From Cornus controversa (Eukaryota > Streptophyta > Magnoliopsida > Cornales > Cornaceae): 64,000 bases of DNA. Position numbers and translations under genes: made by a program. The stretch covers positions 10,340,501-10,404,500 of the forward strand of contig CM048852.1 of the NCBI GenBank assembly GCA_026545225.1, read 5' to 3'. Shown in pieces: positions 1-64,000 of this stretch. The notes below the pieces were generated by a model that was not told the DNA's origin, searched no databases, and was given only the letters and a program-made list of their open reading frames with translations. Each line of letters begins with the position of its first letter. Position 1 is the stretch's first letter.

Positions 1-127
1 AATTCAAAGACTGAGTAACATAACAATTCAACCTTGCAAGTCCTTGAGGTTCGACACCCTCTATATAGCCCTGTCCTACGAGGACTCGTTCTATTGCGAG
101 TGGTTAAGTATAATTAAAATCACATCA
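1..127 (+). mobile_element. 3' end of an LTR, truncated by the window edge
   Basis: The stretch ends in CACATCA at 127. It is the reverse complement of the start of the LTR-like insertion at 39,490, sharing the blocks around 'ttgaggttcgacaccctcta' and 'actcgttctattg'. The second copy has a target duplication that fixes the terminus, so this is read as the last 127 bp of the same LTR family in the opposite orientation. The rest lies outside the window. Confidence 0.6.
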
Positions 128-1241
128 CATGTATAATTAGATTACAGAATCCTTAAAACTTTCCTTCCCATCGCAAACACCATTTCCTCTGCCACCGATA
201 CCACTATATCACCGACAACACCACCATCTCCTCTTATTATATAAATATATATGTATGTGTATATATGTCTCATATATCTCATAAAACAACAACATCTCTC
301 TCCCTCTCTCTCTCTCTCTCTCATCATTTTCTCATTTCAGTGCCTGCTCTTACCATTCTACTCTCATAAGCTTCTAGTGCCCACTCTTACCATTCTACTC
401 TCATAAGCTTCTGGCTTTGAAAGCCTTTCTTGGTAGATGTGATTTTAATTCTTTTCTACTTTAATTTATGTTTAATTTGTTCAATTTCTGTATGTATTAA
501 CATCAATTCGAAATAGGATTTTGTGATTGATTTATGTAAATATTTAATTTTGTGGAGTATTGAGATCGATTCATGAACTAGAACTTTGGGAATTAATTTG
601 AACATAGATTGCGAGTCTGAAAATGCATCTGATAACGATGCAAGCTTTGGAATTTGTTAAGATTTGTTTCAACTGGAGGATCAAAGGGATGAGAATGAAT
701 ATTTTGAGTTAGAGGAAGTGAATAGTAAGGTTGATGAGATAAGTTTTGACTATGAAGAGACGGTTAGTGGTCGTGCAATCCACAGTTGGCATAACTGATT
801 GGTGGAAAGAGTCGTTGTGGTGTGACAAAAAAAATTCTTGATGCAATTCCCAACCAAGTGCGCCAATTTCCTAGCACGCCTCTCGTCTACCAGAGCACAA
901 CCTCGCTATACTTTGCTTAGCTACCAGATTGTAAAACCTAGACTTTAGAAAGTGAGATATCTTGTGTTCCACCATTGAAGCTTTATGTTCATGGTCTTTC
1001 TCTAAAATTCACTGCTTATATATATATACAAAATGTATTTGTATATACAACCTTGTTATATCTGTATAGCCATAGAGATGGGAAAGCAAGAGAATTTGCA
1101 AGTCGCGGGAACACCATCTCAAGGGTAAAAATGATATTTTGTATTTTGAATATATTATATCGACAATGATGCATGCATTGCATTTGGTTAACTAAAGGAA
1201 GGGGTATAATGGTAAAAGCACGTGAACTGTTAAAAAATAAA
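128..1241. other. Intergenic, no recognised gene
   Basis: The stretch holds a CT tract at about 294-322, a 37-bp tandem duplication at 339-412 and AT-rich sequence. Around 607-800 a short acidic reading frame (rich in D, E, N, S) is broken by a stop; I do not recognise it. No splice-consistent gene was found. Confidence 0.5.
339..412. repeat. 37-bp tandem duplication (2 copies)
   Basis: Copies 339-375 and 376-412 both carry 'ctcttaccattctactctca' and 'taagcttct'; they differ at a few bases near the start. The block lies just after a CT microsatellite. Confidence 0.85.
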
Positions 1242-1246
1242 TGTGT

Positions 1247-1437
1247 TGTAGACATTAAAAAATTACATGATGGACTCAAAATATAATTTGGGCTTGTCTT
1301 TAATTTAGCCCACTTTGAAATGTGGCCCAATGAGTCATAATTTAGAGATCAAACCCACTACAAATAAATGAGTTATGGGTTGGTCTACATTGTCTAAGGA
1401 AGTCCAAGCCCACTTGAAAATTGGTCTAATGGATAAT

Positions 1438-1487
<50 letters not shown>

Positions 1488-1963
1488 TATCAAAAAAGAT
1501 AATTATTATTAAATATATATTGGATAATTATCACAATTATCGTAAAAGATAATTATACGATAATTATCAGAAGAAAAGAAAGTTACAAATTGATCCCTCT
1601 GGTAAGTCTATAAATAAAGATCCAGTGGTGGGGGAAAGAATTACCAGAAGACTCTCAGAAAAAGCTGAAACTCTGCAGAAGTCTTCACTCAAAATCCAAA
1701 ACTCCAAAGCATCTAAAACCTGAAGGAGAAAAATAACAAGTACATCATCCACATGCCGTTCTTCACCAAAGTTTTAATCCAATTCAAGATCAAGCTCTTA
1801 CAGCCCTTGAAGCCGAATCACCAAGGAGATTGAATCAGAGGAATTTATCTTTCTTTTATAAAGATCTACAGAGAATTGTACCCATTTTTCTTAAATTAAT
1901 AAAATTGTTTATTTGTCCCAAATTTTCGTTCCTAGATTTTCGGACACGAAAATTGTGTGTACA
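1247..1963 (+). repeat. 5' LTR of the gag-only element (717 bp)
   Basis: The LTR starts TGTAGACATT and ends GTGTGTACA. It aligns with 5,836-6,178 over both ends. A TATA-like motif (TATAAATAAA) lies near 1,609 and an AATAAA-type signal near 1,897. A (TA)n(TG)n microsatellite sits at about 1,439-1,485. The middle, about 1,363-1,738, has no counterpart in the 3' LTR. No match to the usual initiator-tRNA primer site follows the LTR; the next bases are 'aatttctagcacgcctggtg'. Confidence 0.85.
1439..1485. repeat. (TA)n(TG)n microsatellite
   Basis: Compound dinucleotide tract inside the 5' LTR. It lies in the part missing from the 3' LTR. Confidence 0.9.
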
Positions 1964-2036
1964 AATTTCTAGCACGCCTGGTGGGACCATCTCTGTCTCC
2001 TACATCATACACCCAAAACTCTGTTCATCAGAATCT

Positions 2037-3632
2037 ATGGCTCATTCCAAGGTTCAGACGACAAACAAGAAAAACTCAAAAGAAACTGCTACTACAATGG
2101 CTAACACCAAAGTTGCCACAAGCAGTGACAAGAACATTAGGAACCCGTCAAGTGTCAGCAGCACCTCAGCAGGTCCTATGACGCGTAGTAAGACCAAAGC
2201 AATTACTTTGTTCAAGAATCAGCAAGATTTGGTGAAAACCAATCCTGCTAAACTAATGGATGTGAAAACTAAACATGTTAACACCAATGATCCTTAGGGG
2301 GCAAAGAACTTTGACGTTGTTCCAGAAAAGTCAGCGCCACCACATTCACCCCATTCCATCTCTGACGCCAACTCTAGTGTTAGTTCGCTCTCAGAGTCGT
2401 TACTTGAGATTTCAGAACAATCGGTCCCTCCAAAGAATGTTGGCCTTCAAGGTCTTTCCTATTCGAATGTTGTTGCAGCTATTATGGTTGAAACAACCTC
2501 AGTGAAAGACCAACTGGCAGTCATGGCCCGCGCAATAGAAAACCTTACAAGAACTGTTAAATAGAAGGACTTGCAGATCGCTGCGCTAATGAGTAAGCTT
2601 GAAATCCAAAATCCTGACAAGTCAACACATCTACCTGCGAATACTTCAAATTCATCTCTTCAAGGTGCCCAATCAAAAGATCGTCGTCACACATTTGCAT
2701 CAGGAAGCATGGCTGACGAAACTAATCTTGCTTTGCCAGTCACTTTGCTATCTATCCAACAGTTGTAGGATATAATAACAAACACAATCCAAGCACAGTA
2801 TGGTGGCGCCCCTCAAAGCACTCTCATATACTCAAAGCCCTACACAAGGAGAATTGATAGTATGAGGATGCCTTCAGGGTACCAACCTCCAAAACTCCAA
2901 CAGTTTGATGGAAAGGGCAGCCCAAAACAATAAATTGCTCATTTTGTTGAGGCCTACAACAATATTGGGACTGAGGGGGATTCACTGGTTAAACAGTTTG
3001 TTCGTTCCCTTAAGGAAAATGCCTTTGAGTGGTATATTGATTTAAAGTTCGATTCAATTGATAGTTGGGAACAAAAGGAACGAGAATCTCTAAACAGGTT
3101 CACTTTAAGTCTTGATTGCAAAGATTGCCTTTCTGAAGTTTCATCACTCGAAATGCGTATGCAAGGCATGCACTGGGAGCTTCTCTACATTCTACAAGGA
3201 ATCAGGCCTCGTACATTTGAAGAGCTAGTTACTCGTGCCCATGATATGGAGCTCATCATAACGAGTCATGATGCAAAGGCTCTTGCCTTTTTCAACATGT
3301 CTGATAAATGTTTTAAAGAAGAGGGGATTGAGTCCAAAGAAGAAGACGAAATACTTCCTAACTCGGACGATGAAATAGGTACATCTTATGTTACAAGCGT
3401 CGTCTCTAAAGACTTATATCAAGAAATACATCATGTTGTTTCAGTAACTTCATTTAAAAGTTCTTAGTTACATAAGACATTGAGCCAAGAAAACATTGGT
3501 AGAAGACTGGATAGACAGGGGGCAAGCCCTCCATATAAAGCTCATTCAAGTTCTCCTCGAACAATTTCAAATAGAAATGATCGAAAAATTGTGTTCACAT
3601 GGAGGCCAAAAAAAAGTTCAAGATGGGAATAG
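2037..3632 (+). pseudogene. Ty3/Gypsy-type Gag, decayed by in-frame stops only
   Basis: From the ATG at 2,037 (MAHSKVQTT) one frame runs to about 3,630 without a frameshift. It is broken by stops at 2,295 (TAG), 2,562 (TAG), 2,766 (TAG), 2,931 (TAA), 3,465 (TAG) and near 3,630. The N-terminal part has a Lys/Ser/Thr-rich segment with MTRSKTKA. The capsid-like core follows, with FDGKGSPKQ, then HFVEAYNN, FEWYIDL, DSWEQ and the LQGIRPRTFEEL stretch typical of plant Gypsy Gag (retrotransposon gag family, PF03732). No CCHC zinc knuckle was seen. Gag would assemble the particle that packages element RNA. The first four stops are each one C-to-T change from CAG or CAA. The frame beyond 3,467 is less certain. 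Confidence 0.8.
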
Positions 3633-3984
3633 TCTTGCAAGAATCTCGCAAGAATCATTGTCCAGAAACACACGAGTGATGTCTCAAGAGTCACTTTCTC
3701 GAACTGTCTCTAACAATCAGTGAAACGAATGTCTCAAAGAAGAAAGTGAGGAACAAGAACAAAATCGTCTACAATCCCAGATGGAACGAGAGGCTCAAAA
3801 AATCAAAAGACTAGAGGAAGGAAAAGTGTGGGGACCAAAGCCCAAAGATACTGTCTGGATAATGAAGAAACAAAATAAGAAGAAAATCTCCAAATTGACG
3901 TCGAGCTGATTCACACCTTTTAACACAAGCTTGGACTGTCTCCTAAGTGTTGCAAAGTTGAAGACTAATTAAAGCTAAACTGCT

Positions 3985-4290
3985 CCCCGATACGAGCCTA
4001 AATTGTCGATGACACTCCTTGACACGAGTATAAACTGTCTACCAAAAAAAAAGATGACACTCCTTGACACGAGTATAAACTGTCTACAAAAAAAAAAAGA
4101 TGACAATCTTTGACACGAGTATAAAATATCTACAAAAAAAAAAAATGACATTCCTTGACACGAGTATAAACTGTCTACTAAAAAAAAGGAAAAAAAATAA
4201 ACACTCCTTGATACGAGTATAAACTATCTATATGAAAAAAAAATCACTCATTAATATGAGTTTAAACTATCTTTACAAAAACAAAAACAA
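3985..4290 (+). repeat. Tandem array 1, about 44-53 bp units
   Basis: About seven units share 'gacacgagtataaactgtct' followed by an A-tract; unit starts near 3,989, 4,021, 4,065, 4,112, 4,157 and 4,210. Later units diverge (tatgagtttaaac). The array lies between the gag frame and array 2. A-tract length changes explain the uneven spacing. Confidence 0.85.
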
Positions 4291-4424
4291 AAAATTGAAC
4301 TACGTGATGACTTGATCCCTATTCAGGGTACATAAGCATCTTGGAGGATTGTTCCAAGTACAGTCAACTAAAAAATAATAATAAAAAAATAAAATAAAAT
4401 AAGTAATTTTTGGCATACCGTCAA

Positions 4425-4700
4425 TTCAGATGTTGACGATGTTTGCCACATCGTGATGACCTGGCCTACCGCCGAGATATTGACGATTTCTACTGCACCG
4501 TGGTGACTTGGTCTATTTCTGAAGTTTAACGATGTTTGCCATACAATGGTGACTTGGCCTGCTGCCGAGATATTGATGATGTCTGCCGCACCGGGTGACT
4601 TGGTCTCTCGTCGAGATGTTGACGATGTCTGCCGCACCGTGGTAACTTGGCCTGCCGCTGAAATGTTGACAATGTCTGCCGCATCATGGTGACTTGGTCT
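4425..4700 (+). repeat. Tandem array 2, about 46-48 bp units
   Basis: Six units share the pattern 'ttgacgatgtctgccgcacc', then 'tggtgacttggcctgc' and 'cgccgaga'. Units are diverged but clearly related. This is a different sequence from arrays 1 and 3. Confidence 0.85.
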
Positions 4701-5193
4701 GAAGGGACGATAAAGTGACCCCGAAAGGCACTACGGGACCCCGAATGGACAATAAAGTGACCCCGAAGAGATAATAAAGTGACACCGAAGTGCACTAAGA
4801 AACCCCAAAGGGATGATAAAGTGATCCCGAGGGGCACTAAGGGATCCCAAAGGAAAAATAAAGTGACACCGAAGTGCACTAAGGGACCCCAAAGGGACGA
4901 TAAAGTGACATCGAAGTGCACTAAGGGACCCCGAAGGGACGATAAAGTGACACCGAAGTGCCCTAAGGGACCTCGTAAAGAGAATAAAGTGACCCCGAAG
5001 GGCACTAAGGGACCCCAAAGGGACAATAAAGTGACACCGAAGTGCACTAAAGGACCCTGAAGGGATGATAAAATGACACAGAAGTGCACTAAGGGACCCT
5101 GAATAGATAATAAAGTGACCCCAAAGGGCACTAAAGGACCCCAAATGGACGATAAAGTGACACTTAAGTGCACTAAAAGACTCCGAAGGGACT
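4701..5193 (+). repeat. Tandem array 3, 42-bp units, open on both strands
   Basis: About a dozen units of the form 'gggacgataaagtgacaccg', 'aagtgcactaagg', 'gaccccgaa' follow array 2 directly. The unit is 42 bp, a multiple of three, and has no stop in one frame of each strand. It therefore gives long repetitive reading frames: minus strand, units like WGPLVHFGVTLSSL; plus strand, units like DDKVTPKCTKGPQR. I read these as by-products of the repeat period, not as proteins. Confidence 0.88.
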
Positions 5194-5835
5194 AATGAAT
5201 GGCGTCTGGAACTCTATATTCTGAGAATGGCGATCTGACCTACAAGAATTGACCAAAAAAAATTTTTGAAACTTGCCAAGAAAAGTGTTGAGTGATTTAC
5301 GTAAAGTTGTCTTCTTCAATGAGTTCAATGGATCTGTACGTTGTTTGAGAGGTAATACAAAACTTGAGCAGAGCTCACAAGTAGAAACCGATTTGAAAAA
5401 AAAAAGTTGGTTAATAGCGGTCATGGAAGACAAAGTTGCTACTAAAAAAAATGTTCCTTTCAAAGTTTAGCCACATATATATTTTGCTTCAAGAGTTTAC
5501 AATATATAAGAGTGGTGCAGAAGAGATGATTTGATGTTATAATAAAGCTCCTTGAGGTTTCAAGTTCAAAATCAGCAGCCAAGGAAAAGGAAAAAAATCC
5601 TATTTGCAATAGGATCCTCAAGTCTTCAATTCCGTTTGGACAAAAGAAAAAATTCTATTTGGAATAGGGTCTTCAAGTCTTCAATTCAACTTGACAAAGA
5701 AGATATCTTCTTTGCAATTGAATTTTTGAAAAAAAGAAGAAGAAAAAAAAAACTTTGTGAAAATTAAATACTTCAAGTCCCGCTTTAGATACTTGGCAAC
5801 CTCAATATAGCGCGAGACTTGAAGTGGAAAAAATT
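5194..5835 (+). other. Internal 3' region of the gag-only element
   Basis: Between array 3 and the 3' LTR. At about 5,560-5,720 the motif 'caagtcttcaattc' with a preceding 'gcaataggatcct' or 'ggaatagggtctt' occurs twice, an imperfect duplication. The purine-rich 'gaagtggaaaaaa' at 5,821-5,833 just before the LTR is the likely polypurine tract for plus-strand priming. No coding sequence is recognised. Confidence 0.55.
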
Positions 5836-6178
5836 TATAGACATTAAAAAATTACATGATGGACTTAAAATATAATTTGGGCTTGTCTTCAATTTAGCCC
5901 ACTTTGAAATGTGGCCCAATGAGTCAGATAATTTAGAGACCAGACCTACTACAAGCACATCATCCACGTGCCGATCTTCACCAAAGTTTCAATCCAATTT
6001 AAGATCAAGCTCTTGCAGCCCTTGAAGCCGGATCACCAAGGAGATCGAATCAGAGAAATTTATCTTTCTTTTGTAAAGATCTACAGAGAATTGTACCCAT
6101 TTTTCTTAAATTAATAAAATTGTTTAGTTGTTACAGATTTTCGTTCCTAGATTTTCGAACACGAAAATTGTGTGTACA
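5836..6178 (+). repeat. 3' LTR of the gag-only element, internally deleted (343 bp)
   Basis: The LTR begins TATAGACATT and ends TGTGTACA. It matches 1,247-1,362 and then 1,739-1,963 of the 5' LTR. About 375 bp are missing between the shared 'ctacaa' and 'acatcatcc', leaving a 4-bp microhomology (ACAA) at the junction. The deletion removes the TATA-like motif seen in the 5' LTR. Confidence 0.85.
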
Positions 6179-6183
6179 TGTGT

Positions 6184-6529
6184 TAACTCTGACAGGGATG
6201 TCAAAGCTATTTTCGACACAAACATTCTCTGTGAGCAATAAATGGAAACCTAGGGGGTGTTAGAGCATTTTGGCCTTATTAAATTTAAAGATGTACACCC
6301 AAAAGATGTCCATTCACCTTCCAATTTTTCTAGACATCCATGAACGGAATCAGGAGGTACAACTGTATTCAATTTTTGAGGTCACTGCAAACAAGTTCTA
6401 TCTTAATGTAGTTTTATTAGAGGCTTCAGTCCTCTAATTCGAAAGTAAGAAAAATAAACCTTCAAGCAGTCAAAAAATAAAATCACTTTTAATTCAGTGC
6501 TTCCTAATAAATAGCATTATACAATCCTG
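6184..6529. other. Intergenic, nothing recognised
   Basis: Unique-looking AT-rich sequence between the gag-only element and the exon-like segment on the minus strand. It may hold 3' untranslated sequence of that exon. Confidence 0.4.
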
Positions 6530-6632
6530 TTATAAGGTTGTACCTCCACCATATGACATGAGAGATGCAGCCTCAGTAGTTGCAATTGGAATAACCCTAG
6601 TTGAATTTCCCGATTTTGATAAATGGAGAAGC
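6530..6632 (-). pseudogene. Exon-like fragment of an unrecognised gene (terminal exon?)
   Basis: On the minus strand a good 3' splice site (tttattttgcag) at 6,633 precedes an open segment ending in TAA at 6,530. The peptide contains STRVIPIATTEAASLMS and ends GGGTTL. I do not recognise the family. It may belong with the exon at 7,111-7,301, but that segment ends in its own stop, so the two do not join simply. It could be a real last exon or a captured or decayed fragment. Confidence 0.35.
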
Positions 6633-7110
6633 CTGCAAAATAAATGCCAAAAACTATAATTATTAATCACTAGATAAAACAATCGAAGACATAATTGTGC
6701 AAGCTAACTTTGTTTCTCTTGAATTATTGTTGACTAGGGTTCACCCAAAAATGGTATTGCGAAGGACAGAATGCAATTTAATGAACACGACTATTTGATT
6801 CCTATTTATTATCTATCTTATAAACTGTCGCTTTCATGCTTTTTGAAAGGAAAATTACACTTGAAGATTGATAACCAACCTAGTTTACTCAAGGATCCAA
6901 TGTTTTTTGGAGTCCTAGCACTTGGATGTGCAATGCGCACAAACTAACAGATTCCTTAGATGCTCATTAATGGACAAGACTTACTAGCCACTGAATGTAT
7001 ATGAGGCAACCTCTTTAGAGGGAATAGGCTCAATGAGCAAGATTGGCCTATTCTAGCAAGATATATAATTAAGCACCTGAAAAGAGAATAAAAAAATTAT
7101 ATTAAAACCC

Positions 7111-7301
7111 TTATGGTGCAAGATATTCACAGAAAGATGACATTGCAGTGACAACATCTGTGTAGTTTTCGGATGATGCCGGGGCTGTCACTTCAACCAG
7201 CTGTGTGCCCGATGTCACAGGCACAACTTCATCAGTTGCATGGAGTTTTAGCATCTTATTAACTGAGGAGATAGTGACTGTTATCTGAGTACCTCTATGG
7301 C
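7111..7301 (-). pseudogene. Exon-like fragment of an unrecognised gene
   Basis: Minus strand: acceptor 'aacacttttag' at 7,302, then an open segment to TAA at 7,111. The peptide includes GTQITVTISSVNKMLKLHA and ends SSFCEYLAP. Composition and splice signal look like real plant coding sequence. Sequence upstream of the acceptor (to the right) runs into an LTR-like block, so any 5' exons are displaced or lost. I cannot name the gene. Confidence 0.4.
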
Positions 7302-7317
7302 CTAAAAGTGTTAATGT

Positions 7318-8859
7318 AAGGGGATGAACAATTTCAACGGCTCAATGTAATACGTTGTGCAATTCATTCAAGTTCACTTTTTATACCATTGTATAAACAT
7401 AATTCAACATGCATAGCCTAGTTACGTGTCATGCTTCCTAGCATTTAAGTCAAAAGTCAAAACCTTCATTCACATGGCATATATATCAAAAATGCTTGAC
7501 AACCACAAAATTTACAAACATGTTTCAATACATAATTTCATCATATCTATAACATATGACACAATGAAACCAGATATAAAATTCACTCAAGTCACATTAT
7601 TACACTTAAGACTCAAAACACTCTCGAAATTGGAATCACACTGATACATACAATCCAGATACGTGTCGAAGCCCCATACCCCATATTGTAGTTATTTCTG
7701 GACTACTAACCCACCGATAACCAACCTTCTTGCGTAAGTTTGAGATCTTTCAATCCCTGAGGGTATGTTCCCCGTCTACTTTGTCATGAGCCACTTTCGA
7801 GATAACACCCCACACACACAAAAGCATGTCACATTTTGCATATACATTCATAAGTCTTGATGTATTGCATCCATTTTATGTCATATGTTCATTCTAGCAT
7901 GTCATACAAGAATTTATATTGACACATGCTTACATTCACCCCCCCCCCCCAAAAAAAAAAAAAAAACTACGTTTTCGAGAAATCACCCAAAATCTCACAT
8001 ATGCAATATACTTCATATAAGGCATATGCTAGCAATTCATGCATTCTATATCACATGCCAATCATTTTCAAACCAAAGAAACACACCTAAATCAATTTAA
8101 ACCAATAATTTCATTCTAAAGTCCCATATAATCATATATAACATGAAAAATATCTATTTTATGCTTATAACATGAAAAATATCTATTTTATGCTTATAAC
8201 ATGAAATTTAACTTGAAATGAAAGACACAACACACAACCCCTACCTCAAGAGATATATTATCTAGCTATCCCTCAAAATCACCAATGCCAAAGTTTTTCA
8301 AACTTAACTTTGTTCGGTTCCAAGCGACGTCCTTGCCACGTAGAACAAACTTTTCTTCACCGGCATCTTCTGAATCAAGCCCTAAGGCCTTCAAAATCTA
8401 GAGAGAAGAAGAAGAACATAAAGAGGAGAGAAGGGAGAGCTTGGCCGACTGTTTAGAGAGAGAAATAGTGACTGAAATATCTGTGGTTGATATTTATAAG
8501 CCCTAGAACGTAAAATCACCAAAACATCCCTAATCACTTAACGTACTTTTCTGACCTCCGTTTTCGAATCCGAAAGAGAATATGACCTCGAAATCAACTC
8601 TATATCTCTTCTAATATTCTAATTGATCTATAACCAAAAGTAAAAATTTTCAAAAAAATATCCAGATTCCCGGGCCTACCCGACCCCAGTCCCGGGTCTC
8701 GACGAACCAAAATTTTAAAATAAGCTGAATGATTCACAAAACTCTTTGGACCTCTAAACTAGTCCCCACATATGTAATTTACATTTAAAACATATGCAAA
8801 TCAATTTATAATCCTATTTCAGAAAATAAATAAATAAAAGAAAATTTTGGATCTCTACA
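7318..8859 (-). mobile_element. LTR remnant, Gypsy-like, minus orientation
   Basis: The right edge at 8,859 reads TGTAGAGATCC on the minus strand, like the TGTAGAGCCTCG start of the LTR at 47,893-49,538. Both share the order: stretches rich in 'catatac' and 'catgc', then 'cccctacctcaa', then a leader-like GA-rich segment. There is a C-tract then A-tract at about 7,938-7,967 and a short tandem repeat 'aacatgaaaaatatctattt' at about 8,141-8,190. The left boundary is not resolved and no target duplication was found. Confidence 0.5.
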
Positions 8860-9370
8860 AAATTGAACTTTGAACCGATCCAATTGAAGAGAATGATGAG
8901 GAGAACAATATTTTCTTTTGGAACAATCTTCAAATCTCACTATAAACCATCTTAATTCTAGAGGGAAGTTGGGATGAAGTTGTAGTGAGAGAGAGATGAG
9001 AGAAAATCTGATTTTTATGATGAAATAAATGATATAATTCTATTTATATTTTTCATCTTTTTAACTAAGTCCCTCACTCTCTTTTAATTTTCTCCTTGTT
9101 ACTATTAACTCTTTACTAATCATATACTAATATTTTCTCTTCCCAACGTATCTTTTAAGCCCCTCAATTATTCACATACGCCTTTCTAAAAGTTCCTAAG
9201 ACTCATTAGAGACTTCCAGGTCATTCGACTCCTCCCAGGTCCCGCACATAAACTCAATTTTTTTAAAAAAGTCCCATCGCACACAAATAAACATATTTAA
9301 ACCAATTTCTCATGTTTTATCACAATTAAAGCATAATTAATTGCAATTAAAAATTAGAACAAATTCCAAA
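8860..9370 (-). mobile_element. Second related LTR fragment
   Basis: Features of the same LTR type reappear: a GA-rich leader-like stretch near 8,970-9,010, then 'cccgcacataaact' and an A-rich run ending near 9,370. They resemble 49,200-49,520. Boundaries are uncertain and no coding sequence is present. Confidence 0.35.
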
Positions 9371-9673
9371 GCTTTGCATATATTCTTACAGTATTAGTGA
9401 AAAAGATCCTTCTTGATTTGGGAGTTGTACCATTGATTGGTTTCACTATTTTGGTGGAGCGGTTGATCAGTGGGAGGATCTGAGAACTCATAACCGTGGG
9501 AAATACATAAAGAGAAAATGTTTTCTTGGGAAGAAGGTTGTGCGTTATTATGGCATGACAGTGGCTAATATAGCATCAATAAATAACCTTACAAGTCATT
9601 GCACATTTTTATGCAAAGGAGGGGCATAGGTGGTTGAAGTCAGATCAGTTGGTTATGAGGGCAAGTGGGAGAT
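9371..9673. other. Unassigned, weak coding-like sequence
   Basis: A short segment with a splice-acceptor-like 'ttcttacag' near 9,385 and an interrupted plus-strand reading frame. No family is recognised. Confidence 0.3.
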
Positions 9674-10700
9674 TGTTGGGATTGTATGCCCTACATAGCA
9701 CTAGTTGTGCTGTAATAGATATTGGTTATTAAATGAATCTGTGATTTTAGATGTTGTATGAACACATGGTGAACATTGTGTATTGTTCGGTTCATTAGAT
9801 GAATTGAGGTGTCCATTGATTATGTGATTGACTTGGTGCATGCATGATATAGTTATCAAAGATGGGAACACAATTCATAGATATTGCATTATCATAAATA
9901 GTTCAAATTCGGTGATAGTGGGTGGACTCTCTATCGAAGTAAGAATTGAACTGGATTGACGATAATTTAAGAGATTGCTAAGTCCATCATAATAGTATTC
10001 TCCTTGTCAGTGTTATGACGATTTCACTCTTAAGCATGAGAGGTCTATGAACCCTAGCCTTGGTTGGTGATTACTTTGATTTATTTTGGTGGGCTCTAAG
10101 GCCTAATATGTAGGTATTTTGGATAATTACTGATTATTGACTTTGGAACATATTCTCAAGAGTTGTATCTATGCTAGCTAATTTATTTTTGATTTGATTA
10201 ATTTAGTCACGGTTAAACTCAATCGTTTGGTGGGCCTTTGATTTAATTATCAAAGTGATTTTGTGATTAAATAAGTATAATCAAGTGAACAAAATAAATA
10301 ATCAATTGTAGAATTGGATTGATGATATTTATTTATCCAATAACCAATTATGCATAGATGGGTGATTTCGTAAATTAACACGATGGTTTAACCATTCTCA
10401 AATTGGAGTGCAACCACACTTATATAGTGGAGTTAAGTTATGGTTAATAAGATATTTGAATTGAGGTCATGAGATGACCAGGTAATTTAATAGTCCATTA
10501 GAGCCAATGAAAGAATGAGCCCAAATAAGATCCTCACTGCTAGCCCGATAAATGAAAATTAATTTGGTTGAATAAATTTTCTATGCCAAGGGCATATATG
10601 TAATTACTAAAAATAGATAAGTACTTTTTGAGTTTCATCTCCTCTGGGTGTTTTTTTTGATAATTCGATGTAAGTGTTGATTGTTATATCAATATATGTA
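9674..10700 (+). mobile_element. Copia-type LTR (solo or remnant)
   Basis: The block begins TGTTGGGATTGTATGCCCTA, a start common among plant Copia LTRs, and continues about 1 kb with no coding potential. The 3' limit near 10,700 is a guess and I could not find a matching 5-bp target duplication. No partner LTR lies nearby. Confidence 0.45.
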
Positions 10701-10769
10701 ATATTAAAATAACTTTTAAAATATAATTTTTTTCAATAACGTCAGTTTTCTGGACTTCCAACATGGTCC

Positions 10770-11015
10770 TAGGTCGAGCTTTAATTTGGAGGATGGGCTC
10801 AGCTAGGGCATCGGTTTGGGCCTTCTTTTGGGTTTTATTTTTGTGATCTGCTATGGACATTATTATGAGCCCATTAAGCTGGTTGGCCTTGGGGAATACC
10901 CGAGGTATTTTTGTATATACTGTTTTTATTCTATTTTTTATTTGTACTAGATGGGCTCTAAATTCTTCCGTTTAGCCCTTGCCGTTGCTTTTTTTATTAA
11001 AAAAAAATAAATAAA
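10770..11015 (+). mobile_element. Probable LINE (L1-like) 3' end
   Basis: GC-richer sequence with a degraded frame gives way to 'tttttgtatatactgttttt', 'tagcccttgccgttgctttt' and a terminal A-run at about 11,001-11,015. This order resembles the 3' ends of plant L1 elements. The assignment rests on that resemblance only. Confidence 0.35.
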
Positions 11016-11276
11016 ACCCCTTTCATTAATGATAAGGAGGACCCACCATAGTGAGACACGTCAGCATGATTTACAATCAGCCAGAGAGTCTCACATCAAG
11101 AAGGGGAAGGAGAATGAGAATGAGAATGTTATACCCACTCCGTGATTACTTTCCGTTGCAGAGAACAAAGCGTAGAGTAACCGCTTTCAGAAGCACTCCT
11201 TTGCTTGGTTATAGATAGAATTTCAACCCCACACTCCTCTCTTTCTCTTCTCTCATCTCTCTGCCACACTCAAATC

Positions 11277-11289
11277 CTATATATAATAT
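11277..11289 (+). promoter_or_regulatory. TATA box of the small membrane protein gene
   Basis: The sequence 'ctatatataatat' lies about 100 bp upstream of the ATG at 11,387. A pyrimidine-rich patch (11,236-11,262) and an ACGT-core element ('gacacgtcagc', about 11,055) are further upstream. Use as a core promoter is inferred from position. Confidence 0.55.
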
Positions 11290-11386
11290 ATGCACTAAAC
11301 AAGTTTCAGATCTGAATATTTCACAAACAGAGTCTATACATATATATATATACATATTTGTAGAGAGAGAGAGAAAAAAAAAAAAA

Positions 11387-11584
11387 ATGTGTTGTGGGAG
11401 CAGGATGTGCATGCTATGCACATGCGTGATACTGGTGGTGATCTTGATCGGTTTCCTGTTTGGATTTGGGGTATTCAAGGATGGGTTTCACAAGTTGAAG
11501 GACACAATTCATGACTGCGATGGAACCACTTCATGTGGAAGAAGGCCCTTCATGGGTTTCACAGCCGCACCTCCTCCTCCTTAA
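11387..11584 (+). CDS. Small plant membrane protein, 65 aa
   Basis: A short intact frame begins MCCGSRMCMLCTC, continues into a hydrophobic segment (about residues 9-30, VILVVILIGFLFGFGVF) and then a hydrophilic tail ending in APPPP. It matches my memory of a conserved family of single-exon plant transmembrane proteins of about this size with a Cys-rich N terminus; the function of the family is unknown to me. The cluster of cysteines at residues 2, 3, 8, 11 and 13 before the membrane segment could be palmitoylated (inference). A TATA box sits about 100 bp upstream, the 5' leader is pyrimidine-rich then GA-rich, and AT-rich sequence follows the stop. No intron is needed. The start is the first ATG after the A-run at 11,375-11,386. 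Confidence 0.75.
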   Translation: MCCGSRMCMLCTCVILVVILIGFLFGFGVFKDGFHKLKDTIHDCDGTTSCGRRPFMGFTAAPPPP

Positions 11585-11892
11585 TTTCTAGGGTTTCTTC
11601 TATCATCTCTTTTAATTCAGTATTTTTTTTTGCTTCAAATCAATACTTATTGATCTGCTGCTAATGGGTTGTGTTGTTTTTTAAGTTTGTTCATTCTTTA
11701 ATCAATACTATTAATTAGGATTCAATTCAATGTACTTTTATTGGGAATTTTATTAATTAATTTTTTCTTTGTTGCTATTACATTTACTGATTTACGGCAC
11801 AGCACAGGATCAATTTAATTTCATGGGATGGGTCTTAGATCTTTCTTTTTATGTGGATTCCTTGTGCATTATATATATATATATATATATAG
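11585..11892 (+). other. 3' flank of the small membrane gene
   Basis: T-rich sequence after the stop, probably including the 3' untranslated region, ending in an AT dinucleotide tract at about 11,868-11,892. No other gene is seen. Confidence 0.4.
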
Positions 11893-12225
11893 GTAAATTA
11901 CACTGACGTCCCTCTTGTTATATTACACTAACTTTCCTAGACTTTTTAAATACGAGATAACACATACTTTCTTTCCATTAATAGTTAACACAATCAATAA
12001 CCAAAAATTATTATGTCAAAAATTTGTATATTTTAAATTACAATTCTACTATTAAAAGACATGTAAAGATATAATTATTTCTATAAAATCAGATCAAATA
12101 TTTAATTTTTTTTTAACTAAATAAAGTTGATAAAATTATTCACTTCTTCTTATCATCATTTCAAAAAGTTAAAAATTAATCTCCAGCAAAGGTTGCCGGT
12201 AATTTCTTATGACAAGAGATAAGTG
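11893..12225. mobile_element. MITE-like element with GGTAAATTACACTGAC end
   Basis: The left edge 'ggtaaattacactgacgtcc' matches, in either orientation, edges at about 34,148, 34,602, 35,033, 37,992, 54,205 and 60,139. This motif marks a dispersed non-autonomous repeat in this window. The right end is not defined. Confidence 0.4.
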
Positions 12226-12234
12226 GTAAGATAT

Positions 12235-12763
12235 TTTTTTTACTCTTCTTTTTCTTTTCCCTATCACATTCTCCCTACTTTCTCTCTCTTCACTTTAATT
12301 GTATGGCTTGGCTTCAATGGAACATATATGTGATTTCAGAATTAGGTTTAGAAGAATTAAGTTTAAATTATTTGAATTAGAGATTCTGGGTTCAATTTAT
12401 GTAATAAATTTTTTTCTCTCTTCTTTTTTCTTTTCCCTATCACATTCTCCCTACTTTCTTTCTCTTCACTTTAATTGTATGGTTTGGCTTCAATGGAACA
12501 TATATGTGATTTTAGAATTAGGTTTAGAAGAATTAAGTTTAAATTATTTGAATCGGAGATTCTGGGTTCAATTTATGTAATAATTTTTTTTCTCTCTTCT
12601 TTTTTCTTTTCCTTATCACATTCTCCCTACTTTCTCTCTCTTCACTTTAATTGTATGGCTTGGCTTCAATGGAACATATATGTGATTTCAGAATTAGGTT
12701 TAGAAGAATTAAGTTTAAATTATTTGAATTGGAGATTCTGGGTTCAATTTATGTAATAATTTT
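12235..12763 (+). repeat. 176-bp tandem repeat, three copies
   Basis: Copies start near 12,235, 12,412 and 12,588; the marker 'attgtatgg(c/t)ttggcttcaa' recurs at 12,295, 12,471 and 12,647. Copies are nearly identical. 176 is not a multiple of three, so the short reading frames in each copy (MYGLASMEH or a variant) shift frame between copies and are not a protein. Confidence 0.9.
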
Positions 12764-12827
12764 TTTTTTTTTTTGATTTTTTTTTTTACGTTTTTTATAA
12801 GTTACAATACAAGAGTTGGTTATTTTG

Positions 12828-12858
<31 letters not shown>

Positions 12859-13304
12859 TAGTATACAAAGTTACAAAACCAAGTAGCTAGTCAACTCATA
12901 TATAAAAGTTAGTAACCAGCCAATCCATTTATATTTTTCAATTCACCGTCACATCTCTAAAAAAATACTGATGTTTCTTGGTTACATACATAAATACAAA
13001 CTCATTTTAATTCATGAATTTATTTGTTAAATTTGTGAATAGTAGACTCTTCACTTATTTATTTAAACTACAATTGGATTTAAGTTGTCAAAAATATTTT
13101 TTTTTTCATCAATTTTAGATTTTGTTTTTTAAATGAACTGTTGAACTCACTGGTGTCATTAATTGCGGTGAGCAGATGTTGAAATATAATTGAGTAATTT
13201 TGTGTTTTTGCTTTACTTTGTTTATGAATGAAAATAATATTAAAAATAATTAGGACAAAAAGGTAATGTTGTTACTTCTCTATTAATGGCATCTACCTAA
13301 TAAA
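12764..13304. other. AT-rich intergenic DNA
   Basis: T-tract at 12,760-12,790, a (TA)n(CA)n tract at about 12,828-12,859 and unstructured AT-rich sequence. No gene seen. Confidence 0.5.
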
Positions 13305-13407
13305 TCTTGTGTTGAAAGCAAATTAAATTACTACTACTCTACAACTACTTTACACTAACCAAATTAAAGTTGCTATAAAATGAACAAAGTAGAGCAACTT
13401 GATATAT

Positions 13408-13438
<31 letters not shown>

Positions 13439-13527
13439 TATATATATCTTGTGTTGAAAGCAAATTAAATTAGTACTACTTTACACTAACGAAGTTAAAG
13501 TTGCTATAAAGTGAACAAAGTAGAGCA

Positions 13528-13565
<38 letters not shown>

Positions 13566-13605
13566 AAGTTGCTATAAAGTGAACAAAGTAGAGCAATCAC
13601 CATTG
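13305..13605. repeat. Duplicated segment separated by TA microsatellites
   Basis: The sequence 'cttgtgttgaaagcaaatta' through 'gaacaaagtagagcaactt' occurs at about 13,306-13,401 and 13,447-13,533. A third partial copy of its end occurs at about 13,560-13,598. Each copy is followed or preceded by a TA tract, which probably promoted slippage or unequal exchange. Confidence 0.8.
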
Positions 13606-14054
13606 CTTGACCCTTACCTTATGTGACTCCGCAAGGGAAAATGATTGAAATTGACTTGGTGTTTGTTATCTTGAGATGAACAGTAAGTTTATCTTTCCTT
13701 GTTATTTAAAGATTCTTTGCGAGATGCATTTCTACCTCCACACAGTGTGATATTTAGAGAGAAACCTCTGCATTTGAAAAAAATGAATTCATGTCTAAAT
13801 CTTATCCATATGAAATTCGTCCATCCATATTAATTTCTTTAGAGGTTGTCTTGGATTGATTGCTCAGCTTTTCATTCCTTTATCCTCTCTTATTGGAATG
13901 GCTCGACATATTCTCTTGTGGTTAAACATGAATTGTATTTATTGAGTTATAATACATGTCAGTCATGTTCGTCTAACATACATACGGTTTGAGTGTATTG
14001 AATGGTGATGCCACTTGGGTCAGTCTTGTGACAGTGGCTTCATCACCATTGCAG

Positions 14055-14154
14055 GCCTCCAGAGAGTGAATGTGAATTTGAAACCAAAGTTGCAAAGCTT
14101 GTTGAGCTAGGGTTTGGAAGAGTTGCGATGACACAAAGTTATAAAATTTTGTAG
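14055..14154 (+). pseudogene. UBA-domain-like exon fragment
   Basis: After a splice acceptor 'caccattgcag' (ends 14,054) a frame reads PPESECEFETKVAKLVELGF, then GRVAMTQS, and stops at 14,152. The KVAKLVELGF core is the first helix and loop of a ubiquitin-associated (UBA) domain. The rest of the domain is missing, so the exon is truncated or decayed. The upstream 13,600-14,050 stretch may hold intron or lost exons. Which UBA protein it came from cannot be told. Confidence 0.45.
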
Positions 14155-14311
14155 ATATTGGGTGGCCTTTCTGGTGAAGTTTGTTTGTTATTTCATATTA
14201 ATGATTTTTATTATTTCTTGCTCTAGGTTTGGCTTGCTTGCAGTGCAGGAGTGCTTTTGTCTTGTGTTTGTTTTGCTTCTTGTAATGTGTACAGCAATTC
14301 ATGTTCCAAAC

Positions 14312-14343
<32 letters not shown>

Positions 14344-15384
14344 CTGACAGCATATCAATCAAACTCTCATAAACTAACTATTGAACGCGGCAGCGGCCAA
14401 ACAGAGAACCTTCCTATCCTATGCTATGTGGAGGGGGAGTATGCATTCTGGTTGGAGAGACCATACTAAAATAATAATAATAATAATAATAAGTGGAGGT
14501 GCATCCCTTAACAGGCATGAAAATTTTATCAAAATTTTAAGCCATGAGGACCAGTGAAATAATTCGTATATAATCTTTCCTATCGTATTCAACTTCTTCT
14601 CCAACTCTTCTAAAAAAAAAAAATAGATACTTATTTATAACTCACTCCTAACTTCTTATTTTCTTTAAATTTTCTAAAACAAACAACAATTGTTTATTAA
14701 TTTTTTATTTTTAAATATATCATAATACACCTTTTAGATATTTTCTCAATATTTATCATTCTAAAAAAATGTATTAAATTTTATTACTCCTCCTTGGTAC
14801 ACTCAAAAATCTCTATGGTAGATTATCAACTTTATCGTAAATTGTGAAAGCATATATATTCAATTTTATTAAATTAAAATATTTTAATTTATTCTTATGG
14901 TTAATTTGCGAGATCAAATTACAAATAATTTGTTTAGTTCTCGAGTTTAAAATTTTTTATGTTTAGTTTAATTTAACAATTTTGAGACATTCACTTTTAA
15001 AATTATTTTAATAAGTATTGCTTGAATAATGTTCATTATTTTTAAGTTTGAATTAATATATTTTATGTTCAGTTTTGACATTAATATTCATTGTTAAATT
15101 GATATATTTCTTTGAACGAAATTATTGGTTGTTTTATAAATGTTTTTATAATATAAATGTAAAAACATTACGAGTGCAAGATATTGAGGGCAAAAGTATA
15201 ATATGTATATTTTTCAGATTTTAGCTTTTATATTTAACAAACAATCTTAATAAATTCAACACTTAAAATTAAGATATTATCAAACAAAATTTTAAATTAA
15301 TACATTCATCACTTAAAATTTCAGTGCTTAAAATTCAATAATTAAAATTTTTAGTGCGTAATTTGTAATTTTATCTAATAGCAC
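14155..15384. other. AT-rich intergenic DNA
   Basis: TA microsatellite at about 14,317-14,342, TAA repeats at about 14,469-14,491, then long AT-rich sequence with repeated 'acttaaaat(t)' motifs near 15,260-15,350. No gene recognised. Confidence 0.5.
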
Positions 15385-15571
15385 GTATAGGAATTTAAAT
15401 GTAAAGCTTGTGGGTTTTGCTGGAGGAAGTGTAATTTATGTGATTTGAATGGGTTCGAGTGTATTAAATAGGAAGTGTACTAAAAAATAAAAATAAAAAG
15501 CAAACAACACATGTCATGTGAGCTGCCATCTGTCTTACTTATGGCATGGAAAGAAGTTGGACACTTGGAGC

Positions 15572-16301
15572 TAGGGGTGCACAAAGAACCGTCGGAACCG
15601 GAACCGGAACCGAGGGGAACCGTACCGGAACCGTACCGAACCGTGGCTACGGTTCCGGTTCCAGTTCCTAAAATTAGGAACCGTTACCAACGGTTCCGGT
15701 TTCGGTTCCAGGACCAGTAGAACCGTACCGGAACCGGAACCGTTGGGGGTAACGGTTCCTTGGAACCGAACCGGAACCGGAACCGTTTTATATTAAATGT
15801 GTATATATATATATATATAATATAATAACTATATATAATATATATATATATATACACATTACATATAATAATTATATATAATGTATATATATTATGTATA
15901 ATAATTATATTATCATATATTATATATAATAATTATATTATAATATAATTACTATACATAATATATATACATTATATATAATTATTATATGTAATGTATA
16001 TATATCTATAATATAATATAATAATTATATATATAGGGTGCCATTTTTAGATTGTAGGTCTCACATTTATTTAATGAATATATATATATATATATTTTGT
16101 ATTTTCAAGTTTAAAAAAAAAAAAAAAATCTTAAGGAACCGCGGTTCGGAACCGGAACCGTACCGAGAACCGCGGTACGGTTCCTCACGGTTCCAACCCT
16201 TAACGGTTCCGGTTCCGGTTCCGAAAATCAGGAACCGTTGGTAACGGTTCCGGTTCCGGTTCCACCAAGAACCGTGAGGAACCGTACCGTGTGCACCCCT
16301 A
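15572..16301. mobile_element. hAT-type MITE rich in GGAACC, with 8-bp TSD
   Basis: Terminal inverted repeats TAGGGGTGCAC and GTGCACCCCTA bound a 730-bp element. The 8-bp target duplication CTTGGAGC lies at 15,564-15,571 and 16,302-16,309, the size made by hAT transposases. Both ends hold overlapping 'ggaaccggaaccg' and 'cggttccggttcc' runs that can fold back on each other; the middle (about 15,800-16,035) is AT dinucleotide sequence. The inverted LTR copy near 25,320 lacks the element. No transposase is encoded. Confidence 0.85.
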
Positions 16302-16510
16302 CTTGGAGCTGTTTCGGTGACTAATATATGCATTGTTGTATAGGAAAATAGAAAGAGAGAAAAGTGGCAAAACCCAAAACAAAGAACTAAGAGCTGCTCG
16401 CAACGAGAAAGAAAGAAGAGAGAGGGAGACACGAAGCAGAAGAAAAAGAAGAAGAGGAGGAAAGAGAAATCAATGCCCAATAACATAAGTCAAGTTGATT
16501 CTTGCCTTAT

Positions 16511-16559
<49 letters not shown>

Positions 16560-17182
16560 TATATTGTTCATGCCTACGGCACTATAAAAAAAAAATTATT
16601 GAACTGAAATAGAAATTAATTTCACTCAATTTCAGTCAATATCACATGTCATCACCCTCTTGAAATTGCAATTAAAATAGATGAATTAAATTCAAATTAC
16701 ACTTTGGAGATATTAATTTTACAATATCTGTACATATATCTGTTTCATAAATCTGGAAGAAAAACTGTCCCGTCTATAGTTCGACAAATCCGAAAAACTC
16801 GACCGACAACCCTTAAAGTCCGATTCTTGTTTTCGACAATCCAACCATGGTAGTGGGTCAGTTGATGTGGTGCATGGTGAAGTCATAAGTGTGGTTCGTC
16901 GGGCGGGAATGGTGGCGAAGGCGGGCCGTGGAAGATGGTAGTGGAGGCTGCTCCATGTTACTCGGCTGCGGCTGAACAATATATTGAAAGAAACTTCTTC
17001 ATTGATGACATCTCCAAGTCTTATGGTGTCATTATTTCTAGAAGTGGTATTTAGCATATATGTATCTACCTAAGTAAAACTGCAAGGAAAAAAAGTTACA
17101 TGTAAACACAAAAAAAAAACATGTATATGTAAGAGCCACACCATAGAAATTCAAGCTCAGAGTAATCCTAAAGAACATATAC

Positions 17183-17445
17183 CTCTTTAACTTCCTCTTC
17201 AGTAATTTTGCCATCCTCATTCTTGTCAACCCTGTTAAGAAGTTTAAAAAAGTAAGCTGTAAACATGGTTTTCAGAAACCTTGCTACTAAAAATTAATTA
17301 ATTAAAGCATACATGTCAAAGAAGATCTGGAGTCGAGAATCGAAGCTCTGAAGTTCATCTCTACTAATCTTGTCATCCTTCAATTTCCGTTGTCTGCTCA
17401 TAGCATCAAGCAATTCCAATGCAAATTATTTTGAATCTCTGATGC
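17183..17445 (-). pseudogene. RBOH (NADPH oxidase) EF-hand exons, captured fragment
   Basis: Two minus-strand exons with the parent intron retained. Exon 17,313-17,445 reads (G)IRDSK, stop, FALELLDAMSRQRKLKDDKI, SRDEL, QSFDSRLQIFFDM. Exon 17,183-17,231 reads VDKNEDGKITEEEVKE, an EF-hand calcium loop. Splice sites AT/gtatgc and aacag/GGTTGAC are intact. This is the N-terminal cytosolic EF-hand region of plant respiratory burst oxidase homologs, which make apoplastic superoxide. An in-frame TAA replaces a codon that is normally Glu, and a stretch between SRDEL and QSFDSRL (about 9 residues in family members) is missing. Membrane, FAD and NADPH domains are absent. Not functional. Confidence 0.8.
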
Positions 17446-18512
17446 CTAAAAATTACACAAATTTCAATCACATCTTAACAAAAAATAATCATAAAATTAA
17501 TTAAGAACTGTAACTATAAAATTAATTAAGAACTGTGCTAAATCGGAACCAAAAAAAAATGCATATAAGCTTTTGCATGAGCAAGAAGTATTGTAATTAC
17601 TCTAGTACGAAAACCTTACTCTTTTGACATAATCTCTAAGAATCTTTAACACCATATCTTTAGAGGAAGCAATCTCAGGAACCGACAAAATGCAGCAAGA
17701 ACAGTAACTGAAAACTGCAAATATGCACTACGATTATCACCTCCATTTGCACTAACACTTTCTTTTAGCAAACACAAGTGAACCAAACCAAATAGTTGGT
17801 AATAAAAACATCAGATTTCTTTTATTACCTTACTTTATCCCTCTATAGAATATAACAAAAGGTTTGTCATTCAGTAATTGGTTCCTTTTACTTTTTCATG
17901 TGTTGTCAGAATAACATTTTTAGTTAATATTTTCAAGAAGAATAAGGGATAGATTACAATTTGGACTAATATCTTACCGGTTTGTAAGAGGCGATTGAGG
18001 AATCGAATACCAATGGCATCGAAAACTTTGCGAATCGAATCATGGCCATCTCATTTGCAGAATTTAGTAATGAGAAGGAGAACTGTGGACAATAACCAGT
18101 AAGAAACCAAATTTTCAGAAATCAAACATTCAAACAAAGAATTAACAGAGCATATATACTTGCACCATAATTTTTTTTCAAAGAACAAACAGAGCATGGA
18201 AGCAACTAAACATTACACACGCACAAAGATCGAGAAAGAAAAATTGAATAACTTTTCCTTGTCCCTTCAACTTTCACGTGATTCTGATTCAGATTATAGT
18301 CCTGTGACTTCTGTCACGTACCCTTCGCCTTTTGTCCATTTCTCTCTCCCTCTCTTCCCATGGAGTGTCTAACAGAGAATGAAATGGATGGCTCATTTAG
18401 AACTTGTTTAAGAGATAGAGAGAGAGTGTGAAAATGCACCACGGTTCAGCTCAACTTACTAACACTACTGCCATTTTCAATCACATTGCTGTGCTTCTCT
18501 ATTTCATAAAAA

Positions 18513-18993
18513 ATGAGAGTAAAATTGCTTCAAAATGCTCTTCTTCTGCTATATCTATTATTCAACATAGCTTCTGCTACTGACCCACCATCGGCTGTCA
18601 GCTTACTACTACCGTCTGTTAGAATTCAAGTCTAAAGCCGATCTGACCCAGTTCGACTCGTCCTCGAAGGCTTCAGTCTCGGCGGCGTTTTCGCTCCTAA
18701 CACATTGACTCGTCTTAACCAGTTGCAAGCACTGAGTTTGAAGAACAACTCGCTCACCAGACCTATTTCTCGATCATAATTTTTTCTCTGGTTCGATTCT
18801 ACCTTCAATCTCCACCCTCCATCGTCTCCGAATCCTAGATCTCTCCTCCAACAATCTCACCGGTTTGATACCTCTCTCACTAACCAACCTTGACTGCCTG
18901 TACATCCTTCGGCTCAACTCAAACTGTCTCAACAGTTCCATACCTCCGCTCAATCAGTCTTCTCTCCAAGTCTTCAATGTAACCAGCGCTTAC
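18513..18993 (+). pseudogene. 5' part of an LRR receptor-like kinase gene, captured fragment
   Basis: The ATG at 18,513 opens a signal-peptide-like start (MRVKLLQNALLLLYLLFNIA). Then come an LRR N-terminal motif ([20 protein letters not shown]) and leucine-rich repeats: [87 protein letters not shown]. Order and wording resemble plant inactive receptor kinases of the At5g67200 type. The reading frame is broken by stops, frameshifts and a deletion between the first and second repeats, and transmembrane and kinase parts are absent. It lies antisense to the Helitron and to the RBOH piece. Confidence 0.72.
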
Positions 18994-19129
18994 CGGTGAC
19001 TCCGACTCTGCTACACTTCGGGGCGTCGTCGTTTTCATGAGTGGTGCATCTACTGGAATATTTTGAAAAGAGAAGGGTATAGTGAATTTCAACTCAGATT
19101 GTGGTTTTGGAACAAAGAAAATTCTCACC

Positions 19130-19235
19130 TGATCTTTGAGATGAACAGAGACGCCAGACCAGGATCGAGTAACGGCTCCAGCGGCCGTTGCAAGTGTGTC
19201 GATAGCCACGCCAGACTGATCGACTTCATCTTCCA
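19130..19235 (-). pseudogene. Possible third captured exon in the Helitron
   Basis: On the minus strand an open GC-rich stretch reads EDEVDQSGVAIDTLATAAG then AVTRSWSGVSVHLKDQ and ends at a donor-like GTGAGA near 19,129. Base composition differs from the AT-rich surroundings. I do not recognise the protein and it may be coincidental. Confidence 0.25.
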
Positions 19236-19965
19236 GATCTAGCCAACAACACCGGAGTGGAGCCAGTTGGGTTCTTGAGATGGGATCTAGCCATTCAAGT
19301 CAAGCCAATAACTCGTCGGGTTCGGCCGGAGTGGAGCAAGTTGGGTTCTGCCAGATCTAGCCGTTCAGCTCGTCGCTGGACCGGAGTAGAGCAAGTGGTG
19401 AAGGTTTCGCCACCGTGTTCGAAGGAGGTCATGGAGAGAGAGAGTGATGGTGTCTGAAATGAGAGAGAGAGGCATTTACGGATATAATGATGGAAATGTT
19501 ATTTTAGGAGGGTAGTAGTAGAATGTTTAAATTTGAATTTAAATGCGAGTGAATCATGACCATTGATTGAAGATAGGAAGAGTAATTTTTTACCGTAGAT
19601 AGACATAGATATTTTGAACCGTCAGTGAGTTTTTTAAGCAATTTTGACCGTTAGATGATGAAAATTTTTTGGGGGGAAATTCAAATTCTAAGCTCAAATG
19701 TAATATAGAGATATAAATATATATATATATATATATATGTTGTAATTAATTGTTAAATTTTAAGTAAAGTGGCAGCAAGTATGAAACCTGATCCTTGCAA
19801 TCTGATTGTGTATATCGACCACTCTAGTGTGAATTTTAAACGTTTGAATGTAGAACTATTGTTCTTAATATTACATTAGGTTGGATTGACATTTTAGGTT
19901 CTACTAAATTGAAATTTAAGTATTGGATGAGAGTTTTCGGTATTTAAATTTGAAACATGACAATT

Positions 19966-19977
19966 TGGTATCAGAGC
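19966..19977 (+). other. Primer binding site, initiator tRNA-Met type
   Basis: TGGTATCAGAGC matches the 3' end of plant initiator tRNA-Met and follows the LTR by 3 bp. It marks the start of the internal region of a plus-strand LTR element. Confidence 0.85.
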
Positions 19978-20120
19978 TTAGGTTACACATTTCCTAGCTA
20001 GAGGAAGTGATATTTAGGATAAGAAATGTAAGATTTGTATTGATTATCTCATCTGCTTCTTTACCATGCTCCAACTTTAGGTATGATTAATTGTTAGACT
20101 AGCGATACTATCATCCTGTA

Positions 20121-20440
20121 GTGCAAAATAGAATTTCTGGAGTTGGGAAAGGTAGAGGATATGCTAGGAGTGGTGGTGTCAGTCGTGGGCAAGCCGGTCG
20201 TATAGTTGGACAAATGAAAGAGACACTTCAAATGTCGAATCCAGATGTAGGACGGGGTCCTACATCTATCTTTATCAAAGATGTGAGGAGATTGGGAAAT
20301 GTTGACTTTACTAGTGCTACAGATCCACTTGATGCTGAAAAGTGGTTAGAATATATATATGGAGAAGTGCTTTGAGGTTGTTGACTGCACTGAGGTGTAG
20401 AAAAAGTAGATAAGATTGGTGAGTTGGAGCTTCCAGTTTA
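20121..20440 (+). pseudogene. Gypsy Gag N-terminal fragment
   Basis: A frame starting near 20,121 carries a Gly/Arg-rich stretch (GKGRGYARSGGVSRGQAGR), then FIKDVRRLGNVDFTSATDPL, DAEKWLEYI; after a frameshift it continues EKCFEVVDCTEV. The pattern 'F.GATDP.EAE.W...IEKAF' is typical of plant Gypsy Gag. Most of Gag is lost before the protease-like piece at 20,467. Confidence 0.65.
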
Positions 20441-22039
20441 CTTGATAGTGTTATGAATGAGGGAGTTTGGTGTTATACTGGATATGGATTGGTTGACAAG
20501 ATATCATGCTCAATTGAATTGTCATAAGAAGATAATTACTTCTTAATCCCGAGAGACAATTACCTTCTCAGTTTAGATATGGTGAGTTTAAGGGTACCAT
20601 GACCTTGGGATTTCTTGTCTACGTTGAAGTGGTTGAGCAGTATGTGAAGGTAGAACAACTACCTATTGTGTTGAAATATGTTAATGTATTCCAGGACATT
20701 CAAGGTTTGTCTCCTAGGTTGAGGACACCCTATAAGATGGCACATGTTGAGTTAAAGGAACTAAAGAAATAGATATAAGAGTTACAAGATCGTGGGTTTA
20801 TTCGATCTAGGAAGTCTCCTTAGTGAGCACATGTTATGTTTGTTAAGAAGAAGGATGGTTCGCTTCATCTGTGTATTGACTATTGTGAGTTGAATAGGGT
20901 GATTATCAAGAACATGTACCCTTTGCCATATATCGATGATTTGTTTGACCAACTCAAAGGGGTACAGTTGTTCTCTAAGATTGATCTGAGGTCTGTGTAT
21001 CATCAGTTGAGAATTAGGGAGTGTTGACCTCAAGGTTTCAACCCTAGGTTACTTGAGTGAGTTTGATGATAATAACCTATTGTAGTGTAGATTTAATAAG
21101 CTTACTTGAGTGTGTAGTTTACAAAATATCATATTATCTCAAGTATCTTAAAGGCATTGGACTTCAAAAGAAATTACAAGAAGATATATGAAGTCACGTG
21201 ATCATGGAACTCAAAGATCAATAATCAAGATCAATGGCGAAGTTAAAGTGAATTCAAGTCATATGATGAAGGAACCCAAAAGATTAAAGAATTGAAGATC
21301 AAAAGACTTGGTTAGGCTAGTCTTAGATGAGTGTTTAATTTAATGTAAAATTATTTTTGAAGTAACTTCATTTGAAAGCTCATCTATTGATTTAGTGGAC
21401 TATAGGAATATGCATATCATTCATATCATCCATAAGTCTTTAGATCATAAGTAATAGTTCATGAATTTCATTTATAATATCATGAGACATTTACTAAGGT
21501 TGAGTTAGTTCAAGCTTTTATAAGCTTTAGAAGAACTTAACTATTAAGCCTTAACTAAAACCATGTCTTTCAATCATATTATTTGTAATGGTGTTTAGGA
21601 ATTATAAAAATAAGGCTTTGAACTTATATGTTTAAATCATAAAAAGCCAAAGGTAATATTGAGATGATCTCCAATTAGGAATATCTTTAATTCTCAAAAT
21701 TCATATTTAGTGAAGTTGTGAAGTCAAAGACCTTGGATCAAATTGATTTATTTCATAAGGTCATAGTTGATTTTGAGTAGGTTCAAATATTCAAAAAAAC
21801 TCAACTCATAATATAAAATTGATTCTAAGACCACATGCATCTCATTTTAGTATCTATGATTGGTTATTAGCATTTTAGAATAGGACTTGATCTTAATGAA
21901 GTTTCTTTTCATCAGTCCTTGAGGTTTTAGGCTCATTCATGCTTTAACAGAGTTGCATTTCAAATGAGGATCAAAACAGTTGACTTATTTAAACTGTATA
22001 GTCGACTTTTTCAAGCAGCACGTTTTTAGCATTTCTGGA

Positions 22040-22340
22040 GCACTAAAGTAGAAGATTATTCCATTTTATATAGTCGACTTTCTTTCTATGAAATTTCATG
22101 AAATTGACATTTCTAGAGCACTAAAATAGAAGATTGTCTCAATTCATATAGAAGACTATCTTTCTATTTTAGTTTATGAAATTTTATGAAAATGACATTG
22201 CTAGAGCACTAAGATAGAAGACTGTTTCAATTCATATAGAAGACTATATTTCTATTTTAGTTTATGAAATTTTATGAGATAGAAGACTGTCTCGTTTCAT
22301 ATAGAAGACTTTCTTTCTATTTTAGTTTATGAAATTTGAT
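22040..22340 (+). repeat. Tandem array in the solo LTR
   Basis: Four or so diverged units of about 75-85 bp share 'catatagaagact', 'tttctattttagtttatgaa' and 'gagcactaa(a/g)atagaaga'. The last units run into 'gtcgactt' motifs that also repeat at 22,345-22,450. Confidence 0.7.
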
Positions 22341-22510
22341 GAAATAGTCGACTTAGCGATTTGAGAAAGTCGACTCTTTCTAGCAGCATGAATCTCACTC
22401 TTTAAGGACCAAAATAAAGTCGACTGCTTTAGGCAGAAAGTCAACTGTTTTTTCCCAAATTCAAAATAACGGCTAGTTTTGGACCTCAAACGGCTATATC
22501 ATCTTGAGAC

Positions 22511-22520
22511 CTTATATATA
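22511..22520 (+). promoter_or_regulatory. TATA box of the solo LTR
   Basis: 'cttatatata' is followed about 35 bp downstream by a GA-rich leader, the usual U3/R arrangement. Activity is inferred only. Confidence 0.45.
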
Positions 22521-24225
22521 CCCATTTGTATTGGGGATTTTGGGACAAGAGAGATAATGCAATGTAGAGCCGAGAGTAGAGAAGAGTGGAAGAGAGAGCA
22601 AGAGAGCTAGAGAGAAACCTACCCATGAACATACATTTGAGAAACTCCTGAATGCATATTTTTGCATTCTACTTAATAGAATATCTCTTAGGAACCACCA
22701 TTGAGTCTCATCTTTCATATCATTCATTGTGGTTCATCTTACATATCTAGAGTTGAGCTTTTCATTTGAAATCTTCATATATAACTCTAGGATTTGAGTT
22801 TGTATTGAATATCTATTCATTGAGGAATATTGTTGTAATTGTATTACAATTTCTTATCTACTTTTGAGAGGAAGACCAAGTGATACACTTGGCAAGGAAT
22901 CCCAAGTCATGAGCTTGGCAAAGAAGTCTTGATGAGGGTTTCATTGAACAAGAAAGCCCAAGTCATGAGCTTGGCAAAGAAGTCTTGGTAAGGTCTTCAC
23001 CGGAGCAAAGAAGCCCAAGTGATTCACTTGGCAATTGTACGATTTGCTTTCCACCATTAAGGAATGCTCTATAGTGAAAACCTCAAGAAGTACTCTTGAA
23101 GCATGGATATAGGCAAGAGGGGCCGAACCATATAAAACTTATGGTGTCACTTGGTTTGCATTTCTCTATCCTTAAACTCTTTTATTTGATAGTATTTCAT
23201 TTGTTTAAATTTCATATGTTTTATATATGAATGTTATAAGTTTATATGTTTCAATTCATATGAGGAGGATGGGATGAATACTTGGAGTATATTGGTTGAA
23301 TTGTAGAATTGATTAAATTGTTGATTGATTGAGTATTTATTTGATTATCTTTTTGCCAATAAATTTGCATATCATGTGTTTGATAAAATGTGCAATCAAC
23401 ATTTTCACACACTACAAGGATGATATATTGCATTTACATGAACACTTACATTTATTGTATCCACTAGATCATTTAAGTGCATAATAGATAAAACATTCTC
23501 ATTTTCACTTGTTGAATACATAAGTTCACTAAGTATTTGACAAAAGTCTAAACAAGCCTACTTTTGTCAAAATGAGTTAAACAGAAAAAATTTCATCATT
23601 TGCCTATTGTCTTTATTCACCCCCCTTTAAGGACAATTCTTGGATAACAGGGAGGAACATATTTCTAAAACTGCCTTCCGAACTCGTTATGACCTCTATG
23701 ATTTCATAGTCCTACATTTTGGGCTGACTAATGCGCTAGCAGATTTTATGGATATGATGAACCTGGTGTTTAGGCCTTGCTTGGATCAATTTGTTGTAAT
23801 TTTTGTGGATGACATTCTAATATATTCCAAAAGTAAGGAGGAGCGAGATACACTTTAGCATTGTACTTCAGAATTTGTGTGAGTATCAGCTCTATGCTAA
23901 GTTTGAAAAGTATGAATTTTGGCAAAAGCATATCAAGTTTTTGGGGCATGTGATATCTAAAGATGGAGTCTCAGTGAATTCTGTCAAAGTGGAGGCAATG
24001 TTGAGTTGGAAACGACCTACTACTGTTATGGAGGTTCATAGTTTCTTAGGTTTGGCAGGTTACTATAAATGTTTCATTGAGGGTTTCTCTAAGATTGTTG
24101 CACCTTTGACCCGATTAACTCAAAAAGATGTGAAGTTTCTTTGGGACCACCGGTGTGAGTAGACTTTTGAGAAACTGAAGACTAGATTAACAGAGGCACC
24201 AGTTCTTACCATTCCAGTTAGTGTG

Positions 24226-24770
24226 CCCCCCTATTTTTTTTATATTTAAACTCACTTGAAACATATACTTTGCAAACACTATTATCATAAAATTAAGAGA
24301 GAGAAAATTGATTTATTTCATACGTGCTTAACACATTCTTTCATCTATTTTTTTTTCTTATACACGATACACAAGCGCATAATTTTTTATTACGACTTCT
24401 TTTTGTTAAAAACCACCCCTCACATAAATTTCTAGGTGGTCACATAGAACTATTGATTATATAAGAATCAATATACGTAGTATATATGAGTCTCGAAATA
24501 TGTATACTTAAATATATGACATAATGTACATGAGTCAAGAATAGAGATATGTATACTTAAATATATGACGATGTACAATATATATATACAAGTTCTAAGT
24601 TACTACATGACCGACAAATTCATATAATATTCATAACCTAAGAAAGAATGATACACATATGTGTGTGTGTGAGTAGACTCAAGTTAACATATATTCAAGC
24701 ATATTATAGGATATTTCACCAATTAAGTATCTGATTTAGGTTTATATACAAGGAAAATAAGAGAAAAGAG
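24226..24770. other. AT-rich DNA between Gypsy pol and inverted LTR
   Basis: No coding sequence. Two related stretches with 'gtatacttaaatatatgac' occur near 24,503 and 24,550, a short duplication. A (TG)n tract lies at about 24,659-24,671. Confidence 0.45.
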
Positions 24771-25015
24771 AATGTTTCAATTCACACGGATGTACATCTA
24801 TATATATACACACACACACACATAGTCCTAATCTTAAATTTCAATTCAACAGAACCCAAAATGTAAATCCAACTTATCGTAATATTAAGAACAATAGATC
24901 TACATCCAAACATTTAAAATTCACACTAGAGTGGTCCATATACACAAACATATTGCTATGATCAGATTTCATACTTGCTGCCACTTACTTTACTTAAGAT
25001 TTAACAACTAATTAA

Positions 25016-25017
<2 letters not shown>

Positions 25018-25071
<54 letters not shown>
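25018..25071. repeat. TA microsatellite in a hairpin loop
   Basis: The tract lies between 'agatttaacaactaattaaa' and its exact reverse complement. It corresponds to the Helitron insertion site in the left LTR. Confidence 0.85.
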
Positions 25072-25073
<2 letters not shown>

Positions 25074-25442
25074 TAATTAGTTGTTAAATCTTATTTATAT
25101 ATAGAAGAATAAGGCAAGAATTCCTTGTGTTCTCTTGGACACTGATTTCTCTTTCCTCCTCTTCTTCTTCTTCTCTCACTGTTTCTCTCTCTCTCTCCTT
25201 CTTTCTTTCTCGTTGCTCGTAGCTCTTAGTTCTTTGATTTGGTTTTTGTCCTCTATTTTTTTTCTTTCTTTCTATACAACAATACATATATTCGTCACCG
25301 AAACATGGTCAAAGTTTCTCTTCAAGTATCCAACTTCTCTCCATGCCACAAGCCATCTGGCATCTCACATTACATGTTTTGGTTTGCTTTTGTTTACTAC
25401 ACCTCCTGTTTAATACGCTCGACCCATTCAAATCACATAAAT

Positions 25443-25684
25443 GACAATACTTACTTACTCATCGGTGTGTAGGTGAGTCCTCCTGATCACTGATGTGTCC
25501 CAATAAAAATTGAACACATCAGTTTTAAAGTGTAATAAATAAGTATAATAAATGAGGTATTATACTTATTTATTACATTTTAAATTTAATTTTGTAATTA
25601 AAGCTGATGTGTTGATTTTTTATTGGGACACATCAGCGGTCAGGAGGGCTCACCTACACACCAGTGAGTATGTAAGTATTGTCC
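25443..25684. mobile_element. Foldback MITE with about 80-bp inverted arms and 10-bp TSD
   Basis: Ends GACAATACTTAC and GTAAGTATTGTC begin inverted arms of about 80 bp. They include 'ggtgtgtaggtgag', 'cctcctga' and 'ctgatgtgtcccaataaaaa'. TCACATAAAT is repeated at 25,433-25,442 and 25,685-25,694; one extra C sits at the right edge. The left LTR has the same TCACATAAAT once (15,434-15,443, reverse strand) with no insert. A 9-11 bp duplication suggests a Mutator-like origin. Confidence 0.82.
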
Positions 25685-25742
25685 TCACATAAATTACGTT
25701 TCCTCCTCAAAACCCACAATCTTTGCATTTAGATTCCTGTAC

Positions 25743-26680
25743 TAACTAAAAGTCTTAGGTCCCACAATCTTTGCATTTATATTTATGTACATGTTTGGTA
25801 ATAATTTTGATTTCAGATTTCAGATTTTAATTTTTATTTTTTCAAAAATGATAGAAAAAATCACGTTAGGTAACATAGTTTTCATTTCTGAAAAAATAAA
25901 AATGGAGTCAAAATTTTGACAATCCTAACGCATAATTTGAAAGCTTCATAACGAAGCTTTCAAATTCAAATTTCATTTTCCAGTTCAAGTTTTCATTTAT
26001 AATTCTTTTTATAAAATACAATAAATAAAAATTTTGCTTGCTCAAAAATATAATATAATATAATAAATTAAAATTTTATAAAAAACAATAATAAAAAATT
26101 ATAAAATACAATAAATATATATATATATATATATATATAAATATAAAGATATATATAATAATAATAATAAATATATATATATATAATATATATAAAAATA
26201 TATATAGGAAGAAAATACATGATAGTTTGAATTTATGACAATTACCAAAAATATGCAAATGCAAAAAAAATGAAATTTTAATTAAAATAAACTAACATAA
26301 AGTCCTACCAAATATAATTTTGGAGGAAATAATATACATAAAATATGTAATATCATAGTTATGTTGGTTAAAATGAGTTGAAACCATATTTACTCAAACA
26401 CAATTTTTAGTCAAAGAAACTATTTTTTTTTAAAAAAATTAATTAATTTTGGGTTACCAAACATATTTTCAAATTTGTGTTTTCAAAATTTCAACAGCAT
26501 ATGACATTATCAAACGTATTCTGCTTTTGACATAAATGACAGCACAGCAAGATTTTATATTTTATTTTTCATAAATCAGAAAATGAAATTCGACAACTTT
26601 ACCAAACAGCCTCTTATTTAGTCTTTTAGGATATTTTATTCTACCCTCTTAAAAATAAATTTCGTTTTTGAAATTTGTGT
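25743..26680. mobile_element. AT-rich repeat with TTACCAAACA motifs
   Basis: The motif 'tgtttggtaa' at about 25,792 and its reverse complement 'ttaccaaaca' at about 26,453, again 'taccaaaca' near 26,600, bracket AT-rich sequence including a (TA)n block at 26,113-26,210. The arrangement suggests a degraded TIR element, but ends and target duplication are unclear. Confidence 0.3.
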
Positions 26681-26689
26681 ACCTTATTG

Positions 26690-27010
26690 GAAGAGCCATG
26701 GGTACTTATATGACTCCATCTCACCACTTTGAATAACCCGAGTCTCATCCCCCAACATTTCCTCAACATGAAAAACATCATAAATGGGTACTAAACTAAA
26801 AGGTAAAGCCAACTAATATGGCATTTTCACAACTTTCTATGTGATCTCAAAGGGTCCAATACACGAGGAACTAACTTTCCTTTCTTCCCACCGAATCTCT
26901 CTACTCCCTTTATAAGTGAGACTTTCAAGAACACCATGTCCCACACATTAAATTCCAACGTACGTGATGTCAATCCACATAGATCTTCTATCGACTCTGA
27001 GCTATACAAA
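26690..27010 (-). pseudogene. Gypsy integrase C-terminal region fragment
   Basis: Minus strand reads RTLEFNVWDMVFLKVSLIKG then VERFGGKKGKLVPRVLDPLR, the 'VGDxVFLKVSPxKGVxRFGKKGKLxPRxxGPF' signature of plant Gypsy integrases. Further pieces run on to about 26,690 in shifted frames. It is an isolated remnant with no flanking pol and is unrelated in orientation to the Gypsy at 20-24 kb. Confidence 0.7.
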
Positions 27011-27139
27011 GATGGTCTCGAATGATGAGGTCTTGGTGATGTTCGAAAAATTCTTAATGTGCATAATAGGAGATGTTAAATCGTTGAGTTTTGAGAGTGC
27101 ACTATCATTTCTGTTATGGCCATTGGACAAAGCCCATAT

Positions 27140-27560
27140 TAGAGCATCCACTATAGGTTAGCCAAATTTGGTTCTCCAAATTTAAATTTTAGCTAGTCAC
27201 CTCATCATTTTAGCTAGCCACATCATCATGTCAGGATCTCTAAATTGACTCTACAACAGGTTCTTTAAATTTTCACTACCCACACAATTAAATAATCTTA
27301 TACAATTAAATTAATCTAAAATTTTATGTATATACATATATATATTAAATTTTTTTATACTTTTTTAACTTGAAAAAATTCATAATTTTTCGTTTTAAGT
27401 CAAAAAAAAATAGTCTATGTAGTAGTCAAATTAAAGCTCTCGAAATTATCTTTCTAACAAAATTAGTTTCATCAAAAAATTCAATTTGTAGTGAAAGTTA
27501 TTGAGATTTAAGTAAATGATACATACATATATATATATATATATACATGGCACGAGTTTC
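27140..27560. other. MITE-like AT-rich sequence
   Basis: Begins 'attagagcatccactatagg' with repeated 'agctagcca(c/a)atcatcat' motifs, like widespread plant MITEs starting GAGCATCCACTATGG, then AT-rich DNA and a TA tract at 27,525-27,546. The other terminus is not found. Confidence 0.3.
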
Positions 27561-27758
27561 TAGACAAAAAAAAATAAAAAATTGTTACGGGGTTGGCTAT
27601 GTGTTTCGAAGAATCCGAAGAAGCGCACAGCTAACCGGTGCTGGGTCCCCCCATTTTAGCTTCATTTTAGTTATCCTATTGTTTAACTACAGTAACATTT
27701 GGATGGCCAGACTTGTGTCTGGACATCCCACTGCTGGTGGCCTTATGTGGACGTAGTC

Positions 27759-27823
27759 TGGGATTATCTAGGTGAGTAAATGTACATGCTCCGGGATTAT
27801 CTAGGTGAGTAAACGTACATGCT
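27759..27823. repeat. 33-bp tandem duplication
   Basis: 'gggattatctaggtgagtaa' plus 'a(t/c)gtacatgctc' occurs twice in direct succession with one difference. Confidence 0.8.
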
Positions 27824-27983
27824 CAACCTCAGCCACATGTGCGATCTTCGATAATTCGAGACTATGCCATGTGCACCACTTTATTGACTGAGCAAGCATT
27901 CTATTTGAGGAGAACGCTCACGTGAGATAAATGAAAATTTAAGTATGCATGCACTTTCAACTAACATCTCTGCTTTGCCAACC

Positions 27984-28127
27984 CACATTATGTATGTTTC
28001 TAGCTTTAAATTTGGAGCCGAAGTGTTGCATCATGTTCGCTATGAATTCGCCAAACATATTATGTATGTTTCTCGCTTTAAATTTGGAGCCTCAGTGTTG
28101 CATCATGTTCTCTATGAATTCGCCAAA
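27984..28127 (+). repeat. 72-bp in-frame tandem duplication
   Basis: Copies 27,984-28,055 and 28,056-28,127 are near-identical; the period is exactly 24 codons. A plus-strand frame (27,945-28,142) runs through both (IMYVSSFKFGAEVLHHVRYE, then the same with small changes). No family is recognised. The frame may be chance or a fragment of a repeat-containing protein. Confidence 0.7.
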
Positions 28128-28142
28128 CGTCTGACTGACTAA

Positions 28143-28725
28143 ACCTAGAATAGGTGGGTGAGCCTGGTATGTATGGTATACCATACAAATTGATGCCCAC
28201 TCTTTAAGCTTCTTTGATTGCTACAGGAGGTACTTACCATCTTAATATCACAATTCAAACCAACAATTTCAATTGCACAAGTGACCAACAGTTGAGTTAG
28301 TAGTTACACTGTCAAAACAAACAAATTCATGAAATTATCTTCCACCCACTCAAAGTCCAATTAGAGAGAGTGAATTCCATGTAAACAAAAAATACCAACA
28401 CTTCACTGATGAATATGGTAATTGAACTATTACAACACCAAAATCCACGTGCAAAAGTTCAATGGTGAATGCCTAAAACTGCATTGTAATGTAGTAGTCT
28501 TTACTAGGTCATTCACTCGAATTAAGAGGAAAACATGAAAATTTCATTTGGAAATGAACAAAATCCATATAATGACAAGAATCCTCTCACAGCTTGCTTA
28601 CACAGGTCACCAGCAGAAATTCGAATCAAATTACACATATAATTATGCTCAGCATATATTGGATCCTATATGATGATCAAAAATGAACTCAGTACACAGC
28701 CTCAGATAATAGGGAATATGAAAGA
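28143..28725 (-). other. Downstream flank and 3' UTR of PNO1
   Basis: AT-rich sequence after the PNO1 stop (reading leftward) should hold its 3' UTR and polyadenylation signals. A perfect 16-bp palindrome 'gtatggtataccatac' lies near 28,169-28,184. No other gene seen. Confidence 0.4.
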
Positions 28726-29421
28726 TTAAAACCTTTCTGCCAGTCTGGCAGAAACTGCTCTAAGTTTTGAATATACTTTTCCAGCAGGGGATCCTAAGAT
28801 AAGGCTACAGAGAGAATCCCTAGCAACTTTAATGTTCGCAAAAGATCCTAATATGTGAATCTTGGTGTCTGCAATCACAATTCGCGTCTTTGTAGAGTTC
28901 TCAATTGCAAACTTTGTTTTACCACCTTTACCAGACAGTCTTCCGATGGCACGAGATAGGTGCTCACCTCGAAGGGTTTTAACATCCTTGATCTCAAAAG
29001 AATCTACATAGAGCTCATCCATACGCAGGAGGGCAATGGCATCTATCACATCAAATCCAAGCATGAAAGCATGCACAAAATCAGCACATTTTTGGAGGTT
29101 ACTCATGTCAGGTGTGTCTGATCTGGTCTTCAATTCAACCTTGCGACCCTTAAGATTCATGCGAATGTCAATCTTCATTTGCTCATATATTGGAGTATAA
29201 ATTTCCATCCACACTTTCTTGAGAGGTGTATACCTATGTGGAGGTACAGAAACCTTGCGAAACTGAACTCTACCTTCAGATATCTCATGGGCTTTCAGAG
29301 GCTCAAAGTTCGGCTTCGGGACAAATCCCACAGGTTTTGGATTCGATATGACTCCTTCAACTTCCATGGAACTAGTGCCTACATTTGATTGCATGGATGT
29401 GGTACCCTCATTGGATTGCAT
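28726..29421 (-). CDS. PNO1: RNA-binding protein PNO1/DIM2, 40S ribosome assembly factor
   Basis: A 231-residue protein with the family's usual architecture: a variable N terminus (1-50), the conserved RVQFRKVSVPPHRYTPLKKV W segment (51-71), a degenerate first KH fold (about 75-135) and a C-terminal KH domain with the GxxG-type loop GKGGKT (164-169), ending AVSARLAERF. PNO1 (yeast Dim2/Pno1) works in the nucleolus and cytoplasm with the endonuclease NOB1 in final 18S rRNA maturation; that is known for yeast and human proteins and inferred here. Length is close to family members. The N terminus contains a duplicated 9-residue unit (MQSNEGTTS, MQSNVGTSS). A 3' splice-like 'atatttctag' lies about 25 bp upstream of the ATG, so a 5' UTR intron is possible. 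All coding sequence is in one exon; no poly(A) tail or direct repeats were noticed. Confidence 0.93.
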   Translation of the reverse strand: MQSNEGTTSMQSNVGTSSMEVEGVISNPKPVGFVPKPNFEPLKAHEISEGRVQFRKVSVPPHRYTPLKKVWMEIYTPIYEQMKIDIRMNLKGRKVELKTRSDTPDMSNLQKCADFVHAFMLGFDVIDAIALLRMDELYVDSFEIKDVKTLRGEHLSRAIGRLSGKGGKTKFAIENSTKTRIVIADTKIHILGSFANIKVARDSLCSLILGSPAGKVYSKLRAVSARLAERF

Positions 29422-30299
29422 GCTGCAGTCTGTTGAATACCACCCTAGAAATATAATAAATCAATTTGAAACATGAAGATCAAAGTACAGTTAGACCCAA
29501 ATCGAACTATGTTAAACCAGGTATCTGTATGGGCACTAAGTGCTTGTATAGAGAGTTGTGGAAAAACAATTGAAAGAAGAAAAACACAAAAACTAGATCT
29601 ATCATATTTACTATTATATAAGATTGTAAAATTTATGTCAAATCTTCTTGATGAATTCTCAATCAATTGGTGAGAATTCATGTGGCCGACCCCATTCATA
29701 TGGGATTAAGACAGGGATGATGATGATAAGGTCAACTGAAAAAGCATATGAGCTGTTATGTGAGTTTCTAATACTGGCAACATTTCCCCCCCCCCCCCCC
29801 CCCCTAAGCAAAATGAAATTATAAAACAAGCTTAAGCATATTTAGGCATATTAGGGTCTTGTTATGGTCATTAGGTCCCTAGGACATCGACTTAGGACAG
29901 TAACATTACTTCAACATAAAACACACGTCTGAAGAGGAAAGAAATAATCCATGATTGGAAAATATTTTTAAAGCAATTTCAATGAGGTCATTTAAGATGT
30001 ATTCAAAGGAACACTAAAAGGTTTAGACATACTAATTTATACACAACTGAAGATGCACATGTAAAATCTTACTGTTTTCTCCACACAATGACTTCTTCCT
30101 CAGTTATTGCCAAACCATAAACCATCACAACTCATTTTCATCACCATGGTACTTTGAATAAACAAATAAAAAAGAGAACAGAAAAACATATCCACTAATG
30201 TGCAGTGTACTGCCAATCTCCCAAGCAGCCTAGATCTCTTGATTTGTACATAATATTTGACAGCCACCTAAAACAGAAGAGAATCATCATCCTCTCTTA
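29422..30299. other. Upstream region of PNO1
   Basis: Holds the presumed PNO1 promoter and 5' leader (minus strand), a run of about 20 C at 29,786-29,805, and no other recognised gene. No clear TATA element stands out. Confidence 0.4.
29786..29805. repeat. Poly-C tract
   Basis: About 20 consecutive C (poly-G on the minus strand) upstream of PNO1; length is prone to sequencing error. Confidence 0.85.
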
Positions 30300-30751
30300 T
30301 GCTTTGTTTGGTAGGAAGAGGAGAGGAGGGAAGAAAGGAGGGATAGAGAATGTCTTCACTGTATGGTACAAGGGAGAGTTGGAGAGAAGGATGGACAGAA
30401 GAGGCATCCTTTCTGGCCCACCATTTTTCATCCGTTCAAAATTGGACAGAAGAGAGGAGGGAAGAGAAGGATAACTATAGTGTGTACCATAAAGAAACAT
30501 TGTTACCCTTCAATATTTTACACGACTTATGTATCAATCTAAATAATGAGGGCGTAATGGTAAAAAGATATAAAACCTCTCATTTCCTTCCCTCCTATGA
30601 AACAATGGAAGTTGTCAACTCCTCTTCCCTTCCATTCAACCAAACAAAAAAGGGAAGAATACTTTCCTTTAACCCTTTCTAAAGGACACCTCATCCATCC
30701 TTTCTACCATCCCTTCCATCCATCTATCTATCCTTCCTACCAAACGAAGCA
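30300..30751. mobile_element. PIF/Harbinger-like MITE
   Basis: Inverted ends 'tgctttgtttggtaggaag' and 'cttcctaccaaacgaagca' bound a 452-bp element with GA-rich left and CT-rich right halves that are partly complementary. TTTGTTTGGTAGG ends are common in plant PIF-like MITEs. The expected 3-bp TSD is not clean (TTA versus ATA). Located about 0.9 kb upstream of PNO1. Confidence 0.65.
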
Positions 30752-31558
30752 ATAGGGGCTGTTTAACACAACTTTCTCCACTGTTCTTTGTCTCTGTAAT
30801 TAACAGAGAAATTTTATAGAAAGCAGTTTGATTGATTACAATTACAACTTGGAGCTTTGGGGAAATTTATCATATCTTCTCCATTAGCTTAATCAAAAGA
30901 AAAAGAATCTCATTAAGCATGAAAATTATATTTATTTTTCTTTGAAAAATTTTCCTTCAAAAAAATTAGGTCAAAACAATTTGAAGATCCTTAAGAAAGA
31001 CAATTTTTGGATATTTGTCTCGTACAGTAATTGCTGAAAATTATTTAAAAAAACATGAGTCCTTCACTTAGTTTAAAGAACAGATATGGACATGGGGTAT
31101 AGGTACAACACAATAAGGATAAAACTATACCACAAAGATTAAAAAAATAATAATAAAAGGCACGAGCCCACAGCAAGGATACAATAATAATATATTATTA
31201 TTTACAAACATTATTTTTTTGACAAGTTCATCTATAATACCATGGATTATTATTATGTTGTTTATAAATAAATAAAAGGCAACTACTCATTTCATCATTA
31301 TGCTTAATTAAGTATGATCTTGTTAATTTTCATCTTATTTGATGATAACAGCTAAAGAATTTTGGTTTATCCAGAATATTTACTTGAATAGATTACATAA
31401 TGAAGAGAGATGCAGGGGCTTTTACTTGCAGAATTTATCCAGAAACTTTTACTGCTTACAGGTGATGTACGGTAGAGGGATGAAGACTTTCGTGTTCATG
31501 AAATGGGAATTTTTTGAACAAGAACAAACCCAAAATAACAAAAGCTTTTGTTTGGCTT
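30752..31558. other. Intergenic with one exon-like segment
   Basis: Mostly AT-rich. Between 'tgatgataacag' (about 31,352) and 'cttacag/gtgatg' (about 31,460) an open plus-strand segment (LSRNFYCLQ and similar) has splice-like edges, but the peptide is not recognised and may be chance. Confidence 0.3.
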
Positions 31559-32830
31559 TTTTTTTTTTTGACAAGATTGTATTCAAACAGGGAACGCAAC
31601 CCGCAAAAGATACAAAAGGGCCAAATGGGGCCCTTAGACCCTCAAAGTATCCAAAAAAAATCAACTATCTCCCCTAAAGATTTACAATTCCTCCCCAAAA
31701 CCCAACAAAAGAGAGAGCTAAGGATAGAAAATTTCAGCATTCCTAAAGGAGTCTCCTCACCATCAAAAGACCTCCTAAATCTGTTCCCTCCACAAGCACC
31801 ACCAAACACAAAAAAGCGTCGCCCTCCAAAAGTCACGAGCTTGGGAACCCACTGTACAGTCTCTCCAAGCCTCAATCATGCCTCTAGAGGATCGTGGCAT
31901 AACCCACTAAACCCCAAATAGCCCCAAAATCATGCCCCAACTATCATGTGCCACTCGACAATGCAAAAGAAGGGAAGGTGATCAACTGACTCTTCATCTT
32001 TCTTACACAAACACCACCAATTCACAATAATATGATTCCTTATCCTCAAATTATCCTGAGTCTGAATCTTCTCCAGAACAGCTGTCCAAACAAAGAAGGA
32101 CACTTTAAGAGGGGCCTTAGTGAGCAAACAGCCTTCCACGAAAAAGCAGGCCCCAAAGCGTCTGAAAAACTCCTGTAGAATGAGCGAACATCAAACCTCC
32201 CCTAAGGGGAAGGCACCCATACTAAAGAGTCAATCTTGCCACTATCCACCTCCTGGTGATAGACAAGCTCCAAAAATCTCACGGCATCCTCCATCTCCCA
32301 ATCCTGAAAATCTCTCAAAAAATGCACATCTCAAATCGTCCTTCCACTATCAAGCCAATAATAGTGCCTAGGGCATTTTTATCCTGCACAATCCAAAATA
32401 ATGAGGGAAACGAACGAGCCAATGGGCAGTCACCGCACCAAGTATCCTCCCAAAACCGAGTGCTCCTACCATCCCCAACCTTGAATTTGATGTGTTTAGA
32501 AAATTCGTGCCATCCCTTCCGAATGAACTTCCAAACACCAACCCCCAGGAGCCCTCACCTCCGAGGTACTCCAACCTCCACACCCTTCCCCAAATTTGAA
32601 AGAAACAACCCTCCTCCAAAGTCTCTGCCTCTCCTTCCCAAACCTCCACAGCCACTTACCTAATAAAGCCTCATTAAAAGGCATTAATCTCCTAATACCC
32701 AAACCACCCACCTGAATTGGCTTGCACACCTACTCCAAGCAAACGAGATGATATTTGAACTCCTCTCCCATACCACCCCAAAGGATGTTGCACTGAAGCC
32801 TCTCAATCCTTAAACTATCTAATTAGACAG
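31559..32830 (-). mobile_element. L1-type LINE, 5'-truncated and decayed
   Basis: Minus strand carries the end of a plant L1 ORF2. First comes the reverse transcriptase tail (LQCNILWGGMGEEFKYHL, then VCKPIQVGGLGIRRLMPFNE, ALLGKWLWRFGKERQRLWRR). After it comes the zinc-binding zf-RVT domain (KAPLKVSFFVWTAVLEKIQT, LCKKDEESVDHLPFFC). Several stops and frameshifts break it. The element ends on the minus strand in an A-run (T-run at 31,559-31,570 on plus). The endonuclease and most of the reverse transcriptase are absent, as usual after incomplete reverse transcription. A target duplication was not identified. Confidence 0.85.
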
Positions 32831-34190
<1,360 letters not shown>

Positions 34191-34401
34191 GTATTTTCGC
34201 TTAACTATAGGGGAGGTCAGTGGTGGAGGCATGTTATGTACAGTGAGGGCAATTGCCCCCACTGAAATTTTCTGTTATTCTTATTTTTTATACAAAAAAA
34301 AATTAATTTAATAATTATAAAAATGCCCCCACTAAACCCCTAAAAAATTCACAAAAGGCCTTAAGAAAACTTCCAAAATTCAAAAAGACCTCTCATTTTC
34401 T

Positions 34402-35262
34402 AATTCAATGGCCAAACATAATTTTCAAAATTCAGAAAAAAACCCATGTATTTTCTCTTCCAGCAGGTCCCACAAAATTTATAAGAATAAAATTTTAGAA
34501 AAGACCCATTCTTTGCTATTTATTATTTTGGTTCAAAACTTTTTATCATATTATTATTAACGGTTGCCTCCTCTGAAGTAAATTCCTAGATCTACAACTA
34601 GGGAGGTCAGTGTAATTTTCATGTATTATATATAGGTAAAATATGAATTTTTATATATGGGATGCAAACACACAACAAATAATTCTCCTATAAAACAAAA
34701 GATAAAAGGATTTAAAGAGAAAAAGAAAGAGTAGTGCAACTTGAGTGGGGAGAATGAAAGAAAGAGAACAGAGAGAACCTTAACATTATAACTTAGAGGA
34801 CAAGAAATAGCCAGACCACTCATTTTATAATTCATTGGCCCAACATAATTTTCAAAATTCAGAAAAAACCCATGTCTTTTCTCTTCCAACGGATCCCACA
34901 AAATTTTTCAGAATTAAAATTCAGAAAAGACCCCTTCTTTGCTATTTATTATTTTGGATCAAAATTTCTTATTATATTATTGTTAATGGTTGCCTCCTCT
35001 TCTGAAGTAAATTCCTGGCTCTACTACTGAGGGAGGTCAGCGTAATTTTCATGTATTATATATAGGTAAAATATATATTTCTATATATGGGATCCAAATA
35101 CACAACAAATAATTCTCCTATAAAATGGAAGACAAAGGGATTTAAAGAGAAAAAGAAAGAGTAGGAAAAAAAAAACCCAAGTGCAACTTGAGTAGGGAGA
35201 AGGAAAGAAAGAGAACAGGGAGAACCTTAACTCTATAAATTAGAAGACAAGAAATAGACAGA
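34402..35262. repeat. 430-bp tandem duplication
   Basis: Anchors repeat at a spacing of 429-430 bp. 'cataattttcaaaattcag' is at about 34,416 and 34,846, and 'atgtattatatataggtaaa' at 34,621 and 35,051. 'gtgcaacttgag' near 34,734 and 35,182 also repeats. Each copy contains 'gaggtcag(t/c)gtaattttc', the edge of the dispersed MITE-like family, and 'ggttgcctcctct' beside 'gaagtaaattcct'. Confidence 0.85.
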
Positions 35263-36161
35263 CAATATGTGTGCACTGTGCTTTGGCCTCCCTTTCTCCC
35301 TCTTCTTCTTTCCTCTCTCTACAATATATGTAGCCTGTGTTTTGTGTAACAATGGTTCGCTGGCTGAAAACAATTGGCTCTTGAGCCCTCTTCATTGGTT
35401 TATTAAGCTAAAGCATTGCTCTCCGAATTATGACTCTCATATATATATATATATATAGCTCGGGAAAAAAGAAAAGAAAAGAAAACCATGACATCTGTAG
35501 TAATATCAAACACATGTCCAGACGTGTCCTATACGACCACAGCACATACATTAAGAACAAAAGGAGAAAGATACAAAATATGTAGATCAATTTGGAGAAA
35601 ATATACAAAAATATGTAGATCAATTTGGAGATAATATACAAAGTTCAAACAATCAGTCCACAAAAACAACCAAATACCAAATCTGAAAGTTCAGATTTAA
35701 CGTGAAAAGACCTAATTTATAACGAGAGAACTTTGTTGAGGCCATACATAAAAAATAAAAATAAAATAAACACAACAATAAAAGAATCACAAATTTTGAT
35801 TGTTTGAAAAAGAACTAACTCACCACTGCAATTGTCTCTATAAATCGACGAGAAGGAAACGAAGCAAAGTGTTGAGAGCAATGACTATTGCCTCCTCTGT
35901 AAATTCTTCTTCGTTCCTCCCCTTGCAGTTGCAATAGCAAACCCTATAAACCTTTGCGGCTTTAACCTAACCCAATGCGATTTGGCTTTGGCTTTGTATT
36001 TTGTCCTTTGTTTTTTTTTTTATTGTTCTTTTTTCCTTTTATTAGAGTAGTGATATGACATCCATTCTCAATGTGTATCAAGCGTACGTAAAAAGCCGCA
36101 CTGTCGATTCAAATCCAACCGTTCACTGTAATTTCAATTTCAAGTCCAAGAATCACAACCA

Positions 36162-36205
<44 letters not shown>
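35263..36205. other. Intergenic with low complexity
   Basis: Short plus-strand frame at 35,267 (MCALCFGLPF) is not recognised. TA tract 35,438-35,457, a short duplication 'aatatgtagatcaatttgga' near 35,577 and 35,608, and a long TA tract 36,168-36,203. No gene called. Confidence 0.4.
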
Positions 36206-36207
<2 letters not shown>

Positions 36208-37553
36208 GTTAAGTACATAAAATGCTCCCGTTATATACAAAATTTGCAAATATTTCTATTGTTTGAAAAATCTCTTATACTTTTTAATTTGTGCAAATTA
36301 ATGACAAATCTTTAATTTGAATAATGAATAACCAAAGTACCCTTATTTTATAAATAAATAATAAAAAAGAGTAAAGTGTAAAAAAACTCATGTTATATAC
36401 AAAGTATACAAATACCCCTCCCCCGACGATCAATTAACTCCCTTACATTTTTAAAAATGTGCAAATAAGGACATTTTATCAATTTAATAATTAAAATGTC
36501 TAAAATACCCTCATACCCTTGTATTATGTTTGAATGTCCAAAAAAGGCTCATTCGAATATCAATTTTTTATTTATTTAAAAAGTGTGCGAATATATCCTT
36601 AGTTTTCACTCACCGAGTCCAACCAGTGTATCCATTTCTAGGCCTATCCAAAATAATAAAATAATTAAAATAAATTTTTAATTAATAAAAAAAATAAGAA
36701 AAAATTATCAATTTCTCATTTATTTAAAAAATGTGTAAATACCCTCTTCATTTTCATTCGCCAATAAGGACATTTTGTCCATTTAACAATTAAAACGTTT
36801 AAAATACCCTCACACTCTTGTGCTATGTTTGGATGTCCAAAAAGGACTCATTCGAATATCAATTTTTTTATTTATTTAAAAAGTGTGCGAATACATCCTT
36901 AGTTTTCACTCGCCGAACTCAACCAGTGTATCCATTTCCAGGCCTATCTGAAATAATAAAATAATTAAAATATATTTTTAATTAATAAAAAAATAAGAAA
37001 AAATTATCAATTTCTCATTTATTTAAAAAAATGTGTGAATACCCCCTTCATTTTCATTCGCCAAGCCCAACCAGTGGGTCCATTTTCGAGTCCATTAGAA
37101 ATAATAAAATATATTTTTAGTTAATATAAAAATATAAAATGGAAAATATGACATCCAAACATGGTATAAGGGTATCAAAGGTTGTGAGGGGCATTTTGGT
37201 CATTTAAAATGGGTATTTTGGGAATTTCAATGATTTTTTTTATCATAATTGATGGAGAGGGGTATTCGCATAAATTTTCAAATGTTTGGGGGTTATATGC
37301 ACATATTACACTGCAGGAGTGTTTCACACACAATTTGTATATAGTAAGGCTTTTTACAATTTGCCTTCAAAAAAAATAAAACATGAAATGACAAAACGGG
37401 TACTTTTGAGTTTTCAAAAAAATCTGATATCATCAATTTGCTCCAAATTTTAAAATTATAGGGCTTTATATGCACATACCAAATAGCAAGAGTGTTTCTT
37501 CCACATTTTTTTCTGCATAGCGCCCCGGGGGGGGGGGGTTATGCACTTAACCC
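36206..37553. mobile_element. Non-autonomous TIR element (GGGTTAAGTRCATAA ends) with internal duplication
   Basis: Left end 'gggttaagtacataaaatgc' and right end 'ttatgcacttaaccc' are inverted repeats. Inside, a block of about 299 bp is duplicated in tandem (from 36,471 and from 36,770), with markers 'gtgtgcgaata(t/c)atccttag' and 'caaccagtgtatccatttc'. Near the right end 'atatgcacata' occurs twice and a GC run 'gcgccccggggggggggggt' lies at about 37,520-37,539. Flanks are AT-rich so a target duplication cannot be judged. No protein is encoded. Confidence 0.6.
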
Positions 37554-37599
37554 AATATATAATATAGAAATGAATAATAATAACTTCTAAATTCTAGTG

Positions 37600-37633
<34 letters not shown>

Positions 37634-37713
37634 TAAAATATACAATATATAAATAAATACTAATAGCTTCTAAATTATAGTGTTTTATTTATATATAAAG
37701 TATAAAATATAAC

Positions 37714-37869
37714 TAGGGGTGCACAAGTAAGAGTTTGTTTCTTGTCAATGTTAAAAAAAATAAAAAAATAATTGACAAAGAACCGTTGGAATCGGTACCG
37801 GAACCGAACCGAACTCAACGATTCCAGTTCTATCAGAAATCGTAATAAACTGAATCATGTGCATCCCTA
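37714..37869. mobile_element. Degenerate copy of the GGAACC hAT MITE
   Basis: Ends TAGGGGTGCAC and GTGCATCCCTA match the MITE at 15,572-16,301 with one change. The interior keeps 'ggtaccggaaccgaaccgaa'. It is 156 bp and has no visible 8-bp target duplication, so it is older or deleted. Confidence 0.65.
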
Positions 37870-37990
37870 CTCATATCAATTCGAAGGAAAGAGATTCATG
37901 TTCTTATTGGACATAAAAGTTACATAAATTTTAATTTATATTGATATTTTTATCTCTATTTATATATACTTATATATGACACTACATATA

Positions 37991-38210
37991 AGGTAAATTA
38001 TACTAACCTCCCTTCTAAACAGGATAAATCAAAGAAACTTTTCCTAATTTTTAAAAAAATTCACTCACCTCCCCTTTATGTAACACCTATGTAACAAATT
38101 GACTTCTGCCTTATAGTCAAAGATAGTCAACGCTAATGTTATACTCTATCAAATTAAAAATATCTATTCTACTCTTAAAATGTCTGTGAAGACATTTTTG
38201 CTCTCTCACT
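37991..38210. mobile_element. MITE-like element with AGGTAAATTATACTAACCTCC end
   Basis: The left edge resembles the edge at 11,893, and the following 'attgacttctgccttatagt' stretch resembles sequences in similar elements. The right end is undefined. Confidence 0.35.
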
Positions 38211-38457
38211 ACCACCTAATTTTCTCTTAATGCCCTCTCTATTTAAAATACTCTCGCTCTAAACTCTCCCTCTTTCTAAAATATAATTGGGTCTCTCTCT
38301 ACAAATACATGCATATGTATATATGTATATGTGTATATATATATATGAATGCATATACAGTAAGTATATATATGAATGTAATTATATATAGATATTCATG
38401 GTTACCATGGAAGTATCATTCAAATATATATATGGAAGTACCCTACGTATATATACA

Positions 38458-38461
<4 letters not shown>

Positions 38462-38496
<35 letters not shown>

Positions 38497-38870
38497 CACT
38501 TGGTATGCACAAAAGGTACTTCCATGTGTTATGTAGTGTCTCAAATTCCTATTGAGTTGGGTTATGAATTGTAATGTTTTTAGACTTAAGCTCAAAGTAA
38601 TTGTATTTAAGCCCCCAAGTAATTCTATTCCTTGCCCAACAAGGATTTGTATTACTTGTTCATCAAACTAAAGAGTTCTATAAATAGAGATGGGGTTAGG
38701 TGGAGATCGTAGAGAAGAAAAGAGAATGAAAAAATAAGATAGAGGGTGGGTACAACAATAAAGAGACGTAGCCTCATAGAAATTGATGAGTAAGTGTGTG
38801 AAGGTAGAGCTGATGGTGAGCGTTTAGGACACTAATGATGGTTGAGTGGTAGACCAAGAAATGCTTGGTT
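38462..38870 (+). mobile_element. LTR-like sequence (Copia-type?) with TATA box
   Basis: After a TA tract (38,462-38,490), about 350 bp has LTR features: 'tgttatgtagtgtctcaaat' as a possible start (about 38,529), a TATA box 'tctataaatagagatgg' near 38,681, and a GA-rich leader. It abuts Copia integrase on the opposite strand and may not belong to it. Confidence 0.35.
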
Positions 38871-40846
38871 ATCCAACATCACACCCTATTGGATTTCTTA
38901 CCATTCCATAGCTTATAGGGTGTCTTATCAAGTTTCTTTTGAATAATAACTCTATTTATGACATAGCAAAAAGTGCTAACGACTTCGGCCCAAAAATATC
39001 TAGGTAAATTATGCTCATTAAGCATAGTCCTAATCATTTCTTGAAAGGATCTATTCTTCCTTTCAACAACACCATTTTGTTGAGGAGTCCTAAAAGCCGA
39101 AAGATTGTGATCATAGCCATTTTCATCACAAAATTTTTCTAATTCATGATTTTCAAATTCTCTACCTCTATCATTCCTAATGGTCTTAATTTTTTAGTCA
39201 TTTTCATTTTGAAATTTTCTACAAAATTTGACAAAAGTTGCATGAGCCTCCTTCTTGTGAGTGAGAAAGAAAACCCAATAAAGTCTAGTGTAATCATCAA
39301 CAATAACAAATGTATAAAGTTTTCCACCTAAACTTGCTACTCTCTCCAGACCAAACAAATCCATATAAAACAATTCTAAAGGTCTAGAAAATGTGATGTC
39401 CTTTTTCTTATTAAAGGAGGACTTGACTTGCTTCCCTATTTGACAAGCATTACAAGTCTTGTCTTTTATGAACTTAACCTTTGGGAAGCTGATGTGATTT
39501 CAATTCTACTTAACTACTCACAATAGAACGAGTACTCGTAGGACAGGGCTATATAGAGGGTGTCGAACCTCAAGGACTTGCAAGGTTGAATTATTATGTT
39601 AGTTAGTCTTTAAATTAATTCTAAAATAATTAGAAAATAATTGTTGATATTTGTTCTTTAATTTAATTGAGAAAATTAAAGTTATTTGTAAATTTATTTT
39701 ATGAAATTTAATCCAGAAGAGAAGGTCCTGGGAATTGACTTCACCACTAACCTTCTGACAATGATAATTGTACTAATTTGTGACGTGATCTAATCTATGC
39801 ATTCAGAAAAGAATGGCTACAAGCCTAATTCAGTTCTATCAAGAGGATTCGTTCAACATACAATTAAGCATAACTCGTCTTCGCTTAGCATGGCCTATAC
39901 ATCGGATTAACTAATGATATGATAACCCATCTTTGTTTAGTACGAATTATCAAAACTCTAAGTTGAACGATCTCTGAAAACTATTGTATAACCCGTCTTA
40001 ACAAAATCATAGAAGTTGAAAAGAACCAACTCTAATCATGCAAATTTACATTCATTCTACAAGAACAAGATTCAATATGCAATGAAATAATCCATTAAAA
40101 TTCAAACTAACAGCACAGCTCTTGTTAAGTCTTGGTTATACAATCAATGCACAAATTAAGTCGTTCCCAAATTAATATACAAATTAAAACATTGAAAGAC
40201 AGGTTAGGGTTATGTCACTTCCCCGAAATGGTGTTTAGCTGCTCATGATCGGAGGTCCAAGCTTAAACGATGATGAAATCGCCATCTTCTTGCTCGTATC
40301 GTCACGAATCGCCTCTATATATCTCTCTGTATTTCTCCCCTCCAGCATAATAATACCCTAGTTTTCTTTCTTTTCTCCCCTTTTACTTTGTGAAGAAAAC
40401 ACAAACGGGACACCTGGCCTCCCAAAGTGGCAAATACGTATAAGAAAATGGCACCTGTGCCTCAAAAAGCGGAATTTGTGCCCAAAAAGTGGCAGCTGCG
40501 CAAATAAGGCAGAAAGGTGCCGTAAAAATCCGTTTTAGGAAATTTTTGTGAAATATGAAAATGTACAGAATTGAATTTTCTTCAACCTATATTGAGTTTG
40601 GGTCATTTTGACAATCGTGTACGGAGTTATGGTACGAATACCAAAATGGGTCCAGAACTTTTTAAGCTTGAATTGGCCCAATCTTCACTGTGAATAAGCT
40701 CGTGATCCTTTTCTTCATTTAGATTCATTTCCAACCCATTTCTTTAGTCCCTTAAGTTTGGATCTTCAATGTAAACATATCTCATGTGTAACGCCCCACC
40801 CTATCCCGACACAATATTGTCCGCTTTTGGTTCCCCCGGACCAGAG

Positions 40847-40916
40847 TCTTCCCAGGGGGTCACCCATCCTGGTACTACTCCCAGCTAAGCACGCTTAACT
40901 GTGGAGTTCTGGTGGG
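40847..40916 (-). other. 5S rRNA-like segment, Cassandra LTR copy 1
   Basis: On the minus strand this reads CAGTTAAGCGTGCTTAGC, then AGTAGTACCAGGATGGGTGA and CCCCCTGGGAAG. It keeps the box A, intermediate element and box C of the 5S internal Pol III promoter. It is not a 5S gene: both ends of the 120-nt RNA are replaced by LTR sequence. Confidence 0.88.
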
Positions 40917-41226
40917 TTCACAACCATCACGGCTTTAAAACGTGTTGTGTCATAGAAGGGTGATAATCATACATATAATACTTCCCCATTCCACACCCAA
41001 GCGATGTGGGATTGAGCACCCTGTAGCCTGCCAGTGTGGTAGCTCGCCCAGTGTCTCGCACCCGCCCACATCACACCCGCCCACAAGGGTCACCACAATC
41101 GACCCCCCTAGGAGGCCCGACGTCCCTGTCGGCACACTTCCGGCTGGGTCAGGCTCTGATACCATTTGTAACGCCCCACCCTATCCCGACACAATATTGT
41201 CCGCTTTTGGTTCCCCCGGACCAGAG

Positions 41227-41294
41227 ACTTCCCAGGGGTCACCCATCCTGGTACTACTCCCAGCTAAGCACGCTTAACTGTGGAGTTCTGGTGG
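41227..41294 (-). other. 5S rRNA-like segment, Cassandra LTR copy 2
   Basis: Same arrangement as copy 1, with one G fewer in the G-run after the box C region. Promoter boxes are intact. Confidence 0.88.
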
Positions 41295-41545
41295 GTTCAC
41301 AACCATCACGGCTTTAAAACGCGTTGTGTCATAGAAGGGTGATAAACATACATATAATACTTCCCCATTCCACACCCAGGCGATGTGGGATTGAGCACCC
41401 TGTAGCCTGCCAGTGTGGTAGCTCGCCCAGTGTCTCGCACCCGCCCACATTACACCCGCCCACAAGGGTCACCACAATCCACCCCCCTAGGAGGCCTGAC
41501 GTCCCCGTCGGCACACTTCCGGCTGGGTCAAGCTCTGATACCATT

Positions 41546-41603
41546 TGTAACGCCCCACCCTATCCCGACACAATATTGTGTCGGGATAGGGTGGGGCGTT
41601 ACA
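41546..41603. repeat. Perfect 58-bp palindrome at the end of the Cassandra
   Basis: TGTAACGCCCC... runs to the centre CAATATTG (41,574/41,575) and is followed by its exact reverse complement, ending GGGGCGTTACA. It replaces the outer LTR on this side and abuts the target duplication TCATG. Confidence 0.95.
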
Positions 41604-42559
41604 TCATGGGTCAAACTTCAGCTTCCTACTAAAATAGCACCATCTGTAGCCCGATTGCGCCATTATTAATCAGAATTATCCTCAATCACCTGAAATCATG
41701 AAAAGATTAAAATTATTAATAAAAATATGAAATAAATATTACTAAGACACTAATTCATATAATTTTAGGGGCATTGAATACACAACATTCATTACTCATT
41801 AGAAGCCTTTGACTAAGTCTTTATTAGACAATCTTGAGATTAAGTTCATGCTAGCATGACCTAATCTTCTATGCCACAACCAACTACTATCACTAGAGGA
41901 AATAAAGCATGTGAATCTTTGATCAAACAATTCACAAAGAATAATAGTATACAAGTTATTGTTTCTATGAGGATTAAAAATTTTCAAACCATCCTTTTCA
42001 ACTATGAAATCTCTCGATTTAAAGATGATGAAGCACAAATTCGCTCCCGACCTGGTCAAACGCCAACCTATAAAATGACAAATAAAAGGTAACCGGAAGG
42101 ACACCAGCGTGGTGCCGACCGATTTCACTCCGACACTCAAGTTAGATATTGAAAAGGCTTTTAAAGCTATAACGACACTCAGAGGGTATTAATTGTGTAC
42201 CTGATATATGGACCATCTTTATATTTATAGTGGTCTGACGAAAATGTGTCCTAGTAGGAGATTGGCTCTTCAGTTCTCCAAACTTATCCATAGATAGAAA
42301 AGTCCTGGTCAAAACACATATTTTATCCATGTCATATAAATTTCAATTGTTACTCCATACGTTTTACAATCAGAGTCAAATACTCTATCAGATGCCCCCT
42401 GTTCATGAGGGTTGTTCGTCGAACTTTAGGAACACCTCAACTGGCTTGTTAGACTGTAAAATAGGACCTTTGGCCCACGAAATTTTGCTAAACCTCCACC
42501 TTGGACTCTAGATCCCACCCCAACCAACTAATGGGCCCCGAACTCACGACCTCTGAAGA

Positions 42560-42815
42560 CTGGGTTGCCCCTTTTAGGGATCGGCTCTAGCCGGCCTTAG
42601 CGGTTGCCCTGGTCTGCCTCTAAAGATCGGCCTTGGTTGGGCCCTAAGGGCCGGCCTTAGCTGGTCTCAAGGGACCGGCCTTGGCCGGGCCCTAGGGGCC
42701 GATCTTGGTTATCCTCTTGGACTGACCTTGGCTAGCTCGTAAGGGCTGACCTGGACGGTTATAAGGCTTGGTCTTGGACGGTTCCTAGGGCTTGGCCTTA
42801 GACGGTCTACAGGGA
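42560..42815 (+). repeat. GC-rich tandem array in the LTR
   Basis: Six to eight diverged units of roughly 35-45 bp share 'ggccttggccgggccctagg', 'ggccgatcttgg' or 'gacggttcctagggcttgg'. Stands out from the AT-rich background. Confidence 0.75.
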
Positions 42816-42942
42816 AGGTTTTTCGTTAGCGCTTTTATGCTATTTTCTCGACCATTACCTTTGTGACCATTGCCTTTTGAATGTTAGAACATAGCCATTT
42901 GTAATCAGAACGTTATACTTTGAACGTTTCTTGGTGGCCATG

Positions 42943-42953
42943 CCTATATAAAC
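42943..42953 (+). promoter_or_regulatory. TATA box of the Gypsy-type LTR
   Basis: 'cctatataaac' about 30-40 bp before a pyrimidine-rich leader. Role inferred from position. Confidence 0.45.
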
Positions 42954-43134
42954 TTTCTAATATCTTCATTTCTCTACACACCATCAGGTTACCATCCAGT
43001 ATATGCAATACTTTATCACTTTTTCTTTGTCTCGTTGCCTCTATTTTCTTCAGCACAATTTCTAGAAACTAGACCCCGAGCCTTTTGCTCCTTACTCTCC
43101 CCTCTATGAAGCTCTTGAGTTCATTTATTTCTAC

Positions 43135-43690
43135 ATGGCAGACTACTCTGAGTGCCAGGACATTTCTTCTACTATGACGGACTCAGAGGTAGAGGAGTTA
43201 GATGTCCGTTATCACGAGAGCCCCTTCCAAAGTGAAAAGGGTCTATTTCACTGGGGGAGACATGTTTTTACGAGGGTGCCTTTATTTGCGGCCTTTAGTT
43301 CCCGATTCCAAAGTTTGTAAAGGATCTGCTCCAGATGGTCAACCTCTGCCCCTCCCAGCTTACGCCGAATTCTTGGCGCATAGTTATGGCCTCTCTTGTT
43401 CTCTAGAAGGCTCGTGGAAACGAGCCTTCACTATCCCTAAATGAGTTTCTTTCTTTCTACACTCTTATGAAGAACGGCGACTAGCGCCACATACAAAGTC
43501 GGGCGAGTGGAAAGAACCCCCCAAAGGCCTGGTGATTATTAATAACGAATCGCGTATCAAATCGTGGAAAGAGCGGTTCTTTTTTGTCTTTAGATGCCGA
43601 GAGCTCCCTCCTCACCACATCCCCCCCGCTCATGGACTGATGGGCACATTTTTGGTAAGCCTCATTTTGCCTTCCTTTTCCCTACTTACA
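43135..43690 (+). pseudogene. Gag-like protein of the 'putative gypsy type transposon' family, decayed
   Basis: The ATG at 43,135 starts MADYSECQDISSTMTDSEVE. After frameshifts the reading continues AEFLAHSYGLSCSLEGSWKR, then EWKEPPKGLVIINNESRIKS and SWKERFFFVFRC. The pattern 'W..P...gLv..nn...SWKxRFFFV' is familiar from the N-terminal protein of certain plant Gypsy elements (PF04195-like). Broken by frameshifts and stops; sequence after about 43,690 is not coding. Confidence 0.55.
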
Positions 43691-44009
43691 TTCCCTTTTC
43701 TTTTACTTTGCACATATGTAACTACCTTCCATTTTTTATCCAGCTATTAGGTTCGAGCCACTCGTAGACGACGAGGAAGGAGACAAGCTGGAGAGGGCTT
43801 ATGACCACCCAATGAGGGACGTGATGGCCCTAACTTTGGATGAAAATTTTAGAATGTAATGGAGATGAATGAAGTATAAAATATGGAGGAAGTGAATACA
43901 ACGGTGAATGAAATGGAATGATGGTGGTGGTGGGACTGAATCTAGGACTACTCAGACTACCTATGTACCTTGGGGTTGTCCAAGGATCAGATCGAATGTA
44001 GTTCAGTTG

Positions 44010-44275
44010 AAAAGGTTTAAGGTCCCCGTGACCGTTCTTGAATTGAAAGTGGGTTTATGGTCCCCGTGACCGTTATTGAGCTGAAAGTGTATTTATGGTC
44101 CATGTGATCGTTATTGAGCTGAAAATGGGTTTATGGTCCTCGTGACCGTTATTGAACTAAGAGTGGATTTATGGTCCCCATGATCGTGAATTAAATTGAA
44201 ATGAGTTGAGGGATTTGAATGAAATGTAAGTGCAATAGGTTTAAGGTATCCGTGACCGTCACTGAATTGAAATAA
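44010..44275. repeat. Tandem array, about 46-bp units
   Basis: Five to six units share 'tttatggtccccgtgaccgt' and 'tattgagctgaaagtg'. Confidence 0.8.
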
Positions 44276-44384
44276 GATGAATCAAGGGACTCGAATGAAA
44301 TGTAATTTCAAGAGATCGAAGTTTGATGAGTTAGAATTATCCTAGGGAAGGTGCCTAAGAATGGAAGGTGTGCTTAGAATCCCT

Positions 44385-45060
44385 TAGGCTTAACATGCAT
44401 GTATGGAAATTGAGCAAGTAAGCATTGACTAAACATGTATTGAACAAGTAAACATGTATTTGAGCATATGATCATATATTGAAAGAATGTGTAAAAACAT
44501 GTAAGCATGTAAGCATATGAGTATGTATTGAAAGCATGTGAGGAGCAAGTGAGCATGTACTAAAATATTGAACAAGTAAACATGTATCGAATGAGAAAGC
44601 ATGAGCTAAGCGTGTATTTGAACAAGTAAACATGTATTATATAGGAAAACGTGTGTTGAACATGCATTTGATCAACTAAGCATGCATTGAATGATAAATC
44701 ATAAATTGAACAATTAAGCATGTGTTAAATGAGAAAGTATGAATTGAGCATGTATTGAATAACTAAGCATGTATTGAATGAGAAAATATGAATTGAACAA
44801 CTAAGCATGTATTGAATGAGAAAAGCATGGATTGAACATATATTAAACAACTAAGCATGTATTGAATGAGAAAAACATGGATTGAACATATATTGAACAA
44901 CTAAACATGTATTGAATGAGAAAAATATGGATGAATATATATTGAACAACTAATCATGTATTGAATGTGAAAACATGAATTGAGCATGTAAGACATGTAA
45001 GACAAGTAGGGCTAGTATAAAATATGTACTAGACATATAGAACATGTATAACAAGTAGAG
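44385..45060. repeat. Tandem array of 'aagcatgtattgaatgagaa' units
   Basis: A dozen or more diverged units of about 40-57 bp with 'attgaacaactaagcatgta' and 'ttgaatgagaaa'. Regular in the middle, decayed at the edges. Confidence 0.8.
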
Positions 45061-45539
45061 TATGTAGAAAAGTGGATACTTTAAATAAAAGTGTCCAAAA
45101 ATGGCATGAAATTAATGGGAGAGAGGGTAGAAGTCATATCACTTTTTGAAGCAAACAATAGAATTATTAAGGATTTACTTAATCCTAAAAAAATATCACA
45201 AGAAATTTGAAATATTCTTTAGTAAGATTAGTATATCAAAAATGATGAAAAAGAAAAATGACGATGTATGTTATGCATGATAAAGTGGTTGTGTGTGAGG
45301 GTTTTTGTTCACAAAGTCCAAAAGTGAGATTTAAATTCTTGTTGATACTTTCTTTTAAGGGTGATCTTTTTTTGTATCACTAAGTTTCAAACCAAGAAAG
45401 TGTTTTTAGTGTACAAAGTAAAAGAAAGTAAATGGGGTAGAAGATGTATGTGTGGGATATGAAAGTATATGAGAATGTGCATTGAACATTGAAAAGAACT
45501 TGAATTTGAGAAGCAATATATATCTTTGAAATGAAAAAT

Positions 45540-45690
45540 GACAAGCATTAAAAAACTTGAAATGAACAAGTTCAAAAACAAGAATTAAAGGAACTTGAAA
45601 TGGACAAGTTTAAACAAAAATTAAAAGAACTTGAAATGGACAAATTCAAACAAAAAAATAAAAGAACTTAAAATGGACAAGTTCAAACAA
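45540..45690. repeat. Tandem array of 'gaacttgaaatggacaagtt' units
   Basis: Four units of about 40 bp followed by a (TG)n(TA)n tract at about 45,698-45,742. Confidence 0.8.
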
Positions 45691-45696
45691 AAAAAG

Positions 45697-45742
<46 letters not shown>

Positions 45743-45754
45743 GCATAGATATTG

Positions 45755-46120
45755 TTTCTCTTCCAAACTACACTCTTCTATGACACTCCACAAGTGTAGA
45801 CTTAAAGTGATGATGTTGGCCTTAAAATGTCCATTTGTAATGCATGTGCAAAAGACATTTTAAGGAGAGTAAAATGAAAGAAAAAGTAATTGAAATGTAA
45901 AAAATGCTTGAAATGTAAACATTGAACAATTAAAGTGCAAGGATTAAAATGTTTATCTTTCATAGATCACTCTTCTACGACACTCCATAAGTGAAGGCTT
46001 GAAGTGATGATATTGGCATTAAAATGTCCATTTGCAGTGAATGTGCAAAAGACATTTTAAGGAGAGTAAAAATGAAAAAAAAAGTGCTTGAAATATAAAG
46101 ACATGAATTAAAATACTTGA
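45755..46120. repeat. About 196-bp tandem duplication
   Basis: Two copies share 'cactcttcta(t/c)gacactcca', 'gtgatgat(g/a)ttggc' and 'gacattttaaggagagtaaa'; starts near 45,770 and 45,966. Followed by decayed 'tgcttgaaatgtaaa' repeats to about 46,215. Confidence 0.8.
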
Positions 46121-46220
46121 AATGTAAAGGTATGAATTTAAAGTGCTTGAAATGTAAAGACATGAATTAAAATGCTTAAAATGTAAAGAAAAATGCTAGA
46201 AATGTAAAAAAAATGTAATA

Positions 46221-47035
46221 ACTTGAAAAGAAGTGCAATATTGAAAATTAAAGTAGTGCATGGGTGGTGGATAATGTTTTCTCCACTAAAATACCTTCTA
46301 ATGAATTTTCATGGCAAGAAAGCTTGGGGATGGAAAGTAGAAGATGTAGGAGGCTCTATAGATGTGGAGAGCTATTTAGAGAGAGATGTAAGTGTAATGG
46401 TTGTTGTAGTTATAGTCATTTTCTTGTTTAGTGAAGAGAATGGGGTATTTATAGCCAAAGGTGGTGAATGTTATCCATAGGATTAGGGGGAGTGAATGTG
46501 AGACTTTGGATGAAAACGAGAAAAAGACTAAAAAGGGTGTGTAAAAAGTATATAATGGGTATGGGTGGTCTCCTTAAATCTCAACCATTCATTTTTGTGA
46601 GAATGAATGCGAGCCATTGGATGTGGGACATATAGGTTGAGAGATATATTTTGTATTGGGTGAATATGGACCGTTGGATCAAAAAATGGTATTAATTGGC
46701 CCATTTTCGAGTGAATCCTGGCCCTCCAAAGTGAAATTTGGATTTGGATGAATAGCAGTTGTTGGATCAAACTAATTTGGCCATTGATGAAAATTAAAAT
46801 ATTTTGGTAAGAATTCTTGAGGAAATGTGGCATCCAATGGTTGGTTGCCACGTGTCCTCTTTTGGTTAAATTCTCAATTTTATCCCTTTTGTAGGGTGAA
46901 AATCTAACAATTTTAGAATTCTCTCATTCCTGATGTCATTGTAGTGATGTAATAAAATGATGTCATTTTATTCAAAAATGAAATTTAAGATTTATCCTGG
47001 ACAGTGTGTGCAGCGAAAAGACCGTTTTACCCCTA
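46221..47035. other. Unique part of the long LTR-like block
   Basis: Sequence between arrays; includes a short frame at 46,223 that is not recognised and a TATA-like 'tatttatagcc' near 46,446. No gene called. Confidence 0.35.
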
Positions 47036-47490
47036 AGCTAGGGTTTTGGTCAAAAATGTGTCGGACTAGAAATGAGTCAATATTACAGTATTTTCTATGA
47101 TTTTTGGACCCTACAATCATGATGGTGAATTTCTTTCGTTGATCGGTCAAACTTTTGGGTTGACTAGCCTAACCCCGATTTAGGGTTTTGATCTATGGGA
47201 TGTCCAGATTAGAATTGTGTCGATATTACAGTGTTTCCTATAATTTTTGAATCCTACGATCGTGATGGTGAGGTTTGTTTGTTGATTTGATGAATGATTT
47301 GTCGGTCAAACTTTTAGGTTGACCAACCTAATCCTTATTTAGGGTTTTGGTCAACAGGATGTTCGGACTGAAATTATGTCAATATTACAGTGTTTCCTAT
47401 GATTTTTGGACCCTATAATTGTGATGGTGAGGTCCATTCGTCAATTTGGCGAATAGTTTGTCGGTCATACTTTTGGGTTGACCAGTTTGA
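47036..47490. repeat. About 140-160 bp tandem repeat, three copies
   Basis: Each copy has 'tagggttttg(g/a)tc', 'tcaatattacagt(a/g)tttcc' or close variants, 'gatttttggaccctacaat' and 'cggtcaaacttttgggttga'. Copies begin near 47,041, 47,182 and 47,340. Confidence 0.82.
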
Positions 47491-47892
47491 CCCTGATTTA
47501 AGGTTTGGATGAAATTAAGTGCTCGAGAGGACTTATAGTTCCTATGAGTAGTCATTTTTGAAGTTTTTTATACCTTTGAACTCAATAGTGAAGTTCGTTT
47601 CCCGTTTAGGCAGATGGATTATAAATCAATTTTTTGAAAATGACCATTTTACCTTTTTTATTTTAGCAGTTTTTGAATGTCTGAAAAAATCTGTGACTTC
47701 TATAAGATGTGTCTTGTAAGGTTTTGGGACCTAATGAACTCATTCTTGATTGGATGATTCGGACTATGTTTGTCCTTTGGGTTACCTTGGTGGGCCTTTT
47801 TTGGCTCATGCTCAATGAGGTGGGATCCTGAACCTAGTGTGACTAGTTTAGGATTTGGAAAAAAAGTGGGAGGTCAAAAATGGGTGTCTACA

Positions 47893-49538
47893 GCCAAAAT
47901 ATACAATTTTGTTCAATGGTACCAACATGGCACATATAAGCACGGATATACATATATTTCTATATCTAAACATGATACATCAAAACTTTAAAAAAAAGCT
48001 CTAATGCTAGCCATTCTAGGTTTCATCTCTTGCCGGTGCTTTATCTGTAAAAATGTTTGAGGGAGAGGGGTGAGCAAACAACTAACTCAATAGAAATGTC
48101 CCAACCCACCTAGGCATCAACTCGACGCTGACTTACATGACAGGCAATTATGACAACTTTACACTACATAGCATACTTAATGCCCATATGTCAATTAACT
48201 CAATACAATATATCTATGCATATAAATAATTTTCACAATACTTAAGCAATATATATAACACATAAGCATTTACTACATTCAAAAATATTTGCTCAAATTC
48301 TTATAACACTAGTATGATTGGTCTCACTCTGAATTCCATACACGATTGACAAATCTTAGATTTGCTAGTATGATTGGGTGACCTCGACAATCATACAATT
48401 TTGGATAACTCTGATCTTAGGCCTAAACCTTGGTATGATTGGGCGACTCCAATGATCATACCAATGTGGATGATTTCCCACTTCCATAACATAGTTGGGT
48501 AGCTCCGAATGCCATGTATGGTACTCTTGGACAAGCTCCAATTCATCAAGAAATCCTATACATGCACCTTAGGCAACAACATCACAATTAGCATACTTTT
48601 CATGCTCATCTCTATATGCTCATGCTCTATAGCAATTCTAGCATACATCATGCTTTCACATACTACATAGAAATACATATATGTTTACAACAATGCATAT
48701 ACTCCATACAAATTTACATATGTCACAATATGCTTCCAATCAATACATATAACATGTATATACTCACAACTATCACATATCTCAAGATGTAATCATACAT
48801 AACATGAAAAAAAACTACAATGGAAGAGAGAAAAGTTTTACACAACCATATCAACCCTTCCAAGCATGTTAAACCAACCCAAACCATCACCATTCATTAA
48901 TAACCATAGGAATCGATGACTAGGAGAGAAGAAACACCCCTACCTCAATACCAAGCAAAATAACACAAACCCTAGAATCTCCAAGCTCAAAACTTCAGCA
49001 AGTTGAAAACTTGAACCAGTTAGAACATAGAGGAAGTGAAGGGGTGCAACCTTTCTTCTTGCTCCAAGACCCAAAACCAACTTCTAAGCCTTAAAAATAA
49101 AGAAAGAAGAGAAGAAGTGAAAATGGAGGGAGAGAGAATGGGTTGACCGACCAAGGAGGAGAAGAGAGGGAGTGGTTTTGTATTATGTGGTCTATATGCA
49201 TCTATACATATGTAATTATCTAAAGTCTTGTAAGACTTTGCAACTAAACCCTTTATCTTCTCTTTAAATGCTCATTGTTACTAGTAACTCTCTAGTAATT
49301 ACCAACTAGCACTCCCCCATTTCTCATAAATTCACTTATCTCCCTCAAAGTTCAATTATGCCCTTATAAAAGTCTGTAGTTGCTTTTCAGGTTACTTGAA
49401 CTCGTCCCGGTCCCACACCCGTACATGAAATTTCCAAGAAGAATATTTTAATCACAAAACAAGCAATTGAATCACTAATCATGCTTTAAGCTTAATTAAA
49501 ACATAATTAAAATTTAAGAACATTTTCGAGGCTCTACA
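47893..49538 (-). mobile_element. Gypsy-like LTR, minus orientation
   Basis: On the minus strand it starts TGTAGAGCCTCGAAAATG at 49,538. Content resembles the remnant at 7,318-8,859, including repeated 'tatgattgggcgactcc'-type motifs (48,310-48,540), 'cacccctacctcaa' and a GA-rich leader-like stretch at 49,080-49,170. The left boundary with the 4-kb block is approximate. No coding sequence. Confidence 0.5.
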
Positions 49539-50244
49539 GACCGTGAGAAGGAGCTCATCGATTTGTCGTCAAAAGAGTGAATCCATCAGCGGTAAGTTCT
49601 TTATTCTCTCCCCTTTTCAACCTCTTTTTCCTTTTCTTTTCCTTTGTTATAACTTATAAGTTACAAGCTCTAATTTGTGTTATTCATTTTTTTACCTTTC
49701 ACAACAGATTTTACTTTGTATTTTTTCTCTTTTTTCCCCTCTTCTTCTTCTTCCTTTTATTTTTCTCTATTACAAGCCCTAATTTGTGGTGTTCTTGTTT
49801 TTCCCTTTTGACAACAGATTTAACTACGTGCTGTTTTTCCTTTTTTTCCCCCTCTTCTTCCTTCTTAATCTTTTTCTCTCTTAATTGTAATTTTAGTTTA
49901 GTTAGTTAACAACGGGTACAAACCTATTCAGCCCTTTTTTTATTTTCTATTTTTGAACCTCTTCTTTTTTTTCATTCTTTTAACAAGATTTCTCATCAAT
50001 TTTTCCCCTCCCTACTTTTTTTTTTTTTTTTTGTCATGGCTATTTTTTTCCTCTTTAATAGTTTTGTTTTTTTGGTCATTGTCACTTTCTAAAGTATGCA
50101 TTATATTTCATGTGCTTTTAAATTCAGTAGTACAGTAGTATGTCTTGTTTAACTTTTATAATATGTGTTTAATATTGGTTGTTTATTTTATTAAATGATG
50201 AATAATATGTGGTTTTAGGATTTGTTCCATTTGAGTTGTTCGCG
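49539..50244 (+). other. T-rich 5' flank of the hAT remnant
   Basis: Pyrimidine-rich tracts with two related segments ('caagctctaatttgtg' and 'caagccctaatttgtg', followed by 'caacagattt') suggest an intron or a short duplication. Phe-rich reading frames here are low complexity. Confidence 0.4.
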
Positions 50245-51509
50245 ATGTCTTCTAATGAAAATGCTACTGAAAATGATGGTGATGGGGACGCCATTGAAAT
50301 ACATAATATTTTAACTCCAAATTCTCTTAAGAGACGGAAGTTGACATCAAAGGTATGTCAATAATTTGATAAACTAAAAGGATCGAATGAAAAAGATATT
50401 GCCAAGCGTAAACATTGTAAAACAAATTTTGTAGGAGAAAGTACTAAAGGAACCCGCCACCTAAAAATTCATTTGTCTAGATGTGTCGCAAAAATTCATA
50501 GAAAATAGTGGTAAACAAATGTTATATTTGGCCAAGAATGCCTCTAACTCAACTACTAAAGTTCAAAATCATAAGTTTGACCAAGAGAGAAGTCGGATGG
50601 ATTTTGCAGGATGGTTATTAAACATAACTATCCATTCAACATGGTTGAACATGAATATTTTGAGATATTTGTGAATGGACTTCAACCAATGTTTAAACTT
50701 GTGTCAAGGAATACAATAAGAGCCGACATTCTAGAAGTTCAAGCAAAAGAGAAAAAGTTGTATGATTATCTTGATCAAATTTGTGGTAGGATCACTCTTA
50801 CTATTAACATATGGACTTTTGATCATCAAGATATTGGTTGGATATATATGTTTGACATCTCATTTTAATGATGATGATTGAGAATTGAAGAAAAAAAATT
50901 CTTGTTTACAAATGCATTGAATATCTCCATGATACAAAACTGTTTTTAGATACATCATAGATTTAATTTTGGATTGAAATCTTGATAAGAAGTTGTTTTC
51001 TATTGTGGTTGACAATGCAACTGTTAATGATGCAATGGTGAGAAGCTTGAAAAGTTGACTATGTGACAACTATTAATGATACTAAACTTGGTTATGCAAG
51101 ATGGCCTAAAAATTTATTTATAAGGTTTCATAAATAGTGAAGGATTTGAAAAGATCTCCATATGCAACACAAAAGTTTAATATTGCAAAAAATTAACTCA
51201 AGTTGCGGAACAAACGGAAGGTAAAGATGGATTGCTTTACTTAGTGGAATTCCACTTTCTTAATGCTTGAAAGTGCATTGGAAGTAAAAGAGGTGTTTTG
51301 TTGGTTAACACAAACAGATTGTGGCTTTAAACTTTCTACTTTGGCAAGAATAGCTCGTGATGTTTTGGCTATTCTAGCAACTATGGTGGTATCTGAGGCA
51401 ACATTTAGTGTAGGAGGTAAGGTGATTGATGAATCGTGTGCCTCCTTACTTCCATAAATTTTAGTGGCTTTGATTGTTACAAAAGATTGGCTTCCATCTC
51501 GAAAAGAAA
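50245..51509 (+). pseudogene. hAT transposase (BED finger, RNase H-like core, hATC dimerisation)
   Basis: Starts MSSNENATENDGDGDAIE. A BED-type zinc finger follows: FDKLKGSNEKDIAKRKHCKT then NFVGESTKGTRHLKIHLSRC. Then comes FDQERSRMDFA and, after a frameshift, HNYPFNMVEHEYFEIFVNGL, FKLVSRNTIRADI, RITLTINIWTFDH (start of the catalytic domain). After a heavily broken middle the C-terminal hATC signature appears: TLARIARDVLAILATMVVSE, ATFSVGGKVIDE, then KDWLPSRKKK in another frame. This is the order of DAYSLEEPER/RICESLEEPER-like hAT proteins. Multiple stops and frameshifts show it is dead. Element TIRs were not found. Confidence 0.85.
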
Positions 51510-51619
51510 AAAGTAAGCATGCTTATCTAAAATATATTATATGTTTGGTAGCAATTTCTTTAATTTAGTAATTGAAATAATAGTTAAAACTATTTTATTA
51601 CATTTTTAACATAATACTA

Positions 51620-52745
51620 AACTTGTTTAGCATGAGCTAACATTTTAAATATTATTTTAGACTTTGTAGGGAAATATTCAGGCATGTGGAAGAAATTGAA
51701 GTGGAGTGACTTTTTGTTTCTGCTCTTTACCTCCACTTATCTTTTGTGCTTTTTAGTCTTGCATGTGTATAACATGGACAATAAATAGTACAGGTTGAAG
51801 ATAGATATATTTGAATGATGTAAGGAAGTTATATTTATCTAAAGTTTCTTTTATTAGAGTTTTCATACAATATTTCTCATGCTTGAACATAAATTAACAT
51901 TTTAAATTTAATTGTAGGGCATAGAAACAAAATGCAGTATCATTTTTTTTTTTTGGAAGAAATTGAAGCGGAGGCGCTCATGTTTCTGGTCCTTTGTTCA
52001 ACTTGGCTCTTGTGTTTTTTTGCCTTTGTTTTTTTGAATGATGATGCAAGGAAATGACATTTTAGAACATTTATGTTCAAAATATTTGTGTAGAGAATCA
52101 ACAGTGCAACTTTCTTCTATTTTTCTAAAATCTATCTCTTAGGAAACTGGTTATAACTATTTTTGTTTTCTTATCTTTTTCCCTTTTCCTTTTTGCCCAC
52201 ACACTGATAGGTGTCATTCTGTTTCTAAGATGTTGATCAGCTGCAATGAGGCTTTCAATTTTGGTATGTTCTACTTTTAAATTTGCAATGGTTCTGTCAT
52301 AGAAATTTCTTAAATGGGAGAGATTTTACCAATTGCATCATATTCATCCTATTCCTCCAATGCTTTGCAATCACATAGATGTGCATGTTGTTCTGTCATT
52401 AAAATAACTTATGTGAATGTATCAATTATTTTTCTTCTTTTATATCCAGTTGGATTGGTCTGTATACCCTTTGACTTGAATGTCATATATTATTCAATGT
52501 GATTTTTCTCAAAATAATTTTAGAAATTGTGGATCGTGTAAATGTTTTTGAATGTAATGAATCATTTAGTTTGTTTTATTAAAGTTTTAATACAATATTT
52601 AACATGCTTGAACATAAGCCAACACTTTAAATTTTATTGTAAAACATATGGACAAATTGAAGTATCAATTTTTAAAAGAAATTAGAGGAACTTATGTTTT
52701 TGGTTATTCGCTCAACTTCATTTTTACTTTTTTAGTCTTTGTGGT
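51620..52745 (+). repeat. Three diverged copies of the hAT 3' flank
   Basis: Related stretches at about 51,630-51,780, 51,880-52,030 and 52,600-52,750 share 'catgagctaacattttaaat'-like starts, 'gaagaaattgaag(t/c)gga(g)g' and a 'ttttagtcttgcatgtgtat' or 'ttttagtctttgtggtatat' end. The first overlaps the former C-terminal coding end of the transposase, so the 3' end appears to have been duplicated twice. Confidence 0.55.
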
Positions 52746-53110
52746 ATATAACATCAACACTAGCTTTCAGTTCTATCTTTAGCTCATATGTCCATTTTTT
52801 TTCTGGCATTTGTTATATTTTTTGGAAATGTAAAAAGTGTTCGACTGTTGGAGGAACTTCATTAGCCTTTATGACTTTGGCTCTCTTTCTTTCCGAGCAT
52901 TTGGTGTACCGCTTAGGAAATATAATAGTAGTAGTAACCTATGTATTAATCTTTTACTCCAAGTTTTTTTGTTTTTTGTTATTTGGTCTTTATATTTTTA
53001 TTGACATGTATTATGCAAACATAGATAAATGAATGAAGTTATGGGGGTAAATTTGGTGTTTAATTTCTTCAAGAGTAACAACAAATAATTTTTTGTTCTA
53101 TTTTTTATGG
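52746..53110. other. Intergenic, hydrophobic frame not accepted as a gene
   Basis: AT-rich; one plus-strand frame (52,739-53,032) is rich in Phe, Tyr and Leu but has no family resemblance or gene signals. Confidence 0.35.
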
Positions 53111-53294
53111 AGAGAAATGCTAAACGTCATGAAATTTTATCATGAATTACTTTCATGAATGACGTGGCAAGTGATAATATCATATATATTCCGTGTATGA
53201 GGGGAATCCCACCAATACTAACTCACCATTTAATTGCCACATTATTAAAGATAAAAATTCATGAAATATTTTCATGACATGTAGAATTGCTCTT
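53111..53294. mobile_element. Short MITE with about 36-bp inverted ends
   Basis: Left 'agagaaatgctaaacgtcat' then 'gaaattttatcatgaat' is matched inverted by right 'attcatgaaatattttcatg' then 'acatgtagaattgctct'. Length about 184 bp, no coding. TSD not resolved. Confidence 0.7.
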
Positions 53295-53559
53295 TTTATA
53301 GACAATTGTTAGAGAAGTCCTTCTTTGCTCACGTTGATTCGAATGAGTATAAATAGACGGAATATGCAAAACTATCCTATAGTTTAAACTTTTGAATCAT
53401 TAATAATTATTTGACTGATTATAATTGATATTAGAGTTAGATCTAGACGTCCACCGGAATGGAGTTCTAGACGGACGGGAAGGGCCTTGCGAGTTCGAAA
53501 GTTTTTGTTCCATTCTCGGTTAAAAAGTTCACTTTTGACTGGCTAGTTTCTGATATATA

Positions 53560-53840
53560 TAATAAGGAGAAAAAAGAAAAGCTTGTGAATGGCATTAGGT
53601 ATAACTAAATATATATATGATATATATATAATAAGGAGAAAAAAGAATGCATCAATGCGCATCAAAAGATTCTCCTCTGTGAACCATCAATTGCCTGAAA
53701 CTTCTATAAAGTAAACAGGACTGATTTGTGCAGAGCTCTTGCTTTGATGCATATCAATTGCCTGGAACTTCTATAAAGTAAACAGGACTGATTTGTGCAG
53801 AGCTGTTGCTTTTTTGCATTATCAATTGCAGAGTTGTTGT
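53560..53840. repeat. Two nested local duplications
   Basis: 'ataataaggagaaaaaagaa' occurs near 53,559 and 53,628. 'atcaattgcctg(a/g)aacttc' with 'tataaagtaaacaggactga' and 'tttgtgcagagct' occurs near 53,687 and 53,754 (period about 67 bp), with a third partial 'atcaattgcagag' near 53,821. Confidence 0.75.
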
Positions 53841-53964
53841 TTTGATGCATATGAAAAACTGAAGGTTGATGCGGTTTTTAACGTCAAATGTTATATTTGT
53901 TTGTTAAATCATGTGGTACTTTTCAAGATGTAACAACACACACACACATATATATATATATATC

Positions 53965-53995
<31 letters not shown>

Positions 53996-54350
53996 GGAGA
54001 GGGGTTTGCCTTGTGTTTATTTTACAGAGAATTAACTTAAAAGGGAAGAAAGAGAGAGGGGATGTAATGATTTCAAATCTAAAACTAATTTTTTAGTAAG
54101 GTTAATATAGTAATTTTTCATGTTCTGTGAACTTAAAGAGTAGGTAAGTATAAATTTTTAAAATTAATTTTTTTTTTTTTTTTGTAATTTACTTTATCTA
54201 TAGGGAAAGGCGAGTGTAATTATCCCTTGTATATAATTAGTTTTCAATTTATAGATATTAAAAGGCTCGCTGCCTAACAAAAGAAAGGTCAGGTCTGGTC
54301 AGGTCAGTTCAGGTCCTTCCGTTTATTTGGTGCAGTTAGAACAGATTGGT
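53841..54350. other. Intergenic with microsatellites
   Basis: (CA)n(TA)n(GA)n tract at about 53,936-53,997, T-run 54,171-54,183, MITE-like edge 'ggcgagtgtaattatccc' near 54,208, and 'ggtcaggt(c)' repeats at 54,288-54,312. No gene. Confidence 0.4.
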
Positions 54351-54540
54351 ACATTGACCAGAAGCGTGAAAAACTTTAACGGCTACGATGCAAAGCTTCG
54401 CTGGAGAAGAGACGTTACATTGACCAGAAAAGTGAACTACTTTTACGGCCAGGGTGCAGAAATTCGCTGAGAAGAGACGGTACATTGACCAGAAAAGTGG
54501 AAAATTTTAACGGTCAGGATGCAAAGCTTCGATCCGACGG
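54351..54540. repeat. 65-66 bp tandem repeat, three copies
   Basis: 'acattgaccagaa' starts copies at 54,351, 54,417 and 54,482; each continues 'tttaacgg', 'gatgcaaagcttcg'. It lies just upstream of a TATA-like AT stretch (54,571-54,590) and the first copy of the exon-like block. Confidence 0.85.
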
Positions 54541-54639
54541 CTACGAATTGAACTCTACTAGGGTTCACAACTATATATATATGTGTGTATATAGTTACAG
54601 GCAGAACAGGAGAGTTAACTGCTGAGCCAAAGCTCTCAT

Positions 54640-57600
54640 GGTAGTAGAGTAGGAAGAAGGAAGTGCTGATTTTATAAGAGGAAATGGAAAGGGAGCTTTG
54701 AGAGTTTTCGGAAGCTAGCGGAACGGGAGAATCGGAAAGATGATTCCATCATCGGAAACTTCTTTCCGAATCCTCTCGATCCATTGGCTTCCGATCACTC
54801 CTCCCTCTCCTCTCTCCTCTTCTCTCTCCCACGCATTTGACTTTGTTCTGTCTGGTTTCTGTGTTTTCAAGAACCAAACCCTAATTTTGGTCCATCTTCT
54901 TCTTTTTCAGGTATCTAATCAATCTAAAGATTTTTTCTTCTGATTGTTTCATATTGTTCACAGCTTGATTCATAATGGAGAATTTTAGTGGTTCAGATTT
55001 GTCAAATGTTAAATCATCTCTAGATTTGTTGGGTGGAAAATATTTGATCAAGTTGATATTTTTTCTGTGTATTTGTTAAGGTTTAACTGGACTACTGGCA
55101 ATAAATACTATTGTTCCGTTCATTATGCCCTTTTCATGTATATCCTACATGGTGAAATACTCCTCATTGTGATGCTATTTTGATTGAAATACTATTGTAT
55201 GTATGTCAGTTGTTTATACATATGTAGCTGATTAATTATTTCATGGCTGGACCTGGAAATTAGATTCTAGGAGTTAATTCATTCTAGTGGTGGAAAACAT
55301 AGATATTGGTCCTTTCACTCTTTAGGCTCTTGTTGAATATAATGTATGTTTTTCACTATTTTGGGGGTGTTGCTTGCTGTTTTGCAAACTATTCTTTGTT
55401 TTCTTTCCACCCCTCAAGATCTGAGCATGTTTTCATTTCATTTCATTTATTATTGCATTGAACCTTATCTGCTTATTGAGGCTTGTGTTAGATTCTTGTG
55501 TCATGCATGTTCTATGTATTGATAAAATATTGTTACATTGTCAATTTTTATAATCTGTACTACTTTTGCAACTGTTTTGTTCTGTGTTTGGGGTGCTACC
55601 TTGTACATATATACAGCACTGTTCACTTTTTTAAAAACTAATTTTTGCACTGGTTTTTAGTTTAGCAAATGTTATGCATTCTTTCATAGCAAATGTGAGT
55701 TGCTCTCGAGTAATATGTGACGGCGTGTCAGGCTTTGTAAATACATTTTGCCTACTGCTTTTGTCTTTGCTGCCTACTGCTCATGATTAAGTTGGCCTTT
55801 GCTGTTTTTTCCTGTTAGTGTTGGCCTTTGTAGCATGCTTCCTCATAGTGCCTAGTTGCCAGTTGCCACTGGATCGTAATTGAGAGTTGTCATTTTTTCT
55901 CTTGGATGTGGAAGCAGATCTCATGGAATGAATTTGAGTTGATCTCATCTTTGTTTGGCAGAAGGAATTGTTGATTCTATAAGAGGAAATGGGAACAAGG
56001 CAAGATGATGATGATAATAAGAGGAAATGGAAAGGGAGCTTTGAGAGTTTTCCGAAGCTAGCATAGGAGAAACGGAAAGATGATTCCATCGGAAATTTCA
56101 TTCCAATTTCACCTATGCTGTTGGTTTCTGATCACTCCTCCCTCTCCCCTGTCTCTTCCACAGCTAATTGGCATCGCTTTTTTTTTTTGGAAGCGAGCAA
56201 TGTTTAATTTGCTGTGTATAAATAAAAGAAAAAATATCATGACATCAATTTACTTACCTGAGATATGATGATTGATATAAAAATGGCTGATAGTTGTCGT
56301 TTGATTTACTCAACACTTATTATTGTAGATTTAATCTTGTAAAGTTCATTTGATTACGCGGTTGTGTTTGTTGTCTTTGCATATCACAGTGAGATCTGGT
56401 TGGGATTGTCAATTTATAGAAATTTGATTTTTTTTTTTCTTTCTCTTTTATTTCAGATCGGCATAATTTTGATTGGAATGGTGAGATTTGACAAATATTT
56501 ATGTCTCTAGTCTGCATTTTAATGTGTAAATCGGAGTAGTTGTGGTGAGTTTTGGCCATGATTGTTTATCTATGCGAATATCATCATCAATTGTGTGTGC
56601 ATACATGTATATGGGTTGTCATTAATTGCATTTTCTGTGGTGCGGATGGGAGGTGAGTTATACAAATTGCTGACATGAGACTTGTGTGTTGTGTATATTT
56701 TTGACAATTATTGAGTGAGAAATATAATACTATACAGAAGCTATAATGAGGTGCAGCTTATTATATTTCTGTTTTTTATTTATCTTAATTGTGTTAAAAT
56801 CTTTAGAGAAGAATCTCACCATTTGAATGAGAACTATATGAGAATTATATAGTCAAAATTTCTTACACGTTTTGACAAAATTTTGTATTCTTCTTTTGAT
56901 CATTTTTTTTATCAAATTAAACTGCCATGCAATATGAGAAATTTTTTTATTCCTTTTTTCATTGATTATATAAATATTTAAGTCTCTTTAGACTGAAAAA
57001 AAAGACCGAAGTTTGGCATCTTGAATTGGTCAGAATTTTATGTTTCTACTTTTTAACATTGATTAGGGTTTGGCACAAAATCCCCTCCCCCAACTAAACT
57101 CATTTCTACAAAATGAAATGCGGGTGAAATCAATTATGGTTCCCTCGTCATGGAAAGCAAACTCGCGTAGTTGCTTATAGTGGTAGAGTTTTATGATGGA
57201 GGGTTGAGATTGTATGACATTACATGTATGAAGTTGATTTCTTGCTAAATATTGTTACTGCAGTGCAATTTTTTTATTGTGAAGATGAAAGAGAAGGGTG
57301 TACAATTTTATCTAAAACAGAGCTACCTATTAAAATTGAACACTTGAGACATGAGACAGTATTGTTCTTTTAATTAGGAAAAATTTATGTGAACACTTGT
57401 TACATTTCGTAGTTGGTGATGTGTGTTTGCACTATTTTACCTGCTTTATTCAGATTTAGTGACTCTTCTAGTGTCTTTTAGTGTATGTGTGTGTGTTTTT
57501 TTCTTCTTTTTATTTAGAGTTTTTATAGAGTCAATGATAAGTCAGATCTAGTGCATGCTCTTAAAGCTTACTATTCTTTGTTTTTCTTTCCACCCCTCAA

Positions 57601-58860
57601 GATCTGAGCATGTTTTCATTTCATTTATTATTACATTTTCAATTTTTTTAAAAACTAATATTTGCACTGGTTTTGAGTTTATGCACTGTTTTATATTTTG
57701 AGTATATGCATTGTCACTTTAAACTGTTATGCATTCTTTCATAGCAAATGTGAGTATGTGATGGCGTGTCATGCATTGTACATACATTTTTGCCTACTGC
57801 TGTCGTCTTTGCTGCCTACTGCTCAATTGCTTCCTCACAGTGCCTAGTTGCTACTGGAACGTAATTGAGAGTTGTCATTTTTTTCTCTTGGATGTGAAGA
57901 AGCGCCAGTTGAAGGCACAGCAGGTTTCATCTTTGTTTGGCAGAAGGAATTGTTGATTATATAAATGGAAATGGGAACAAGACAAGGATGATGATGATGA
58001 TGATAAGAGGAAATGGAAAGGGAGCTTTGAGAGTTTTCGGAAGCTGGCAGCATGGGAGAAACGGAAAGATGATTTCATCAGAAATTTCTTTCCAATTTCA
58101 CCCATGCTGTTGGTTCAAGATCATTCCTCCCTCCCTCTTCTCTGTCTCTTTCACAGCTAATTAGCATCATTTTTTTTCAGAAGCGAGCAATGTTTGATTG
58201 AGTGGGTATAAATAAAAGAGAAAATATCATGACATCAATTTACTTGCTTGAGATATGACGATTGATCTAAAAATGGTTGATAGTTAAGTCGATGTTTGAT
58301 TTACTCAACACTTGTTATTGTAGATTTAATCTTGTAATGTACATTTGATTACGTGTTTGTGTTTGTTGTCTTTACAGATCACAGGGAGATCTGGCCGTGA
58401 TTGTCAATTTATAGAAATTTGAATTTTATCTTTCTCGTTTGTTTCAGACTGGTGTAATTTTGATGGCAATGGTGAGATTTGACAAATTTTATGTCTCTAG
58501 TCTGTTTTTTTAATGCGTAGATCGGAGTAGTTGTGGTGAGTTTTGGCCATGGTTGTTTATGTATATGTATATGTATATGTATATATGTATATGTATATCA
58601 TCATCAATTGTGTGTGCATACATGTATACGGATGGGAGTTATTCAAATTGCTGCCATGAGACTTTGTGGTGTATACTTTTTGATAATCTATAACAGAAAA
58701 GCTATAATGAGGTGCAGCTCATTATGTTTCAGTTATTTTTATCTTAATTGTGTTAAAATTTTGAGAGAAGGATCTCACTAAAATGTGAAAGGGAACAATA
58801 TGAGAAATTATATAGTCAAAATTTGTTAGATCATTTTTTACCAACTAAAATGTCATTTTT
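54640..58860 (+). repeat. Triplicated exon-like block in a roughly 2-kb tandem duplication
   Basis: The segment 'aagaggaaatggaaagggag', 'ctttgagagttttc(g/c)gaag' and 'ggaaagatgatt(c/t)catca' occurs at about 54,677, 56,019 and 58,005. A shared plus-strand frame in it reads KRKWKGSFESF then RKLA, with KDDSIIGNFFP in copy 1. Copies 2 and 3 lie in larger units, 55,380-57,570 and 57,573-58,860, aligned over most of their length with gaps. Copy 2 has a stop after KLA. GATGAT codons before the segment expand from copy 2 to copy 3. A 'ttctttttcag' acceptor follows copy 1. No known family; could be a decayed gene, a UTR or a repeat. Confidence 0.6.
58555..58600. repeat. TATATG microsatellite
   Basis: 'tatgtatatgtatatgtata' tract inside the third block. 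It produces an ICICICI-like reading frame that is not a protein. Confidence 0.85.
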
Positions 58861-59800
58861 ATTAGTTTGTATAGTTTTATTTTAGTATATATTGATATTG
58901 TTTTATTTATATTTATTTATGACATGGCCATTTAGCTACAATGAACGTGATGATATGATTCATGTGATTTTTTCTACCCAAAATGTGTTGATAGTGAGTA
59001 TTTTGAATGGGTTTGGGGTTTAGGGAATATCTTATGAATAATAGCAAGCAACAAATGAAATGCAAATGAACTAGGTATGTAGGTAGCACTAGAACCCCTT
59101 CATGGTAGACTTGCTTGCCAAAGTAACCAATATATTAATGATATCCTAATAACTAATAATATCTTCCCTCTCATTTTTTCTCTCAAAGCCCTAGCTTCAA
59201 GAATAGGATCACAGACAAGACATCGGTAGTGTTTTACTATTTATGCCATTTTTATTTTCTTTTAGTTTCAGTCATCATATCTTGAAATGTTACATGGAAT
59301 TTTTGTCTTTTGGTTAATCTCATGTATCCTAGGAAGTACGGATAATTCTAAAAAACTCCCGTGATTGTATCGGACATGTACGTGTCTGATTCGGCTAAGA
59401 AGTATCTAATTTTTTAAAATAAAATTTTGACTATCGGATACGGTTAGAATATGCGAAGAATATGGCTGGAATATGCAAAAATACGTCATAATACTTTTAG
59501 GATACATCTGCGATACGTTTAGGATACTTTTCGAAAGAAATTTATAATTTTTTGTTCTATAAAATGGGATTTAGATTATAATATTAAAAATTTTATAGGC
59601 TAGAAAATAAGAATTCAAGGAGATTAAACAAAATATTATTATTGGAAAAAAAAAACAAAATATTATTATTGAGGTACCTTACCATATTCTGACTTTGTCT
59701 AGAGTTTTTGAGGTTGTTGTAACGTGTCACGAGATGGATTTGATGGATTGTGAGATACCTTGATTACCAAATACTGTTGGTCTCAAAGAAAATTGAGTGT
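58861..59800. other. Intergenic, no recognised gene
   Basis: At 59,370-59,540 a repetitive stretch has related 'cggatacg', 'aggataca' and 'gatacg' motifs and irregular 'gaatatg' repeats. No gene or mobile element terminus recognised. Confidence 0.4.
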
Positions 59801-60165
59801 CAAAGGTGATCTGTTAAACACAATCACATTTAACGTACAATTACAAAAATACCCTCAAGTTATAATGTTTTTATACAAAAATAACTTCAATGCATAATTC
59901 TTTAACTAAGATTAACATGTTATATATATATATTTTCTTCATCAATGTCACACCAGCACTACCGTTACCGAGAGTAGTTTTGGTATTTTGATTTTTTATG
60001 CTAATTAACTTTAACGGAGCTGACTGTTAATTAACAGTAGGAGTACCCGAAGTATAGTCAACCAAATCTTAAAAGAGGTTGACCACCATATTTTAAAAAT
60101 TTTAATCTGATGGTAATTAAGCAAAATTTTAAAAAAAGTCAGAGTAATTTACCCTTACTTTTTTA
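59801..60165. mobile_element. MITE-like element ending in GAGTAATTTACCCT
   Basis: The right edge 'gtcagagtaatttaccctta' (about 60,139) mirrors the GGTAAATTACACTGAC edge of the dispersed family; the interior has 'ttaacggagctgactgttaa'. The left end near 59,810 is a guess. Confidence 0.35.
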
Positions 60166-60407
60166 ATAGAGTACACATTTGTGATTGCTAGTGCAATAAA
60201 CCAATTTAGTTGAGTTATAGTCGTTCTTCATGCTTTGAATGTCGGTGTTATAAGATTTGGGAGGATGGAGGATGGTGTAATTTTATTTTAGTGTCGCACT
60301 TGTCGGTGAGCAAAATTTATAAAAGGGAACACGGGATTATATATCCCTTTGTCTGACTTGTATACACCGTAGAAATATCTTAGTCAGAATTTTGTACTAG
60401 ATTTGTC

Positions 60408-60431
60408 TTTAAAAAAAAAAAAAAAAAAAAA
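60408..60431. repeat. Poly-A tract
   Basis: About 24 A residues; possibly the tail of a retroposed sequence to its left, though none was recognised. Confidence 0.8.
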
Positions 60432-60439
60432 TCAGAGGA

Positions 60440-60680
60440 CATGACTGTATTTTAGTTGTTATGGACAAGTTTTCAAAGATGACAGATTTTCCTTGTAATA
60501 AGACAAATATTGTCTCACATGTGACTAAATTGTTCTCTAGAAAATTTGTCAAGGATGGGGCTAACCCACTTCCATTTTGTTTGATAAGGATCTCATTGCA
60601 CAAGTTCAGTCAATATTGTTTAGGTATGCTGGTAAAAGTCTTTTCAACATTGTTTAGGCTTTTTTTCCTTATCAGATGAC
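60440..60680 (+). pseudogene. Gypsy integrase core fragment
   Basis: Plus strand reads VVMDKFSKMTDFPCNKTNIV then SHVTKLFSRKFVKDG, matching 'VVVDRFSKMAHFIPC.KT..A..VA.LFF...V..HG' of plant Gypsy integrases, followed by ISLHKFSQY in place of the FLSHFW stretch. Only this piece remains. Confidence 0.72.
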
Positions 60681-61059
60681 TTTGAAAGCTCTTTCAACAA
60701 CTAATGTTATTCAAATCTAATTTCTGTGGCTTTTCAATGCATTGAAAAACATAGTAAAACGTAGACAGATAAAAACAGATAAAATAAAATCATTCACATT
60801 TCTTTAAATTACCACACATGGCTATTATATATATACAACTGTAATACCAACCAGTTTAGTATGATCTATTTCATTGAAACCAATTTTTTTTTTTTTCACA
60901 TTTACGCAAACGAATTGCATTTGAACAAAAGAATGTCTTTCTGGCAACATTTACTGCACCATACAATTTTTCTAGCAATCCCATTCTCATGGAAGTAATA
61001 AAGAACTAGTGACATAAAGAGACTCTTGTTCTTCAATCTATCTCCCTTTGTAGGAAGAT
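60681..61059 (-). other. Downstream region of the BTB gene
   Basis: Should contain the 3' UTR of the minus-strand BTB gene (just left of 61,060). T-run at 60,885-60,896. No other feature. Confidence 0.4.
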
Positions 61060-63353
61060 TCAGAAACCTTTCCAGGTATGAAGAATTTCGTGGAAGATTT
61101 CAGCAATAAGTTCCCTGTCTGCACAATGCAGAAAAGAATCGAAATCATCTCGAATATCAAATATCTTACCGAACTTCACAAGATACCACATGCAGCTGTT
61201 CTTCAGTTTCGGCAACTGATATAAAGAAGCATTTTGGAGCCTCTCCAGCACGTTCTTAGCATCGATGTCTTGAAGAAGACTCTCATGGCATGCCTCTTTC
61301 AGGTCTGAAATGTCGTACTTATCAGCTGCTCTGAGAAGTGCCAGACGATGGGTCAGAAATTCTTCGTGTTGTATGTTCCCATAAATGTAGTTGAGCAAAG
61401 CCTGGCAATCTTCTATTGACATGTCGGATATGTTAATGGTAGATAGCTCTCTCTCTTTGAGATTATGCGAGAACATGCTGCAGAAAACAGGTGATCTTGC
61501 AGCAAGAACTGCACGATGGGCTGCAGTGCTTCCATTAGACGCGTTGATTACTATGTCCGTGTGAATGCTTTCTGATAACATTCGACCAAGGGATGCAAGG
61601 GTTGTCGCATTTGAATGTTTTCGTGTCAATCCTTCTCCCCAGATGGAGCAAGGTTCTCCACCCTGTGTTGCATGAATCACGCACTCTGGTTAGAATGGAA
61701 TACAAGTATGGCACTTTCCTATTTACATAAAAACTATGGCCTATACAGATATTGACATCATTAATAAAACATATCATCACCTATGCTAAGTTTGACTCGG
61801 TTACTTTAAAGTACACAAGTCTTTCTTTAACTTCATGTTACAAGTTGATTGTAAACAAGCCCAAGTGACTGGACAGTTACATTCACCATTAGTGATTCTA
61901 TGGTTAGGCAAATACCACAATTAGTGATAGATACAATCCTTTCAACATCAGAATGACCCTTGGCTTAATCTAAAATTAGTGAATTTTAACGTCACAATTC
62001 TTCCTAATAGATCAAGGAGGCATTAAGAGGATCTTACTTCAGGAGATGCAGTCTTCAAATCAAGAAATTCAACCTCGATGATGAATTTCCCAGTTAAAGG
62101 AACCTCCATCGCCCACACGAAATCATCGTTATTCTTGAGCTGCTTGTCTGTAATTTCTGCATGTACACGGGATAAAACCAGTAAAAACATAGTCCATATA
62201 GATAGATAACTATGTTAATAATTGCATTTTTGCTTTGCAAATGATGAAACAAGAATAAGAGAAAAACGAAACTAGTTTAATAATAACACTTGAACAGTAT
62301 AAATAAAACAAAGATAAAGTACCACCCAAGGCTGTGGTCTAATGGTATCTCGTCTACCTCTCCACGTGAGAGGTGAGGATTCAAGTCCCGAAAGGGGTAA
62401 TCGGGTGTGTGAGTTTCTTGCCAATGAAAAAAAAAAAAAAACAAGATCAAGTTTGAAATATCAAAACAAAGAAAGAATTAACAGTGAATGATTTCTCATC
62501 CATTGAACTGGTACTGTGGTAGTTTATTTCTAGGGCCGTAACAAAAAATGAGCTGAGTCCGAGTATTTGGTGTCTTTTGAGCTTGACTCGACAAGAGTTG
62601 GTGTCTTTTTGAGCTCTAATAAAGCTTCAGTCGAGTTGAAAAACTCAAGCTTGACATGGAGATTGATTAGAAGAAGTTACAAACCCTAGAAAGCCTTGTT
62701 CACAATCCTAAAAAGTTGAGTCAGTGGATGTTCATATTCAGCTCGAGGGTAATGTACTTTAAACGAACAAAAGCCAAACCCTCAACAAACCGAGACCAAG
62801 CTGCTCATGAACACAGCTAGTTAATTGCAGTTCTGTTTATTTGTTCCAAACAAAAGTTTCTCATGAGTTTCCACAATCCTATGTTCAGGCATTGCAATCT
62901 TAGTTCTGATGGAATAATTTTTGTCCACGACTTTCTTATGTATATATATATATGTGTGTGTGTGTTTCTACGAGACTCGTATTGTTAAGTATGACAACAT
63001 AATATGCATAATCAGATGTAAATGGCATCATATGAAAAGTTCTTGAGGTAAGATATCCAACCAACCAACCAACCAACCTCAGTCCTGGTAGAAAATAGAT
63101 ATTGAACCTCAATTAGCATTAGCAATTAGCAATTAGCAATTAGCAATTAGCAATTAGCAATTAGCAATTAGCAATTAGCAATTAGCAATTAGCAATTAGC
63201 ATACCTGGGTGGATCAAAGCCTTGCGATGTGCAGGAGGAAAAGAGAGTAGTCGAATGATGAAGGATGCGAGGGGAGGGTTGTCTCTCGTTAAATTTGATA
63301 TTTCTGGATATAGTTTAATAGAGAACATCCGATTCTTCTCCACACTTAAATGC
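61060..63353 (-). CDS. BTB/POZ protein like Arabidopsis At1g21780 (5' partial)
   Basis: Three minus-strand exons join in frame. 63,353-63,205: HLSVEKNRMFSIKLYPEISN then PPLASFIIRLLSF, a degenerate MATH-like region. 62,156-62,038: EITDKQLKNNDDFVWAMEVP then GKFIIEVEFLDLKTASPE. 61,661-61,060: GGEPCSIW, then the BTB fold LGRMLSESIHTDIVINASNG, AHRAVLAARSPVFCSMFSHN, LKERE, a BACK-like helical tail and the end EILHTWKGF. Donors (gtatgc, gtaaga) and acceptors are intact and phases agree; there is no stop. At1g21780 is about 326 residues, and about 290 are present, so one exon of roughly 37 codons ending in a split Trp codon should lie beyond 63,353; it was not found before 64,000. The Arabidopsis relative binds CUL3, so a role as substrate adaptor of a CUL3 ubiquitin ligase is inferred. 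Confidence 0.9.
62321..62440 (+). mobile_element. tRNA-derived SINE in a BTB intron
   Basis: Box A-like 'gctgtggtctaatgg' (62,331-62,345) and box B-like 'ggattcaagtccc' (62,377-62,389) are followed by 'gtgtgagtttcttgccaatg' and an A-tail ending about 62,440. Imperfect direct repeats 'acaaagataaagt' (62,308-62,320) and 'acaagatcaagt' (62,441-62,452) look like an aged target duplication. It lies between the second and third listed exons' intron boundaries (63,204 and 62,157), antisense to the gene. Confidence 0.72.
63113..63202. repeat. 9-bp minisatellite (ATTAGCAAT) beside a splice donor
   Basis: About ten near-perfect copies of 'attagcaat' run to within a few bases of the GTATGC donor of the BTB exon that ends at 63,205 (minus strand). 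A short (AACC)n run precedes it at about 63,058-63,076. Confidence 0.92.
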
Positions 63354-63857
63354 CTTCAATTCAAACAACAATATTCAAATTTCAATCTATCATCTAACCA
63401 AATATATACAAAGCAGAGGATAAAAATTGTAAATCATACGAAGATAGATAATATTGTTTGCTAAAGGAACAAAAAGGACAAATTTCATTATATATATATA
63501 AAGCTGTTTGTCTGCATAGAAAATTCAAGAATAGGAAATAAATTAGAATTATGTGTTACTGATTTTCTTTTCATTGTTTGGGACAATAGAAAAAAGAAAA
63601 AATTCACTTAATCGAGCCTGTCAAGAATAGTTGGATTCTGGTGTTACTCAAATGATTGAATCAATCACTAAGACCAATGAAATTATGAATGTACGTGATT
63701 CAGAGATTTCCAAATTCACGTTCGTTTCTTTTCCTCTATTTTCTCAGCAACCAAACAGTTGGAAAGGTGAAATTCATAAAATCAAACAATTGAAAAGGCT
63801 TTGATCAGGCAGAATTTTCTCACCAATTAATTCCATTTTTTTCCCAAAATCAAATGA

Positions 63858-63890
<33 letters not shown>

Positions 63891-64000
63891 TATGATTAAA
63901 TGTTGGTAATTGGATGTTGTTTTTGTAAATAGTTGCTCTGTTTTATGAATCAGCAACCAAATTAAGAGAAAGGTTTAGGTAAAATAAATAAATAAATTGA
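63354..64000. other. Upstream intron or flank of the BTB gene
   Basis: AT-rich with a TA tract at about 63,860-63,888. I searched the minus strand for the missing first exon (a MATH-like start with W..E.FG) and did not see it, so this is probably intron. Confidence 0.4.

Follow-up and report, generated by a model that had tools for sequence, protein, structure and literature searches.

Cassandra insertions with a U5 tip at both ends form a recurrent class in the Cornus controversa genome

Tandem arrays of the form (LTR-int)n have been described for Cassandra and other TRIM elements (Kalendar 2020, PMC7215508; Gao 2016, PMC4717578), and the elements considered here are of the same kind, with LTRs shared between units. 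The arrangement in the excerpts of both papers is tandem. In our elements, by contrast, the arms face each other with U5 outward. Composite insertions of several cDNA fragments are also familiar from yeast, where retrotransposon cDNA is captured at broken chromosomes; such captures are not known to carry target duplications, which are present, in perfect form, in 19 of the 23 two-U5 Cassandra elements that we have read. A further parallel is the self-priming of retroviral minus-strand strong-stop DNA, in which minus-strand DNA folds back and copies itself; in the excerpt of the source (PMC4668388) it figures as an origin of aberrant DNA, whereas the products described here have been inserted with target duplications. 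Inverted two-U5 insertions of a TRIM were not found in the excerpts of PMC7215508, PMC10853983, PMC4717578, PMC10886601, PMC4668388 and PMC4029996; Maiwald 2021 or Yin 2014 (pear Cassandra) may describe inverted copies.

The window, i.e., the whole stretch of 64,000 nucleotides that was analysed, lies on contig C8 of the host genome (771.7 Mb). It contains an inverted Cassandra element with the following features:

40782-40786, no strand: left target-site duplication, TCATG
40787-41603, minus-strand reading: Cassandra element, 817 bp
40787-41166, minus strand: unit 1, 380 bp
40787-41097, minus strand: complete LTR, 311 bp, with ends matching canonical copies; its U5 tip, which reads GTTACA on the minus strand, forms the left outer end
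40835-40932, minus strand: 5S-rRNA-like stretch in the first LTR (Rfam RF00001, 31.5 bits, E 0.00024, model 1-120; gathering score 38)
41098-41166, minus strand: internal domain with PPT-like run and primer-binding site (PBS)
41103-41108, minus strand: PPT-like GGGGGG, preceding the LTR
41153-41164, minus strand: PBS, TGGTATCAGAGC
41167-41545, minus strand: unit 2, 379 bp
41167-41476, minus strand: complete LTR, 310 bp
41215-41311, minus strand: 5S-rRNA-like stretch in the second LTR (RF00001, 28.0 bits, E 0.002, model 1-120; gathering score 38)
41477-41545, minus strand: second internal domain
41532-41543, minus strand: second PBS, TGGTATCAGAGC
41546-41574, minus strand: inner palindrome arm, formed by the final 29 bp of a truncated 5' LTR, its U5 end
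41570-41579, no strand: fold-back point, which falls on the native self-complementary 10-mer ACAATATTGT
41575-41603, plus strand: exact inverse of the 29 bp, with the second U5 tip as outer tip
41604-41608, no strand: right target-site duplication, TCATG

The original prediction described LTR-int-LTR-int followed by 29 bp of LTR and its exact inverse, with TCATG on both flanks. The duplication is exact on either side, and the architecture stands, as does the 58-bp palindrome (29 + 29 bp, 100% complementary, no spacer), but the direction of reading has to be reversed: the PBS, the PPT-like run and the 5S-like stretches all place the element on the minus strand. The 29 bp that had been taken for the start of a third LTR are indeed LTR sequence, but constitute the U5 end of a cut-off 5' LTR on that strand. 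The two units are 97% alike, and their PBS presumably pairs with initiator tRNA-Met. As for assignment to Cassandra, 5S-like sequence is present within both LTRs, albeit with scores below 38, and no RF00001 match at gathering level occurs anywhere in the window; the 380-bp unit is short, carries PBS and PPT, and is non-coding as judged from its size. Canonical Cassandra copies in the host genome measure about 690 bp, are built as LTR-int-LTR (TGTGGTGACC...GGGGCGTTACA) with U3 and U5 outer tips, and are flanked by 5-bp duplications. The window copy departs from this plan at its right outer end, where the expected U3 tip is absent and a second U5 tip is found instead, and because both outer tips are U5 we file it as an aberrant rather than a canonical Cassandra insertion. 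The duplication TCATG directly at exact LTR tips is the short, fixed-length duplication of an integrase-made insertion. Together, the perfect 58-bp palindrome, the 5-bp duplication and the recurrence of the architecture elsewhere in the genome exclude a chance origin. Matches of Rfam microRNA models to the palindrome (mir-2242, mir-4524 and others) were rejected; they lie below the gathering scores, are mostly found on both strands, and result from the perfect hairpin.

Searching the host genome with positions 40700-41700 of the window gave at least 212 matches, a lower bound on copy number as 40 of 5,344 first-look candidates were scored; viral contigs gave no match. Among 40 loci retrieved, one per cluster of listed matches, 14 are inverted, every one with U5 outward (L020 has lost its left tip), and none of the 40 has U3 outward on both sides, in a search that was not aimed at tips. 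A perfect 5-bp duplication flanks 11 of these 14. There are 134 exact outer U5 tips in the genome (35, 26, 51 and 22 in four patterns), told apart from the inner LTR-PBS joint by the bases that precede them. A sample for which an exact U5 tip was the sole criterion, made up of all 29 such tips on C1 and on C2 below 68 Mb, comprises 27 loci, four of which (L015, L018, L049 and L067) are inverted two-U5 elements. This proportion is to be read with the fact that a two-U5 element can enter the list by either of its tips, and that L062 and L063 appear to be duplicates of one insertion with the same flank. Outside this sample, facing tips were chosen for retrieval; the inverted state of L069-L075 and L080 therefore reflects the choice, which took no account of their duplications. 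L076 and L077 came from among neighbours in the match listing, and L077, which belongs with L081, is incomplete and stands outside all duplication counts. L076 contains several inversions but has ordinary U5 and U3 outer tips.

In total, 23 inverted two-U5 Cassandra elements were read in the host genome. The 5-bp duplication is perfect in 19, matches at 4 of 5 positions in L067, and is missing from L027, L030 and L075. Twenty of the 23 account for 35 of the 134 exact U5 tips; one tip lies inside an element and 98 are located elsewhere, and ordinary U5-U3 insertions form the majority. Within 5 kb, the 134 exact tips form 16 facing U5-outward pairs at 15 loci, as against no facing U3-outward pair among the 100 listed of 125 exact outer U3 tips (Fisher p 1.1e-8 for exact tips, with the U3 side represented by those 100). 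The plan of the window element is repeated in L073, a 437-bp element between copies of CCATC in which one unit is followed by a U5 fold-back tip; its turning point differs slightly from that in the window. Two-U5 Cassandra insertions are a recurrent class and not a single accident, and the 23 elements rule out a one-off origin of the window element. The earlier interpretation, that an aberrant cDNA had been a valid integrase substrate, is thereby supported, and understates the case.

The points at which the arms meet differ in most inverted elements, which therefore represent separate events. Microhomology of at least 3 bp is found at 11 of 22 junctions, compared with 5.7% expected, in a set that includes L020, L076 and L077 from outside the 23 two-U5 elements and leaves out L011 and L075, where the right arm is uncovered by panel sequence, as well as L049 and L070. 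Four values were set by eye: 1 for L016 (raw -11), 0 for L020 (-25), 10 for L076 (-13), and 3 for L077 (12, the script having tolerated mismatches). Without these adjustments, the count of junctions with at least 3 bp is 10 of 22. No perfect palindrome in the 380-bp unit is longer than the 10-mer ACAATATTGT, and none other than this and its own core reaches 8 bp. Three of the 22 junctions turn exactly at this site, those of the window element (L009), L074 and L076, by the adjusted values; the script places two there. The break in L016 adjoins the same palindrome. Both halves of the L074 palindrome share a private base, and this element is therefore not a copy of the event in the window. Complete U3 ends, identified by eye, occur at inner junctions of L015 (both arms), L019, L020, L030 (both sides) and L049 (both arms), and retain two bases, AT, that are missing from outer tips. 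Similarly, outer U5 tips are without the AA that follows them in tandem. The outer tips thus look processed and the inner ends do not. Joints at complete U3 ends (L020, L015, L019 and L049) consist of 0, 1 or 12 nt, or a 279-nt filler. We rejected a general origin by autointegration, since it predicts a processed U3 tip at the junction and most junctions have none.

Within elements the arms resemble each other more than expected, with a mean least difference of 0.94 compared with 1.98 in permuted data (0 of 2000 permutations; 18 elements with a full 141-bp copy in both arms), and in L072, L074 and L080 private variants common to both arms are seen by eye. The natural reading is that the arms are copies made together in one particle. 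Four elements (L012, L018, L024 and L027) have different LTR variants on the two arms, which implies that either two RNAs were involved or a single tandem RNA with mixed units. In L030, a U5 tip is followed by AA, the PBS and then a copy of most of a tRNA, which by eye spans about 66 nt from the PBS onward and matches positions 10-63 of the Rfam tRNA model at 29.9 bits (gathering score 29); ARAGORN found no tRNA in L030. We take it to be a copy of initiator methionine tRNA, and it would be the expected residue of plus-strand DNA reading into the primer.

We propose that integrase produced the window element by inserting a Cassandra cDNA that had acquired a U5 tip at each end through a switch or fold-back of the minus strand, and assign this reading a probability of about 0.62. 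Minus-strand DNA would be primed by tRNA at the PBS, and because of this priming it would invariably carry a U5 tip at its 5' end. In the window element, the growing strand would have passed two units and about 34 nt of the next LTR before reaching ACAATATTGT, where, to judge from the junctions, its 3' end probably annealed to this same sequence in a minus-strand DNA, be it its own, a sister's or strong-stop DNA. The paired end would then have copied this template back to its 5' end, thereby producing the inverse U5 tip. A growing minus strand that switches onto a minus strand yields a product that ends again at U5, and switching should consequently generate two-U5 molecules only, with turns at microhomology or palindromes, as is observed. 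The short arm is short because the palindrome hotspot is close to U5. The resulting molecule would have been inserted by its two U5 tips, in the manner of an integrase, as indicated by the 5-bp duplications. The evidence for this scheme comes from one genome and is read from sequence. Points that count against it are the three of 23 elements without duplication, the arms with mixed variants, the AT-bearing U3 ends, and the ordinary outer tips of L076. The original prediction likewise had a strand folding back or switching template near the LTR end, which our results support; an exact self-fold, however, fails for L012, L018, L024 and L027 because their arm variants differ.

A less likely alternative, although one that fits several elements, is that microhomology allowed two linear cDNAs, often truncated, to be joined at the ends opposite their U5 tips, either before integration or after one intasome had inserted the U5 tips of two molecules at a single target and left a break that was sealed. 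Mixed LTR variants on the arms (L012, L018, L024 and L027) agree with such end-joining, which also explains the unprocessed AT-bearing U3 ends and fillers of L015, L019, L020 and L049 as well as copying back or better, and accounts for the tRNA-copy end joined to a U3 end in L030. U5 tips form early in reverse transcription, and incomplete cDNAs are consequently mostly U5-tipped, which also favours joining. On the other hand, three elements turn back symmetrically at a single native palindrome, and private variants are common to both arms in L072, L074 and L080; both observations suggest copying back, and joining is further disfavoured by the absence of facing U3 outer tips among the 100 listed of 125 exact ones. 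For the window element, template switching is favoured because the turn sits on a native palindrome; across the class, template switching and end-joining may both act.

Rearrangement of ordinary copies after insertion, by inversion, hairpin repair, recombination or nested insertion, has only a slight chance of being correct. Tandem Cassandra arrays are thought to fluctuate through recombination, according to the excerpt of PMC7215508, but in 19 of 23 elements the two U5 tips are bordered by perfect 5-bp duplications, and a rearrangement would have needed to hit an exact tip every time; nested insertion, in addition, predicts a U3 tip plus an inner duplication. Mis-assembly can also occur at palindromes. 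An assembly error at an inverted repeat as the source of the class is nevertheless very unlikely, given separate loci on nine contigs with differing junctions and duplications, and the presence of pieces of other retrotransposons inside some elements.

Such pieces are found in four composites (L070, L074, L075 and L080), and are Ty3/gypsy, chromovirus-like sequences that in three cases come from one family. The Ty3/gypsy stretch between the Cassandra parts measures 1,991 bp in L074 and 1,964 bp in L075. In L074 it has a 663-aa stretch that is open and encodes domains of reverse transcriptase and RNase H and the zinc-binding domain of integrase; RVT_1, RT_RNaseH and Integrase_H2C2 score above their cut-offs and follow the gypsy order, which identifies the piece as Ty3/gypsy, and rve reaches 22.9 bits, below its cut-off of 32.6. 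The L075 piece carries SH3_Tf2-1 (99.5 bits), an SH3-like integrase C-terminal domain, followed by Chromo at 20.7 bits, below the cut-off of 25.1. The two pieces are identical across an overlap of 129 bp. L080 and L022 together (C8:10262732-10266125, duplication GCTTG) contain part of the 3' region of the captured family and an apparent LTR, joined to Cassandra at the PBS, and are 97.6% identical over 670 bp to L079, the 3' part of a family copy that in turn is 97.0% identical over 1,543 bp to the L075 piece. The piece in L070 derives from a relative (75.6% over 357 bp). Perfect duplications flank L070, L074 and L080; L075 has none. Bases shared at the composite joints, counted by eye, amount to 7 bp at the right joint of L074, 9 bp at the right joint of L075, and the 12-nt PBS in L022. 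The L074 piece recurs in at least 14 places at 96% identity or more over at least 1,860 of its 1,991 bases, a lower bound on copy number as the search returned 45 matches from 40 scored of 4,827 candidates. A further locus, L052, is a possible composite of Cassandra and a large LTR that would be closed by the duplication ACATC; a match to it lies at 3959 of L052, for which we roughly estimate a chance probability of about 0.2.

Since three captures involve one family, this family is a candidate for Cassandra's helper. The composites point to its RNA having shared a particle with that of Cassandra, and by inference the family is a candidate, and a likely, supplier of Cassandra's enzymes. Del and Tekay denote a single clade, to which the captured family may belong. 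In the excerpt of Kojima 2024 (PMC10886601) there is no indication of an autonomous family that mobilises Cassandra, and in that of Kalendar 2020 (PMC7215508) the partners of Cassandra are called unknown. Composites of Cassandra with one chromovirus-like family thus provide a testable answer to the open question of the helper.

The attachment sites of Del-type chromoviruses offer a further comparison. According to the excerpt of a survey of Del elements (PMC4029996), the commonest U3 attachment site in sorghum and maize is TGTAACACCC, U3 sites vary between genomes, and the type A U5 site has GGG at -8 to -10. The Cassandra U5 tip also has GGG at -8 to -10 and, read inward (TGTAACGCCC), agrees with the Del U3 site at 9 of 10 bases, whereas Cassandra's own U3 tip agrees at only 5 of 10; the LTR start of the captured family, taken by eye, agrees at 8 of 10. 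Because the inward U5 tip fits the U3 site, a two-U5 molecule would offer such an integrase two good sites, and this resemblance may be why two-U5 insertion works. Two points speak against this idea: Cassandra's U3 tip is no poor substrate, as ordinary U5-U3 insertions are the majority, and the U3 sites in the survey vary from genome to genome.

These elements show that LTR-retrotransposon integration in a plant repeatedly accepts molecules with two identical U5 tips, and in them the template switching or joining can still be read. More tentatively, and at somewhat less than even odds, we suggest that Cassandra has a second regular route of entry, in which turn-back of the minus strand would give two-U5 molecules that insert well (4 of 27 sampled loci) through a mimicry of the U3 site surpassing that of its own U3 tip, and in which the same events would trap RNA sharing the particle, thus naming one chromovirus-like family as helper.

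A sister family with a similar internal domain, in which no 5S stretch is visible by eye, gave 11,027 tip matches with up to 3 mismatches. Three facing pairs were seen by eye among the first 100 listed places, and two of them were retrieved. L083 was rejected as a U5-U5 element, being by eye two separate solo LTRs; in L082 the sister family has a two-U5 element, flanked by the duplication TTAAC.

The tRNA copy in the Cassandra element L030 is probably a fossil of a strand that had copied the primer.

L030:1909-1976 (locus C3:2908492-2910066), partial tRNA copy comprising most of a tRNA; Rfam tRNA match at 1922-1976, minus strand

The bases AA and the primer-binding site (PBS) are followed immediately by this copy, the other side of which is joined to a U3 end that keeps the two extra bases. 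In six other loci (L011, L012, L027, L069, L070, and L076), the LTR occurs in a variant form whose insert appears tRNA-like by eye; ARAGORN detected no tRNA in L011, L012, or L069, and in an Rfam search of L069 no family reached the gathering level.

A filler separates the two Cassandra arms of L049, an element flanked by the duplication ATGCT.

L049:1494-1772, filler of 279 nt between the arms

Part of the filler is 79% identical to a stretch close to L052's large LTR, and the filler contains the PBS-like TGGTATCAGAGC. At L033:1752 and L052:1492, an unprocessed Cassandra U3 end, with two bases kept, abuts an apparent large-LTR U5 end (TGTCACGCCCC...), and no duplication was found beside either joint. 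In L013, L017, L022, and L025, the U5 end of another LTR stands in place of the 5' LTR of the Cassandra unit, and the shared PBS comes next, as if plus-strand transfer had taken place between families.

Inversion is not confined to elements with two outward U5 tips.

L076+L078 (C2:71749948-71751093), element with several inversions, flanked by the duplication TAGTC

These inversions include the core of the window's palindrome, yet the outer tips are the ordinary U5 and U3. A sister TRIM (L077+L081, L082) has an internal domain of the Cassandra kind, with no 5S stretch seen by eye, and its tips give 11,027 matches in the genome (at most 3 mismatches). L082 is one inverted two-U5 copy of this sister family, with the duplication TTAAC.
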